From assembly GCA_001464895.1 (NCBI GenBank), contig LNEE01000051.1:62001-126000 (forward strand): DNA of 64,000 bases, written 5' to 3'. How positions within the stretch are numbered: position 1 is the stretch's first letter; every line of letters starts with the position of its first letter. Under the pieces are notes generated by a model that was given only the letters and a program-made list of their open reading frames with translations, was not told where the DNA came from and did not search any database. The translations under genes were made by a program, and so were the position numbers. Shown here in pieces: positions 1 through 64,000 of the stretch. This stretch comes from Betaproteobacteria bacterium Ga0077532. GTDB lineage: Bacteria; Pseudomonadota; Gammaproteobacteria; Burkholderiales; Ga0077523.

Positions 1-1
1 C

Positions 2-1129
2 GGCGGGACGCTCGCGAAGATTCCCGCGCCGCGCCTCGGTGCTGCGGTGATCCAGGCCCTCCTTGCCCGAACGGGCGTGAAGGCCGATGCCGTGAGCGAA
101 GTCCTCCTGGGCCAGGTCCTCGCGGCCGGCTCGGGCCAGAACCCGGCCCGACAGGCAGGCATCTTCGCCGGCCTCCCCGACATGGTCCCGGCCATGACCA
201 TCAACAAGGTGTGCGGCTCCGGCCTCAAGGCGACCCACCTCGCCGCCCAGGCCATCAAGGCCGGCGACGCCGAGATCGTGATCGCGGGCGGGCAGGAGAA
301 CATGAGTGCCGCCCCCCACGTCCTCTCGAACTCCCGCGACGGTTTCCGGATGGGCGACACGAAGCTCGTCGACTCGATGATCGTCGACGGCCTGTGGGAC
401 GTCTACAACCAGTACCACATGGGCACGACCGCCGAGAACATCGCGGCCAAGTGGGGCGTGACGCGCGAGGAGCAGGATGCCTTCGCCGCCGCCTCGCAGC
501 AGAAGGCCGAGGCCGCGCAGAAGGCCGGGAAGTTCAAGGACGAGATCGTCGGGATCGAGATCCCGAGCCGCAAGGGCCCGGCCACGATCTTCGATACGGA
601 TGAATACCCGAAGCACGGGACCACCGTGGAATCCCTCGCCGCCCTGCGCCCCGCCTTCGACAAGGCCGGCTCGGTGACCGCCGGCAACGCGTCCGGGCTG
701 AACGACGGCGCCGCGGCAGTGATGATGATGTCGGCCCGCAAGGCTGCCGAACTGGGTCTCAAGCCGCTCGCGAAGATCCGTGCGTACTCCTCCGCCGGCG
801 TCGATCCGAAGTTCATGGGCATGGGCCCGGTGCCCGCGAGCCGGCTGTGCCTGTCGAAGGCTGGTTGGTCGGTGGAAGACCTCGATCTGCTCGAGATCAA
901 CGAAGCCTTCGCCGCGCAGGCGATCGCGGTGAACCGCGACATGGGCTGGGACACCTCGAAGGTGAACGTGAACGGCGGCGCCATCGCGATCGGTCACCCG
1001 ATCGGTGCCTCGGGCTGCCGCATCCTCGTCACGCTCATCCACGAGATGATCCGGCGCGACGCGAAGAAGGGCCTCGCCAGCCTGTGCATCGGCGGCGGCA
1101 TGGGCGTCGCCCTCGCGATCGAACGCTGA
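2..1129 (+). CDS. acetyl-CoA C-acetyltransferase (thiolase), 5' truncated by window edge
   Basis: Reading frame is open from base 2 ([18 protein letters not shown]...). Thiolase motifs [42 protein letters not shown]. Confidence 0.95.
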
Positions 1130-1196
1130 AACCGATCCCATTCCAGGACAGCAGGCTGCAAGACCGGCAACGCAGCGGTCACGGAGAACGAAAATC

Positions 1197-2384
1197 ATGA
1201 ACGGACGTGAAGTGGTGGTGGTGAGCGGTGTGCGCACCGCAGTGGGTGACTTCGGCGGCAGCCTCAAGGACTTCGCCCCGACGGACCTCGGCGCACGCGT
1301 GGTGAAGGAGGCGATCTCGCGCGCCGGCATCACGGGGGCCGACGTGGGTCACGTGGTGTTCGGCAATGTCCTCCAGACCGAGCCGAAGGACATGTACCTG
1401 TCGCGCGTGTGCGCCATGCTGGGCGGCATTCCGCAGGAGACGCCCGCGATGACGCTGAACCGGTTGTGCGGCAGCGGCCTGCAGGCGATCGTGAGCGCGG
1501 CGCAGATCATCGCGCTGGGTGACGCCGATATCGCCCTGGCCGGTGGCGCGGAGAGCATGAGCCGCTCGGGTTACATGATGCCCGCCGCGCGCTGGGGCCA
1601 GCGCATGGGCGACGCCGCGTTGATCGACTGGATGAGCGGCGCACTCGCCGATCCGTTCGACGGTCAGCACATGGGGGTGACGGCGGAGCGCATCGCGGAG
1701 CGCTGGAGCCTCTCGCGAGAACTGCAGGACGCCTACGCGCTGGAGAGCCACCATCGCGCCGCTGCGGCGATCGCCGCGGGCCGGTTCCGCGACCAGATCC
1801 TGCCGATCGAGATCAAGTCGAAGAAGGGCACGGTGGTGTTCGACACCGACGAGCACGTGCGCACGGATGCGAAGCCCGACGACATGTCGAAGCTGCGCGC
1901 GGTTTTCCAGAAGGACGGCACCGTGACGGCAGGCAATGCCTCCGGGCTCAACGACGCCGCCGCCGCGGTGGTGCTGATGGAACGGAGCGTGGCCGAGAAG
2001 CGTGGCCTGAAGCCGTTGGCGAAGCTGGTGGGCTACGGCCACGCCGGCGTGGACCCGAAGATCATGGGCATAGGCCCGGTCCCCGCGGTGACGAATGCCA
2101 TGAAGCAGGCGGGCCTCACCGTCGCGCAGATGGACGTCATCGAATCCAACGAAGCCTTCGCGGCACAGTCGTGCGCCGTGGCGAAGGACCTCGGGTTCGA
2201 CCCGGCGAAGGTGAATCCGAACGGCGGCGCGATCGCGCTCGGCCACCCGATCGGGGCCACGGGTTGCATCATCACGATCAAGGCGCTGTACGAACTGCAG
2301 CGCATCGGCGGCCGCTACGCGCTCGTCACCATGTGCATCGGTGGCGGTCAGGGCATCGCGGGCATCTTCGAACGGATCGGCTGA
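1197..2384 (+). CDS. acetyl-CoA acyltransferase (second thiolase)
   Basis: Full-length thiolase: NRLCGSGLQA, SNEAFAAQS, NPNGGAIALGHPIGATG, CIGGGQG. Confidence 0.95.
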   Translation: MNGREVVVVSGVRTAVGDFGGSLKDFAPTDLGARVVKEAISRAGITGADVGHVVFGNVLQTEPKDMYLSRVCAMLGGIPQETPAMTLNRLCGSGLQAIVSAAQIIALGDADIALAGGAESMSRSGYMMPAARWGQRMGDAALIDWMSGALADPFDGQHMGVTAERIAERWSLSRELQDAYALESHHRAAAAIAAGRFRDQILPIEIKSKKGTVVFDTDEHVRTDAKPDDMSKLRAVFQKDGTVTAGNASGLNDAAAAVVLMERSVAEKRGLKPLAKLVGYGHAGVDPKIMGIGPVPAVTNAMKQAGLTVAQMDVIESNEAFAAQSCAVAKDLGFDPAKVNPNGGAIALGHPIGATGCIITIKALYELQRIGGRYALVTMCIGGGQGIAGIFERIG

Positions 2385-2396
2385 GTTCGGTCCTTC

Positions 2397-2422
2397 GGGA
2401 GCGGATGCACGCATCCGTTCCC
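2397..2422. terminator. stem-loop between convergent genes (candidate bidirectional terminator)
   Basis: GGGAGCGGATGCACGCATCCGTTCCC: near-perfect inverted repeat with one G-U pair, between convergent CDSs. No strong T-tract. Confidence 0.5.
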
Positions 2423-2432
2423 GGGGCCGGCT

Positions 2433-4925
2433 TCACCGCGCCTCGCGAGCCACCCACCAGGTCAGCAATTCATCCGAAGGCATCGGTTTCGCGAGCAGGA
2501 ATCCCTGGGCCTCGTCGCATCCGCGCTCACGGAAGAAGGCCAGTTGCGAGGGCGTCTCGATGCCCTCCGCCAGCGTCTTCAACCCCAGCGTCTTCGCCAT
2601 CCCGATGATCGCGGTCGTGATCACGGCATCCTCGGGATCGTCGGTCACGTCGTTCACGAATGACCGGTCGATCTTCAATCGGTCGAGCGGCAGCCGGCGC
2701 AGGTACGCGAGCGACGAGTAGCCCGTCCCGAAATCGTCGACCGAGATCTGGATGCCTCGGGCCTTCAACCGGTCGAGCACGCCGCGCGCCTCCTCGACGT
2801 CCTCCATGATGGCGCTCTCCGTCAGTTCCAGTTCGAGCTGGGAGGCGTCCAGGCCGTGCGTCTCGAGGGCGCTTCGTACCATCTCCTCCAGTCCGCGTTG
2901 GCGGAACTGCACGGCCGAGACGTTGATCGAGACCGGCACGTCCATCGCGGCCTCGCGTCGCCATTCCGCGCACTGCCGGCACACCTCGCGGATGACCCAT
3001 TCCCCGACGGCGAGGATCATGCCGGACTCCTCGGCGATCGGGATGAAACGCTCCGACGGCACGGGCCCGAGATCGGGATCGGTCCAGCGCAGCAGGGCCT
3101 CCAACCCTGCGACACGGTCGGTAGCGAGGTCGATGCGCGGTTGGTAATGCACGCTGAATTCGCCACCGCGCAGCGCGCGTCGCAGGCGGGCCTCGATGTC
3201 GACGCGCTCCAGCACGCGCGAGTTCATCGCCTGCGTGAAGAACTGGAAGTTGTTCCGCCCCACCGCCTTCGCGTGATACATCGCCGCATCCGCGTTCCGC
3301 AGCAGCACGGGGAACTCCGTCCCGTCCTCGGGATACATCGCGACACCGATGGACGGCGTCACCGAGAGGTTCATGCCGTCGATGGAGAACGGGTCCGAGA
3401 TGACTTCGAGAACCTTCATCGCAACCGCCGCAGCGTGATCCGGTTCGTCGAGATCCTGCAGCAGCAGTACGAATTCGTCGCCACCCTGCCGGCTCACGGT
3501 ATCGGCTGCGCGTACGCAACCGGCAAGCCGGCGCGCGACCTGCCGGAGCAACTGGTCGCCGACCTGGTGTCCGAGCGAATCATTGATGATCTTGAACCGG
3601 TCGAGGTCCATGAACAGCACGGCAAGCCGGGACCCCGTGCGCTGGGCCAGCGGCAGCGCCTTGCGCATGCGGTCCTCCAGCAACGCGCGGTTGGGCAGCC
3701 CGGTGAGGAAGTCGTGCTGCGCGAGATGGTGGATGCGCGCCTCCTGAGCCTTCCGCTCGGAGATGTCCTCGAAGACGCCGATGTACTGGGTGATCGTGCC
3801 CGCGTCGTCGCGTACGGCCGTGAGGCGGGTCCAGGCAGGGAACACGAGCTGGTCGCGGCGGCGCAGCCACAGCTCGCCTTCCCATCCGGTCTCGCCGGTC
3901 GCCGCCGCCCACAGACTCGCGAGGAAATTCGCATCGTGACGACCGGACTCCAGGACCCGCGGCGGTTCACCGAGCACCTCCTCGCGACGGAAACCGGTGA
4001 TGGCAGTGAAGGCTCTATTGACCGACGCCACGCGACGGCTCTCATCCATGATCATCACGCCCTCGTGGCTGCTCTCGAACACCTTCGCTGCGAGCCGGAC
4101 CTCGTGTTCCGCCAGCTTCCGGTCGGTGATGTCGAGCATCACGCCGTTGTAGATGATCTCGTCGTCAGCCACGTGAGTGGGGCGCGAAATCCCCTGCCAC
4201 CACTTGATCCGGCCATCGGGATAGAGCAACCGCCCCTCGTAGTTCCAGACACCGCCGGAGCGGTTCGACTCCTCGATCGATTCGACCCAGCGCGCGCGGT
4301 CATCGGGGTGTATGACCGAGCCGACATCCTCCAACTGCGCCTCCGTGAGCCCGAAGATCTCCGACAGGCGCGGACTGATCCACCGAAAGCCCCGCGTGCC
4401 GTCCTTGCGTTCGACCCATTGGTACACCGCACCCGGCAGATTGGCGGCCAGATCGCGAAAGCGCTGCTCGCTCTGGCGGATGCGCGTCTCGGCGCGTGTG
4501 CGCTCGGTGATATCGGTGGAGGCGAATGCCACCGCGGTGATGACACCCTCCGCATCGGGGATCGGAGCGAGCAGGATGTGATACAGCTTTCGCGCGAAGC
4601 GGGGGTCCCCCATTTCCGCTGTGGCGGAGAACGACTCCCCGGCGAGGGCACGCCCGATCAAGCCCTGGAGCCGCTCGGCTTCGTTGGGGAGATGGACGCT
4701 GTGCGCAAAGATGTCGTCGCCGATCGAGACGGGCACGCCGTAGAGGCGTTCGAACTCCCTGCGATAGGCGGCGTTTCCCGCCATAAGGCGACCATCGGCC
4801 CCGATGGCCGCAAGCGGCTGCTCGATGGCCTCGATCAGCGCGGCCTGCACGGCAGCATGGCTTTCCACTTCTCTCGACAGATCCGGAGAGACGCGAGACG
4901 TATCGATCGGTGACTCCTTGCTCAT
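2433..4925 (-). CDS. PAS-domain GGDEF/EAL protein (c-di-GMP turnover)
   Basis: RQGGDEFVLLLQ and GLEALLRW motifs, several PAS repeats with DITERT/DITDRK/DISERK. Start placed at MSKESPIDTSRV. Confidence 0.93.
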   Translation of the reverse strand: MSKESPIDTSRVSPDLSREVESHAAVQAALIEAIEQPLAAIGADGRLMAGNAAYRREFERLYGVPVSIGDDIFAHSVHLPNEAERLQGLIGRALAGESFSATAEMGDPRFARKLYHILLAPIPDAEGVITAVAFASTDITERTRAETRIRQSEQRFRDLAANLPGAVYQWVERKDGTRGFRWISPRLSEIFGLTEAQLEDVGSVIHPDDRARWVESIEESNRSGGVWNYEGRLLYPDGRIKWWQGISRPTHVADDEIIYNGVMLDITDRKLAEHEVRLAAKVFESSHEGVMIMDESRRVASVNRAFTAITGFRREEVLGEPPRVLESGRHDANFLASLWAAATGETGWEGELWLRRRDQLVFPAWTRLTAVRDDAGTITQYIGVFEDISERKAQEARIHHLAQHDFLTGLPNRALLEDRMRKALPLAQRTGSRLAVLFMDLDRFKIINDSLGHQVGDQLLRQVARRLAGCVRAADTVSRQGGDEFVLLLQDLDEPDHAAAVAMKVLEVISDPFSIDGMNLSVTPSIGVAMYPEDGTEFPVLLRNADAAMYHAKAVGRNNFQFFTQAMNSRVLERVDIEARLRRALRGGEFSVHYQPRIDLATDRVAGLEALLRWTDPDLGPVPSERFIPIAEESGMILAVGEWVIREVCRQCAEWRREAAMDVPVSINVSAVQFRQRGLEEMVRSALETHGLDASQLELELTESAIMEDVEEARGVLDRLKARGIQISVDDFGTGYSSLAYLRRLPLDRLKIDRSFVNDVTDDPEDAVITTAIIGMAKTLGLKTLAEGIETPSQLAFFRERGCDEAQGFLLAKPMPSDELLTWWVAREAR

Positions 4926-5135
4926 GACTTCCAGGGATGGCCACCTGTGACCGCGATCCGGACACAACGGTGCTGGTGCCACGCGTGCGCAGCCTGAATT
5001 GTCGCAGCACACCATGCGCCGGCAGAAACGATTTCGGCCTTGACATACCAGCTCGCGGGGCTAGAATCCGCCGTGTTTATTGCGCTGCAGCATTGCGGCG
5101 TGCATTCCTGTCGGTTCTTTCCTGGAGGACGCATC

Positions 5136-5672
5136 ATGTACGGTATCCCTGAGCAACTCGTCGCGTTCAACAAAAGCAACATTCACGCTTTCCTCGACTA
5201 CGCCCATCTGGCCGCCGAGAGCGCCGAGAAACTGATCCAGTTCCAGTACAAGACTTCCCAGGCCGCGTTCACCGAGACTGTGAACAACGCGCGCGCGCTG
5301 GCCGCGGCGAAAGATCCCCAGGAATTCAGCAGCCTCGCGACCGCCATCGCGCAGCCCGCAGCCGAGAACACGATGGCCTACGCCAAGCACGTCCAGACGC
5401 TGTTGGGCGAAGTGCAGGGCGAGTTTGCCAAGTTCTTCGACACCCACGTGAACGAACTCAACAAGCGTGTGACCACGCTGGTGGAACAGGCTTCGAAGTC
5501 GGCACCCGGTGGTTCCGACGTGGCCGTGAACGCCGTGAAGTCTGCGCTCTCCGCAGCGAATCAGGCGTACGACGCCGCGACGAAGGCCAGCAAGCAGTTC
5601 GCCGAGATGACGGAAGCTTCACTGCAAGCCGTCGGCAGCACTGCCACTGCAAGCCGCAAGAAAGCCGCCTGA
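5136..5672 (+). CDS. phaP: phasin family protein (PHA granule associated)
   Basis: [37 protein letters not shown]...; Ala/Lys-rich helical phasin. RBS TGGAGG upstream. Confidence 0.88.
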
Positions 5673-5694
5673 CCCACACAGGTCGCGCGGTGAC

Positions 5695-5720
5695 AAAAAG
5701 CCCCCGATCGGGGGCTTTTT
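5695..5720. terminator. intrinsic terminator, bidirectional
   Basis: Perfect palindrome AAAAAGCCCCCGATCGGGGGCTTTTT, 23 bp after the phasin stop. Confidence 0.92.
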
Positions 5721-5766
5721 GCTTTTTCGGGCCCGTAGAATCCTGTCACCCTCCCTGGAGCCGTCG

Positions 5767-7434
5767 ATGTCCGCACTGACCCGGAGCCCCGCGTGGCAAG
5801 CGCTCGAGACCCACGCACTGACCGCGCGCCGGTTGTCTCTGCGCACGCTGTTTCGTGAGGATCCGGCCCGCTTCGAGACCCACTCGCTCGTCGCCGGACC
5901 GCTCTTCATCGACTGGTCCAAGCATCTCGTGACCCGCGAGACGTGGCAGTTGCTGCTGTCACTCGCGCGGCAGCAGGGCCTCGAGTCCGCCATCGGCGAT
6001 CTTTTCGGGGGTACCCTCGTCAATCACACCGAACGGCGCGCGGCGCTGCATACGGCGCTGCGCGATCGCTCCGGACAAGCCGTTCTGCTGGACGGCCACG
6101 ATGTCATGCCCGGCGTCCGGGACGTTCTCGCCCGCATGCGGCGTTTCTCCGACGCAATCCGTGACGGTTCACTGCGCGGGCACACGGGGCTTCCGTTCGA
6201 TGTGGTCGTGAACATCGGCATCGGCGGCTCCGACCTCGGGCCCTTGATGGTGGTGGAAGCGCTGCGCGCCCACATGCGTGACGATCTGCGCGTGCGGTTC
6301 GTGTCGAACGTGGACGACACGCACCTGGTGGAAACCCTGCGGGACCTCGATCCGGCGCGGACGCTCTTCATCGTGTCGTCGAAGACGTTCACCACCCAGG
6401 AGACGATGACGAATGCCGCATCGGCCCGTCAGTGGCTGGTGACATCCCTCGGCGACGAGGCAGCGGTCGGCGCTCATTTCGCGGCTGTCAGCACCAACGT
6501 CGGCGCGACGGCCGAGTTCGGCATTCCAGCCGACCGCGTCTTCGAGTTCTGGGACTGGGTGGGCGGGCGCTATTCGCTCTGGTCAGCCATCGGACTCCCC
6601 ATCGCGATCGCCGTGGGCATGGACCGCTTCGAGGCTTTGCTGGAAGGCGCCCATGCGATGGACCAGCACTTCCGGTCGGCGCCGCTCGAGATCAACGGCC
6701 CGGTCGTACTGGGCCTGCTCGGCGTCTGGTACACGAACTTCCTGGGTTGTGCGACCCACGCCGTCCTGCCGTACGACCAGTACCTTCATCGCCTGCCCGC
6801 GTACCTTCAGCAGCTCGACATGGAAAGCAGCGGCAAGCGCATCGATCGCGCAGGCAGTCCCGTGGAACACGCAACGGGGCCGGTCCTCTGGGGCGAAGCC
6901 GGGACGAACGGACAACATGCCTTCTTCCAGCTGCTGCACCAGGGAACCCAGATGGTGCCGGCGGACTTCATCGTCGCTGCCCGCGGCGCGCGGCAGCTCG
7001 GCAGACATCACGACATTCTGCTCGCCAACTGCCTTGCCCAGACCCAGGCACTCGCCTTCGGCAAGACGGAGTCGGAAGCACGTGGCGAGATGGAGCGCGC
7101 CGGCGTGCCGACCGAAGAAGCCCGAAGGCTGGCGCCCTACCGCACGTTTCCCGGCAACCGCCCGAGCACGACCATCCTCCTGGAGTCCCTCACGCCAGCG
7201 TCGCTAGGTGCATTGATCGCCCTGTACGAGCACCGCGTCTACGTGCAGTCGGTGATCTGGGAGATCAACCCATTCGACCAGTGGGGCGTCGAACTGGGCA
7301 AGCAGCTGGCGGGCGGCGTGCTTTCGATTCTGGAAACCGGTCAGGACAGAGGCGGGATGGATGGCTCGACGCTCGGACTGCTTTCGCGCATCGCGAAGGC
7401 GGGCGCGATTTCGCCGATTCAAGGCGACCCGTGA
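5767..7434 (+). CDS. pgi: glucose-6-phosphate isomerase
   Basis: [22 protein letters not shown]-type C-terminus, [13 protein letters not shown]. Start [10 protein letters not shown]. Confidence 0.95.
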
Positions 7435-7513
7435 GCGGCCGTTATGCCCGATCGGTGAGGTTGCCCGCAGAGGCATCCTTCGTTTTCGCAATCCACAGAG
7501 GCCAACCCCGATC

Positions 7514-7906
7514 ATGAGCGATTCGCAGCAACTCCCTGGAGACGCCTCGACTGAAGGCCCGTTGTTCGGCCGGACCGAGGCGTTGCGAATGATCGGGGAC
7601 GACGAGGATCTCCTCGCCGAGGTGGCGGCGCTGGCTCGGACGGAAATCACGCGGCAGCTGGGCAGCCTCAACGCTGCACTCGACGCCGGCGATGCAGCCG
7701 TCGCGCGGCGCGAAGCCCACACGATCAAGGGCACGGTCGCGACGCTGGGCGCGAACGCGGTACGCGACGCGGCGATGGCCGCCGAGCATGCCGCCCGAGA
7801 CGGTGATCTCGCTGGCGCGAAGGACCACGCCATCCGCCTGGAGTCCCTCGCGATCCGCCTCGTCGCGGAACTCACTGCCTACCTGGAGGCACCGAGGCCC
7901 GCCTGA
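7514..7906 (+). CDS. Hpt (histidine phosphotransfer) domain protein, stand-alone
   Basis: AHTIKGTVATLGANAVRDAAMAAEHAARDGD matches the Hpt H-x-x-K-G helix. Confidence 0.85.
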   Translation: MSDSQQLPGDASTEGPLFGRTEALRMIGDDEDLLAEVAALARTEITRQLGSLNAALDAGDAAVARREAHTIKGTVATLGANAVRDAAMAAEHAARDGDLAGAKDHAIRLESLAIRLVAELTAYLEAPRPA

Positions 7907-7948
7907 CCTCCCCGCTGCTCGCCTTCGGGGACGAGTCAGCATCCGCGC

Positions 7949-8494
7949 CTACAGACGGATGAACGTCTCGCGGTAGTACTTCAGTTCGTTGATCGATTCG
8001 TAGATGTCGGCAAGCGCCTCGTGCTTCCCGTGCTTGACGAAGCCGGCGGCGATGGCGGGCTTCCAGCGCTTGACCAGTTCCTTCAGCGTGCTCACGTCCA
8101 GATTCCGGTAGTGGAAGTAGCCTTCGAGCGCCGGCATGTACCGGGCGAGAAAACGTCGATCCTGGCAGATGGAGTTGCCGCACATCGGAGAAGCGCCCGC
8201 CCCGATGAACGGTTTCAGGAATGCGATGGTCTGTGCTTCTGCATCGGCTTCGGACCAGGCGGAGGCTTTCACCCGATCGATGAGGCCCGACTTGCCGTGG
8301 GTACCCTTGTTCCAGGCATCCATGCCGTCCAGCACAGCATCTGACTGATGCACTGCCAGCACGGGGCCTTCGGCAACGACTTCGAGATGCTGGTCGGTCA
8401 CTACGATGGCCACTTCGAGAATGCGATCCGTCTCCGGCGAAAGACCGCTCATCTCCATGTCGATCCAGATGAGGCGGGAATTGTCCTGTGCCAT
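7949..8494 (-). CDS. orn: oligoribonuclease
   Basis: [27 protein letters not shown] and [17 protein letters not shown] (DEDD exonuclease). Confidence 0.96.
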
Positions 8495-8556
8495 AATTAT
8501 TTCCAGAATTTCAATCGGTTAATTTTCGCACACCACCCCTGGAACCACCACCCGCA

Positions 8557-9813
8557 ATGCCCATGAACGCACTCACAGCGCTCTTCCTCGCCGCTCTGGC
8601 ACTCGCCACCGGCACGCGTCTCTGGCTGGCATTCCGCCACGTCAGGCATATCCAATCCCACCGCAATCGCGTCCCGGAGCCCTTCGCGGGCCAGATCGAT
8701 CTCGCTGCGCATCAGAAGGCCGCCGACTATTCGAGTGCCCGTACGCGCCTCAACGCGGCCGGGATCATCGTCGATGCCCTCCTGCTGCTCGCATTCACCT
8801 TCGGTGGCGGTCTCCAGATGCTCGATGGCCTCGCTCAGGGGCAACTGGGCGCGGGCCTCCTCGCTGGCGCCGTATTCATCGGCGCGGTGACAGTCATCTC
8901 GTCGTTGGTGGAGATGCCGCTCGACCTCTATCGGGTCTTCGGTCTCGAAACGCGCTTCGGCTTCAACAAGATGACCTTCGGAATGTACGTCGCAGATCTC
9001 GCGAAGCAGGCTGCGATCGCGACCGTGTTCGGACTGCCGCTGATCCTCGCCGTGCTCTGGCTCATGAGCAAGATGGGCAGCCTGTGGTGGCTCTGGGTGT
9101 GGGTCGTATGGACCGGCTTCAGCATCACGATGCTGGTCGTATACCCGACCTTCATCGCACCTCTCTTCAACAAGTTCGCACCCATGGAAGATGGGGACCT
9201 CAAGAAGCGCATCGAGGCACTCCTCACGAAGTGCGGATTCCGCTCCCAGGGGTTGTTCGTGATGGACGGATCGCGCCGCTCGAGCCACGGCAACGCTTAC
9301 TTCACGGGGTTCGGCCAGGCGAAACGCATCGTGTTCTTCGACACCCTGCTCGCCCGTCTCGAACCGGGGCAGATCGAGGCAGTGCTCGCCCATGAACTCG
9401 GCCACTACAAGATGAACCACGTCTTCAGACGGATGGCGTGGACCTTCGGGCTGAGCCTCGCCTTCCTCTGGGTACTGGGTCAGCTTCGCGACGCCGCCTG
9501 GTTCTACGAGGGCCTGAACGTCTCCGCGCCTGCGACAGACGCCATGGCACTCATGCTGTTCTTCATGGTGGTGCCGGTGTTCACGTTCCCACTTCGGCCG
9601 CTGATGGCCATGTACTCGCGGAAACACGAATTCGAAGCCGACGCTTATGCGGCCCGAAACGCCTCGGGAACCGACCTTGCCAATGCCCTCGTGCGTCTCT
9701 ACAAGGACAATGCATCGACCCTGACTCCGGATCCGCTGCACTCCGCCTTCTACGACTCGCACCCGCCTGCAGCCGCCCGCATCGCCCGACTCGAACAGAT
9801 CGCTCACGCGTGA
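8557..9813 (+). CDS. M48 family (Ste24-type) membrane metalloprotease
   Basis: HELGHYKMNH (HExxH), HEFEADAYA, multiple TM segments. Confidence 0.95.
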   Translation: MPMNALTALFLAALALATGTRLWLAFRHVRHIQSHRNRVPEPFAGQIDLAAHQKAADYSSARTRLNAAGIIVDALLLLAFTFGGGLQMLDGLAQGQLGAGLLAGAVFIGAVTVISSLVEMPLDLYRVFGLETRFGFNKMTFGMYVADLAKQAAIATVFGLPLILAVLWLMSKMGSLWWLWVWVVWTGFSITMLVVYPTFIAPLFNKFAPMEDGDLKKRIEALLTKCGFRSQGLFVMDGSRRSSHGNAYFTGFGQAKRIVFFDTLLARLEPGQIEAVLAHELGHYKMNHVFRRMAWTFGLSLAFLWVLGQLRDAAWFYEGLNVSAPATDAMALMLFFMVVPVFTFPLRPLMAMYSRKHEFEADAYAARNASGTDLANALVRLYKDNASTLTPDPLHSAFYDSHPPAAARIARLEQIAHA

Positions 9814-9829
9814 CCCTGGAGCCCCATCG

Positions 9830-10171
9830 ATGACCGATATCGCCAGCAGCCTCGTGCGCCAGAAGTGCGCCCCCTGCGAAGGAGGGGTCGACCCGCTCCC
9901 CGCCAACGAAGTCACCACTCTCCTTCGGGGCCTCCATGGGTGGACCCTCGAGGGCAAGGCCATCACCAAGACGTACGGCTTCAGCAACTACTACGAAACC
10001 ATGGCGTTCGTGAACGCGACGGCGTGGGTCTCCCATCGCGAGGACCACCATCCGGACATCCTGGTCGGCTACAAGGAAGCGAAGGTTTCGTACACGACGC
10101 ACGCGATCGGCGGTCTTTCCACCAACGATTTCATCTGCGCGGCGAAGCTCGACGCCCTGTTTGATCTATAG
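9830..10171 (+). CDS. phhB: pterin-4a-carbinolamine dehydratase
   Basis: FSNYYETMAFVNATAWVSHREDHHPDILVGYKEAKVSYTTHAIGGLSTNDFICAAKLD. Confidence 0.93.
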   Translation: MTDIASSLVRQKCAPCEGGVDPLPANEVTTLLRGLHGWTLEGKAITKTYGFSNYYETMAFVNATAWVSHREDHHPDILVGYKEAKVSYTTHAIGGLSTNDFICAAKLDALFDL

Positions 10172-10274
10172 TCGGGTCGTGGGCATAGACGGGGGTCTCC
10201 GACGATTCCGATCCGATCGGAAATTGCGTGCAGCCGCCGTCTTGAGTTGGTGAGGTGATGTCGCGCCGGAGGGC

Positions 10275-10301
10275 TCAAGTTTCCGCCGATGGCGCAGATA
10301 A
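10275..10301 (+). promoter_or_regulatory. sigma-28 (FliA)-like promoter
   Basis: TCAAGTTT-N11-GCAGATAA versus consensus TAAAGTTT-N11-GCCGATAA (14 of 16 positions, exact spacing). Located upstream of the riboswitch. Confidence 0.55.
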
Positions 10302-10367
10302 GGTTCTGAACAACCGGTTCTCCATCGCGGGCGTCCAGCTTTCCTTCCGAGATCCGGTGCGGGTGAG

Positions 10368-10490
10368 CATCCGCACGCAGCTGAAAAAGGCAAACCCGTC
10401 GAAAGACGGGGACGCAAAGCTTCCGGTCTACCGTGCCGAATCGATGGCACCAGGACAGCGGGGCCACCAGGTGTCGGGACGGGTCGGATG
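10368..10490 (+). promoter_or_regulatory. c-di-GMP-I (GEMM-I) riboswitch aptamer
   Basis: AAAAAGGCAAACCCGTCGAAAGACGGGGACGCAAAGCTTCCGGTCTACCGTGCC...GGCACCAGGACAGCGGGGCCACC carries the GGCAAACC / GAAA tetraloop / GGACGCAAAGC / AGGACAGC core. P1 CATCCG(10368-10373)/CGGATG(10485-10490) is perfectly complementary. Confidence 0.9.
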
Positions 10491-10595
10491 GCGTTTCATC
10501 CATCGGATCTCCGGTCGATTTCACCCCGCGTATCCCGGAACATCGGCAGAGCCCTTCAGGGTGCCGGATGGGCCGCGGAGAAGCGAGACAACGAA

Positions 10596-13500
10596 ATGAG
10601 TGCGCAGACCTCGAACGTGATCAGTTTTCCTCCGGTGCGAGAAGGGACCGGCGATGGCCCGGTGCCGGCGAAGTCTCTCCTGGAGGAGTGTCGCGGCCTC
10701 GTGGCCGAGCGCCTGGGGACGGCGCTGGGCGCCGGCTTCGACAAGGTCATCGACGAGCTCTACGAACTCGCCGAGCACGCGCTCGAACGCGACAAGCGCG
10801 ACTTCTACCTCAAGGCCAAGGAAGCGTGGCCGCACCAGCGAGCCCCCGTCGAAGCCACGTTCCGGGAGCAGCTCGCCGGCCGGTTCTCCCCGCCCATCCA
10901 GCAGGACAAGGACGAACAGCCCCAGTTCGCGCTGGTGAAATCGGCGTGGACCGAACTGGCCCTGGTCGCGGACGGTGATCTCGAAGAGGACATGCGATTC
11001 GCCGAGCTTGCCTCGAAGATCCGCAATGGCGCGGACGAGGAACTCGTGGCGCTCGACCAGCGCATGGCCATCCTGCTCGAGCGACCGGAACTGGAAGCCG
11101 CGGACAATCCGCTCGCGCCGAGCGGCATTGCCGAGGCCTTCCGGGAAGCGCTGAAGCAGGTCGAGTTCGACATCGAGATCAAGCGAATCGCGATCCGCCA
11201 TTTCGACGAGCATGTGCGTCCGGAAGCGCTCGCCGTCATCCGCGAGATCAACGAGCGCCTGAAGAAGAACGGCATCCTGCCCGTCATCCGCTACGGTTCC
11301 AGCAAGAAGCCCCAGACCGGTACAGGCCCCGTGGAAGGCCCCCGCGACGACGGGCCGCAGGTCATAGGCAGCGTGACACTCCCGGTCATGTCCGGTGGCT
11401 CCGCTTCGGCCGGCGGCGTTTCCGTTGGCGGGTTGGGCGTGCAGCTTCCTGCAGGCGCGTCGATGGCGGGCCCCGCGGCCACGATGACACTGCAGCCGGG
11501 TATCGGCTTTCCCGCTGGCGTTGGCATGGGTACCGCAGTCGCAGGCGCCCCCGGCGCGGGTCTCGTTGGTGCGGTTCCGGGCAGCGCAGTGGCTGGGAGC
11601 GCCGCCAGCGTCCCTGGCCAGGGCGGGTTCTCCGCGGACACCGGCGGCGCAGGTGATCCTTTCGCAATGCTTCAGCAACTCCTCCTCGCGAACATGGCGG
11701 CGGGTCGCGGCGTTCCGATGCCTGGAGGCACCGGCGGCGCTGGCATGCCGGTAGCGGGCGGTGGTGTTGCGCCGCAGGGCGCGTTTCCCGGCGCACCTGG
11801 CAGCGGTATGCCCGGAGGTGCCGGCATCGGGATGGCTGGTTTCCCCGGCCAACAGGGCACTGGGGCCGGACTCGCAGAGGGGCCCGGTGGCCCCTACGGT
11901 CCCGGCGGCGGCGGGACACCTGGGGCTGGTGCAACGTTTCCCGGCGCGGGACAGCCGGGCGCCGGCGCCACCGGGTACGCCGGGCAAGGTCCGGGCGGTG
12001 GCATCGGGAACGGGGGACTCCCCGGTACGGGTGCTGCGGGCGGTGATTTTCCAGGCTTCGGGGGCACGCCCGGCCCTGGCGGAATGCAAGGGAGTGGCAG
12101 CCCTGGCGGCGCCCCGGGATTCGGTGGCGGAAGCCTGGCCGGCACCAATGGTGCGGGCTTCGGTGCCGGCGGTGGTAATGGTGGAGGTGGCGCGCCCGGT
12201 ATCGCTGGCGCGGGAACTGGAATGCCAGGCGCCGACGGATATGGCACGCCTGGCGCCAATGGATATGGCGGTCCCGGCGTCGGAGGCGCAGGACCAGGCG
12301 GCTCTCAGGGCTCGCCGACCAGCGGTTTCGGAGGTGGTGTTGGGGGAGGCCCCGGAGGCACCGGGGGCGCCGCCAGCGGCGCCCAGGCTGGTGGAACCGT
12401 TTCCGATGGCCAGTTCGGTTCCGACGTCAACGCGACGCAATCGTTGGGTGGCAGCAGGCTGATCGGTTCGCTCACGCGTCTGCAGCAGGGTGATATCGGC
12501 GAGCTTCCGGACGTCTCCCAGGACGTGGGCGACTGGCTCGCGCATCCGCGCCGACGCCTTGAGGATCGCCTGACGGATGCAGATGCACCGAATGTCCTGC
12601 GCGCCCTCAAATCCACTTCGCTCGGCCGCAAGATGGGCCAGATGGACACCGTCACGCTCGACATCGTGTCCATGCTCTTCGACCAGATCTTCGGTGATCC
12701 CCGCATTCCGGCGGCGATGAAGGCGCTGATAGGGCGCCTTCAGATCCCGATGTTGAAGGTGGCAGTGCTCGACAAGACGTTCTTCTCGCGCAAGTCGCAC
12801 CCTGCCCGCCACATGCTCGACACCTTGGGTGAGCTGTCGCTGGGGCTTGGCGACGGTTTCGACACCAGTTCGGCGCTGCACGCCCGGATCGAGACCACGC
12901 TCACCACCCTCGTCGACGAGTTCGAGGAGGACATGGGCGTCTTCGAGCGCATCACCGCCGAGTTCGAGGCGCTGATCCACGAACTCGAGAACGTCGCAGA
13001 CGAGTCGGCGAAGCGGGAGGCAGGACGCATTCATGACCGCGAACGCCTGGAGGTTGCTCGCCTCTTCGCCCAGAACGAACTGCGCAAGCGCCTCGAAGGG
13101 GATCCACTGCCACGGGCTGTGCTGCGATTCCTCTCCACCGAATGGATGAAACTGATGATCCTGGCGTACGCCAAGGGTGGTCGTGAAGGCCGTTCATGGA
13201 CCGGCCTCGTGGAGACGATGGACATCCTCGTCTGGAGCTTGTCGCCGAAGCACACCATCGACGACCGCAAGCGGCTCGTGTCCCTGCTGCCCGGTCTGTT
13301 GAAGCGCCTCGGGAAAGGCATGGATGTGATCGGCACCGACAAGGCCGTGCGCGAACGATTCAATGCCGTGCTGATGCGCTGCCACGCCCGGACCATCACC
13401 GGTGGTACGGCCACGTCGAAGGATCCGCGTGCCGCTGCCCGCGCGGCCGCGCGCGCGGCGGCGTTGAGCGTTCCCGGATCGCCAGCAACCGTACCGACCG

Positions 13501-14636
13501 CCGCGACAGCGGCAACGTCGACCCCATCGGTCGCAACCACACTCGCACCGACAGGCTCCACCGTCCCCGGACGCCCGGAAGCACCGGTGGACGATCCGCT
13601 GGCCGTCGCCTCTCCCACGCTCGCGCCAGTGCCTGCATCGACGGCCGAGGCTGTCGCCCGGATCACGTCGACCACCGTGACCAGTTCGTCGACGTCGACG
13701 CGGTCGGACTCGAAGGTATCGGACACTATTCCCGGTCTGCCGGCCACCACCGAGAAGCACCCCGCGGCGACGCCACCCGCGTCGTCGGTCGACACCACCA
13801 TCGTGCTGTCGGCGAGCAGTGCGCGGACGCCGAGCGCAGCTAGCGGCGCTGGCGCACGGACGCCGCCGGCCCCTTTGCCGGCCGCCGGCGCCTCGAAACC
13901 CGTACTCGATATGCCGCCGACCGTCTCGGCGTCCACGCGCAACGCAACGCCCGTCGCCAAGCCGCCGACACCATCGATCGAGGAAGCACCGATCGACATC
14001 TCGGCACCCCTGGATTTTTCCGTCGGTGGAAGCGACATGGACGTCGAGGAGGTTTCCTTCGACAGTGCCGCTGCCTTTGCGACGACCGCAGCACCGGCAC
14101 CTCCACCGCTGACGACGCCGCAGCGCGCTCCGACCGACGACATGCCAACGCTGTCGGGCAACACGGCGTCTGCCCTCGAGGCCCCGTCCTTCCAGGACGA
14201 GATGACCCTGGAGTCGCCGCCGACCAACTTCCCGACGGTGAAGGTCCGCAACCCGTTCGGGGACGGCGAGATCGAGGTGGAGGAAGTGAATTTCGGCAAC
14301 CTCCCTGGGTTCGCACCGGCCGCCTCACAGGCCAAGGCGCCGCCACCGGACGCCGCCGCGCAGCTCGCCGCTGAACTGAAGGAAGGCGACTGGTTCGAAC
14401 TGCGCCAGGAGGGCAAGGAGGCCACCCAGGCCAGGCTGTCGCTGGTCAGCCCGTACCGCAGCACCTTCGTCTTCAGCAACCGCAAGGGTCAGAAAGTCGC
14501 CGAGTACTCGCTGTACCAGGTCACGAGCTACCTGCGGGCCGGACGTCTCGCCCGGTTGCAGGAGACGCCGCTCTTCGACCGCGCGTTCGGCAACATCGTG
14601 AGTCTGCTCCGCGGTGGTCCCGACGCACCCGCCTGA
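10596..14636 (+). CDS. DUF1631 family protein with long Gly-rich and Ala/Thr/Pro-rich inserts
   Basis: N- and C-terminal regions resemble DUF1631 (MSAQTSNVISFPPV...; KEGDWFELRQEGKEATQARLSLVSPYRSTFVFSNRKGQK...). Start is chosen as the ATG after AGAAGCGAGACAACGAA; the ORF track start at 10488 lies in the riboswitch. Confidence 0.85.
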   Translation: MSAQTSNVISFPPVREGTGDGPVPAKSLLEECRGLVAERLGTALGAGFDKVIDELYELAEHALERDKRDFYLKAKEAWPHQRAPVEATFREQLAGRFSPPIQQDKDEQPQFALVKSAWTELALVADGDLEEDMRFAELASKIRNGADEELVALDQRMAILLERPELEAADNPLAPSGIAEAFREALKQVEFDIEIKRIAIRHFDEHVRPEALAVIREINERLKKNGILPVIRYGSSKKPQTGTGPVEGPRDDGPQVIGSVTLPVMSGGSASAGGVSVGGLGVQLPAGASMAGPAATMTLQPGIGFPAGVGMGTAVAGAPGAGLVGAVPGSAVAGSAASVPGQGGFSADTGGAGDPFAMLQQLLLANMAAGRGVPMPGGTGGAGMPVAGGGVAPQGAFPGAPGSGMPGGAGIGMAGFPGQQGTGAGLAEGPGGPYGPGGGGTPGAGATFPGAGQPGAGATGYAGQGPGGGIGNGGLPGTGAAGGDFPGFGGTPGPGGMQGSGSPGGAPGFGGGSLAGTNGAGFGAGGGNGGGGAPGIAGAGTGMPGADGYGTPGANGYGGPGVGGAGPGGSQGSPTSGFGGGVGGGPGGTGGAASGAQAGGTVSDGQFGSDVNATQSLGGSRLIGSLTRLQQGDIGELPDVSQDVGDWLAHPRRRLEDRLTDADAPNVLRALKSTSLGRKMGQMDTVTLDIVSMLFDQIFGDPRIPAAMKALIGRLQIPMLKVAVLDKTFFSRKSHPARHMLDTLGELSLGLGDGFDTSSALHARIETTLTTLVDEFEEDMGVFERITAEFEALIHELENVADESAKREAGRIHDRERLEVARLFAQNELRKRLEGDPLPRAVLRFLSTEWMKLMILAYAKGGREGRSWTGLVETMDILVWSLSPKHTIDDRKRLVSLLPGLLKRLGKGMDVIGTDKAVRERFNAVLMRCHARTITGGTATSKDPRAAARAAARAAALSVPGSPATVPTAATAATSTPSVATTLAPTGSTVPGRPEAPVDDPLAVASPTLAPVPASTAEAVARITSTTVTSSSTSTRSDSKVSDTIPGLPATTEKHPAATPPASSVDTTIVLSASSARTPSAASGAGARTPPAPLPAAGASKPVLDMPPTVSASTRNATPVAKPPTPSIEEAPIDISAPLDFSVGGSDMDVEEVSFDSAAAFATTAAPAPPPLTTPQRAPTDDMPTLSGNTASALEAPSFQDEMTLESPPTNFPTVKVRNPFGDGEIEVEEVNFGNLPGFAPAASQAKAPPPDAAAQLAAELKEGDWFELRQEGKEATQARLSLVSPYRSTFVFSNRKGQKVAEYSLYQVTSYLRAGRLARLQETPLFDRAFGNIVSLLRGGPDAPA

Positions 14637-14715
14637 GGCTGCCAGCGCAGTGCAGCGCTTGCGCGGCGCCTGACATCTGTGGCTTCATCGCGGACTCGCC
14701 AACGCCGAGCCACCG

Positions 14716-15795
14716 ATGATGCAGCACTTGACCGACGACCTCCGCATTCGCGCCATCACTGAAGTGGCGCCGCCCGCGCACCTGCTGCGGGAGTTCCCGT
14801 GCACGGAATCCGTGGCCCGCGTGGTGACTGATTCCCGGCAGGCAATCCACCGGATCATCCATGGCATGGACGACCGGCTCGTGGTGGTGATCGGCCCTTG
14901 CTCCATCCACGACCCGGTGGCAGCGCGCGACTACGCGAACCGCCTCATCGAATACCGGAACATGCTCTGCGCGGATCTCGAGATCGTGATGCGCGTCTAC
15001 TTCGAGAAGCCCCGCACGACTGTTGGCTGGAAGGGGCTCATCAACGATCCCGCCCTCGACGGCAGCTTCCAGATCAACCGCGGGCTGCGCGTCGCCCGTG
15101 AACTCCTCGCAGACATCGCAGGGCTCGGCCTGCCGACCGGTTGCGAGTTTCTCGACATGATCACGCCGCAGTACATCGCGGACCTCGTGTCGTGGGGCGC
15201 CATCGGAGCCCGGACCACCGAGAGCCAGGTGCATCGCGAACTGGCGTCGGGCATGTCCTGCCCCGTCGGCTTCAAGAACGGCACCGATGGCAACATCCGA
15301 ATCGCCGTGGATGCCATCAAGGCAGCGCAGCAGCCCCACCACTTCCTGTCGGTGACGAAGGCCGGGCACTCGGCGATCGTCTCCACCAGCGGCAACGAGG
15401 ACTGCCACGTGATCCTGCGCGGCGGCAAGGCTCCGAACTTCGACAGCGCAAGCGTGGAAGCCGCCTGCCGAGATCTCGCGCAGGCCGGCCTGGCGCAGCA
15501 CATCATGATCGACGCGAGCCACGCCAACAGCCGCAAGGACCCCGCGAACCAGCCGGCGGTCTGTGCCGAGGTCGGCGCGCAGGTAGCCGCCGGCGACAGC
15601 CGCATCTTCGGATTGATGGTCGAGAGCCACATCGTGGCTGGGCGGCAGGACCTCGTGCCGGGCAAGGAGCTCACTTACGGGCAGAGCATCACCGACGGCT
15701 GCATCGGTTGGGACGACAGCGTTGCCGTGCTCGAAGGACTCGCCGCCGCGGTTCGCGAACGTCGGCGCTTGCTCGCCGCGACGGAACCCAGCTGA
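14716..15795 (+). CDS. aroG: 3-deoxy-7-phosphoheptulonate synthase (AroF/G/H type)
   Basis: VIGPCSIHDPVAARDYA, YFEKPRTTVGWKG, GFKNGTDGN, IDASHANSRKDP. Confidence 0.95.
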   Translation: MMQHLTDDLRIRAITEVAPPAHLLREFPCTESVARVVTDSRQAIHRIIHGMDDRLVVVIGPCSIHDPVAARDYANRLIEYRNMLCADLEIVMRVYFEKPRTTVGWKGLINDPALDGSFQINRGLRVARELLADIAGLGLPTGCEFLDMITPQYIADLVSWGAIGARTTESQVHRELASGMSCPVGFKNGTDGNIRIAVDAIKAAQQPHHFLSVTKAGHSAIVSTSGNEDCHVILRGGKAPNFDSASVEAACRDLAQAGLAQHIMIDASHANSRKDPANQPAVCAEVGAQVAAGDSRIFGLMVESHIVAGRQDLVPGKELTYGQSITDGCIGWDDSVAVLEGLAAAVRERRRLLAATEPS

Positions 15796-16700
15796 AGCGC
15801 CGCCCCGCAACCGTCGACGGACACGGGTCGACACCCCTGGTCGACGGCACCGTCATCGCGGCCTTCGGCCGAAGCTATCTGGTGCGTCTCGACACCGGTG
15901 AAACGATCACCTGCTTCCCGCGCGGCAAGCGCAGCGAGATCGCGTGCGGCGACCGCCTGCGCGTCGCGTCCATCGCGCCGGACCAGGGCGTCGTGGAGGC
16001 GATCACGCCGCGGTCGTCCCTCCTCTACCGCTCCGACGCCTTCCGGCAGAAACTCATCGCGGCGAACGTGACCCAGGTGGTCCTCGTCGTCGCCGCCTTC
16101 CCGAGCTTCTACGAGGATCTCCTGCATCGCTGCATCGCGGCCGCGGAGCACACGGGCATTCGCGTGATCATCGTGCTGAACAAGTGCGATCTCGATTCAG
16201 CAAAAGCCGCGCGCGCACTGCTCGCGCCGCTCGAGGCGGTCGGATACGACGTGCTGCCACTCATCGCTCGCGAGTCGGTCGCACCGCTCCGGGAACGCCT
16301 CACTGGTCATCTCTCGGTGCTCGTGGGTCAATCGGGCATGGGCAAGTCCACCATCGTGAACTCCCTCGTGCCGGAGGCGGCCGCGGCCACTGCGGAGGTC
16401 TCGGAAGTCCTCGACTCGGGCAAGCACACGACGACGCACGCGCGGCTCTATCGACTGGACGATGCGAGCGCGATCATCGATTCCCCCGGTCTGCAGGAGT
16501 TCGGTCTGCACCATCTGCAGCTGACGGACCTCGATCAGGCGTTCGTGGAGTTCCGGTCGCACATCGGCCAGTGCCGCTTCTCGAACTGCCGGCATCTCGG
16601 TGAACCCGGCTGTGCGATCGCGGCCGCCCAAGCCGCAGGTGCCATCGATGCGAAGCGGCTGGATGTGTATCGCCGCATCGCCAAGGCAATGTCGGGCTGA
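15792..16700 (+). CDS. rsgA: ribosome small subunit-dependent GTPase A
   Basis: Circularly permuted GTPase motifs NKCDL, GQSGMGKSTIVN, DSPGLQEFGL; Zn-binding CRFSNCRHLGEPGCA. Start uncertain: CTG overlapping the aroG stop. Confidence 0.9.
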   Translation: MKRRPATVDGHGSTPLVDGTVIAAFGRSYLVRLDTGETITCFPRGKRSEIACGDRLRVASIAPDQGVVEAITPRSSLLYRSDAFRQKLIAANVTQVVLVVAAFPSFYEDLLHRCIAAAEHTGIRVIIVLNKCDLDSAKAARALLAPLEAVGYDVLPLIARESVAPLRERLTGHLSVLVGQSGMGKSTIVNSLVPEAAAATAEVSEVLDSGKHTTTHARLYRLDDASAIIDSPGLQEFGLHHLQLTDLDQAFVEFRSHIGQCRFSNCRHLGEPGCAIAAAQAAGAIDAKRLDVYRRIAKAMSG

Positions 16701-16720
16701 CGATCGAGGCAACTCGATCG
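16701..16720. terminator. stem-loop between convergent rsgA and cobD-like genes
   Basis: CGATCGAG-gcaa-CTCGATCG perfect inverted repeat, followed by a second GGCGG...CCGCC hairpin. No T-tract. Confidence 0.4.
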
Positions 16721-16744
16721 CCCCACCCGGGCGGATCGGACCGC

Positions 16745-17743
16745 CTAAGCCCGGCTCGCCAGCGTGATGAGCGAACTCACCTCGCTCGCAAGCGTCATCA
16801 GCGCGATCACCAGGATCCACAGCACCAGCGCGCGCCAGATGAGACCTACCGCGCTGTCGAGATGCTCGGCGTCGGCTTCGTCGCCGAGTCCGATCTCGGG
16901 CCGGAGAATCACGCGACCCGCGCCGTGGATGGCCTCCCCGAGGCGCACGCCCAGCGCACCGGCGCCGCTCGCGAGCAGGATGCCGATGTTTCGATCGGTC
17001 CATGCTGCCGCCTGCGATCGCCAGCAATACACGGCGTCCTCGAAGTCCCCGACGATCGCGAACGACAACGCAGTGAGGCGCGTCGGCACCCATTCCAGCC
17101 ACTGTGCCGTGTTCCGGGCGAACTCGCCGAAGGCGCGGAAGGCATCGTCGTTGGTTCGGCCCCACCGCTCATCCAGCAGCGTCGCGAGTCGGTACAGCAC
17201 GGCGCCCCCCGGCCCCGACAGCAGCAACCCCAGCCCGCCGGGCAGGAGAGTCCCAAGGACCGCGGGAATGAACACGTACCACGCCACCACACCGAACACG
17301 TGCTGGTGCGCCCTCACGATGCCCTGCTCGATCGTGACTTTCGCGACCTCGGACTCGGTGAAATCGTCGGATGGACCTTCGGACCACAGCGCCACGCGCT
17401 GCCGCGCGTCATCCAGGCGCCGTTCGCGCAAGGCGTCGTGGATCCGCGCGAATCCGTCACTGAACTGATGGGTGCCCATCGTCAGATAGAGGACGCCGAC
17501 GCTCCACGCGAGTCCGAAGACGTATCCCAGGCTGGAGCAGACGTAGAAGCCGATCTCCGCCAGCAGGACCCACGGTCCGACGGCGACCAGCCACGCGAGC
17601 ATGCCGTGGCGTCGGCGACCGCCGTTGAAGTTCCTCGCGACGACATCGCTGTAGCGCAGGAACGCATCGAAGGGAAAGCGGCCTGGCCCCAGTGGCCGGA
17701 AGCGCTCGATCAGCAACGACAAGACGAGAGACAGGAGAGCCAC
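16745..17743 (-). CDS. CobD/CbiB family protein (adenosylcobinamide-phosphate synthase-like)
   Basis: MALLSLVLSLLIERFRPL...; integral membrane CobD-like architecture with ERRLDDARQRVALWSEG. Confidence 0.8.
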   Translation of the reverse strand: MALLSLVLSLLIERFRPLGPGRFPFDAFLRYSDVVARNFNGGRRRHGMLAWLVAVGPWVLLAEIGFYVCSSLGYVFGLAWSVGVLYLTMGTHQFSDGFARIHDALRERRLDDARQRVALWSEGPSDDFTESEVAKVTIEQGIVRAHQHVFGVVAWYVFIPAVLGTLLPGGLGLLLSGPGGAVLYRLATLLDERWGRTNDDAFRAFGEFARNTAQWLEWVPTRLTALSFAIVGDFEDAVYCWRSQAAAWTDRNIGILLASGAGALGVRLGEAIHGAGRVILRPEIGLGDEADAEHLDSAVGLIWRALVLWILVIALMTLASEVSSLITLASRA

Positions 17744-17918
17744 GAACGATCGCCGACGTCAGGAGCGCGGCCTGTGCTGGAGGTGGCGCCTATTCTAGTG
17801 TCTCGACACGGAACTATCACAACGTCGCGATGCACGGCATCGATTCGGCGCCGCGAGGCGACGTCGCCTCGCGCCCCTGAGTCGACCGGCCCCTCGATGG
17901 GACGCGCGCGATTCGGGG

Positions 17919-18608
17919 TCAATCGACGTAACGCACACCCCCACGCGCTTCCAGGGCTGCCTCGTTCCAGAACTGCAGTTTCTCGCCGCGGTGCACCTTC
18001 GCGAGGGCCTCGGCCTCCTTTACGCGGACGATCCCCAGCCGCGCCGCCACCACCTCGGCCAGTTCGCGCGGCACCGCGACGACGCCGTCGCGGTCGCCCA
18101 CGACGATGTCGCCGGGATTGATTGCGACACCGCCGCACACCACGCCGAGGTTGACCTCCCCGGGTCCGTTGCGATAACCGGCGTTCGGACAGTGGCCGCG
18201 GGCGAACACCGGGATCTCCGCGTCGAGCAGCCCGGGCACGTCCCGCACGAGGCCATCGACGACGATGGCTGCGATGCCGATCCGCCGCGCCCAGAGCGCC
18301 CAGAGGTCGCCGATGGTCGCCGCGAACTCGTCGGCGGCCGCCGCGATGACGATCACGTCACCGGGTTTCGCGAAATCCAGGACGGCCATCGCGGCGAGGT
18401 TGTCCATCGGACTGCAGAGCGCCGTGACAGCGGTCCCGCAGAAGCTCATCGACGGGATCAGCGGCTTCACCGCGTGATGCAGGCTGCCGCGACCGTTGAA
18501 CGCATCGGTCACGAACCCCGTCGGGGCATCGCGGAACGCGTCGACGACAGCCACTGGCGGGCGCGGGAAATCCCGCCGGATGGTGAGTGCTACGGGATCG
18601 CCGATCAT
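17919..18608 (-). CDS. RraA family protein / demethylmenaquinone methyltransferase-like aldolase
   Basis: IVVDGLVRDVPGLLDAEIPVFARG, NPGDIVVGDRDGVVAVP. Confidence 0.88.
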   Translation of the reverse strand: MIGDPVALTIRRDFPRPPVAVVDAFRDAPTGFVTDAFNGRGSLHHAVKPLIPSMSFCGTAVTALCSPMDNLAAMAVLDFAKPGDVIVIAAAADEFAATIGDLWALWARRIGIAAIVVDGLVRDVPGLLDAEIPVFARGHCPNAGYRNGPGEVNLGVVCGGVAINPGDIVVGDRDGVVAVPRELAEVVAARLGIVRVKEAEALAKVHRGEKLQFWNEAALEARGGVRYVD

Positions 18609-18666
18609 GATGGGCCAGGGCTCCTTGCAGGGGGATGGTTCGGGTGGGCGCGATTGCAGCGCTGCA

Positions 18667-19878
18667 TCACACGATGCCGGCGTCACCGAGCGCCACGATC
18701 TCGGCATCGTCCATCCCGAGCCAGTCGCGCAGCACCTCGGCCGTGTGCTCCCCGAGCACGGGTGGCGGGCGCCGGTATTCGACCGTGCTCTCGGAGAACC
18801 GCATCGGACTCGCGACGACGGGCACGACCCCGAGCCGGGGATCGGGAAGTTCCACGCGGATGCCGCGCGCCACGGCCTGCGGCTCGGCGAAGGCTTCGGC
18901 GATGTCGTTGATCGGGGCACACGACACGCCGGCCTTCGACAGTTCGGACACCCAGTACGCCCGCGTCCGCGTCGCCATGAATGCGGCAATGACCGGCTCG
19001 ACCTCTGCCCTGTGCCGCACGCGCGCCTCGTTGGTGGCGAAGCGGGGATCCTGAATCAGGTCCGCCCGCCCGGCCGCACGGCAGAGCCGCGCGAACTGCG
19101 CATCGTTGGCCGCCGAGAGCATCACGTGACCGTCGGACGCCCTGAACGCCTGCGAAGGCACGACGCTCGGATGTGCCGTGCCCAGTGGCTTCGCGACGAC
19201 ACCCGCGGAGAGGTAGCTCTGCCCCACGTTCACGAGCGACGCCATCTGCACATCGAACAGTGACATGTCGATGTGCTGACCGCGGCCGGTCTCGCATCGC
19301 CGATTGAGCGCAGCCGTCACGGCGAGCGCGGCGTACACGCCGGTGAGCACGTCGACCACGGCGACCCCGCAGCGCACCGGCTCGTCGTCGTCGGGTGAGC
19401 CCGTGATGCTCATCATGCCGCCGCGGGCCTGGGCGATGGGGTCGTAGCCGGGCTGCGCAGCCAACGGCCCGGTCTGACCGTAGCCCGTGATGGAACAGTA
19501 GACGAGCGCCGGGTTGACCGCTGAGAGCGTCGCGTAGTCGAGGCCCAGACGCGCCAGGGTGCCGACCTTGAAGTTCTCGATGAAGATGTCGGCGCCGGCC
19601 GCGAGCCTCGCGACGAGTGCCGCGCCGGCGGCTGCGGAAAGATCCACCGCGACCGACCGCTTGCCGCGGTTCACGCTCTGGAAGTACGCGCTGTCGGGAA
19701 CCTCGCGCCCGTCGGCATCTCGGGCACGCGGGGGCACCCATCCGCGGGTGTCGTCACCGACGCCGGGGCGCTCGATCTTGACGACGTCGCAGCCGAGATC
19801 GGCCAGGACCTGACTCGCGAGCGGCCCCGCGAGAATCCGCGTCAGGTCGACCACGCGCATACCGTCCAAGGGTCCCAA
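18667..19878 (-). CDS. CaiB/BaiF family CoA-transferase
   Basis: MGPLDGMRVVDLTRILAGPLASQVLADLGCDVVKIERPG; GRGQHIDMSLFD. Confidence 0.95.
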   Translation of the reverse strand: MGPLDGMRVVDLTRILAGPLASQVLADLGCDVVKIERPGVGDDTRGWVPPRARDADGREVPDSAYFQSVNRGKRSVAVDLSAAAGAALVARLAAGADIFIENFKVGTLARLGLDYATLSAVNPALVYCSITGYGQTGPLAAQPGYDPIAQARGGMMSITGSPDDDEPVRCGVAVVDVLTGVYAALAVTAALNRRCETGRGQHIDMSLFDVQMASLVNVGQSYLSAGVVAKPLGTAHPSVVPSQAFRASDGHVMLSAANDAQFARLCRAAGRADLIQDPRFATNEARVRHRAEVEPVIAAFMATRTRAYWVSELSKAGVSCAPINDIAEAFAEPQAVARGIRVELPDPRLGVVPVVASPMRFSESTVEYRRPPPVLGEHTAEVLRDWLGMDDAEIVALGDAGIV

Positions 19879-19896
19879 GGCGCCCTCCCGTGCCGC

Positions 19897-20892
19897 TCAG
19901 GGTTGTCGCAGGGTGATGCCCGCCCGGCGTATCACCTCGGCCCATCGGACCGTCTCGCTCGCCAGCAAGCCATTCGCGTCGGAACCCGTGAGGGCTGAAG
20001 CCTCGAAGCCGTGCTCCGCGAGCCGGCCACCGAAACGCTCATCCGACATCTGGGCAGTCAACTCGGCAGTGAGACGATCGATCACCGGCCTCGGTGTCTT
20101 TGCCGGCGCGAGTATGCCGAGCCACGACTCGGCCGCATAGCCGGGAAGTCCCGCCTCCGCCATGGTGGGGACGTCCGGGAGCAGCGGCGTGCGTGCGCGG
20201 GTGGTGACTGCGATCGCGCGAAGCTTGCCTGCACGGATGTGTCCGAGCGTCGCCGCGACGCTGTCGAACATGAGCGACACGCGACCACCGAAGAGATCGA
20301 GGTGCGCGGGCGCGCTGCCCTTGTAGGGAACGTGCAGCAGCTTCACGGCCGCCATGTGCTCGAACAGCGCGCCTTCGAGGTGGGAGATCGTCCCGACGCC
20401 CTGGGAGGCGATGGCGACCCTCCCGGGCTGCCGACGCGCGAGCCGGATGACGTCATCGAGCGTTGCGAGATCCTGACCGACCGCCGCCACCAGCATGTGC
20501 GGCACACGGGCGACCGTGCTCACCACGGCGAAATCACGCGCGAGATCGAAGCTGCGGTCCGGCTGCAAGGTCGCTCCCGCCGCGTAGACCGTGAGGGGCC
20601 CCATCAGCAACGTGTAGCCATCGGCAGGCGCGCGCGCGACCAGTTCGGCACCGAGGTTGCCCCCGGCGCCGGGACGATTCTCGGGAACGAAATTCGCGCC
20701 GAGCCGCTTCGAGAGTGCCTCGGCCAGCAGTCGCGCGAGGATGTCGGTGGCACCGGCGGGCGTGAACGGCACGATGAGGCGAACCGGTCGCGACGGGTAC
20801 CCCCCAGCGGCGCGCGACGGCAGGGCCACGCCGGCGGCAAGTGCTGCGATTCCTCCAGAGAATCTGCGCCGTAGCGCTCCGTGGGGATCCAT
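19897..20892 (-). CDS. tripartite tricarboxylate transporter substrate-binding (Bug/TctC) protein
   Basis: YPSRPVRLIVPFTPAGATDILARLLAEALSKRLGANFVPENRPGAGGNLGAE. Confidence 0.94.
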   Translation of the reverse strand: MDPHGALRRRFSGGIAALAAGVALPSRAAGGYPSRPVRLIVPFTPAGATDILARLLAEALSKRLGANFVPENRPGAGGNLGAELVARAPADGYTLLMGPLTVYAAGATLQPDRSFDLARDFAVVSTVARVPHMLVAAVGQDLATLDDVIRLARRQPGRVAIASQGVGTISHLEGALFEHMAAVKLLHVPYKGSAPAHLDLFGGRVSLMFDSVAATLGHIRAGKLRAIAVTTRARTPLLPDVPTMAEAGLPGYAAESWLGILAPAKTPRPVIDRLTAELTAQMSDERFGGRLAEHGFEASALTGSDANGLLASETVRWAEVIRRAGITLRQP

Positions 20893-20943
20893 GCCTGCAC
20901 TGTAGCGGCGCCCACTGTCGCGGACAATCGCCGCGGCGCCGAT

Positions 20944-20979
20944 ATCGGCAACAAGATCGGCAACAGTATCGGCAACATC
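20944..20979. repeat. three 12-bp direct repeats between divergent genes
   Basis: ATCGGCAACAAG / ATCGGCAACAGT / ATCGGCAACATC. Confidence 0.8.
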
Positions 20980-21079
20980 CGGGCCCCATGACATTCGGGC
21001 GTCAACACCTTTGGCGGACTCGGTTCGCACGCGGCTGCGGGCTATACTCCGGCCACGCGCCTGCCCCGATGCCAACGTG

Positions 21080-24000
21080 ATGCCGCCCCAATTCTCCAAC
21101 CCAGTCATCCACGACGCATCGCCCCCGGCGACGGGCTCACCTTCCCCCACGCCGCTGCTGGCGGATCAGGTGCGTCTGCTCTTCGCCAATTCGCCAGTCG
21201 CGCAGTACATCAATCTCGCCGTTGCAGCGCTCGTCGTCGCGGCACTTCTTCCGCATGCCCCTCCCGGCCGTCTCGTGGCCTGGATCGTGTCGATGTACCT
21301 CATCGTGGGCTACCGGCTCGCGCTGCGCTCGCTGTACGTGCGCCGGCCCGAAGTGCTGTCGCACGAAGCCTGGCTCGTGTGGTTCCGTCTGGGGGCCGGT
21401 GCCACCGGCGGCGGCTGGGGTGCCCTCTGGTTCCTGCTGCCCGCGAACGCCAGCCCTGCCACCGAACTGATGGTCGCGATGGTTCTTGCCGGCATGATCG
21501 GCGCCGGCGTGCCCATCCTCTCGGCGGTCTTCGCCGCTTTCCGGGACTTCGCCGTGCTGGCGCTCGTGCCGACCGCCGTGGCGCTGTTCGCGCACGGCGA
21601 TCGCATGCACCTGATCGCCGGCGTGATGGCCCTGCTCTATCTCGCTGGCGTGCTGAGCAGCGCGCAACGTTTCCGCGGCGTGCTCTTCGAGAGCCTGCAG
21701 CTGCGCTCCGAACAGAGCGACCTGGTGCGCTCGCTGAGCGCCGCCAACGCCGAGCTGCGCAGCATGCGCGACACCCTGGAGCGCCGGGTCGACGAACGCA
21801 CCAATGCACTCCGGCTGCAACTCGCTGAACGCGAACGTGCCGAGGCTGCCCTGCGATCGAACGAGGACATGTTCCGGCTCATCACCGACAACGTCTCCGA
21901 CATGATCGCCGTGTGGGACCGCAACGGCAGCCAGCTCTACGGCAGCCGGTCCCTGACGCGAGCCCTCGGCAGGCGGAACATCACGGGGTCCCGTCCCGGG
22001 TTCGGAGAAGTCCACCCCGAGGATCTCGACCGCCTCCGGAAGGCGCTGCGGAACACGTTCGACACCGGCCAGGGTTGCCACACGGAGCTGCGCCTGCTGG
22101 ACGACGGCATCCGCGTCATCGATTGCGCGGTCGAGCCCGTCAGCGCCGGCGGCGCGGAACCCGACAAGGTCGTCGTCGTGGCGCGCGACGTGACACAGCG
22201 CCGGCAGGAGGAGGCCATCGTCCGGGAGGCACGGGAACGCCTCGCGCTCGCGATCGAAGCCACGGGGCAGATCCTGTTCGACGTGGACTGCAGCACGCAG
22301 AGCGTCTACCTCGATGCCCACTGGTCGGCCTGGCTGGGTGGCCCTTCGCGCGAGACCCGCGCGACCTTCGACGAGCTGCTGCCACTCGTGCCCGAGGAAG
22401 ACCACGCCCAGATGCGCCACCGTTACCTCGCCACGCTGAAAGGCGACGTCGGCGACTACTCGATGCAGCACCGCATCCGCATGCCGAACGGCACGCAGCG
22501 CTGGATCGTCTCCCGCGCCAAGGTGGTCGAGCGCGACGCACGCGGTCGCGCCCTGCGCCTGATCGGAACGAATGTCGACATCACCGAGCAGCGGCTGGCA
22601 GACCAGCGGCTACGACTCATGGGACGCGCGATCGACGACATGGCCGAGGGCGTCGTGATCCTCGATGCCGACTGGCGGATCCTGTGGGTGAACCCGGCGT
22701 TCTGCCGGATCACCGGCTATCCGTCGGACGAGGCAGTGGGCAAGGTGAGCCAGGTGCTCCGGTTCTCCGACACCGCAGATCTGGGCCAGGGCCTCGTTGC
22801 GAGCGTGCAGGCGCGCGGGCACTGGGAGGGTCGCCTTCTGGACCGTCGGAAGTCGGGCGGGACGTATCCCGTGTGGGTGAGCGCCAGTGCGATGCGCGAA
22901 CCCGACGGTCGAATCGGAAGCGTCGTGATCGTCTTCACCGACATCTCCCGCCAGGAGCGAGACGCCGAGCGGATGCGCTACCTCGCCTTCCACGACAGCC
23001 TCACGGACCTGCCGAACCGTTCGCTCTTCTTCCAGAAGGCCGGAGACCTCATCCGCCGCGCCGAGCGCCACGGACAGCGACTGGCCCTCCTGTTCGTCGA
23101 TCTCGACCGGTTCAAGTCCGTCAACGACTCGCTCGGACACGAGGCCGGCGACCAGGTGCTGATCGAGGCGGCCACACGCCTTCGTTCCGCGTTGCGCGAG
23201 TTCGACGTGGTCGCCCGGCTGGGTGGGGACGAGTTCGCGATCCTGCTGGACGACATCGCGGACGACGACACGGCCGGATCGGTCTCCGCCAAGCTGCTCG
23301 ATTCGCTCGGAGCGCCGATCATGGTCGGCGAGCATGCACTGCACGTGCAGGCGAGCATCGGCATCAGCCGCTTTCCGGGCGATGGTGCGACGGCCGATCT
23401 GCTCCTCCGTCAGGCCGACGCCGCGATGTACCTCGCGAAACAGGAAGGCCGGAACCGCTTCCGCTTCTTCTCGCCCGAGATCACCGCCGATGTCCTGCAG
23501 CGCCTCGACCTCGCGTCGGATCTCCGGCTTGCCGTGGAGCGCGAGCAACTCGTCCTGCACTACCAGCCGGCGGTGGACGCCACCGATGGGCGCATCCTCG
23601 GGGTGGAAGCGCTGCTGCGCTGGCAGCATCCCCAGCGCGGCCTGATCGGCCCCAACGACTTCATCCACGTCGCGGAGGAAACCGGCTCCATCGACGCGAT
23701 CGGACACTGGGTGCTCGAGACAGCGTGCCGCCAGTTGCACGCCTGGCAGTCGATGGGCCTGCCGCGCCTCACCATGAAGGTGAATCTCTCGCCGCTGCAG
23801 TTCCGCCAGCCGACCCTGCTCCAGGAGGTCAAGCGCGCGATGGAGAGCAACCGGCTCGAGCCAGGGACGCTCGAGATCGAGATCACCGAGAGCGCGGCGA
23901 TGCAGGAGCCCGAGCGCTCGGAGCGCGTGCTGACCGAGATGCGCAACATCGGCATCCGCGTCTCGCTGGACGACTTCGGGACGGGCCACAGTTCGCTCGC

Positions 24001-24301
24001 GCAGTTGTCGCGGTTCCCGATCCAGGGCCTGAAGATCGACCGCACACTCGTGGCCGCGCTGCCGGGCGATCGCAAGAACGCGGTGATCGCATCCACGGTG
24101 GCATCGCTCTGCCGGAATCTCGGGCTCGATCTCGTCGGGGAAGGTGTCGAACTGCCCTCGCAGGCGGAGTTCCTTCTGAACCAGGGATGTCGCCAGATGC
24201 AGGGCTTCCTGTTCAGCAAGCCCGTGGATGCCGCGACCGTGGAGCCCATGCTCTACCGCCAGCACCACGACGCCTGGACGGTCGCGACCACGCTGCAGTG
24301 A
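21080..24301 (+). CDS. membrane PAS-GGDEF-EAL protein (c-di-GMP turnover)
   Basis: N-terminal TM region, PAS domains, ARLGGDEFAILLDD, GVEALLRWQHP, DDFGTGHSSLAQL. Start MPPQFSNPV. Confidence 0.93.
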   Translation: MPPQFSNPVIHDASPPATGSPSPTPLLADQVRLLFANSPVAQYINLAVAALVVAALLPHAPPGRLVAWIVSMYLIVGYRLALRSLYVRRPEVLSHEAWLVWFRLGAGATGGGWGALWFLLPANASPATELMVAMVLAGMIGAGVPILSAVFAAFRDFAVLALVPTAVALFAHGDRMHLIAGVMALLYLAGVLSSAQRFRGVLFESLQLRSEQSDLVRSLSAANAELRSMRDTLERRVDERTNALRLQLAERERAEAALRSNEDMFRLITDNVSDMIAVWDRNGSQLYGSRSLTRALGRRNITGSRPGFGEVHPEDLDRLRKALRNTFDTGQGCHTELRLLDDGIRVIDCAVEPVSAGGAEPDKVVVVARDVTQRRQEEAIVREARERLALAIEATGQILFDVDCSTQSVYLDAHWSAWLGGPSRETRATFDELLPLVPEEDHAQMRHRYLATLKGDVGDYSMQHRIRMPNGTQRWIVSRAKVVERDARGRALRLIGTNVDITEQRLADQRLRLMGRAIDDMAEGVVILDADWRILWVNPAFCRITGYPSDEAVGKVSQVLRFSDTADLGQGLVASVQARGHWEGRLLDRRKSGGTYPVWVSASAMREPDGRIGSVVIVFTDISRQERDAERMRYLAFHDSLTDLPNRSLFFQKAGDLIRRAERHGQRLALLFVDLDRFKSVNDSLGHEAGDQVLIEAATRLRSALREFDVVARLGGDEFAILLDDIADDDTAGSVSAKLLDSLGAPIMVGEHALHVQASIGISRFPGDGATADLLLRQADAAMYLAKQEGRNRFRFFSPEITADVLQRLDLASDLRLAVEREQLVLHYQPAVDATDGRILGVEALLRWQHPQRGLIGPNDFIHVAEETGSIDAIGHWVLETACRQLHAWQSMGLPRLTMKVNLSPLQFRQPTLLQEVKRAMESNRLEPGTLEIEITESAAMQEPERSERVLTEMRNIGIRVSLDDFGTGHSSLAQLSRFPIQGLKIDRTLVAALPGDRKNAVIASTVASLCRNLGLDLVGEGVELPSQAEFLLNQGCRQMQGFLFSKPVDAATVEPMLYRQHHDAWTVATTLQ

Positions 24302-24454
24302 GTTCGCGGGTCACGAGACAACGCCGTCGGCGGTGGGCGGCTCGCTGGGTAATGCGACATCCTCGCCGCACTTCGACGGGTCCTGCTCTATCCAGTGCGT
24401 CTTCAGACCTGGACCATGGTCGGAGCCGCATCCCTGCGAGGTTCTTGAGGGCTA

Positions 24455-24505
24455 AAAAGAGCCCCGCCGGTCCTCGGGGAAGGAGGACAGGACTGCCGGC
24501 GGGGT
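24455..24505 (-). terminator. minus-strand intrinsic terminator without annotated upstream gene
   Basis: Minus strand GACCCCGCCGGCAGTCCTGTCCTCCTTCCCCGAGGACCGGCGGGGCTCTTTTTAG: CCCCGCCGG/CCGGCGGGG outer stem, GTCCTC/GAGGAC inner stem, then TCTTTTT. Confidence 0.75.
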
Positions 24506-24754
24506 CGAAGGGGAGGAGTCAAGCCAACTTGCCGCCGACGGGTGGAGGGTTCCCGCCGGCTTACCGCGACAATCGCCCCGGAGGGCGGCTGCCAAACCGA
24601 GCATCGAGGGCAACAGCAGACCCGTACGTCGCACGACCATGTCACACGCTGCCGGTCACCCTCGAAACTGACCGAAAAGTCATATCCGTCAGTGATTTGC
24701 AAATCCGTTCCACGAGGCTTAGACTCGCCCGGAGGGATTGCTAGAACAACTAAA

Positions 24755-24786
24755 TGAACGGCGTTCACGATAATTTCCGGCGTTCA
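24755..24786. promoter_or_regulatory. candidate TetR operator
   Basis: TGAACGgCGTTCA palindrome plus an extra CGTTCA half-site 31 to 63 bp upstream of the TetR start codon. Confidence 0.45.
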
Positions 24787-24817
24787 GTTCGTCAACCATT
24801 TTCACTTCAGGTCGACC

Positions 24818-25525
24818 ATGGGTTCCACTGAACGTCGTGCCCGGGAACGTGCCGAGATGCGGGAGCGGATTCTCGATGCCGCCAGGAATCTCTTCGCCTC
24901 CGAGGGCTACGAGGCGGTCACGCTTCGCAAGGTCGCGGACTGCATCGAGTACTGCCCGGCGACGATCTACAAGTACTTCGAGGACAAGGACGCGATGGTC
25001 CGGGCTCTCGTCGAGGACGACATCGCGATGGTCATGGCGACCATCCAGCCCAGCATGGCGGAGCAGACGCCGCTCGAGTGCTTGCGCAGCTTCGGGTGTG
25101 CGTACATCGAGATGGGCCTGGAGCGGCCGAACCACTACCGGCTCATGTTCATGACGCCCCTGCTGCCGGTCGACGACCCACTCTTCCGGAAGAAGCGTGC
25201 GGATCCCCAGACCGATTCCTACGGACTCTTCCTCTCGGTCGTGCAAGAGTGCGTCGACGCCGGGCTCTTCCGGGCGGATATCACCGATGCCTGTCTGGTG
25301 GCGCAGACGATCTGGGCTGGGCTGCACGGCGTCATCTCGCTGCACATCGCGTGCGGTGGCAACGACACCTACGACTGGCGTCCGGTGCGTGACCGGGCGA
25401 TCTTCATGCACGACCTGTTGATCAACGGGATGCTGCGTGTCCCGGCGATCGTGCTGCCGACTTGCCCATCGACCCGGCCCGCGATGCCGGTCGCCGCTTC
25501 ATTGCCCGAATCGGTGACCCCGTGA
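24818..25525 (+). CDS. TetR/AcrR family transcriptional regulator
   Basis: RERILDAARNLFASEGYEAVTLRKVADCIEYCPATIYKYFEDKDAMV. Confidence 0.95.
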   Translation: MGSTERRARERAEMRERILDAARNLFASEGYEAVTLRKVADCIEYCPATIYKYFEDKDAMVRALVEDDIAMVMATIQPSMAEQTPLECLRSFGCAYIEMGLERPNHYRLMFMTPLLPVDDPLFRKKRADPQTDSYGLFLSVVQECVDAGLFRADITDACLVAQTIWAGLHGVISLHIACGGNDTYDWRPVRDRAIFMHDLLINGMLRVPAIVLPTCPSTRPAMPVAASLPESVTP

Positions 25526-25965
25526 AACGTGCCCTCTTCGCCGGATTCGTCGCGTTCACCCTGCTCGGAGCCGGCACCGCCGCCGGTGAAACCAAGCTGG
25601 GCGCCAGCCAGCGCGCGATCAACGCACTGGGCATGCAGACCCTGCTCTCGGCGATCGCGATCGTCGGGCCGACCGCGGGCACCGCGATCGCCATCCAGCA
25701 GGCTGGCTACCTGGTCACAGGCGTCACGGAGCAATCCGGGGGCGCGAGACTCATGCTGCGTCCGGCCGCCGGAGGCGCCGACATTCCTGTCGAGATTCCG
25801 GGTCTGTCCCCGGCGGCGCGATCGGTGGCCTCGGGCGCACGGGTCGACGTCGTCGCGCGCACCTACGGTTCCGCCCTGATCAGCGCCGACGGCGTGGTGC
25901 TCGGCATCTTCGTCGACGACGCGGCGCGCGGCCTCATGCATTCGTCGCGCTCCATCGGGCGCTGA
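25522..25965 (+). CDS. exported hypothetical protein
   Basis: GTG start overlapping the TetR stop (GTGA); signal peptide VKRALFAGFVAFTLLGAGTAAG; immediately followed by the DUF2145 gene. Confidence 0.65.
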   Translation: MKRALFAGFVAFTLLGAGTAAGETKLGASQRAINALGMQTLLSAIAIVGPTAGTAIAIQQAGYLVTGVTEQSGGARLMLRPAAGGADIPVEIPGLSPAARSVASGARVDVVARTYGSALISADGVVLGIFVDDAARGLMHSSRSIGR

Positions 25966-25970
25966 CCGCG

Positions 25971-26777
25971 ATGTCGGCACGCTGCCGAATCGTCGCAGCG
26001 CTCTGGGCAATCGCCTTCGCACTGCAATGCGCGCCGCCCGCCCACGCCGGTCGTTCCTGCGAGGAGGTCACGCTGCCCGCCGAAGAGGTCGACCGGGCGA
26101 TGCAGCTCGCGTGGAAGACGCGCGAAACGCTCGAAGCCTCGGGCGCCGAGGTGGTGCTCCTCGCGCGGATCGGGCAGGACCTCTCGAAGTACGGCCTGCG
26201 CTTCTCGCACATGGCCTTCGTCTGGCGCGACCACCCCGCCGGCCGGTGGATGACGATCCACATGTTGAACGCCTGCGGCACGGCGGATGCCGATCTCCAC
26301 GACGAAGGGCTCGGCAATTTCTACGCGATCGGATTGAAGTCCCACGTCGGCGGCGTCCTGATCCCCGATGCGGAGACGCAACGCCGGCTGGCGACGATGT
26401 TCGAGGCAGGTCTCCACTGGGATCTGCACACGCCCAAGTACAACATGCTCGCCTACCCGTTCTCGACCAAGTACCAGAACTCCAACCAATGGGCACTCGA
26501 GACGCTGGCGCGCGCCATCGATGGCGGCGAGCGGGTCAAGGACCGTGTCTCCGCCCAGCAGTGGCTGAAGGGCCGGGGATTCGTCCCGACGACGGTGGAA
26601 CTGGGCACCGGCACGCGCCTCGGGGCGCGGATCTTCCGGGCGAACGTCGCGTTCGATGATCATCCACTCGGTCGCCGCCTCGCCGGTCACATCGATGTCG
26701 TGACCGTGGAATCGGTGTTCCGCTTCGTCGCGCAGATCGAGCCCAACGCGAAGCAGCTCAGCATCACCCTGCCCTGA
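25971..26777 (+). CDS. DUF2145 family exported protein
   Basis: Signal peptide ending AHAG; RFSHMAFVWRDHPAGRWMTIHMLNACGT; YPFSTKYQNSNQWALETLA. Confidence 0.85.
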   Translation: MSARCRIVAALWAIAFALQCAPPAHAGRSCEEVTLPAEEVDRAMQLAWKTRETLEASGAEVVLLARIGQDLSKYGLRFSHMAFVWRDHPAGRWMTIHMLNACGTADADLHDEGLGNFYAIGLKSHVGGVLIPDAETQRRLATMFEAGLHWDLHTPKYNMLAYPFSTKYQNSNQWALETLARAIDGGERVKDRVSAQQWLKGRGFVPTTVELGTGTRLGARIFRANVAFDDHPLGRRLAGHIDVVTVESVFRFVAQIEPNAKQLSITLP

Positions 26778-26798
26778 CTCGGGCAGCGTCGACAAGCC

Positions 26799-27596
26799 TC
26801 AGTCCTGCGGAAACACCGGCGGCCGCTTCTCGATGAACGCGTTCACGGCTTCCGCGTGATGCGGCGTGCGGTGCGCGATGGCCTGATAGCCCGCAGACAG
26901 TTCCAGAAGCGACTCCAGCCGCACGTGCTGCCCCTCGCGCAGCAGCCGCTTCGTCATGCGCAAGGTCGGACCGGGATTCCGGGCGATGCGCTCCGCGATC
27001 TTCCGCGCCTCGTCCATCAGCGTGTCGTGCGGGACGACCCGTGACACCAACCCGCACGCGAGCGCCTCCGCGGCATCGATCGCATCACCGGTGAACGACA
27101 TCTCCGCGGCCTTCGACATGCCCACGACCCGGGGCAGCAGCCAGGCCCCGCCGTCGCCCGGCACGATGCCCACGCGCACGAAGCTCTCCGCGAAGGTGGC
27201 CCGCTCGGACGCGATTCGGATGTCGCACATGCACGTGAGATCGCACCCCGCACCGATGGCGGGCCCGTTGACCGCCGCGATCGTCGGCACCTCGAGGTTG
27301 TAGAGCGCGAGCGGGATGCGCTGGATGCCGTGCCGATACTCGTCGCGGATCTTCGCGGGGTCGATCTGCTGCTCGAAGAAGCGGCGCATGTCCTTCACGT
27401 TGCCGCCTGACGAGAACGCCGTCCCGGCGCCCGTCACGATCACCGCACGCACCGACGTGTCGGCCGAGATCCGTTCGCACGCCTGCACGAACTCGCGCGC
27501 CGCACTGTTGCCGGTGAGCACGTTGCGCAGTTCGGGCTCGTTCATGGTGAGGGTGACGATGGCACCCTGCTGTTCGTAGATCAGGAAATCGGCCAT
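26799..27596 (-). CDS. enoyl-CoA hydratase/isomerase family protein
   Basis: GTAFSSGGNVKDM, NGPAIGAGCDLTCMCDIRIASERATFAESFVRVGIVPGDGGAWLLPR. Confidence 0.95.
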   Translation of the reverse strand: MADFLIYEQQGAIVTLTMNEPELRNVLTGNSAAREFVQACERISADTSVRAVIVTGAGTAFSSGGNVKDMRRFFEQQIDPAKIRDEYRHGIQRIPLALYNLEVPTIAAVNGPAIGAGCDLTCMCDIRIASERATFAESFVRVGIVPGDGGAWLLPRVVGMSKAAEMSFTGDAIDAAEALACGLVSRVVPHDTLMDEARKIAERIARNPGPTLRMTKRLLREGQHVRLESLLELSAGYQAIAHRTPHHAEAVNAFIEKRPPVFPQD

Positions 27597-27641
27597 CGGG
27601 GGCTCCGGAATCGGGAGGAAGAAGAAGAAGAGGCGGCGGAA

Positions 27642-28664
27642 CTACGCCGCCGGCGGGGCAGCGCGCAGCACGATCGCGTCGAGGACCGGCCCCTCCGCTG
27701 CCAACAGCGCGCGGCCGACCACACCATGCCAGCGACGCTCGGTGCCGTAGGCAAGCCGCCACGCATGCAGGCGACGCGTGTAGAGCTGGAGGTCGAACTC
27801 GGCGGCGATACCGATCGCACCGTGGACCCCGTGGGCGATGGATGTCACCGCGACCACCGCCTCGCTCGTGCGCGCTTTCGCGATGGCGGCGCGCAACGGA
27901 TCGGCTTCGATGCCGTCGGCGAGCATCCCGATCGACGCGGCCATGCGCGCCGCGGCGACCTGCTCCGCCATCACCGCGAGCTGTTGCTGGATCGCCTGGA
28001 ACGCGGCGAGCGGTTTACCGAACTGCGAGCGGGTGGATGCGTGCGCGAGAGTCATCTCCAGCAGACGTTCCATCGCACCAGCGATGCGCGTGGCCATGAG
28101 ACAGGCGCCGATCGCCATCCAGTCCATCTCGCGCGGGACTGGCGTGGTGCCTGCGGGCTGTGCGTGCCAGAAGACATCGGTTGCGACAGCGCCGCCGCGG
28201 AAGACGGCCTCGGAGCGGTGCTCGCGTACCGGGACGAGCATGGCGCCCGCGGGCGTCGCCGCGAGGATCCAGTCGGCCGCTGCACCATCGGGTACGCCAC
28301 GGCAGAGAATGCGCCCGTCGACGTCGATGCTCGTCTGCGGCGCGATCGCGACGAAGCCGTCCGGTACAGCCATCCCGATGGCGGCGAACACCGCGCGGAC
28401 GACCATCGTCGCGTCGAGTGGCCACGGCAGCAGATGCCGCGCACACGTCCGCAGCAGGTCGTCGGCCGTGCGGAGCGAGAGGCCTGCCCCGCCCGACGCC
28501 TCCGGCATCAGCAGGTCCGCGAATCCGGATTCGATCCAGGCCTGGCGTGCGTTGCCGACGTCGTCCCCCGCCTCCACTGCACGCACCACCGCGGGCGTCC
28601 CGTGCACCGAGAGCAGCTTCTCCAGCGGATCGAGAAACGGTGAAACGTTCGCGGGCGAAGTCAT
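27642..28664 (-). CDS. acyl-CoA dehydrogenase family protein
   Basis: ASTRSQFGKPLAAFQAIQQQLAVMAEQ; adjacent to a second ACAD. Confidence 0.9.
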   Translation of the reverse strand: MTSPANVSPFLDPLEKLLSVHGTPAVVRAVEAGDDVGNARQAWIESGFADLLMPEASGGAGLSLRTADDLLRTCARHLLPWPLDATMVVRAVFAAIGMAVPDGFVAIAPQTSIDVDGRILCRGVPDGAAADWILAATPAGAMLVPVREHRSEAVFRGGAVATDVFWHAQPAGTTPVPREMDWMAIGACLMATRIAGAMERLLEMTLAHASTRSQFGKPLAAFQAIQQQLAVMAEQVAAARMAASIGMLADGIEADPLRAAIAKARTSEAVVAVTSIAHGVHGAIGIAAEFDLQLYTRRLHAWRLAYGTERRWHGVVGRALLAAEGPVLDAIVLRAAPPAA

Positions 28665-29815
28665 CAGCGCAACCCCAGCCCGCGCGCGATCATGCCGCGG
28701 AGAATCTCGCGCGTGCCGCCGCGCAGCGAGAACGACGGCGCCACATGCGTCACATAGGCAAGCGCCTGCAGCAGCGCTGCAGCGGCGGGCGGACCTTCAT
28801 CGGCACCGATGACATCGGCGATGGCCACCGGCATCGCCTGCTCCAGTTCCGTACCGAGATCCTTCACGAGCGCCGCCTCGACGACGGGACTCTCGCCCGC
28901 TGCGAGCTTCGACGTCACGGCCACACACAGCTCGCGCAGCACAGCGAGATGCGTCGCGAGCCGCCCAGCGAGCACCACCGAGGCATCATCCGGCACCGAG
29001 CGACTGCGGACGTGTGCGATCCAGGCATCGAAGAGCGCGAGGCTCGAGTAGATGCGCTCCGGGCCGCTGCGCTCGTACGCGAGTTCGGCCGTCACCTGAG
29101 CCCAGCCGTCGCCCTCCTGCCCGACGATGGCATCGTCGCCGAGCAGTACATCATCGAAGAACACCTCGGAGAAATGCGCGTCGCCCGCGAGATCCCGGAT
29201 GGGTCGAATGGTGACGCCGGGCGCCGCAAGGTCGACGATCACCTGCGAGAGTCCGCGGTGCCGGTCTTCCTGGGTGCCCGAGGTGCGCACGAGCGCGATC
29301 ATGTAGTGGCTGCGGGGCGCGTTGGTGGTCCAGAGCTTCTGCCCGGACAGCCGCCATCCGCCCTCCACGCGCTCGGCGCGCGTGCGCACGCTCGCGAGGT
29401 CGGAGCCGGACTGCGGTTCGCTCATGCCGATGCAGAAGAACGACTCGCCCCGACAGATGCGCGGCAGATGGAAGCGCTTCTGCGCCTCGGTCCCGTACTT
29501 CAGGAGGAGCGGTCCGCTCTGGCGATCGGCGATCCAGTGGGCGCCCACGGGCGCCCCGGCCGCCAGCAACTCCTCCACGAGGACGAAACGCGCGAAGGGG
29601 CCGCGCCCGCCACCGCCGTACTCGACGGGCAGCGTGAGCCCGAGCCAGCCCCGGGCGCCGAGGGCCTGGCTGAACCCGGCATCGAAACCCATCCACGATC
29701 GGGCACGGGAGGCGAGCGGCCACGCTGCGGCGTGCTGACGAAGGAAGTCCCGTACTTCGCTGCGAAGTGCCGCATCGTCAGACGGAATCGCCACGAGCTG
29801 CAATGCGTCGATCAC
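28664..29815 (-). CDS. acyl-CoA dehydrogenase family protein
   Basis: FFCIGMSEPQSGSDLASVRTRAERVEGGWRLSGQKLWTTNAPRS; stop overlaps the next start (ATGA). Confidence 0.94.
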   Translation of the reverse strand: MIDALQLVAIPSDDAALRSEVRDFLRQHAAAWPLASRARSWMGFDAGFSQALGARGWLGLTLPVEYGGGGRGPFARFVLVEELLAAGAPVGAHWIADRQSGPLLLKYGTEAQKRFHLPRICRGESFFCIGMSEPQSGSDLASVRTRAERVEGGWRLSGQKLWTTNAPRSHYMIALVRTSGTQEDRHRGLSQVIVDLAAPGVTIRPIRDLAGDAHFSEVFFDDVLLGDDAIVGQEGDGWAQVTAELAYERSGPERIYSSLALFDAWIAHVRSRSVPDDASVVLAGRLATHLAVLRELCVAVTSKLAAGESPVVEAALVKDLGTELEQAMPVAIADVIGADEGPPAAAALLQALAYVTHVAPSFSLRGGTREILRGMIARGLGLR

Positions 29816-29978
29816 GTGACGCCTCGCTTGCTGGCGGAGCCCTGCATGGGGGATGTGCGCATGGTGGGGCGGACGCTAGAAGGCCGCGCGGGGGCCTGTC
29901 AAGGTCGCCTTGCGCGCCGTCCGGATCGTGAACGATCGCGCCGCGCCTCTCGCACCCGCTGACGCCCAACAAACGACA

Positions 29979-29998
29979 ACGCCCTCCGAAGAGGGCGT
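29979..29998 (-). terminator. terminator for the DEAD-box helicase gene
   Basis: ACGCCCTC-cgaa-GAGGGCGT followed on the minus strand by TGTCGTTTGTT. Confidence 0.7.
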
Positions 29999-30027
29999 CG
30001 CGTCACTGCATGCATCCAGCGGGAGGA

Positions 30028-32139
30028 TCAACCGAGCTTGCGGAACATCCCCACTGCAGAGGCAAACGCGCCGCGGATCCCGCGGGGCTTCTCCGCCGCC
30101 GGTTGCGCATCACCCTGCGCGACCGTGGCAGCCCTCGGGTTCGAGGCCGCCGAAGCCTGGCCTCGACCACCACCGTTGCCACCACCATTGCCGCCGCCAT
30201 TGCCGCCGCCGTTACCGCCGCCGCCACCACTGCGAGGACCGCGCCCAGGCTGACCACCGCGGGGTTTGCCCTGACCGGGCTGACCACCACGCTGACCGGC
30301 GGCCTTGCCTCCGGGCTGACCACCCGCCCGACCGGTACGCGCAAGAACGGGATCGCCGCGTTGTCCGCGGTTGCCGTCGCGCTCCACCGTGCTGTGCTTC
30401 GGCATCACGTTGCCGTTGACCTCGACTTCCTCGAAGCGCGGCATCACGTTGCCGTTCACTTCGACTTCCTCGAAGCGCGGCATCACGTTGCCATTCGGCT
30501 CGCCGTCCTCGCCGTAGACCACCGGGGCGCGTCGTGCGGCCTGCTGCCCTGCCGGTCGCCGCGCGATGGTATTGCCATCACGCTCGCCGGTGAAGCGCGG
30601 CTGGGCTACGGCGGCATTGCCGCGCTCGATGCGCTCGCCACGCGGTTGCGCGGAAGCCCGCTCGGCGCGCGGAGGACGTTCCGCACGTGGAGGACGTTCC
30701 GCACGCGGCTGCGACGGCCCACGATCGGCCCGCGGTTGGGAGGGTGCGCGATCGCCACGGGCCTGGGCTGGCGCGCGCTCGCCCCTTGGCTGACGCGGTT
30801 GTGCGGCGGGCGCGGCAGCGCGCGGCTGTTCGGCTGCTGCGGGCCGGGCCTGACCTTGCGCCGCCGGCTGACGACGCGGTTGATTGTCGTCGCGGCGGCC
30901 TTCGCCCCGCTGACCACCTCGCTGCCCCCCACGGCCGCGCTCGGGACGGTCTTCACCGCCACGGGGTTCAGCGACCCGGGCGGCGGCTATGGCGGCGGCC
31001 ATGTCGAAGTCCTCGATCACCACCTTCGGCAGCGGCTTCTTCAAAAGTCGCTCGATGTCGGCGAGCAGCGGGCGCTCCTCGGCCGAGACCAGCGACATCG
31101 CCACCCCGGTGGCACCGGCGCGACCGGTACGGCCGATGCGGTGCACGTAGTCCTCGGGAACGTTGGGCAGTTCGAAGTTCACGACATACGGGAGTTCGAC
31201 GATGTCGAGACCGCGTGCCGCGATGTCGGTGGCGACCAGCACCTGCAGCTTGCCGTCCTTGAACTCCGACAGCGCCCGGGTGCGTGCGCCCTGGCTCTTG
31301 TTGCCGTGGATGGCCATCGCGCTGATGCCGTCCTTGCCGAGCTGCTCGGCGAGACGGTTGGCGCCATGCTTGGTGCGCGTGAACACGAGCACCTGGAACC
31401 ACTTCTGCGTACGGATGAGATGCGAGAGCAGCGCGCGCTTGGCGCCCTTCTCCACCGCCACCGACTTCTGATCCACCAGTTCGGTCGGGGCATTGCGGCG
31501 GGCCACTTCGATGGTGGCCGGGTTGTTCAGGAGTTCGTGCGCCAGCGTACGGATCTCGTCGGAGAAGGTGGCCGAGAACAGCAGGTTCTGGCGCTTCTTC
31601 GGGAGCAGTGCGAGCACGCGCTTGATGTCGCGGATGAACCCCATGTCGAGCATGCGATCGGCCTCGTCGAGGACGAGGATCTCCACGTGCGACAGGTCGA
31701 GCGTCTTCTGCTGGACATGATCGAGCAGGCGTCCCGGCGTGGCGACCAGGATGTCGACGCGCTTCTTCAGGCGGTCCACCTGCGGCTGCATGCCGACCCC
31801 GCCGAAGATGACCATCGACGTGAGCGGCAGGTGCACACCGTAGTCACGGACGCTTTCCTCCACCTGGGCGGCAAGCTCGCGGGTGGGCGTGAGGATCAGG
31901 ACCCGGATGGGCGCGCGGCCGGACGCTGCGGTCGGGGCCGGCGTGTCCATGAGGCGCTGCAGGATCGGAAGGGTGAAGCCGGCGGTCTTGCCGGTGCCGG
32001 TCTGTGCCCCGGCTAGCAAGTCACCCCCGGAGAGCACGGCGGGAATCGCCTGGGTCTGGATGGGGGTGGGCTGGGTGTAGCCGCGCTCGAGGACGGCGCG
32101 GACGAGGGGCTCGGTGAGCCCGAGGAGTGCAAAGGACAT
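30028..32139 (-). CDS. rhlE: DEAD/DEAH box RNA helicase (RhlE-like) with long RGG-rich tail
   Basis: [39 protein letters not shown]-terminal RGG/Gly/Pro/Arg-rich tail. Confidence 0.93.
30402..30518. repeat. 39-bp in-frame tandem repeat in the helicase tail
   Basis: gcatcacgttgccgtt..tcgacttcctcgaagcgcg with 39-bp period (30402, 30441, 30480), encoding [13 protein letters not shown] repeats. Confidence 0.9.
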
Positions 32140-32419
32140 GAAGCTCCGCTAGGAGATTTACCACGTCGACCTATTCGCGGGATGTGCCGCGCGATGCCAG
32201 TCGGGGCAGACGAAGTGGATTGGACTGCAGGAAGGCGCGGCGAGGGGACTGGTCAGCGAGGCCGCGGTCTGGAATGTAGCACAGTCGATCGAGCAACCTC
32301 TGCGCGGCCGCGGGTGCGGGCTCGCCGGCGCCACCCACCGTGCGGGGGTGACATCCGCATAGCGGCCAGCGCTGCGCCCGACTTGAGCGCAGCGCCGGCG
32401 GGGCGTCGACACCGAACGG

Positions 32420-33082
32420 TCAGGCCTCCTCGGAACCGGTGCCGACCTTGCCGAACCAGTCCTCGATGCTCAACAGCCCACCGGCCTTGGCCGCCCGCCC
32501 CTGGTCCTTCGCGGGCAGGTCGTCCTGCACGAGGTCGATCCGCTTCCAACCCGCCAGCGGCGTCTCGCAGGCCGTGCGCGGCACGTAGCGCGACGCCTTG
32601 ACCTTCTCGTAGCGGTGCACGTAGCGGGGGCAGTTGGGCCACACCTCGGTCACCTTCACGCGCACCACGAGCAGCGCTTCGAGGAACTCCATCATCAGCG
32701 GATCGTTCGGATCGATGCTCGCCTCGCCCTGCACGCGCATGCGGTTCGGTGTCGTGAAGTCGATGAAGAGCAGACCCACCTTGGCGTTCTTCGTGACGTT
32801 GCCGGCGGAGTAGAACATCCCGTTGCCGTCGAAGAGCGGGAAGGCGATGGTGTTCGCGTCCAGCGCGCGGACGAAACCCGGATCGCCACCCTTGTACGAC
32901 ACCGTCGGGCGCCCCTCGTGGTCGATGGACGACAGGAAGAACATGTCGCGGCTCTCGATGAAAGCACGGTCCATGTCGGAGAGTTCGCCGTGGACGGCGA
33001 GCGCCTCGATCTTGTCGGCGATCCTGCGGGTGTCGTGCTGGTCCTGCAATACGCGGTGCTGGGCACCGAAAAGACGGCTCAT
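32420..33082 (-). CDS. pyridoxamine 5'-phosphate oxidase family FMN-binding protein
   Basis: ESRDMFFLSSIDHEGRPTVSYKGGDPGFVRALDANTIAFPLFDGNGMFYSAGNVTKNAKVGLLFIDF. Confidence 0.9.
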   Translation of the reverse strand: MSRLFGAQHRVLQDQHDTRRIADKIEALAVHGELSDMDRAFIESRDMFFLSSIDHEGRPTVSYKGGDPGFVRALDANTIAFPLFDGNGMFYSAGNVTKNAKVGLLFIDFTTPNRMRVQGEASIDPNDPLMMEFLEALLVVRVKVTEVWPNCPRYVHRYEKVKASRYVPRTACETPLAGWKRIDLVQDDLPAKDQGRAAKAGGLLSIEDWFGKVGTGSEEA

Positions 33083-33331
33083 GAAAAATCCTCCGGATGG
33101 TTTTTTTGTGCACGTGCGCGACGCCGCCGTCGCACCGGCCGCGGGAGGTTAGCAGAAGGTGTCTGATCGCAGACGCAACCCGTGCGGGCCCGGTGGTCAC
33201 CTCGGCGTGCCAGGGCGTCCCGACCACCTTCGGCGCGCGGCAATACGGATCGGGAGGGAAACGCACGAGAAAACCCGGAACGTCCGATGCAACCGGCGAA
33301 TCGCCGGTCAACCTCCCCGATCTTTGATGTG

Positions 33332-33374
33332 TGTCAACTTCTTTGGACATCGTCTTTGTAATCTTTATCTCACA
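33332..33374 (+). promoter_or_regulatory. two tandem TGT-N12-ACA boxes (PpsR/CrtJ-type) upstream of bchE
   Basis: TGTcaacttctttggACA (33332-33349) and TGTaatctttatctcACA (33357-33374), 7-bp gap, 26 bp before the bchE ATG. Confidence 0.75.
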
Positions 33375-33400
33375 CAAAGAGCGACCACCGGAGGACCCCG

Positions 33401-35068
33401 ATGCGCATCCTGTTGATCCACCCCAACTATCACTCCGGCGGCGCAGAGATCGCCGGCAACTGGCCGCCCGCCTGGGTGGCCTACCTCGCGGGTTCGCTGA
33501 AGAAGATCGGCTACACGGATCTGCGGTTCATCGACGCGATGACGAACCACCTCGACGAGGACGCCATCCGCAAGATGATCGCGGACGAGCAGCCCGACAT
33601 CGTCGGGTGCACCGCGATCACGCCGTCGATCTACAAGGCCGAGCGCATCCTTCAGATGGCGAAGGAGATCCATCCGGAAGCGGTCACGGTGCTGGGCGGT
33701 ATCCACGCCACTTTCATGTACCAGCAGGTGCTGACCGAAGCGCCCTGGATCGACGCCATCGTGCGTGGCGAAGGCGAAGAGATCTTCCAGCAGGTGGTGA
33801 AGACCATCGACGAGGGTCGATGGCTGCAGGACCGAGGCTCGATCCGCGGGATCGCGTACACGGACGGCGCGAAGATCATCGCGACGCCTGCGGCGCCGAC
33901 CGTCAAGGACCTCGACGGCATCGACCCCGACTGGGGCGTGCTCGAGTGGGAGAAGTACCAGTACATCCCCATGGGCAAGCGCGTCGCGATCCCGAACATG
34001 GCCCGCGGCTGCCCGTTCACATGCAGCTTCTGCTCGCAGTGGAAGTTCTGGCGCGACTATCGCATCCGCGATCCGAAGAAGGTGGTCGACGAGATCGAGA
34101 AGCTCGTGAAGGAACACGACGTCGGCTTCTTCATCCTTGCCGACGAGGAACCCACCATCAACCGTCGGAAGTTCGTGCAGTTCTGCGAGGAATTGATCGC
34201 CCGCGATCTCGGCATCCTCTGGGGGATCAACACCCGCGTCACCGACATCCTCCGCGACGAAGCCCTGCTGCCGCTCTTCCGCAAGGCGGGCCTGATCCAC
34301 GTGTCGCTCGGCACCGAGGCCGCGGCACAGCTGAACCTCGACCGGTTCCACAAGGAGACCACGGTCGCGCAGAACAAGAAGGCCATCCGCCTGCTGCGCG
34401 AGGCCGGCATCGTGGTCGAGGCGCAGTTCATCGTGGGTCTCGAGAACGAGACGGCCGAGACGCTCGAGGAAACCTACCGCATGGCGCAGGACTGGAAGCC
34501 GGACCTCGCCAACTGGTCGATGTACACCCCCTGGCCATTCTCCGACCTCTTCCAGGAGATGGGCGACAAGGTCGAGATCTTCGATTTCGAGAAGTACAAC
34601 TTCGTGACGCCGATCGTGAAGCCGGAGGCCATGGACCGCTCCGAGCTGCTCGACCGCGTGATGAACAACTATCGCCGCTTCTACATGCGCAAGGCGCTGT
34701 TCTCGTATCCATGGGCGGGCACCGGCGAGCGCCGCCGCTATCTGCTCGGTTGCCTGAAGGCTTTCCTCAAGAGCGGCTTCGAGCGGAAGTTCTACGACCT
34801 CGGACGCGTCAACTATTGGGGCCCGCAGTCGCGCCAGGGCGTGAACTTCAAGTTCGACGCGAAACGCGAGCGCCCGGTGCAGAGCGTCGTGCAATGGGCA
34901 CCCAAGCACGATCGCACGATGAAGGGCGAGCAGCAGGCGCAGATCATGGCCTGCGGCGGCGGAACGGAGCAGATGACGGACGAGGAGATGGATCTCGCGG
35001 TGATCGAGGCGAACCGCCCCCCGGTGGCATCTGCCGCACCACCATCCTCCAAGCCCGCGATGCACTGA
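33401..35068 (+). CDS. bchE: Mg-protoporphyrin IX monomethyl ester anaerobic oxidative cyclase (B12/radical SAM)
   Basis: [31 protein letters not shown]; radical [20 protein letters not shown] block characteristic of BchE. Confidence 0.92.
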
Positions 35069-35086
35069 CGACCCCGGGGCATCGGC

Positions 35087-35728
35087 ATGGCACCCACCAT
35101 CGCGCAATCGCGGACCGGGTCAAACGCGCGCGCCCAGACCACGCCATCGCGCGCCCGCATCGGCCCCAATGCGATCGTGCGTGTCGCCGAGGCCCTGGGC
35201 GAACGCATCGGCGCCGAGGCGACGGATGCCCTCTTCGCCCGGGCCGGACTCGCACGGCATCTCGTCCATCCGCCGACCGGGATGGTCGATGAAGCGGACG
35301 TCGCCCGCCTGCAGTGGCAACTCCGGGCCGACCTCGATGCCGATCTGGCGCGGGAGGTGGCGTGGGATGCCGGCACGCGCACCGGTGACTACCTGCTCGC
35401 GCATCGCATTCCGAAACCCGCGCAGTTCGTGCTGCGCCTTCTCCCGCCAGCCCTCGCGGCGCGAGTGCTGACGAAGGCCATCACGAAACACGCTTGGACC
35501 TTCGCCGGCAGCGGCACCTTTCGATGCGCGCCGGGGAACCCCTTCCGTCTCGTCATCGAACACAGTCCGCTGTGTTCCCGCATCCGGGCGTCCGCGCCCG
35601 TGTGCCAGTACTACAGCGCGACGTTCGAGCGGATCTTCCGGCAGCTCGTGAGCCACCGGGCGCGGGTCACCGAAGTCGAGTGCGAGGCTGCAGGGGGCGC
35701 AGCGTGCGTGTTCGAAGTGGCGTGGTGA
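35087..35728 (+). CDS. bchJ: bacteriochlorophyll 4-vinyl reductase-type (V4R) protein
   Basis: RIGPNAIVRVAEALGERIGAEATDALFARAGL...; C-terminal V4R region with C..C..H-like residues; directly downstream of bchE. Confidence 0.8.
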   Translation: MAPTIAQSRTGSNARAQTTPSRARIGPNAIVRVAEALGERIGAEATDALFARAGLARHLVHPPTGMVDEADVARLQWQLRADLDADLAREVAWDAGTRTGDYLLAHRIPKPAQFVLRLLPPALAARVLTKAITKHAWTFAGSGTFRCAPGNPFRLVIEHSPLCSRIRASAPVCQYYSATFERIFRQLVSHRARVTEVECEAAGGAACVFEVAW

Positions 35729-35817
35729 CGACGTGCCGGGCGAGGGGCGAGGGGACAGAACCCGTAGCCTCCACGCGGCGACCAGCCTTCCCCTCGCCCT
35801 TCCAGCAGGACTTCAGT

Positions 35818-36180
35818 TCATTTCACGATCACGAGATAGTCGACGTCGATTTCGGGGCTCTGCAGGAAGTCCTTCTCGATCTCTCCCCGTAGCTGCACGC
35901 GGGTCTTGTCATCGATCGGCGTGGGTGGGAACAGCTTGTGTTCGATCTCCACCCGGATCTCCGAGACGCCGTCGGAGAACAGGTACTTCTTCTTCCCGAT
36001 CTTCTTGATGATGTAGCCCTCGAGGGCCACCGGCGCGTCGTCCACCGGGTTCTTCAGGACATCCGCCACCGACTGATAGGTGGGCGAGTTCGACGGACCG
36101 ACGTACTGCGCCGAAGCGACCGGGATGCAGAGCGCCGCCAGAGACAGCGCGACGGCGACGATGGGGGCTCGCAGCTTCAT
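35818..36180 (-). CDS. YgiW/YdeI family (BOF/OB-fold) periplasmic stress protein
   Basis: Signal peptide; VADVLKNPVDDAPVALEGYIIKKIGKKKYLFSDGVSEIRVEIEHKLFP. Confidence 0.9.
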   Translation of the reverse strand: MKLRAPIVAVALSLAALCIPVASAQYVGPSNSPTYQSVADVLKNPVDDAPVALEGYIIKKIGKKKYLFSDGVSEIRVEIEHKLFPPTPIDDKTRVQLRGEIEKDFLQSPEIDVDYLVIVK

Positions 36181-36430
36181 GGTGTGACTCCTCGAAAAGC
36201 GGGGCGGATCGTGAGCATCGCCACCGAGTCTTCCAGCATAGCGCTGCGCCATCGAGACTACGTTGATGCAACTCAAGGCCGACGGTGCCACCGTCACGCA
36301 CCCGGACCGTCGCGCGCCCCTGCACAACCTACGGCTTCCCGGTTAGCATTCGGCGGCTTCCGGCGCCCCCGTCCACCGGTTGCAGCCGCATGCCGCGAGC
36401 CGCCCCGCAAGACGAAAGGAGAAGTGAACG

Positions 36431-37546
36431 ATGTCACGGCTGTTGTTCGCCGCCCTGCTGCTGTGCGCGGCCGTCCTGCTGGAAGGCTGCGCTTCGAACA
36501 TCGGTCCATCTTCGGTCCGCCGGGAGCGCCCCAACTACAACCGCGAGATCGTGCAGTCGCACGACGAGCAGATGCTGCTCAACCTCGTCCGGCTGCGCTA
36601 CCGGGACACGCCGCTCTTCGTGGAACTCACCTCGGTCGTCACCAGCTACGCGTTCGACCAGAGCCTGTCACTCGGCACGAGGCTCTTTGATGGACGGGTG
36701 AGCGACGAGGTCAACGCTGGCACCGGCCTGCTCATCGGCAATCGGCCGACGGTCACGTACCTGCCCCTCCAGGGTGAAGAGTTCGCCATCCGCATGCTGT
36801 CGCCGCTGCCCCTCGACTCGATCATGCTGTTCTCGCAGACCGGGTGGAGCGTCGAGCGGCTCCTGCTGCTCTGCGTGCAGCGGATCAACGATCTCGAGAA
36901 CGCCGCCAGCGCCACGGGACCGACACCCACAAGCAAACCGAGCTTCGAGGCGTTCCGCGATCTCGCGACACGCCTGCGGCGGCTGTCCCTCGCCGGGCGC
37001 TTCGGCATGAACTGGGACTTCGGCGAGGACCCCGGCGTGCAGTCGGCCTACCACATGAAGTTCTGGCTGAAACCGCCGGAGGACCCTTCGGACCCGCTCG
37101 CTGCCGACGCGGCCGCCGTGCGCGAGGTACTGCAGATCGATCCTGGCCTCGAGGAATACACGCTGACACCCTTCCCCCACAAGCGGCGCCCCAACGAGGT
37201 GGGCATGCGCGGACGGTCCCTGCTCGGCGTTCTCTACTTCCTTTCGCAGTCGGTGGAAGCCCCTAAGGAACACGCGGAAGCCGGACTCGTCACCGTGACC
37301 CTCGACCGCGACGGCCTGCCCTTCGACTGGGACACGCTCCTGAAGGACACGATGCGCATCCATGCATCGAAGGCCCGCCCGACCAACGCCTTCGTCGCGG
37401 TGACCCATCGGGGCTGGTGGTTCTACATCGCCGACGACGACCTTGCCTCGAAGTCGTCGCTCAGCCTGCTCAACTTCCTGTTCTCCCTGCAGTCGGCGTC
37501 TGGGAAGGGCAAATCGCCCGTGCTCACGCTGCCCGTCGGACGATAG
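36431..37546 (+). CDS. putative lipoprotein of unknown function
   Basis: Lipobox LLEGC; conserved-looking NYNREIVQSHDEQMLLNLVRLRYRDTPLF. Confidence 0.75.
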   Translation: MSRLLFAALLLCAAVLLEGCASNIGPSSVRRERPNYNREIVQSHDEQMLLNLVRLRYRDTPLFVELTSVVTSYAFDQSLSLGTRLFDGRVSDEVNAGTGLLIGNRPTVTYLPLQGEEFAIRMLSPLPLDSIMLFSQTGWSVERLLLLCVQRINDLENAASATGPTPTSKPSFEAFRDLATRLRRLSLAGRFGMNWDFGEDPGVQSAYHMKFWLKPPEDPSDPLAADAAAVREVLQIDPGLEEYTLTPFPHKRRPNEVGMRGRSLLGVLYFLSQSVEAPKEHAEAGLVTVTLDRDGLPFDWDTLLKDTMRIHASKARPTNAFVAVTHRGWWFYIADDDLASKSSLSLLNFLFSLQSASGKGKSPVLTLPVGR

Positions 37547-37775
37547 ACGCCAAGGCAACGAGGCCGGCGCCGATGCCCCGCTGGGTCACCGCCCTTCGAG
37601 ACGCTGCGATCGGGTAGCGATCCAGCCACTGGAACGGCATCGTCGCAGCGGGTGTCTCGCCGGGACGCCGCCCTTGACGCCCGATCCCGCTGCGACGCAC
37701 CACACGACGGGCGCATTCGTGCGTTTGCGTACAGTGCCGCGCGACGACTCGGCTTAGGGTTCGGCAGGATGCGCC

Positions 37776-39206
37776 ATGGCACGTACTGAAAACCCGACAA
37801 TTTCCCCCCTGGAGTGGCTGGCCGGTCGACGCACATTCGTCCATGGCCTGGCGATCGCGTCGCTCGCGGCCATCACCGCCTGCAGCACGCTGCCGAAGAT
37901 CGTTCCCGACATGGCGACGCAGACCTCCCGACCGGTCTCGCTGGCCGGCGCCCACGGCCCGCTCGCGCCAGGCAAGAGCAAGTCGCTCCTGGAGCGTCTC
38001 GAACAGGGCGGCGAGGCCACGGGAATCTTCGACCGGCATCTGGCGCGGGAGGAAGCCATCGTCGGCAGCCCGATGGTGGTGGGGAACCGGGCGACCCTGC
38101 TGAAGGACGGTCCCGCCACCTTCGCCCGGATGTTCGCGGCGATCGAGGGCGCCAGACACCACATCGACATGGAGACCTACATCATCGAGGACGACGCCCT
38201 GGGCAACAGGTTCGCGGATGCACTGATCCGGAAGCGTCACGAGGGTGTCGAGGTGAATCTCATCTACGACAGCGTCGGCTCGATCAACACATCCGATGCC
38301 TTCTTCGCGCGACTCATCGACGCGGGCGTCCGGGTGCTCGAGTTCAATCCCGTGAGCCCCGTGACCGCCCGGAAAGGATGGGACGTGAATCACCGCGATC
38401 ATCGCAAGCTGCTGATCGTCGACGGCGCCACGGCCTTTGTCGGCGGCATCAACATCAGCGGCGTCTATTCGGGCAGTTCGTTCCGAAAACCTGCGCAGAG
38501 CCGCCCGAAAACGGGCCTGCCGTGGCGCGACACGCACGTGAAGATCGAAGGGCCCGTCGTCGCCGCGTTTCAGAAACTGTTCCTTGCCACGTGGCAGAAG
38601 CAAGGGGGCGAACAGCTCCCGGCTCGCAAGCCGGTCGCTCCGAGGGGAAGCGCCGGTGGGGACGTCGTCCACGCGATCGGCAGTTCGCCGGACGAGCCGT
38701 TCAGCCTGATCTACGCCACGCTGATCTCCGCCATCGGCAGCGCCGAGACCAGTGTTCACCTGACGAATGCGTACTTCGTACCCGACCCGCAGCTGCTCGC
38801 CGCCCTCGCGGACGCCGTGAAGCGTGGCGTGGACGTCGCGATCATCCTGCCCAGCGTGACCGACTCGGCCCTGGTGTTCCACGCGGGCCGCTCCTTCTAC
38901 ACCGAACTGCTGCGCATCGGCGTCAGGATCCTCGAACGCAAGGACGCGCTGCTGCACGCCAAGACCGCCATCGTCGACGGCGTGTGGTCGACGATCGGAT
39001 CGACCAACCTCGACTGGCGCAGCTTCCTGCACAACGACGAGGTGAACGCAGTGATCCTCGGCGCCGGCTTCGCTGCGCAGATGGAGGCGATGTTCGTCGC
39101 GGACGAAGCGGCATCGACCGCCATCACGCTGGATCGATGGGAGAAGCGGTCCGTCGGCGAGCGCATCAAGGAGCGGTTCGCGCGCCTCTGGGCCTACTGG
39201 CTGTAG
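37776..39206 (+). CDS. phospholipase D / cardiolipin synthase family protein
   Basis: Two HKD motifs: NHRDHRKLLIVDG and LLHAKTAIVDGVWSTIGSTNLD. Confidence 0.93.
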   Translation: MARTENPTISPLEWLAGRRTFVHGLAIASLAAITACSTLPKIVPDMATQTSRPVSLAGAHGPLAPGKSKSLLERLEQGGEATGIFDRHLAREEAIVGSPMVVGNRATLLKDGPATFARMFAAIEGARHHIDMETYIIEDDALGNRFADALIRKRHEGVEVNLIYDSVGSINTSDAFFARLIDAGVRVLEFNPVSPVTARKGWDVNHRDHRKLLIVDGATAFVGGINISGVYSGSSFRKPAQSRPKTGLPWRDTHVKIEGPVVAAFQKLFLATWQKQGGEQLPARKPVAPRGSAGGDVVHAIGSSPDEPFSLIYATLISAIGSAETSVHLTNAYFVPDPQLLAALADAVKRGVDVAIILPSVTDSALVFHAGRSFYTELLRIGVRILERKDALLHAKTAIVDGVWSTIGSTNLDWRSFLHNDEVNAVILGAGFAAQMEAMFVADEAASTAITLDRWEKRSVGERIKERFARLWAYWL

Positions 39207-39219
39207 CCGCGACACCTCG

Positions 39220-40137
39220 ATGACGGACGCCCCCGCCAACCCCAGATCGATCGCCGCGTGGCTCGCCCGCGGCGGAATGCTTGCTCTCGGACTGCTGTGC
39301 GCCAGCATGGGGACCGCGCGCGCGGACGATGCGGCCCCTGCGCTCCACGCCAAGTATCGTGCGCTCCAGGATGCACTCGGCCACAACCCGTTCGGCAAAC
39401 CGATCCACCTGGACTCCGGCGAGACATCGAAAGGCGTCTCGGGTGACATCCACGCCGTCGTGGATCATTCGTTCACCAAGGTGTCGGAGGCACTGGCCAC
39501 AGCGGACCACTGGTGCGACATCCTGATCCTCCACGTCAACACCAAGTACTGTCGGGCCTCGACGCCACGACAGGGGACGGTCCTCGATGTCAGCATCGGC
39601 AAGAAACACGATCAGCCACTGGAGCAGGCTTACCGGGTGGTCTTCACCTATCGCGTCTTGTCACAGGTCTCGGACCACCTGCAGGTGGCCCTGACGGCGG
39701 ACGAAGGGCCGCTCGGCACGCGCAACTACCGCATCGTTCTCGATGCGGTGCCTCTGGCCGACGGCCGGACGTTCACCCACCTCTCGTATTCGTACACGTA
39801 TGGCGTCGTGGGTCGCCTCGCGATGCGCGTGTATCTCGGCACGGTCGCGAAGGACAAGGTGGGGTTCACGATCACCGGCGCCGGAACCGACGGCCGCCCG
39901 GTGTACATCGACGGCATGCGCGGTCTGGTCGAGCGGAACACGATGCGCTACTACCTCGCGATCGAAGCCTTTCTGGACGCCGTGTCGTCGCCGCCGCAGG
40001 CGCAGCTCGAGAAGCGGCTCCGCGCCTGGTTCGCCGCCACCGAGCGCTTTCCGCGTCAGCTGCATGAGGTGGACGAGCGCGCCTATCTCGAGATGAAGCG
40101 GAAGGAGTACCGGCGACAACAGGTGGCCGCGCCATAA
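39220..40137 (+). CDS. exported conserved hypothetical protein
   Basis: Signal peptide, long continuous frame, short gap to the PLD gene. Confidence 0.7.
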   Translation: MTDAPANPRSIAAWLARGGMLALGLLCASMGTARADDAAPALHAKYRALQDALGHNPFGKPIHLDSGETSKGVSGDIHAVVDHSFTKVSEALATADHWCDILILHVNTKYCRASTPRQGTVLDVSIGKKHDQPLEQAYRVVFTYRVLSQVSDHLQVALTADEGPLGTRNYRIVLDAVPLADGRTFTHLSYSYTYGVVGRLAMRVYLGTVAKDKVGFTITGAGTDGRPVYIDGMRGLVERNTMRYYLAIEAFLDAVSSPPQAQLEKRLRAWFAATERFPRQLHEVDERAYLEMKRKEYRRQQVAAP

Positions 40138-40374
40138 CCCGAGCTGAAGCTCCGCGCCACGGGCGGCGCCTCCGTTGACGCGGGCGCAAAGCTCTCGGAC
40201 CTGGCGGGCCACGACCCGCACCGGCACCATGCCTCGCGTGCAACGGCTGGTCGGCACCACCATGCGAACGCACGACATCGCTGGTAGTCTGGGCCAGGTG
40301 CTGAGGCTCTGGTCCCTGGCACGCGATACAACCCTTCAGGCACGCCCCCGCGTGCAAAGTAGAGGACGCCTGTC

Positions 40375-41160
40375 ATGCACGCGACACTGTCCGCGACTGA
40401 ACTGCGATCCGCCGCCCGCCGCGGCGAATGGCAAGGCACCACCGCCGGCCACTGCCCCGGCCAGCAGCAGGTGAACGTGGTCATCCTGCCGCGGGATGCC
40501 GCGGTCGACTTCGCGGCGTTCTGCACCCGCAATCCGCGCCCCTGCCCGCTAGTCGAGATCCTGCCTCCGGGAGATCCGGAACCCGTCCGATCGGCACCGG
40601 GCGCAGACATCCGCACCGACATCGCCGGGTATCGCGTGTATCGCGACGGCCGGCTCGTCGATCAGCGCAGCGACATCCTCGACCTCTGGCACGACGATCT
40701 CGTGACGTTCCTCCTCGGCTGCAGCTTCACGTTCGAGCACGCCTTGATCGAAGCCGGCATCGGCGTGCGCAACGTGGCGCGCCAAAGCCGCGTATCGATG
40801 TTCGTGTCGTCACTGAAGTGCGTGCCCGCGGGGCGGTTCCATGGCCCGGTGGTGGTGAGCATGCGGCCCATCCCCGTGGCCCAGGTCGAGGAGGTGACGG
40901 CGCTGTCGGCGCGCTATCCGCACGCGCACGGCGCGCCCATCCATGTGGGAAATCCGGAGGCGATCGGCATCACCGATCTGTCGAAACCCGAGTACGGCGA
41001 GCCCGTCGCCATCGATCCTGGTGAGGTCCCGGTGTTCTGGGCCTGCGGCGTCACGCCTCAGGCCGTGGCCGTGAGCGCACGGGTGCCGTTCATGATCACC
41101 CACGAACCCGCACAGATGTTTCTCACCGATCTGCCCCGGGAGGGCGATTTACCAGGCTGA
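40375..41160 (+). CDS. DUF1445 / D-glutamate cyclase-like putative hydro-lyase
   Basis: FLLGCSFTFEHALIEAGIGVRNV, VSMRPIPVAQVEEVTALSARYPHAHGAPIHVG, VFWACGVTPQAV. Confidence 0.92.
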   Translation: MHATLSATELRSAARRGEWQGTTAGHCPGQQQVNVVILPRDAAVDFAAFCTRNPRPCPLVEILPPGDPEPVRSAPGADIRTDIAGYRVYRDGRLVDQRSDILDLWHDDLVTFLLGCSFTFEHALIEAGIGVRNVARQSRVSMFVSSLKCVPAGRFHGPVVVSMRPIPVAQVEEVTALSARYPHAHGAPIHVGNPEAIGITDLSKPEYGEPVAIDPGEVPVFWACGVTPQAVAVSARVPFMITHEPAQMFLTDLPREGDLPG

Positions 41161-41172
41161 CGACGCCGGCAC

Positions 41173-43302
41173 TCAGGTCGACGGCTGAGGGTCCAGCGTG
41201 AACTCCGCCACCGTACCGACGCCGGGCGCGCTCCGCAGCCGCACGTCGCCGCCGTGGTGATCGACGATGCGCCGCACGAGGCTGAGACCCACGCCCGTAC
41301 CCTCGAACTGGGTGGCCGTGTGCATGCGCTGGAATGGCTGGAACAGCATCGTCGCGCTGGCCATGTCGAAGCCGTCCCCGTTGTCGGTCACGCGGAACCA
41401 CGTACCACGCGCGTCACGATGGCTGTCCACGCGAACCGCGGGCTGCGCCACCCGCGCGCTGTACTTCGAGGCGTTGTCGAGCAGGTTCTGCCACACTTGG
41501 ACGACCAGTTCCGGATCGGCGTCCACCACGGGGAGCGCCTCGACGCGAAACTCCGTCCTGCGCGAAGGGTGTGCCGCGGTGATGAGCGCCCAGGTGTCCT
41601 CGACGACGCTCTGCATGTCGACCGGCGCACGCTGCAGCGGCTGGCGGGTCACCTGCGACAGGCGCGAGAGCGCGTTGATCATCGCAGTCATCCGCCGGGC
41701 CGCACGATCGATGCGATCGGTGTAGCCCATCGCCTCCTCGACATGCCCGGCCTGCAGGCGGCGACGCAGCAGCCCGGCAAAGCCCTGCATGGCATTGAGG
41801 GGCGTCTTGAGGTCGTGGGCGACCGCACGCGTGAACTCCTGCAGTGCGCCCTCCGCCCGGATCTGACCAGCGCGCACCGCCTCCAGCGCGATGCGCGACT
41901 GATCCAGTTCGGCCGCGAGGGCGTCGTAGCCGTGACGTAGCATCGCGTCGGCCGCCAGCTGGTCGGTGATGTCCCGAACGATGCAGAAGACGTGCGGCAC
42001 GCCACCGATGGCGAAGCCGTCGGCGCTCACCAGGCAGTCACGCCCTTCGCCGTCCGCACGGCGCAGCCGGAGTGGTGCCGCGTCGAGGGCCCCGTCGGCC
42101 TCCATCGACGTGACGAGTTGCGCGAGCGTTGCGGCGTCGACGTGCCGATCGAGATGGACGAGTTCTGCGCCGATGAGCGCCCCGGGATCGACACCGAGGA
42201 GCTGCAGCATCGCCGCATTCGCATCCCGCACCACGCCGCTGCCGTGCTCGACGATCAGCATCGGATCGACGTGATGGGCGAACGAGCGATCGAGCAACGC
42301 CTCCGCGCGGCGCAGCGCACTCTCGGCGTCGCGTCTTCGCGCGCGCTCCATCGCAATGCGACGACTGCGCTGCCGGAGTCCCACCGCCATCGCCAGCAGC
42401 GCCGCGGCGGAGAGACCCGCAATGCCCCAGGTCCAGTCCCGCTGTCGTGAGAGTCCGCGCTCGAGCTGGCCGCGTTCCGCGACATCGTGATGACTGCTGA
42501 GCCAGCGGACGCGCAACGCCTCCAGACGGCCGTTCGCCTCGAGCGCGTCGAGGCCCCGTTGCAGTTGCGCATGCAGGTCGGTGCGATCGGGCGCCACAGC
42601 GAACGCGTAGGTCTGAAGCGCCAGATTCAGGTGACTCGCGCGGAGCCTCCCCTCGGTATCGGCGCCGAGGACCGGATCCGCATAGGCGCGCGGGAGCAGC
42701 GCGACGTCCACCTCGCCGGCGCGCACGGCAGCGAGCGCACGATCGGCGGCCGGCACCGGAACGAAGGAACCACGGACACCCGCGAGCACCGTGGCGAGCG
42801 TGTCGCGCATGGCCTCGGTGTCGAGCACGGCGACCCGCAGACCCGCAAGATCGTGCATGCCCTGTGGATCGGGTTGATCCTCCCGGTGATAGACCGCCAT
42901 CGCTGGTGTCGCGTGCCCGTGGGTGAAGCGCGCCCAGGCCCCCCGCGGTTCGGCATCGACCATCGCAACGACGTCGAGCTGCCCGCTGCGGAAGGCCGCT
43001 TCCGTCTCGCGCCAAGGCTTGAGGGTGATGTCGAAGTCGATGCCTGCGATGGGCCCGAGTTCGGCCAGCAGATCGATCTGGAAGCCATGCGGCCGGCCTT
43101 GGGCATCGAGGGACTCGAACGGAGGAAAGGCAGCGTCTCCGCCATAGCGGATGCGCGGCAGATCGGCGCGCGCGTGTCCATGCGCGTCCACAGCGGCGAT
43201 GGCTGCCCCGACTAGAAAAGTCCGCTTGTCCAAAGGTTCGGTTCTTATGGGTGGCTGCGGCGCCTCGAACGACCCGTAGCCACGGCCGGCATGCGGGCAC
43301 AT
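41173..43302 (-). CDS. hybrid sensor: solute-binding (SBP_bac_3-like) domain + PAS + histidine kinase
   Basis: RIRYGGDAAFPPFESLDAQGRPHGFQIDLLAELG; VAHDLKTPLNAMQGF; DNASKYSARV; GVGLSLVRRIVDHHGG. Alternative TTG start at 43233. Confidence 0.88.
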   Translation of the reverse strand: MCPHAGRGYGSFEAPQPPIRTEPLDKRTFLVGAAIAAVDAHGHARADLPRIRYGGDAAFPPFESLDAQGRPHGFQIDLLAELGPIAGIDFDITLKPWRETEAAFRSGQLDVVAMVDAEPRGAWARFTHGHATPAMAVYHREDQPDPQGMHDLAGLRVAVLDTEAMRDTLATVLAGVRGSFVPVPAADRALAAVRAGEVDVALLPRAYADPVLGADTEGRLRASHLNLALQTYAFAVAPDRTDLHAQLQRGLDALEANGRLEALRVRWLSSHHDVAERGQLERGLSRQRDWTWGIAGLSAAALLAMAVGLRQRSRRIAMERARRRDAESALRRAEALLDRSFAHHVDPMLIVEHGSGVVRDANAAMLQLLGVDPGALIGAELVHLDRHVDAATLAQLVTSMEADGALDAAPLRLRRADGEGRDCLVSADGFAIGGVPHVFCIVRDITDQLAADAMLRHGYDALAAELDQSRIALEAVRAGQIRAEGALQEFTRAVAHDLKTPLNAMQGFAGLLRRRLQAGHVEEAMGYTDRIDRAARRMTAMINALSRLSQVTRQPLQRAPVDMQSVVEDTWALITAAHPSRRTEFRVEALPVVDADPELVVQVWQNLLDNASKYSARVAQPAVRVDSHRDARGTWFRVTDNGDGFDMASATMLFQPFQRMHTATQFEGTGVGLSLVRRIVDHHGGDVRLRSAPGVGTVAEFTLDPQPST

Positions 43303-43388
43303 GCCCAGGACGCCGGAAGACTGACTATGCGCATGGTATTACGACGGTCCCCGTGCCGGCCAGAGACAAATGGGCGGGGCCGCGTGAG

Positions 43389-43747
43389 GTACCAACAAGG
43401 GGAGGACCCCTTGTATGTTCCCCGTGGCGCACCACCGAACGCGGACATGACCACGCTTTCTGTAGGAGCGGGCCATGCCCGCGAAAGCGATGGCTCCGGT
43501 CGAGGCGTTTCCTTGCATCCACCGCTTTCGGGGCCATGGGCCGCCTCTCGGGCCGGGGGCCCGCGGCGGCTTGGCCGCGTGGCGTACCAACAAGGGGAGG
43601 GCCCCTTGTATATCCCCCGTGGCGCACCACCGAGCCCGGACATGACCACGCTTTCTGCAGGAGCGGGCCATGCCCGCGAAAGCGATCGTTCCGGGTGACG
43701 CGTCTTCTTTCATCCACCGCTTTCGGGGCCATGGGCCCCTCCTACAG
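43389..43747. repeat. ~195-bp tandem duplication containing two hairpins and a REP-like palindrome per unit
   Basis: Units start at GTACCAACAAGGGGAGG (43389 and 43584); each has ACAAGGGG/CCCCTTGT and CGCTTTCTG(T/C)AGGAGCGGGCCATGCCCGCGAAAGCG. Confidence 0.9.
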
Positions 43748-43861
43748 GACAGGTCCATCGACTGGTCGCAGATCCATCTCGCGCGGCACGATGCCTGCGC
43801 GTCGCCCCGCTCTCCGCCGGTCAGTACAATCCGACGATTCCTGCCCACGAGGCCTCCGCCC

Positions 43862-45100
43862 TTGTCCCTGATCCGCCCATTCACTGCGCTGCGCCCTGCC
43901 CCGGGCCGTGCCGCCGACGTCATCGCGCCACCCTACGACGTGCTGTCGAGCGCGGAGGCGCGCGACCGGGTCGCCGGGCGTCCCTGGAGCTTCCTGCACA
44001 TCTCGAAGCCGGAGATCGATCTGCCGACAGACATCGACGTCCACGCCCCCGAGGTTTACGCAAAGGGGGCGGCCAACCTGCGGCACATGGTCGACGCCGG
44101 CGTGCTGGTGCGCGACCGGGCGCCCTGCTACTACGTCTACCGCATGACGATGGGGACGCACGTCCAGACGGGGATCGTCGCTGGGGCATCGGTGGCGGAC
44201 TACGACACCAACCGCATCCGGAAGCACGAGCACACGCGTCCGGACAAGGAGGACGACCGCGTCCGCCAGATCGAGGCCGTTGGAGGCCACACCGGACCGG
44301 TGCTGCTCGCGTACCCCGCCACGCCCGAGGTCGACGCCCTGCTGGCGGAAGCGGCATCCTCGACGCCGGACGCCGACGCGGTCGCGGATGACGGCATCCG
44401 GCACACGCTCTGGGTGGTGCGGGATATCGCGGTACAGGCGCGCATCGGATCGGCGTTCGATGCGATGACCGCGCTCTACATCGCGGACGGTCACCATCGG
44501 TCGGCCGCCGCTTCGCGCGTGGCGGAGGCGCGTCGTCGCGCCGGGGACGGACCCGATGGCGAGTCGCAGCGCTTTCTCGCAGTGGCGTTCCCCCATCACG
44601 AGATGCGGATCCTTCCCTACAACCGCGTGGTCCGTGACCTCGGACGCTTCTCGTCAACGGATTTTCTCGCGGCGCTGGAGCACGATTTCGACGTGCGTCC
44701 CGAACCGGCAGCGGTGGCACCGGCACAACCCCGGGAGTTCGGGCTGCATCTCGCGGGCGGCCGATGGTTCCGCTTGCGTCTCCGGGCCGGACGCGTTCCA
44801 GTCGATGATCCGGTTGCCCGACTGGACGTGAGCCTGCTCGCGACTTACGCGCTGGAACCGCTGCTCGACATCCGCGATCCGCGACGCGATCCGCGCATCG
44901 ATTTCGTGGGTGGAATCCGCGGCTTGCCCGAACTGGAGAAGCGCGTCGGCAGCGGGGAGATGGCCGCGGCATTCTCGATGCACCCGACGCGACTCACGGA
45001 CCTCATGGCGGTGGCCGATGCCGGCCTCGTGATGCCGCCGAAGTCCACCTGGTTCGAACCCAAGCTCGCGGACGGCATGACCAACCTGATGCTTGATTGA
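43862..45100 (+). CDS. DUF1015 family protein
   Basis: IRPFTALRPAPGRAADVIAPPYDVLSS; YIADGHHRSAAASRVAE. TTG start inferred. Confidence 0.88.
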   Translation: MSLIRPFTALRPAPGRAADVIAPPYDVLSSAEARDRVAGRPWSFLHISKPEIDLPTDIDVHAPEVYAKGAANLRHMVDAGVLVRDRAPCYYVYRMTMGTHVQTGIVAGASVADYDTNRIRKHEHTRPDKEDDRVRQIEAVGGHTGPVLLAYPATPEVDALLAEAASSTPDADAVADDGIRHTLWVVRDIAVQARIGSAFDAMTALYIADGHHRSAAASRVAEARRRAGDGPDGESQRFLAVAFPHHEMRILPYNRVVRDLGRFSSTDFLAALEHDFDVRPEPAAVAPAQPREFGLHLAGGRWFRLRLRAGRVPVDDPVARLDVSLLATYALEPLLDIRDPRRDPRIDFVGGIRGLPELEKRVGSGEMAAAFSMHPTRLTDLMAVADAGLVMPPKSTWFEPKLADGMTNLMLD

Positions 45101-45194
45101 AGCACCTCCGGTGCCGGTCGTGACGGCACCGGAACCTGGACCGCCTCGCGCGGGCGCCCCCCGCTCCACGACTCACCACAGGCCCGGAACGACC

Positions 45195-46013
45195 ATGGAA
45201 GAACATCTCGACAAGCTGATCGACTGGCACGGCGCGCTCACCGACCTCGCAATCCGGTTCGGCCCCAAGGCGCTGGTGGCGATCCTCATCATGGTGCTCG
45301 GCGGCTTCGTCGGGCGCTGGGTCGCGCGGATGATGCTCCGCGGCCTCTCCCGCTTCGACCTCGAACCGCCGGTGCGGCAACTGCTCGTGCGGGTCGTGCG
45401 GGTGCTGGTGTTCGGAATGTTCCTGATCATGGCGCTGCAGAATCTCGGCGTCGAACTGCTGCCGCTCATCGCCGGCCTCGGCGTCGCCGGCGCAGGTATC
45501 GCGCTCGCCATGCAAGGCGTGCTCTCCAACGTCGTCGCCGGGCTCACGATCATCTTCACGCGCCCCTTCCGCGTCGGCGAGTACATCGCGATCGTCGGCG
45601 TGGAGGGAGAGGTCGAGAACATCTCGCTCTTCAGCACCGTGCTCACGCATCGCGACCGGTCGCGCGTCGTCGTGCCGAACCGCAAGATCGTGGGCGAGAT
45701 CCTCCACAACCACGGCCGCGTTCGTCAGGTGGAGGTGGTGGTGGGCGTCGCGTACGACACCAACGTCGACACCGCGAAGGCCGTGCTGAGAGAGCTGCTC
45801 GCCGCGAACCCGAAGGTCCTGCAGGACCCGGTGCCGGAGCTGCAGGTGATCGTGCTTGCCGACTCCTCGGTGAACATCGCGGTGCGGCCGTGGGTGAACG
45901 TGCCCGACTACGGGCAGGTGCTCGGCGAACTGAACGAGATGATCCTCGCGCGCTTCCGCGATCGCGGCATCGTGATCCCGTTCCCGCAGCGCGAAGTGAA
46001 GATGGTCGCGTAG
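45195..46013 (+). CDS. mscS: small-conductance mechanosensitive channel (MscS family)
   Basis: AGLGVAGAGIALAMQGVLSNVVAGLTIIFTRPFRVGEYI; VVVPNRKIVGEILHN. Confidence 0.95.
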   Translation: MEEHLDKLIDWHGALTDLAIRFGPKALVAILIMVLGGFVGRWVARMMLRGLSRFDLEPPVRQLLVRVVRVLVFGMFLIMALQNLGVELLPLIAGLGVAGAGIALAMQGVLSNVVAGLTIIFTRPFRVGEYIAIVGVEGEVENISLFSTVLTHRDRSRVVVPNRKIVGEILHNHGRVRQVEVVVGVAYDTNVDTAKAVLRELLAANPKVLQDPVPELQVIVLADSSVNIAVRPWVNVPDYGQVLGELNEMILARFRDRGIVIPFPQREVKMVA

Positions 46014-46033
46014 GGGCGAGCACGCACGACTGC

Positions 46034-47029
46034 CTATCGGTCGAGAGGCTCGTCCGCGAGCGAGATCGGATCCTCGGCGGGTTCGAGGTGGGTGATGACC
46101 CACGCGCCGGCCATGGCGGCCCGGATGTCTGCCTCGATGCGCTCGACGAGGTCGTGCCCGCGTTGCACCGTCCACTCGCCGGGCACGAGCACGTGCACCG
46201 ACACGAAGGAGCGCCCGGCGGCCTGACGGGTGCGAAGCGCGTGGAAGGCGATCCCGTCGGCCTCGTAGACCGCGAGCACCTTGCGTATCTCGTCGCGGGC
46301 GGCGGGCGCCACCGATCGATCGAGCAGGCCCTGCACCGAACGACGCATGAGACCGTAGCCGGTCCAGAGGATGTTCACTGCCACGCCGATCGCGATGATC
46401 GGGTCCAGGCGGTCCCACCCCGTGAGCCCCACCGCGAGCACGCCAGCGACCACCCCCGCCGACGTCCAGACGTCGGTCATCAGATGCCGCGCATCGGCCT
46501 CCAGCGTGATCGAGCGGCGTGCGCGCGCGGCGCGCATCAGGACCCAGGCAACAACGAGGTTCACCAACGACGCAGCCACCGAGATGGCGAGGCCCAGCCC
46601 CACCTGATCGAGAGGCCGGGGTGCGATCAGTCGCGGCACGGCGGTCCAGACGATGGCGGCAGCCGCCACGAAGATGAGCGCCCCCTCGAACCCGCTCGAG
46701 AAGTACTCCGCTTTCGTGTAGCCGTACGCGTGCTCTTCGTCAGGCGGACGCTCCGACAGCGTGATCATCCACAGCGCCATGAACGCCGCGACGAGATTCA
46801 CCAGCGACTCGAGCGCGTCCGATAACAACCCCACCGACCCGGTGATCCGCCATGCGATCGTCTTCAATGCGATCGTGACCAACGCCGCCGCGACCGACAG
46901 CCACGCATAGCGTGCGAGGCTGCCATGACCCGGCCCCGCGAAAGCGGGGCCTGTGGTCACCGGTGATTCAGACAAGCGACCACGCCACGGTGCCGCCGGC
47001 GCGAAGTGGCACGAGCGTGTGCGCGCCAT
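46034..47029 (-). CDS. cation diffusion facilitator family transporter
   Basis: [33 protein letters not shown]; start uncertain (upstream end overlaps pyrC). Confidence 0.92.
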
Positions 47030-48011
47030 AGGGGATCTCGCCAGGCACCGCCATCGGCGTCCGCTTCAGCGTGATCGTCCCCGTGTTGCGCGGCAGGCCG
47101 TAGAAGGCGGGGCCGTGGAAGCTCGCGAAGCCTTCCAGGCGATCGAGAGCGCCCGCCTGGTCGAACACCTCGGCGTAGAGTTCGATGCCGGCATTCGCCG
47201 TGTACATGCCCGCGCAGCCGCAATCCGTCTCCTTGGTGTGGCGGGCATGCGGCGCACTGTCCGTCCCGAGGAAGAACTTCACGCTCGCGGACGTCGCCGC
47301 ACGCACGAGCGCCTCACGATGCACCTCGCGCTTCAGGATCGGCAGGCAGTAGTGATGCGGCCGCACGCCACCCTGGAAGAGCGCGTTGCGATTCATGAGC
47401 AGGTGGTGCGCGGTGATCGTGGCCGCCACCTGCGGACCCGCCGCCGCCACGAACTCCGCAGCCTCGCGCGTGGTGATGTGCTCCAGGACGAGCTTCAGTT
47501 GCCGATAGTCGCGCACGAGCCCGGCCAGGGTGTTCTCCACGAACACGCGTTCACGGTCGAACACGTCCACCGCCTGGTCGGTGACCTCCCCGTGCAGCAG
47601 GAGCGGAAGTCCGACCTCCTGCATGGCGTCGAGCGCGGCAGCGCACTTCCGGAGATCCGTCACGCCGGACGCCGAGTTGGTCGTGGCCCCGGCGGGATAC
47701 AACTTCACGCCGTGGACGAAGCCGCTCTCGCGGGCGAGGCGCATCTCGGCGGCCGGGGTCGCATCCGTGAGGTAGAGCGTCATCAGCGGCTCGAAGTCCA
47801 TGTCTTTCGGCAGCGCGGCGAGGATGCGGTCGCGATACGCCCGCGCCGCAGCCACCGTGGTGACGGGCGGCTTCAGGTTGGGCATGACGATCGCGCGGGC
47901 GAAACGGCGCGCCGTATCGGGCAGGACCGCGGCCATCTCGGGGCCGTCGCGCAAATGAAGGTGCCAGTCGTCGGGGCGGGTCAGGGTGATGCTGTCTGGG
48001 GGATTGCTCAT
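46968..48011 (-). CDS. pyrC: dihydroorotase
   Basis: [45 protein letters not shown]. Confidence 0.95.
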
Positions 48012-48928
48012 GCGTCCGTCTCGTTGATCGTGTCGGAGTTGTCGTCGCCTGCTTCGGCGTCGGCGTGGTCGGGTCTGGCCAGCAGCGCCAGACGGTAGAG
48101 ATCCCCGCGGCGGGCACCCGTGATCTCGGCGGCGAGACGCGCTGCCTGGGACGGTGGCAGCGCGCGGGCCAGCACATCGATCACGCGGCGGGCATCCACG
48201 GAGGTGGCATCGGCGGGCGCAGCGGGCGCGGGGTGCACCACCACCACGAACTCGCCGCGGAGGCGGTTAGGGTCGGCGTCGAGCCAGGCACCGGCCTCGC
48301 CGGCGACGCAGACGTGAACGGTCTCGAACAGCTTCGTGAGTTCGCGGCAGAACGTGATGCGACGACCCGCACCCAGCGCATGCACGAAGTCGTCGACGCT
48401 CTCGCGGATGCGGTGCGGGGCCTCGTAGAGCACCACCGGGACGGGTTCGTCGGCCAGTGCGCGCAAGGCGCGGCGCCGCGCTTCCTGCTTGACCGGCAGG
48501 AACCCGGCGAACCGGAATCCGTCGCCTGCAGCGCCGGCCGCGGACAGCGCGGTGGTCACGGCACTCGCTCCCGGGATCGGCACCACGCGATGCCCTGCAG
48601 CCAGTACAGCGGCCACCACGATTGCGCCGGGATCGCTCACGCCGGGCGTCCCGGCATCGGTGACGAGCGCCACGCTGCGCGGTTCCGCCAGCCACTGCAC
48701 CACCTTGTCGCCGGAGGCGCGCTCGTTGTGCTCATGGACGGCGACCAGCCGGGCATCGATGCCGAAATGGTCGAGCAGATGGCGCGAGTGCCGGGTGTCC
48801 TCCGCTGCGATCATGTCGACGGCGCGCAGCACGTCGAGAGCGCGAAACGTGAGGTCCCGCAGATTACCGATGGGAGTGGCCACCACATATAATGTGCCCG
48901 CTTCCGCTTGAAAGGGTTCCGAATGCAA
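48008..48928 (-). CDS. rsmI: 16S rRNA (cytidine(1402)-2'-O)-methyltransferase
   Basis: LYVVATPIGNLRDLTFRALDVL, AEDTRHSRHLLDHFGI, LVTDAGTPGVSDPG. Confidence 0.95.
   Translation of the reverse strand: MHSEPFQAEAGTLYVVATPIGNLRDLTFRALDVLRAVDMIAAEDTRHSRHLLDHFGIDARLVAVHEHNERASGDKVVQWLAEPRSVALVTDAGTPGVSDPGAIVVAAVLAAGHRVVPIPGASAVTTALSAAGAAGDGFRFAGFLPVKQEARRRALRALADEPVPVVLYEAPHRIRESVDDFVHALGAGRRITFCRELTKLFETVHVCVAGEAGAWLDADPNRLRGEFVVVVHPAPAAPADATSVDARRVIDVLARALPPSQAARLAAEITGARRGDLYRLALLARPDHADAEAGDDNSDTINETDA
48888..48893 (+). promoter_or_regulatory. TATAAT -10 element for lpoA
   Basis: CACATATAATGTG 29 bp upstream of the lpoA ATG; weak -35 TTACCG. Confidence 0.5.
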
Positions 48929-50167
48929 CGGCTTCGCGTCCTGCTGCTGTGTGTAGCCTTACTATACGGTGCCCTTGCGGCCCTCGCCATTGGCGCCAGG
49001 GCCCAGACAGAGGGCGATGAGGTGATCGAGGAGACGGAGACACCGCCGTCTTCATCGTCCGAAGTCACCGTCCCGATTTCCCCGCCTGTTTCCCCGCCTG
49101 TTTCCCCGCCTGCTTCCCCGCCTGCTTCCCCGCCTGCCCAAGCATCCGCGCCCGGCGCGGCAGCGCAGGCCGAGGAAAAACCGCACATCGCGGTGCTCCT
49201 GCCCCTCGACTCACCCGCCTTCGGCAAGCTGGCCGACGCCGTGAAGCGCGGCATCGAGGCCGCCGCGACGACTGCCGACCCCGGGAAGACCCTTCCCATC
49301 GTCGTGTACCCGACGAACGACGTCGCGAACAGCATTGTCGACATCTACGACCGCGCGCTCCGCGCAGGTGCCCAGTTCGTGATCGGGCCGCTCACGAAGA
49401 ACGCGGTGCAGGCAATCGCGGCAAGCAATGCCGTCACCGTGCCCACGCTCGGGCTCTCGGTGCCGGACAACGAAGGCACCCTGCCCAACGGCATGTACGC
49501 CTTCGGCGTGCAGATCGAGGCCGAGGCGCGTCAGATCGCCCGGGTGGCGCACTCCCAGGGGAAGCGACGCGCCGTCGTGATCACCGGCGACAACACCCTC
49601 GCCAGGCGCACATCGCAGGCCTTCATGGACGAGTGGACGCGGTCCGGACGCCTCATCGTCGACCAGCATGCGTACACCACGGACCAGGGCAAACTGAAGC
49701 GCATCCGCGACAACCTCGGACCGAACAATGTCGATGCGATCTTCCTCGCGCTCGACGGGCAGCGGGCCCGGCAGGTACGCCCGTACCTCGGCAAGACCGT
49801 CGCGATGTACGCGACCTCGCAGATCAATTCCGCCGAGAGCATGGTGCTGGGCCAGCACGACCTGAACGGCGTGCTCTTCCTCGACATGCCCTGGATGGTG
49901 CTGCCCGACCATCCGGCCGTGATGTCGTACCCGCGACTCACGGGCGTCTTCGGCACGTTCGAACAGGAGCGCTTCTACGCGATCGGGATCGACGCCTGGC
50001 GCCTCGCGCAGGGGTTGCTCGACGAGAGCTACAGCAGTCTGTCGCCCGTCGACGGGGTGACGGGGCTGCTGACCCCCGGTCTCGCCCGGGTGTTCGTGCG
50101 CGAGCCGCTGCCCGTGCAGTTCGTGCAGGGCGTTCCCCGGGTCGTCGACGGCGTCAGCCTGCGGTGA
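48923..50167 (+). CDS. lpoA: penicillin-binding protein activator (LpoA C-terminal domain-like)
   Basis: PHIAVLLPLDSPAFGKLADAVKRGIEAA; synteny with rsmI, yraN, gmhA/diaA, dolP. Confidence 0.87.
   Translation: MQRLRVLLLCVALLYGALAALAIGARAQTEGDEVIEETETPPSSSSEVTVPISPPVSPPVSPPASPPASPPAQASAPGAAAQAEEKPHIAVLLPLDSPAFGKLADAVKRGIEAAATTADPGKTLPIVVYPTNDVANSIVDIYDRALRAGAQFVIGPLTKNAVQAIAASNAVTVPTLGLSVPDNEGTLPNGMYAFGVQIEAEARQIARVAHSQGKRRAVVITGDNTLARRTSQAFMDEWTRSGRLIVDQHAYTTDQGKLKRIRDNLGPNNVDAIFLALDGQRARQVRPYLGKTVAMYATSQINSAESMVLGQHDLNGVLFLDMPWMVLPDHPAVMSYPRLTGVFGTFEQERFYAIGIDAWRLAQGLLDESYSSLSPVDGVTGLLTPGLARVFVREPLPVQFVQGVPRVVDGVSLR
49077..49136. repeat. five 12-bp tandem repeats (TTTCCCCGCCTG)
   Basis: Direct reading; encodes SPPV/SPPA repeats in the LpoA linker. 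Confidence 0.95.
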
Positions 50168-51366
<1,199 letters not shown>

Positions 51367-51367
<1 letters not shown>

Positions 51368-51969
51368 TGCCAATCCCGTCCCGCGTCGTTTCCCCTTCGC
51401 TCGTTCTGTCCCTGGTGTTCCTCGCCGGCACCACCGTATCCCTGCAGGGCTGCTTCCCGCTCTTCGCCGCTGGCGCAGCCGCGGGCACCGGCGCACTCAT
51501 CGCCGAGGACCGTCGCACGAGTGGCACCTACCTCGACGACGAAGGCATCGAGCTGAAGGTCGTCAGCCGAGTGGGAGAGAAGTTCAAGGACAACACCCAC
51601 GTCAACGCCACCAGCTACAACAAGGTCGTCCTTCTGACGGGTGAAGTGGCGACGGCGGATGCGAAGTCGGAGATCGGTGCCTTGGCCGCCGCCGTCCCGG
51701 GCGTGCGCTTCGTCGTGAACGAACTCGCGGTGGGCAACGTGACGACGCTCACACAGCGCAGCGGCGACACCTACACCACCACCCGTGTCAAGACGCGCTT
51801 CATCGATGGGTCCCGCTTCCAGGCAAACCACGTGAAGGTCGTCACGGAAGCCGGCATCGTGTACCTCATGGGCATCGTGAAGCGCGCCGAGGCCAAGGCT
51901 GCGGCCGATCTGGCGTCGGGCGTGTCGGGTGTGAAGAAGGTCGTGCAGGTGTTCGAGTATCTCGACTAG
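51367..51969 (+). CDS. dolP: BON-domain lipoprotein (DolP/YraP-like)
   Basis: Lipobox LQGC; DRRTSGTYLDDEGIELK; two BON repeats; TGATG overlap with gmhA. Confidence 0.92.
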
Positions 51970-52039
51970 GTCCTGGGACTACGGACTGGGCGAAGTGCAC
52001 GCACGGGGCTCAGGGGCGGCGTGATGGGGGCGGATGCGC

Positions 52040-52132
52040 GGCGTCGGGCTGCAGCCCGACCCACGACACCGCCGCGAAATCACTGCGACGCCGTATCCTG
52101 ATTCCCAGTGGGTCGGACTGCAGTCCGACGCC
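52040..52132. repeat. paired REP-like palindromes in inverted orientation (REPIN-like)
   Basis: GGCGTCGGGCTGCAGCCCGACCCAC and GTGGGTCGGACTGCAGTCCGACGCC flank a ~45 bp spacer. Confidence 0.85.
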
Positions 52133-52271
52133 GCGATGGCACATGGTGACGCAGCGAACCCCGGCGACGCATGGAACCATGGCGATGCAGCCGGCAGCGC
52201 AGTGCTCGCCCTCCCGCCTCCGTGAACCCGACACGCACCGGGCCGCCAGCTATCCCTCCGCCGCCGGAACA

Positions 52272-52285
52272 TGCACAATAATGCA
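52272..52285. promoter_or_regulatory. TGCA-N6-TGCA box at boxR
   Basis: TGCAcaataaTGCA overlapping the annotated boxR start. Confidence 0.55.
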
Positions 52286-53247
52286 TGCCCTCTCGCCCCG
52301 CCTCGAAAGCCCTTGCCCGCCCGCGCAAAGCAACGCCACCGCGCCCCGCTCCCCGCGGGCCCGATTCCGCCCCTGATGCATCCCTGCTCGGCACGCTTGC
52401 CGAGCGCGTCCGCGCGATCCGCGCCCGCCGCGGGCTGACCCGCCGGGCGCTCGCCGTGGGCGCCGGCATCTCCGAGCGACATCTCGCCAATCTCGAATCG
52501 GGCACGGGCAACGCATCCATCCTCGTCCTGCAGCAGGTCGCGCTGGCGCTCCAGTGTCCGCTGGCCGCACTGCTTGGAGATGTGTCCACGTCGTCGCCCG
52601 AATGGCTGCTGATCCGCGACGTGCTCGATGGCCGGGACGAATCCGACCTGCGGCGCGCGCGACTGCATCTGACCGGACTGTTCGGCGCGAACCGCGATGC
52701 GATCGATCGAATGCAACGCATCGCCCTGGTCGGCCTGCGCGGCGCGGGCAAGTCCACGCTGGGACGGATGCTCGCCGACGCGCTCGGACGCCCCTTCGTC
52801 GAACTGAACCGCGAGGTCGCCCGCATCGCCGGCTGCAGCGTCGCCGAGATCCATGCGCTGTACGGCGCGAACGCGTACCGCCGCTACGAGCGGCGCGCCC
52901 TGGAGGAGACCCTCGACACCCTGCCCGAGGCCGTGATCGCCACGCCGGGCGGCATCGTGTCGGAGGCGGCGACATTCGGACTGCTTCTCGGCCGCTGCTT
53001 CACCGTGTGGTTGCGCGCCTCCCCCGAGGAACACATGGGGCGCGTCGTGGCCCAGGGCGACACGCGACCCATGGCCGGCCATCGCGAGGCCATGGACGAC
53101 CTCAAGCGAATCCTCGCCGGCCGGGCCGACTTCTACGCCAAGGCCGACGTGGCGGTCGACACCGGCGGGCAGCCCCTGCAGGACGCCTTCGAGGCGCTGA
53201 AGGCCGCCGTGCAGTCAGCCCGGATGGCGGGCGCCGCAGCGCGCTGA
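52285..53247 (+). CDS. boxR: BoxR/BzdR-type regulator: HTH (XRE) plus shikimate kinase-like domain
   Basis: LAERVRAIRARRGLTRRALAVGAGISERHLANLESGTGNASI; ALVGLRGAGKSTLGRMLADALGRPFVELN; adjacent to boxCBA. Confidence 0.93.
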   Translation: MPSRPASKALARPRKATPPRPAPRGPDSAPDASLLGTLAERVRAIRARRGLTRRALAVGAGISERHLANLESGTGNASILVLQQVALALQCPLAALLGDVSTSSPEWLLIRDVLDGRDESDLRRARLHLTGLFGANRDAIDRMQRIALVGLRGAGKSTLGRMLADALGRPFVELNREVARIAGCSVAEIHALYGANAYRRYERRALEETLDTLPEAVIATPGGIVSEAATFGLLLGRCFTVWLRASPEEHMGRVVAQGDTRPMAGHREAMDDLKRILAGRADFYAKADVAVDTGGQPLQDAFEALKAAVQSARMAGAAAR

Positions 53248-53273
53248 CGACCACGCCGGCGGCTGCACCGATC

Positions 53274-53305
53274 TTGACGGCACCCCGGACGTGCACTATC
53301 TTGCA
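53274..53305 (+). promoter_or_regulatory. boxC promoter with TGCA-N6-TGCA operator over the -10
   Basis: TTGACG-N17-TATCTT; TGCActatctTGCA at 53292-53305 brackets the -10. Confidence 0.7.
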
Positions 53306-53370
53306 TTTTCCCTGACGGCAGTCGGCGCGCTCGCGCACGCCTGCCAGCAACGCGCCACCGGAGCCTCCCC

Positions 53371-55029
<1,659 letters not shown>

Positions 55030-55137
55030 GCGGCATCCGAGCCGCCACTGAGTCGCCACTGAGTAGCAAGTGAGTCGCGGGTGAGCCGCGGCGTCGCACA
55101 AACCTCGTCCGCGGCCCGCGCCGCACCGGAGCACCCC

Positions 55138-56565
55138 ATGAACGGCATCGACTACAGCCAGAAGATCCCCAACAACGTGAACCTGTCGGAAGACAAGACG
55201 CTCCAGCGCGCGCTCGAACACTGGCAGCCCAACTACCTCGCGTGGTGGCAGGACATGGGGCCCGACGGGTCGCACGGCTTCGACGTTTACCTGCGCACCG
55301 CGACGAGCGTCGACCCCGCCGGCTGGGCGCAGTTCGACTACGTGAAGATGCCCGAGTACCGCTGGGGCATCTTCTTGAACCAGCGCGAGGAAGGCCGTCG
55401 CATCCACTTCGGCGACCACAAGGGCGAGGAGGTCTGGCAGGACGTCCCCGGCGAGCACCGCGCCAACCTGCGCCGCATCATCGTGACCCAGGGCGACACC
55501 GAGCCCGCATCGGTGGAACAACAGCGCCACCTCGGCCTCACCGCGCCGTCGATGTACGACCTGCGCAACCTCTTCCAGGTCAACGTCGAGGAAGGCCGGC
55601 ACCTCTGGGCGATGGTGTACCTGCTGCATCGCCACTTCGGTCGCGACGGCCGCGAGGAAGCCGAGGCCCTGCTGGAGCGCCGCTCGGGAGACGAGGACAA
55701 CCCCCGCATCCTCGGCGCCTTCAACGAGCGCACGCCCGACTGGCTCGCGTTCTTCATGTTCACGTACTTCACCGACCGCGACGGCAAGTTCCAGTTGTGC
55801 GCGCTCGCCGAATCCGGCTTCGATCCGCTCGCGCGCACGACGAAGTTCATGCTCACCGAGGAAGCGCACCACATGTTCGTGGGCGAATCCGGCGTCTCGC
55901 GCGCGATCCAGCGCACGTGCGAAGTGATGAACGAACTGAAAACCGACGACCCCGCGCTCGTTCGCGCGGCCGGCGCGATCGACCTGCCGACGATCCAGCG
56001 GTATCTCAACTTCCACTACAGCGTGACCATCGATCTCTTCGGTGCCGACCAGTCGTCGAACGCCGCGATCTTCTACAGCGCCGGGCTGAAGGGTCGCTTC
56101 GAGGAAGGCAAGCGCGACGACGACCACGTGCTGCGCGGCGGCACGTACCGCGTGCTCGAAGTGCAGGACGGCAAGCTGGTCGAGAAGGAAGTGCCGATGC
56201 TGAACGCGCTGAACGAAGTCCTGCGCGACGATTTCATCCGCGACTCGGTGGCCGGCGTCGAGCGCTGGAACAAGGTGATCACGAAGGCCGGCCTGCCGCA
56301 TCGGCTCACGGTGCCGCACAAGGCGTTCAACCGCCGCATCGGCACGCTCGCGGGCGTGCGCGTCTCGCCCGATGGCCGTGTGGTTTCGGAGACCGAGTGG
56401 AACGCCAACGAGACCACGTGGCTGCCGAGCGTCGAGGACCGCGCCTTCGTCGCATCGCTGATGGGTCGCGTCGTGGAGCGGAACAAGTACGCGAGTTGGA
56501 TCGCGCCGCCGATGGTCGGCATCAACCGCCAGCCGATCGACTTCGAATACATCCGGTTCAACTGA
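55138..56565 (+). CDS. boxB: benzoyl-CoA 2,3-epoxidase subunit B
   Basis: [42 protein letters not shown]; di-iron EEAHHMF. Confidence 0.96.
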
Positions 56566-56572
56566 GCACGCC

Positions 56573-57841
56573 GTGAACGCCACCGACGCCGGGCGCGCGG
56601 ACGCCCTCCGCCAGCACGTCATCGATCCGGAGATCTGCATCCGGTGCAACACGTGCGAGGAGGCGTGCCCCATCGACGCCGTCACGCACGACAGCCGCAA
56701 CTACGTCGTCAAGCCGGACGTGTGCAACGGGTGCGGCGCCTGCGTGCCGCCCTGCCCCACCGGTGCCATCGACAACTGGCGCACCGTGCTCCGCGTCGAT
56801 GCCTACTCGGTCGAGGCGCAGCTCGGGTGGGACGAGTTGCCGGCGGAGCAAGTGTTGCCTCCCGCGGAAGCTGGTGCTGCGGTCACACCTGCACCCGTCG
56901 ACGCGACGGAAAACGCAGCACAGGCACCGGTTTCATCGACACCGGTGACGCCGACACCCGTGCGCGGCGCCACCGTGCCGCCGTGGTCCGCCGCGCATCC
57001 GTACACCAACCTCTATCGCCCGAGTGCGCCGGTCACCGCCACGGTGATGGGCAACTTCCGCGTGACGGGCGAGCACTCCGGCAGCGACACGCGCCACATC
57101 GTCCTCGACTTCGGAACGCTGCCGTTCCCGGTGCTCGAAGGCCAGTCGATCGGCATCATCCCGCCCGGCACCGATGCCCAGGGTCGCCCGCACCACGCCC
57201 GCCAGTACTCGATCGCGAGCCCGCGCGACGGCGAGCGACCCGGCTACAACAATCTGTCGTTGACGGTGAAGCGCGTGACCGCCGACCACGACGGCCAGCC
57301 GGTCCGCGGCGTGTGCTCGAACTATCTCTGCGACGTGAAGAAAGGCGACATCGTGCAGGTGATCGGACCGTTCGGCGCGTCGTTCCTCATGCCTAACCAT
57401 CCGGGGACGCATCTCGTGATGATCTGCACGGGCACCGGCTCCGCGCCCATGCGCGCGATGACGGAATACCGCCGCCGCCATCGCGAACGCTTCGGCGACG
57501 GCCGCCTGACGCTGTTCTTCGGCGCGCGCACCGCCGACGAGCTGCCGTACTTCGGACCGCTTACCAAACTGCCGAAGGACTTCATCGACATCCACCTGGC
57601 GTTCTCGCGCACGCCGGGCGAGCCGAAGCGGTACGTGCAGGACTTGATGCGCGAACGCGCCGCAGACCTCGCTCCGGTGATCGCAGATCCGAACACGTTC
57701 ATCTATGTGTGCGGGCTGAAGAGCATGGAGGAAGGGGTGCTAGCGGCGCTGCACGATATCGCGAACGGGGCAGGTCTTGCGTGGGAACCACTGGCGGACG
57801 CCTGGGCCCGCGAGGGGCGGTTGCATCTCGAAACGTATTGA
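56573..57841 (+). CDS. boxA: benzoyl-CoA 2,3-epoxidase subunit A (ferredoxin/FAD reductase)
   Basis: [16 protein letters not shown] and [16 protein letters not shown] ferredoxin clusters; [15 protein letters not shown] start. Confidence 0.95.
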
Positions 57842-57968
57842 GGGGGCGGCGGTGGAGTTCCAAGTGGTTTCGAATGGTGTTGGAAGATTCTCTTAGGCAC
57901 CTAGTTCCCGAGGGTTGGTCGATTCGAAGGCGTGATTCGGCGGTCTAAGTCAGCAGACAAATATGGCA

Positions 57969-58595
57969 TCAAGGTGGCGCACGGGGTCGCACCCGCTGAG
58001 CTTGCCAAGAGGCTAAGCCGGCCACGCACAAGAGCGCAATGCTGGTGGGCTCAGACACGACCCATACGCGCGAACTACCAACATACCGGGAAACGGAAAG
58101 CGGACTAGGATCAGAATACGTCGACCCCAAGAACGGAGCTTCGTCGAGCCCGCCCGAGAAGTAGTTATCTCCATAGTAGCTATCGTCAAAGACTATTCTG
58201 AATCCGAACCCGCGGTCAGAAGGGTCGCCATTTCCGATGACGAAATCGTATGAGGTTCCGCCATCATGTCTCCAGCGGCCAACTGCATTCGGCAGAGAAG
58301 AATCAAAGTGCAAAGCAGTCAATGTCGACATCGGATCGTCGGTCACGTGGATCGACCATCGCAACAGATTTCCTTCATCTCCGATTCGCACATCCTTGTC
58401 CATAGAGAACTCACCCAGGAATGCGCCTGCATATGGGTATGGAAAGCTCCCAACGTTCGCGAAAAAGTCTCCTGCAATTGAGTACCGAACCACTCCAGCC
58501 TGCGCAACGGCAACATGCGTGAGAGCGTAGGCGACGAGTACCATGATCCCTAAGCCCGGAGCAGACGCTCGTCGAAGAGCATTGACGATGTTCAT
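57969..58595 (-). CDS. PEP-CTERM sorting domain protein
   Basis: Signal peptide; C-terminus VSEPTSIALLCVAGLASWQAQRVRPRAPP; RBS GGAGGTG. Confidence 0.82.
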   Translation of the reverse strand: MNIVNALRRASAPGLGIMVLVAYALTHVAVAQAGVVRYSIAGDFFANVGSFPYPYAGAFLGEFSMDKDVRIGDEGNLLRWSIHVTDDPMSTLTALHFDSSLPNAVGRWRHDGGTSYDFVIGNGDPSDRGFGFRIVFDDSYYGDNYFSGGLDEAPFLGSTYSDPSPLSVSRYVGSSRVWVVSEPTSIALLCVAGLASWQAQRVRPRAPP

Positions 58596-58905
58596 AGCAC
58601 CTCCTTTCTTTCCTGCAAACACCAGAAGTGACATCAGAGTGGCAATCGCATTTCAGGAAACCAGCGATGAGGAATCTATCGATTTGGCATGGTCGGGTTC
58701 ACCACACACGAAGGTGTTGAGCAAGATCAACACTTCTTACGAAACTGCGCCCGGAGTTAGTTCTCGATTCTGGTCTCCCCACGCTCCGTCGCCGCGGTGG
58801 CCGTAGTGGGGTCGGCGTAGTGGGGTCGGACCCACTCAACACGTTGACATCGCTCCTTTTTCTCTCTTGGAATGGCACTCTTTTCGGCTTGAAGAGCCAT
58901 TTTCG

Positions 58906-59030
58906 ATCGCGTTCTCGCAGCCGTACGCGAAACCGTCTGTTCCGGTCGACACGCTTCCTCGCATCCATCGCTTTCGGGGCCATGGGCCCCTCCTACAGGA
59001 ACCATCGCTCCGATCGCGGCTGGTGGATGC
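58906..59030. repeat. REP-like element copy C (left arm degenerate)
   Basis: gatcgcgttctcgca ... cgctttcggggccatgggcccctcctac ... ggtggatgc. Confidence 0.8.
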
Positions 59031-59039
59031 GGCACGATC

Positions 59040-59162
59040 TGTAGGAGCGGCCCATGGCCGCGAAAGCGATGGTTCCGGTCGAAGCGATTCCTTGCATCGA
59101 CCGCTTTCGAAGCGATGGCCCCCTCCGTCAGAACCGTCGGCTCGATCACGTCGGGTGGATGC
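59040..59162. repeat. REP-like element copy D
   Basis: GTAGGAGCGGCCCATGGCCGCGAAAGCGATGGTTCCGGTCGAAGCG...; tail gaaccgtcgg...gggtggatgc. Confidence 0.85.
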
Positions 59163-59298
59163 ACCACGAATCTGGGGAAACGGGCACCCGACCTGACCCC
59201 ATCTGGGCTCGCCGCGGCGCGTTGGTAGTGGCGATGCGAATCCGAGCGCTGCACGGCGCTTTCTTCTTGCTTCGACCAGCGTCTCGCCCCTTCAGCCC

Positions 59299-59345
59299 TT
59301 GCATATCACTGCGCGGTGACTAGAATGAAGTCACCTCACAGTGAC
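59299..59345 (+). promoter_or_regulatory. promoter with clustered GTGAC/GTCAC half-sites
   Basis: TTGCAT-N16-TAGAAT; GTGAC at 59316 and 59341, GTCAC at 59330. Confidence 0.55.
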
Positions 59346-59357
59346 AAGGAGTTCACC

Positions 59358-60518
59358 ATGGACCGTCGCCGATTCATCCGTATCGCTGGCGGCGGGGTGA
59401 TCCTCGCTGCGGCGGCCGGGACAGCCGGCTGTTCCGCGACCATGCCGCCCGAGGCGGTGGCGCCTTGGCAGGGCCCCGGCAACGAACCCGACCTGCGCCG
59501 CTGGATCCTGAGCTACGCCATCCTGGCGCCGCATTCGCACAACCTGCAGTCCTGGGTGGTGGACCTGGGTGTACCGGGGCAGATCCTGCTGCGCTGCGAC
59601 CTGCAGCGCCTGCTGCCCGAGACCGACCCGTACTCGCGGCAGATCATGATGAGCCATGGCACCTTCATCGAACTGCTGGACATGGCCGCGCGCGAACGTG
59701 GCCAGCGCGCCGAGATCACGCTGTTCCCCGAAGGCGCCTTCGTGCATGACCGGCTGGACCAGCGACCGGTGGCCCTGATCCGCCTGGTGCCCGACGCCAG
59801 CGTGGCGAAGGACCCGCTGTTTGCGCAGATCCTCCAGCGCCATACCAACCGCGCCGCCTACGACCCGGCACGGCCGGTGGGCGCCGACGCCTGGAAGGCC
59901 ATGGCCGATGCGGCGAAGCCCTATCCGCTCGGCTTCGGCTTTGCCGATGCGGACCAGCCCGAGCTGCTGGCCCATTATCGGGCCGTGGCCGCCGAGGCAT
60001 GGCGCATCGAGATGGTGACGCCGCGCACGATCCTGGAGTCCTACAAGGTGCTGCGTGTCGGTCCGAAGGAAGTGGCGCAGCATCGTGACGGGCTGACGCT
60101 GCTCGACCCGACCGTGGTGTGGATGGCGCGTCTGGGCCTGTTCGACCGCAGCCAGGCGCCAGGCCCGGACGACTACGCCACCACCAGCCAGATCAAGGAC
60201 TTCAGCGAGAAGCTCGCCTCCACGCCGGGCTTCCTGTGGATGGTGAGCGACGACAATGACCGCGTCACGCAGGTGAACGCCGGCCGTGCCTTTGCGCGGG
60301 TGCAACTGGCGGCCACCGCCAGGGGCGTGGTGATGCAGCCGCTGCAGCAGGCGCTGCAGGAATACCCCGAACAGGCCGTACCGCATGCGCAGATCCGTCG
60401 CCTGCTCGGTGCCGATGCACCCGGCCAGACGGTGCAGATGTGGGCGCGCGTCGGCCACGCACCGCCCGCCCCACCGGCGCCGCGGCGCGGCATCGACGCG
60501 CACATCGTGCGGACATGA
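59358..60518 (+). CDS. Acg-family nitroreductase-like FMN-binding protein, Tat/lipoprotein-type signal
   Basis: MDRRRFIRIAGGGVILAAAAGTAGCS; APHSHNLQSWVVDL; RHTNRAAYDPARP. Confidence 0.85.
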   Translation: MDRRRFIRIAGGGVILAAAAGTAGCSATMPPEAVAPWQGPGNEPDLRRWILSYAILAPHSHNLQSWVVDLGVPGQILLRCDLQRLLPETDPYSRQIMMSHGTFIELLDMAARERGQRAEITLFPEGAFVHDRLDQRPVALIRLVPDASVAKDPLFAQILQRHTNRAAYDPARPVGADAWKAMADAAKPYPLGFGFADADQPELLAHYRAVAAEAWRIEMVTPRTILESYKVLRVGPKEVAQHRDGLTLLDPTVVWMARLGLFDRSQAPGPDDYATTSQIKDFSEKLASTPGFLWMVSDDNDRVTQVNAGRAFARVQLAATARGVVMQPLQQALQEYPEQAVPHAQIRRLLGADAPGQTVQMWARVGHAPPAPPAPRRGIDAHIVRT

Positions 60519-61168
60519 AGGCGACCGCACCAGCACGGCAGCGCGACCGCGCGGCCACCGAAGAACGCATCGTGGCCGCAGTGGGCGTGGTGCTGGCGCG
60601 CGACGGGTTCGGCGCGCTCGGCATCAACGCCATCGCGCGCGAGGCCGGGGTCGACAAGGTGCTGATCTACCGCTACTTCGGTGGCCTGCCGGAACTGCTG
60701 CAGCGTTGGGGATCGAGCGGCCGGTTCTGGCCCAGCGTGCAGGAACTGCTGGGCGACGATGACGATGCCGTGCGCGCCCTGCCACTGCCGCAACGCTATG
60801 CGCTGTTCTTCGACCGCTTCATCGACGCGCTGCGCGCCCGGCCTCTCACGGTGGAGATCCTCGCGGCCGAGGTCGTCGAGCGCAACGAGCTGACGGCGAT
60901 CCTCGAGGCCGAACGCGAGCAATGGGGCTTCCAGGCCGAGGCGCTGTTCGGCGGCGCCGACTTCGAGCGCATGCCGCAGTTGCGCGGCATCACACTGCTG
61001 CTCGTCGCCGGTGTGCAGTACCTGCTGGTGCGTTCGCGCAAGATCCGCATCTTCGGCGGCATCGACCTGCAGAGCGACGCCGGCTGGGCCGCTCTCAAGG
61101 CCTCGGTGGCCGCCATGGCGCTGCCCATGCTCGGCGCCGTGGTAGTTGCCACGGGCGGCGAGCGTTGA
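60515..61168 (+). CDS. TetR/AcrR family transcriptional regulator
   Basis: RIVAAVGVVLARDGFGALGINAIAREAGVDKVLIYRYFGGLPELL; ATGA overlap with the upstream gene. Confidence 0.93.
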   Translation: MKATAPARQRDRAATEERIVAAVGVVLARDGFGALGINAIAREAGVDKVLIYRYFGGLPELLQRWGSSGRFWPSVQELLGDDDDAVRALPLPQRYALFFDRFIDALRARPLTVEILAAEVVERNELTAILEAEREQWGFQAEALFGGADFERMPQLRGITLLLVAGVQYLLVRSRKIRIFGGIDLQSDAGWAALKASVAAMALPMLGAVVVATGGER

Positions 61169-61310
61169 GCCGCCACGCTGACCGCCAACGATATCGCGCT
61201 GGAGATTCGAAGCTACGCAGCACTCCGATGACGCTCGCCGGTCCTGCCGAGAAGGGCCGTCGCCTTCTGCTTTGACACCATCTCCGATCGCGTTCTGGCA
61301 ACGCTTTTCT

Positions 61311-61433
61311 GTAGGAGCGGCCCATGGCCGCGAGAGCATTGGTTCCGGTCGAAGCGTTTCCGTGCATCGACCGCTTTCGGGGCCATGGGCCCCTCCTACA
61401 CGAACCGTCGCTTCGGTCATGCTCGGTGGATGC
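61311..61433. repeat. REP-like element copy E (best-preserved)
   Basis: GTAGGAGCGGCCCATGGCCGCGAGAGCATTGG...CCGCTTTCGGGGCCATGGGCCCCTCCTAC plus tail cgaaccgtcgcttcggtcatgctcggtggatgc. Confidence 0.9.
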
Positions 61434-61641
61434 GCCCCACCCACGGCATGCCTCTCACGCGGTGACGCGCCATCCCGGTGCGCCCGACGCATTCGCTGCC
61501 CGCGATCGTGCGGACATTCGCCAGGCAGAGCCTCGCTCTCGCTCCTGCGCCAGCTGAGCCAATGGCTGTCCCTCCCTGGAACGTCCCGTGCACCGCACAC
61601 CCCACGCCAACGCGGGGCCACACCCGCGGCGAGGAGCGTCC

Positions 61642-63732
61642 GTGATCCCTTCCGCATTACCCCTGCCACCGGCGTCAGCCGGGGCTCAGAGCTACGACTT
61701 GCGCCGGCTCTCCTGGCAGATCGCGCTCTTCGCGCTCGTCTACGGTCTCACCGCGCAGATCGGACTGCACTACTCGAGCACCGCGAGCAACGTCACGTTG
61801 ATCTGGCCGCCGTCCGGGCTCGCGCTCTTCGTCGTGCTGCGGTTCGGCTGGAGACTCTGGCCCGGGATCGTGCTGGGCGATCTCCTCGGCAACGCCGGCA
61901 CGGGTGCTCCGCTCGCCGCGGTGCTCGGCATCTCCGTCGGCAACATCGTCGAGACGCTTGCGGTGGCGATGCTGCTCGTGCGGTTCTGCGGCTTCCACCC
62001 GGGGCTCGACCGCGCGCGCGACGTCCTGGCGCTGCTCGTGGTCGGCAGCGGCGGTGCGCTGCTGAGCGCCATCTTCGGACCCACCAGCCTCGCGCTGGCC
62101 GGCGCCTTCGATCCACCGCTCTTCGGAACCGTCTTCCTGCAGTGGGTGATGGGCGACGCCACCGGGGTGATCGTGTTCTGCCCGCTCCTGCTCGCCTGGA
62201 CGGGATGGCGCCCGAGCCGGCCCGCGTCCGCCGTAGCTGCGGAAGCGGCGGTGCTCATGATCACGCTGCTGGTCGTCTGCGAGGCCGTCTTCGGCGGGCT
62301 CGGGCTCATCCGCTCGGGCTACTACCCGGCCGCGCTCGCGCTCTTTCCGCTCGCCGTATGGGCGGCCCTGCGGTTCGGGCTGCGCGGCGCGACGGCTGTC
62401 ACGCTCGTCGTGTCGATCGCTGCGGTCTGGGGCACGGTGGACGGTCGTGGGCCGTTCGTCGAAGCGACGGGATTCGACAGCCTCGTGCGGTGGTGGGTCT
62501 TCGCGAACGTGATCACCGTGACCAGCCTTCTGCTCGCCGCATCGCGCGCGGAACGTCATCGGGCCGAAGCCGATCTGGCCGCGCAGCGGGATTTCGTCTC
62601 CGCCATCCTCGACGTGCAGGGCGCCCTCGTGGCTGTGCTCGACGGCGACGGATCGGTGCTCCGCGCCAACCGCGCCTTCGAGGGGCTCACCGGATTCACC
62701 GCCGAGGAGATCCGCGGACGCCGGTTCTGCGAGCTGTTCGTCGCCCCGCACGAGCGCGACAAGGTGGAGGGCCATCTCGAGATGCTGCGGCTCGGATTGT
62801 CGCAGCGCGTGCGCTACGACGCCGGCCTGCCGCGTCGCCAGGGTGACCCTCTGCTCGTGTCGTGGTCGAACACGGCACTGCGCGCCGGACGCCGCCAACT
62901 CTCGCACGTGATCCTCACGGGCATCGACATCACCGAGCGGACCCAGGCCACCTCTGCCTTGCGCGCGGCACGCCACGATCTCGAGCGACGGGTTCGCGAG
63001 CGCACCTGCGAGCTGGCGGCAACGAACGCAGAGCTGGAAGCCGAGATCAGCGAGCGCCGCCGACTGGAGCAGGCCATCATCGAGGTCGCGGAGCACGAGC
63101 AGATGCGGATCGGCCAGGAACTGCACGACGGCCTCGGCCAGCAGCTCACCGCCGTCGCATTCATCGCCGAGGTTCTGGCGCGCAAGCTCTCCGCGCGCGC
63201 GATCCCCGAGACGGCCGACGCCGCGCGGATCGAGCAACTGGTGAGCGCGGCGGTTTCGCAGACGAGACAACTCGCGCGCGGCCTCGCCCCGGTGGACCTC
63301 GACGCGGAAGGTCTGATGGCGGCCCTCGAGGATCTCGCCACCACCGTGCGCGACGTGTTCGGCATCGACTGCCACTTCCACTGCGCCGCGCGGGTGCCAG
63401 TGCACGACAGCGCGCTGGCCATCAACCTCTATCGCATCGCCCAGGAGGCCGTGACGAACGCCGCGAAGCACGCGGCCGCGCGCCACCTGCTCATCGAGCT
63501 CGCCCATCGCGAAGGACGCCTCGCACTCACCGTGACGGACGACGGTCGCGGCCTCGACGTCACGCGCGCAGCCGGAGACGGCATGGGCCTGCGGATCATG
63601 CGGCACCGCGCCCATGTGATCGGCGCGGGGCTCGCCATCGAAAGCACGCCGGGATCCGGCGTCTCGGTGCGCGTCACACTCCCGCTCGCGGCCCCGGCGC
63701 CGCATGCGATGCCGGAGACCGCGGATGCCTGA
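61642..63732 (+). CDS. MASE1-PAS sensor histidine kinase (NarL-type HisKA_3)
   Basis: TASNVTLIWPPSGLALFVVLRFGWRLWPGIVLGDLLGN; ELHDGLGQQLTAVAFIAEVLARKL; GTG start with GAGGAG RBS. Confidence 0.9.
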   Translation: MIPSALPLPPASAGAQSYDLRRLSWQIALFALVYGLTAQIGLHYSSTASNVTLIWPPSGLALFVVLRFGWRLWPGIVLGDLLGNAGTGAPLAAVLGISVGNIVETLAVAMLLVRFCGFHPGLDRARDVLALLVVGSGGALLSAIFGPTSLALAGAFDPPLFGTVFLQWVMGDATGVIVFCPLLLAWTGWRPSRPASAVAAEAAVLMITLLVVCEAVFGGLGLIRSGYYPAALALFPLAVWAALRFGLRGATAVTLVVSIAAVWGTVDGRGPFVEATGFDSLVRWWVFANVITVTSLLLAASRAERHRAEADLAAQRDFVSAILDVQGALVAVLDGDGSVLRANRAFEGLTGFTAEEIRGRRFCELFVAPHERDKVEGHLEMLRLGLSQRVRYDAGLPRRQGDPLLVSWSNTALRAGRRQLSHVILTGIDITERTQATSALRAARHDLERRVRERTCELAATNAELEAEISERRRLEQAIIEVAEHEQMRIGQELHDGLGQQLTAVAFIAEVLARKLSARAIPETADAARIEQLVSAAVSQTRQLARGLAPVDLDAEGLMAALEDLATTVRDVFGIDCHFHCAARVPVHDSALAINLYRIAQEAVTNAAKHAAARHLLIELAHREGRLALTVTDDGRGLDVTRAAGDGMGLRIMRHRAHVIGAGLAIESTPGSGVSVRVTLPLAAPAPHAMPETADA

Positions 63733-64000
63733 CAGCCGCGTCCTGGTCGTCGACGACCACCCCATCCTCCGCCACGGCATCGCTGAGCTGGTGCAGCACG
63801 AACCCGGCTTCGAAGTGTGCGCCGAGGCCGGCAATGCCACCGAGGCGCTGGAGCAGCTCGCCCGCCATCCGATCGACCTCGCGATCGTGGACCTCTCGCT
63901 CGCCGGCCTGTCGGGTATCGACCTGTTGAAGACGCTCCGCACGAAGCATCCGGCGGTGCGTACCCTCGTGATGTCGATGCACGACGAGACTCTCTACGCC
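63725..64000 (+). CDS. response regulator, 3' truncated by window edge
   Basis: VLVVDDHPILRHGIAELVQHEPGFEVCAEAGNATEALEQLARHPIDLAIVDLSLAG; ATG overlaps the kinase gene end. Confidence 0.92.
   Translation, partial: MPDSRVLVVDDHPILRHGIAELVQHEPGFEVCAEAGNATEALEQLARHPIDLAIVDLSLAGLSGIDLLKTLRTKHPAVRTLVMSMHDETLYA

Follow-up and report, generated by a model that had tools for sequence, protein, structure and literature searches.

A predicted sigma-28 promoter upstream of a c-di-GMP riboswitch and a DUF1631 gene

Is a gene of the DUF1631 family placed under the joint control of the late flagellar sigma factor FliA (sigma-28) and of c-di-GMP? The question is raised by a FliA-like sequence and a c-di-GMP riboswitch aptamer that stand one behind the other in the 64,000-nucleotide stretch of DNA analysed here (hereafter the window), where two opposite lifestyle signals, the late-flagellar sigma factor and the sessile-signal c-di-GMP, appear to meet at DUF1631. 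The gene itself (10596–14636, + strand; PF07793, E 1.6e-161) encodes 1346 aa according to the list of open reading frames; its start was picked by likeness to orthologues, and an in-frame ATG at 10488 would give a longer protein. Upstream lies a pterin-4a-carbinolamine dehydratase gene ending at 10171, which leaves an intergenic stretch of 424 nt. The aptamer, of the c-di-GMP-I-GGC type (RF03167; 10380–10472, + strand), has a weak P1; it scores 69.7 bits against a gathering score of 59, and a search of the 4.9 Mb genome turned up no second c-di-GMP-I aptamer. The window aptamer is separated from the start codon by about 125 nt of remaining leader (10473–10595, + strand), the putative expression platform, which carries a candidate Shine-Dalgarno sequence, GGAGAAG, at 10577–10583. 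Two long open reading frames of the window (2433–5015, − strand, and 21011–24301, + strand), both within 12 kb of the riboswitch, encode proteins resembling PAS/GGDEF/EAL c-di-GMP enzymes when their translations are read by eye.

Positions 10275–10301 of the + strand read TCAAGTTT CCGCCGATGGC GCAGATAA. Re-reading of the sequence bears out the preliminary description, which had reported a match to the FliA consensus TAAAGTTT-N11-GCCGATAA at 14 of 16 positions with exact spacing: the predicted −35 box (10275–10282, + strand) and −10 box (10294–10301, + strand) each agree with their consensus octamer at seven of eight positions, the −10 box departing from it at the third base, and the spacer is exactly 11 bases. 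Given the usual spacing between −10 and +1, transcription would be expected to start at 10307–10311 (+ strand). The distance to the aptamer, previously put at about 67 bp, was roughly right, being 78 nt from the −10 box and ~70 nt from the expected start. Within the window the site is the sole match to the FliA pattern at up to three mismatches, and 100 dinucleotide shuffles yielded none. A pattern search of the whole genome with TMAAGTTT-N11-GCCGATAA likewise returned it as the top match, alone at up to one mismatch. However, at up to three mismatches the genome contains 18 matches as compared to eight with a reversed-pattern control, and the match by itself is thus suggestive to moderately strong, short of conclusive. 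An origin of the site as coding sequence was rejected: the 114-aa open reading frame at 10255–10599 has no family match, and the bases between the boxes are not conserved.

Conservation within the genus provides much stronger support. DUF1631 is present in 11 of the 12 genus genomes, and nine of these 11 retain TMAAGTTT-N11-[GA]CAGATA[AT] upstream at the corresponding place. Genome G001 encodes FliA and has only a decayed match at DUF1631, and in G004, an incomplete genome, neither the site nor a FliA scoring above the cut-off was found. When seven lineages of the genus were compared, near-identical ones excluded, mean pairwise identity amounted to 93% for the −35 box and 87% for the −10 box as compared to 33% for the spacer and 29–30% for the flanks. 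The footprint thus matches the two boxes. Of the nine site-bearing genomes, six also possess the aptamer, 73–95 nt downstream of the site, whereas in the other three (G002, G003 and G005) no aptamer was found at DUF1631 even at a loose threshold. Since these three keep the site without the aptamer, the idea that the site belongs to the riboswitch RNA can be ruled out. The other c-di-GMP-I aptamers of the genus precede other genes, and upstream of the five that are readable (in G001, G002, G007, G008 and G009) no FliA site better than five mismatches was found, indicating that the pairing of promoter and riboswitch goes with DUF1631. As a side observation, aptamers L166 (G002), L168 (G001) and L163–L165 (G008, G007 and G009) stand before genes with signal-peptide-like starts, and two of the genes behind these other aptamers resemble subtilisin-like proteases by eye.

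The source genome encodes FliA (C23:20178–20840; 273.5 bits against a cut-off of 189.6) as well as flagellin. The best FliA-like site 5' of fliC, TCAAGATTTC...GCCGTAAA (TCAAGATTT...GCCGTAAA), is located about 98 nt from the ATG and is repeated in position and form across the genus, while the cheV promoter of the relatives has the form TAAGGTTT...GCCGATAT. The DUF1631 site resembles these fliC and cheV promoters except at the third base of the −10 box, which is A in every DUF1631 copy of the genus and C in the flagellar promoters. A stringent FliA pattern produced 21 matches in the 12 genus genomes and none with the reversed control; seven of the 21 are DUF1631 sites, six belong to fliC and three are of the cheV type, two of which could be traced directly into the CheW-receiver (CheV) gene. 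FliA-like sites were also seen 18–140 nt 5' of two related genes for PilY1-type pilus adhesin-like proteins with an N-terminal VVDDSGSM motif, namely TAAAGATCTCGACTTAGGTGCCGATAA at L007 (G000:C19:26834–26860) and TCAAGATTCAAGCAATCCTGCCGTTAA at L128 (G002:C21:22348–22374); a fragment of such a gene gave no Pfam match. The FliA regulon of the genus may also extend to surface-sensing pili.

The preliminary description had also proposed to look at other DUF1631 homologues, and FliA sites were indeed found in four families, that is f1 (which comprises the genus of the window), f39, f43 and f50. Of 250 genomes sampled from the order, 106 contain DUF1631, and 36 DUF1631 leaders with a c-di-GMP-I aptamer were examined. 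With up to three mismatches allowed, a FliA site lies in the 150-nt stretch before the aptamer in 15 of the 36, which, the leaders being related, are not 15 independent events and are fairly counted as three to four lineages; 200 column-permuted FliA patterns gave a mean of 0.14 and a maximum of four. At up to one mismatch, eight of the 36 leaders were positive as compared to none with the permuted patterns. The 15 comprise all six leaders of f1, all seven of f50, and one each of f39 (G049) and f43 (G220). The second aptamer-bearing leader of f43 (G164) reads AAAGTTT-N12-GCCGATAG, its spacer one base off, so that a site is present in both when this leader is counted. In f39 the site occurs in all four genomes, with −10 boxes GCAGATAT, GCTGATAT and ACTGATAA behind an 11-base spacer and a weaker site with a 10-base spacer in G256. 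Some pattern matches in other families were left out because they fell inside the aptamer (CAAAGTTTCCGGTCTA...). At locus L232 of f39 (G092:C48:3051–5907), a DUF1631 gene with in-frame stops and split between frames retains the FliA-like site TAAAGTTT-N11-ACTGATAA, and no aptamer was found there.

Seven families (f11, f14, f15, f23, f29, f32 and f34) have the aptamer in the leader and no FliA site. Presence of FliA is clearly not sufficient for having the site, as most genomes of the riboswitch-bearing families without it still encode FliA; among the sampled genomes of the order that lack FliA (G021, G238, G127, G120, G033 and G075), the site was found in none of six. In the DUF1631 protein tree, the genes with a FliA site fall into three regions (f1 with f39, f43, and f50) and call for a minimum of five or six label changes. 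This scattered placement suggests either repeated gain of the promoter or an ancient promoter with frequent losses.

Taken together, conservation across the genus and three further families, the presence of FliA in genomes with the site and the likeness to the fliC and cheV promoters lend good support to the sigma-28 reading put forward earlier. As judged from sequence, 10275–10301 is very probably a genuine FliA-dependent promoter that starts the DUF1631 mRNA under the control of a c-di-GMP leader; we infer both its recognition by FliA and its use as the main promoter. It is conceivable, though unlikely, that the site is real and plays a minor role, FliA merely boosting a gene that is transcribed mainly by read-through or from a constitutive promoter that escaped detection. 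Indeed, DUF1631 genes with riboswitch and without FliA site in other families indicate that other promoters can serve this gene. However, neither a sigma-70-like nor any other promoter-like site was found between 9800 and 10800, the upstream gene is followed by the 424-nt intergenic stretch, and the boxes are strongly conserved.

It is improbable that the boxes serve another sigma factor, or form a dual promoter on which sigma-70 acts too, and here the third base of the −10 box comes into play. Some copies read GATATAAC, which is near a sigma-70 −10 box, the genus uniformly has CAGATA rather than CCGATA, and TATAAC overlaps the −10 box in G002, G007 and G008. On the other hand, both the −35 octamer and the 11-base spacer are of the FliA type, f50 and f43 have CCGAT/CCGTA −10 boxes in the same position, G000 and G003 are among the copies without TATAAC, and the search for a sigma-70-like site was negative, as stated above. 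The third base is A or T in f39, apart from the C of the weaker site in G256, and C in f50. In E. coli, the ynjH promoter, with ACTGATAA as −10 box, is FliA-dependent (PMC4183435), and a third base other than C is thus tolerated there. Where TATAAC is present, the A may possibly go along with some overlap with sigma-70, or the A may make for a weaker promoter.

There is little to recommend the idea that the FliA-driven leader, instead of regulating DUF1631 in cis, acts as a sink for c-di-GMP, as proposed for merRNA of Bdellovibrio. In the attack phase, which is dominated by FliA, Bdellovibrio does produce massive amounts of a c-di-GMP riboswitch RNA (PMC3627812), but in the window DUF1631 and its ribosome-binding site come after the aptamer, in some relatives the promoter and the gene are present and the aptamer is missing, and in f50 the Shine-Dalgarno sequence covaries with an upstream complementary run (CTTTTCC/GGAAAAG, CTTCCC/GGGGAAG). 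Finally, a chance likeness to the FliA consensus, for which the genome-wide count obtained with the reversed control would speak inasmuch as lone weak matches mean little, is hardly credible and indeed untenable on the sequence comparisons, that is the phylogenetic footprint, the recurrence in four families and the permuted-pattern controls.

In the FliA-dependent scenario, E-sigma28 would start the DUF1631 transcript near 10307–10311, ~70 nt upstream of the aptamer, once the flagellum is past its late checkpoint and FliA is free, and output would then be set by c-di-GMP via the leader. We infer that this second step most likely acts at translation: no intrinsic terminator was found on the + strand of the leader, which makes control at translation probable, and the covariation in f50 of Shine-Dalgarno and anti-Shine-Dalgarno sequences supports it. 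No clear common structure of the expression platform was found in the leaders of the window's genus. As to the sign of the switch, folding the leader with the aptamer free or closed gave inconsistent Shine-Dalgarno accessibility. We lean slightly, as a guess rather than from evidence, towards c-di-GMP as an OFF signal that confines DUF1631 to motile cells. If so, both inputs would say 'motile' and DUF1631 would be limited to swimming cells; if c-di-GMP were an ON signal, DUF1631 would mark flagellated cells with rising c-di-GMP and so act as a true coincidence detector. Thus, of the AND/NOT logic proposed in the preliminary description, the two inputs are supported, represented by FliA site and aptamer, while the NOT is one of two possible directions of the c-di-GMP effect; moreover, three genus members keep the promoter without the riboswitch.

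FliA control of c-di-GMP-related genes is already known, as exemplified by the c-di-GMP effector gene ycgR and by bifA. The former belongs to the FliA targets of E. coli (PMC4183435), and the latter is partly under FliA control in Pseudomonas putida, according to an excerpt of the source (PMC5300878). The class III sigma-28 promoters of E. coli ycgR and ynjH have the same −35 and −10 octamers and 11-base spacer (PMC4183435), but here the transcript also includes a c-di-GMP riboswitch, and DUF1631 is no known flagellar gene. Similar to c-di-GMP-I (GEMM-I) riboswitches such as Vc1 and Vc2 of Vibrio (RF01051/RF03167), the window aptamer scores above the gathering threshold, whereas it differs from them in promoter type and in a leader with weak P1 and no clear terminator. 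Bdellovibrio merRNA is likewise a c-di-GMP riboswitch RNA of a FliA-governed phase; unlike the DUF1631 leader, it is non-coding and is not marked with a FliA promoter in Table 2 of that study (PMC3627812). A sigma factor of the FliA/WhiG family is also coupled to c-di-GMP in the sigma-WhiG/RsiG switch, in which, as described in an excerpt of the source, c-di-GMP acts on the anti-sigma factor protein (PMC8325347), whereas at DUF1631 its target would be the transcript. The open-licence literature searched yielded no description of a c-di-GMP riboswitch that stands before a protein gene and is transcribed from a FliA promoter.

On balance, we slightly favour the view that DUF1631 is a new and widespread part of the FliA regulon that is controlled by c-di-GMP and acts at the motile-to-sessile transition, with promoter and riboswitch kept or repeatedly built in several betaproteobacterial families as a two-input checkpoint (flagellum finished, c-di-GMP low or rising). 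A large function-orphan family would thereby be tied to both arms of the choice between motility and biofilm, and its predicted membership in the FliA regulon together with c-di-GMP responsiveness makes its role directly testable.

With regard to the product, the structure modelled for the C-terminal domain is a small beta barrel (mean pLDDT 79) with weak Tudor/SH3-like matches (best E 8.5e-3). The C-terminal tail was rejected as a PilZ c-di-GMP receptor, PilZ being absent among the 50 structure matches listed. The NCBIfam assignment NF058594 ('PacR') for 10596–14636 was likewise dismissed, as the match, which covers the central part (E 1e-53), is far below the model cut-off; a literature search found no paper on PacR. 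The protein consists of conserved N-terminal, central and C-terminal parts with long linkers in between, which shorter homologues of other families lack. These low-complexity linkers are Gly-rich (residues about 250–610; window 11340–12410) and Ala/Thr/Pro-rich (about 945–1200; 13425–14200), respectively.

Follow-up and report, generated by a model that had tools for sequence, protein, structure and literature searches.

A predicted dual oxygen switch, with overlapping FNR and PpsR boxes, before bchE of Betaproteobacteria bacterium Ga0077532

Two TGT-N12-ACA boxes precede the gene of the anaerobic Mg-protoporphyrin IX monomethyl ester cyclase, bchE, in the genome of Betaproteobacteria bacterium Ga0077532, and they raise the question of which regulators read this promoter and in what oxygen conditions the gene would be transcribed. 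The locus lies in the window, by which we mean the whole stretch of 64,000 nucleotides that was analysed, and contains two genes:

33401 to 35068, plus strand: bchE, anaerobic Mg-protoporphyrin IX monomethyl ester cyclase, radical SAM/B12, 555 aa (TIGR02026, 790.6 bits, cut-off 481)
35087 to 35728, plus strand: bchJ, directly 3' of bchE (TIGR02019, 185.5 bits, cut-off 74.3)

B12-binding and Radical_SAM domains were found in BchE, for which a PADLOC scan gave a weak radical-SAM match and nothing else. A bchJ homologue stands 3' of bchE in most related loci, and the two genes are probably co-transcribed. The oxygen-dependent cyclase AcsF is also encoded, as judged by a model match, in the photosynthesis cluster at about C51:135-186 kb. 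The earlier note had described bchE as standing apart from this cluster; the gene is indeed outside it, at C51:95401, but on the same contig and at a distance of only about 37 kb. An Rfam scan detected no RNA element near bchE. Elsewhere in the window, a c-di-GMP-I-GGC riboswitch aptamer was found at 10380-10472 (Rfam RF03167, 69.7 bits).

The boxes had been read in the earlier note as a PpsR/CrtJ operator, and both were found again in the same place, separated by 7 bp:

33332 to 33349, plus strand: predicted PpsR/CrtJ box 1, TGT-N12-ACA, TGTCAACTTCTTTGGACA; register +8 from the start of the FNR box described below
33350 to 33356, plus strand: spacer between boxes 1 and 2, TCGTCTT, 7 bp
33357 to 33374, plus strand: predicted PpsR/CrtJ box 2, TGT-N12-ACA, TGTAATCTTTATCTCACA; register +33, covering the probable -10 element

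A gap of 26 bp separates box 2 from the start codon of bchE (33401). A single box of this type carries little weight: the window contains 8 TGT-N12-ACA sites against 5.3 expected, and genome-wide pattern searches, in which the reversed pattern served as the control, returned 414 sites against 502, so that the motif is no commoner than chance and the count of single boxes was discarded as evidence. The pair is a different matter. With 414 single sites, the whole genome should hold about 0.035 perfect pairs at any one spacing, and yet one is present at 7 bp, before bchE, the sole perfect pair with this spacer in 4.93 Mb, which argues against a chance origin. Furthermore, in a genome of the same genus (G029), whose BchE is 97% identical, all 12 TGT/ACA bases of the two boxes are identical, and the substitutions are confined to the N12 interiors, plus one in the spacer.

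The PpsR/CrtJ reading is only part of the picture, since the earlier note had overlooked an FNR-type box that overlaps box 1. The elements of the core promoter and of translation initiation are as follows:

33324 to 33337, plus strand: predicted FNR-type activator box, TTGATgtgtGTCAA, fitting TTGAYN4RTCAA
33359 to 33364, plus strand: probable -10 element, TAATCT, at +35 from where the FNR box begins, assigned from this spacing and from its conservation in G029
33390 to 33394, plus strand: ribosome-binding site, GGAGG, 6 nt before the ATG, from sequence

The FNR box and box 1 share six bases, TGTCAA, a right half that occurs in no other of the 15 TTGAYN4RTCAA boxes listed for the genome; the reversed control returned a single site. 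The FNR box of a class II promoter has its centre near -41.5 relative to the start of transcription. With TAATCT at +35 as the -10 element, the box before bchE would be centred at about -40.5 from the predicted start site; TAATCT is the probable -10 element of bchE, at class II FNR spacing. The earlier note had instead assigned a -35 (TTGGAC) and a -10 (TATCTC, 33366-33371). This assignment is doubtful: TATCTC reads TGCCTC in G029 and for this reason was set aside, whereas TAATCT is kept there, at a spacing from the FNR box that recurs among related loci.

The same hexamers are the basis of an explanation in which PpsR represses a sigma-70 promoter, TTGGAC-17-TATCTC, and FNR is uninvolved. The geometry would suit it, since the boxes would then stand at -46/-29 and -21/-4, almost as the CrtJ boxes do at Rhodobacter capsulatus bchC (-47/-30 and -21/-4; PMC5362033), and one of the PpsR motifs of R. 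sphaeroides bchEJ, TGTCAACTGAAATGGACA, is very similar to box 1 (PMC4344238). However, besides the loss of TATCTC in G029, this explanation leaves aside a box that matches the FNR consensus TTGATN4ATCAA at 9 of 10 positions, belongs to a class with only 15 sites in this genome, is identical in G029 and recurs at a comparable position among bchE loci; we therefore regard it as quite unlikely.

The recurrence of these elements was examined in 80 related bchE loci which, with the window, make 81. A TTGN8CAA box is found 55-100 bp before the start, typically about 70 bp before the ATG, in 68 of them; the stricter TTGAYN4RTCAA occurs in 40 loci (shuffled sequences: mean 0.05, maximum 1). As many as 40 of the 81 loci have perfect TGT-N12-ACA boxes within their last 120 bp, against a mean of 1.6 and a maximum of 6 in 200 shuffles. 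When the 68 FNR-anchored loci are aligned on the start of the FNR box, the PpsR boxes fall in preferred registers, -12 (6 loci), +8 (8 loci) and +32 to +34 (14 loci), and a TAnnnT follows at +35/+36 in 26. Where a tandem pair is present, one mismatch being allowed, the boxes are 7 bp apart in 12 loci, 8 bp in 6, 6 bp in 2 and 9-11 bp in one or two each; no spacer of 0-5 or 12-15 bp was found among the 81 loci.

These numbers also bear on a simpler explanation, in which FNR alone controls the promoter and its half-site, together with an A+T-rich promoter, gives rise to the TGT-N12-ACA boxes as a by-product. The FNR-type box is in fact the most conserved element, box 1 borrows TGTCAA from it, and single boxes are not enriched in the genome. 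Moreover, the half-sites of FNR (TTGAT/ATCAA) and PpsR (TGTCAA/TTGACA) look alike, so that some overlap is favoured from the outset. Even so, where a TGT stands at +8 (19 loci), the partner ACA at +23 completes it in 8, against about 3% at other offsets, an excess far above chance in binomial values that assume independent loci and give no more than an indication. Both the register preference and the conditional excess of the partner half-site persist after dereplication, and box 2, which is independent of the FNR box, is nevertheless complete at +32 to +34 in the 14 loci mentioned. For these reasons, and for the pairs found elsewhere in the genome, we consider control by FNR alone unlikely. 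The combined arrangement is common and not universal: a perfect PpsR box is present in no more than about half of the bchE promoters and is missing at many FNR boxes that have an ATCAA end, and at the Rubrivivax benzoatilyticus locus (L080) no perfect PpsR box was found in the 300 bp before bchE.

If PpsR reads the pair before bchE, similar pairs could be expected at other photosynthesis promoters of the genome, as the earlier note had proposed to check. A search of the whole genome that allowed one mismatch and a spacer of 7 or 8 bp gave six tandem pairs, against none in the reversed control, and five precede photosynthesis genes: bchE, bchC, bchG, the divergent crtE/crt region and, distally, pucBA (bchC, bchG, BchE, BchJ, PpsR and AcsF are model hits, while the puf, puc and crt names come partly from translations read by eye). 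The bchC, bchG and crt-region pairs carry one mismatch each and are without a strict FNR box in the genome search for TTGAYN4RTCAA, which is difficult to reconcile with TGT-N12-ACA boxes as mere by-products of FNR sites. The pair before pucBA is the sole perfect 8-bp pair of the genome (C18:18378-18421, L031) and is unusually far, about 770 bp, from the start of pucB; no short puc gene was recognised in the translated frames between them. The bchG pair (C51:173435-173482, L028) ends only 3 bp upstream of the first ATG in its ORF, so that the bchG mRNA may lack a leader, or its translation may begin further downstream. The sixth pair (C13:177529-177571, L142; one mismatch, 7-bp spacer) lies just before an ORF that, by eye, resembles citrate synthase; it may be fortuitous, or it may connect PpsR with central metabolism.

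The regulators themselves are encoded in the genome. The absence of a ppsR/crtJ homologue had been named beforehand as the observation that would speak against the PpsR/CrtJ reading; two were found, both in the photosynthesis cluster, scoring 543 and 311 bits against TIGR02040 (cut-off 275), and together with the pairs at other photosynthesis promoters they support this reading at the sequence level. The first, PpsR1 (543 bits), is encoded between an AerR-like B12-binding protein and bchG, and has an HTH_8 domain (42.7 bits) that is intact in all six same-genus copies inspected. Its Cys500, within the HTH region (IERLCIEAALEL), is conserved in the same-genus PpsR1 and is a candidate redox-sensing cysteine. 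PpsR2, next to a bacteriophytochrome and a heme oxygenase, has no HTH_8 domain detectable by a domain scan, its HTH being degenerate (L028:11972-13417, that is C51:177972-179417), and the equivalent proteins of four same-genus genomes (L156, L163, L164, L165) end after the last PAS domain, with no HTH; in six alphaproteobacterial loci, a ppsR beside a BphP gene retains it. PpsR1 is thus the likely DNA binder, since its HTH is intact and that of PpsR2 is not, and the organisation of PpsR2 suggests a non-DNA-binding partner between the phytochrome and PpsR1.

The genome also encodes a true [4Fe-4S]-type FNR: the homologue has a CX2CX5C motif (ACSTCGLRELC), a further Cys (TCDS) and an ETVSR recognition helix, and among PDB entries it matches FNR 5cvr best (1.9e-59). 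In Rubrivivax gelatinosus, FnrL controls bchE and hemN, which encode oxygen-sensitive radical SAM tetrapyrrole enzymes; in the present genome an FNR box (C3:77698-77711, L127) stands where the fnr ORF begins, and a HemN-like ORF diverges from that ORF, so that FNR autoregulation and control of hemN through this box are probable. At least 11 Crp-type HTH genes are present, and one could imagine that the pair before bchE is used by another regulator with TGT/ACA specificity, such as a further Crp/FNR-family protein or PpsR2, whose gene neighbours that of the phytochrome BphP. The 18-bp box in tandem at 7-8 bp is, however, the described PpsR/CrtJ operator, found here on PpsR target genes, and the missing HTH of PpsR2 and of its four counterparts makes that candidate a poor one; this explanation seems to us very improbable.

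We therefore return to FNR and PpsR1 acting together, which would account for all the elements of the bchE promoter, and we judge with good confidence that this promoter is a dual oxygen/redox switch, activated by FNR without oxygen and repressed by PpsR1 when oxidised. In the absence of oxygen, FNR would occupy 33324-33337 and activate a class II promoter with its -10 element at about 33359-33364; in oxidising conditions, PpsR1 would bind the tandem boxes cooperatively. Given the six bases common to box 1 and the FNR box, and the position of box 2 over the -10 element, PpsR bound to the boxes should exclude both FNR and RNA polymerase. As a result, bchE would probably be read only once oxygen is gone. 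Such an arrangement would explain, at the level of sequence, how one promoter could be governed by two regulators that respond to oxygen, with an oxygen-sensitive cyclase made only when it is workable, and the preferred registers make the competition between FNR and PpsR directly testable on one short fragment.

The relationships of BchE suggest where this arrangement may have come from. Among 300 genomes searched in the order, 8 were found to encode BchE. In a quick maximum-likelihood tree, the BchE of the window and that of G029 join a Steroidobacteraceae MAG (SH-aLRT 98), and the BchE of another genome of the same genus (G254) groups with the other members of the order; the affinity involves window positions 33401-35728 and loci L147, L034 and L148. 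The Steroidobacteraceae locus (L034) has the same layout, with an FNR box, a 5/6 match at +8 and a full box at +33. A horizontal transfer of bchEJ together with its promoter is plausible, and the switch may have travelled with the genes, given that BchE groups with Steroidobacteraceae and not with the same-genus relative. More generally, it is possible, if somewhat short of probable, that many bchE promoters of purple bacteria share a composite FNR/PpsR operator with a common half-site, registers -12 and +8 (second box +33) and an exclusive oxygen switch, perhaps moved here with the gene.

Separate control of bchE by FNR and by PpsR has been published for Rhodobacter. In R. sphaeroides, one study describes a PpsR ChIP-seq peak with two motifs at bchEJ and increased expression in a ppsR mutant (PMC4344238), and another reports that point mutations in the FnrL/CrpK site of bchE, with TCAA at -57, cut promoter activity by about 90% (PMC4263372); the gene, the two regulators, the nearly identical box and the similar position of the FNR site make this a close parallel. 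The overlapping arrangement seems undescribed: no report of overlapping FNR and PpsR sites or of a shared half-site was found in the literature searched, which left most subscription papers outside. CrtJ is also able to activate transcription anaerobically, according to a further article (PMC9144470), which counts against the proposed switch. In R. capsulatus, where bchE is likewise a CrtJ target with ChIP-seq peaks (PMC5362033), bchEJGP is listed among the promoters with CrtJ motifs 45-500 bp apart (eLife 2018, PMC6199135), so that the adjacent boxes of the window are a different arrangement. The AerR-PpsR/CrtJ gene pair is common to that species and to the genome under study. It is R. capsulatus bchC, with two TGTN12ACA boxes 8 bp apart, that offers a likeness in architecture, a tandem over the promoter core at nearly equal spacing; unlike bchC, the promoter described here has a spacer of 7 bp and an upper box fused to an FNR site.
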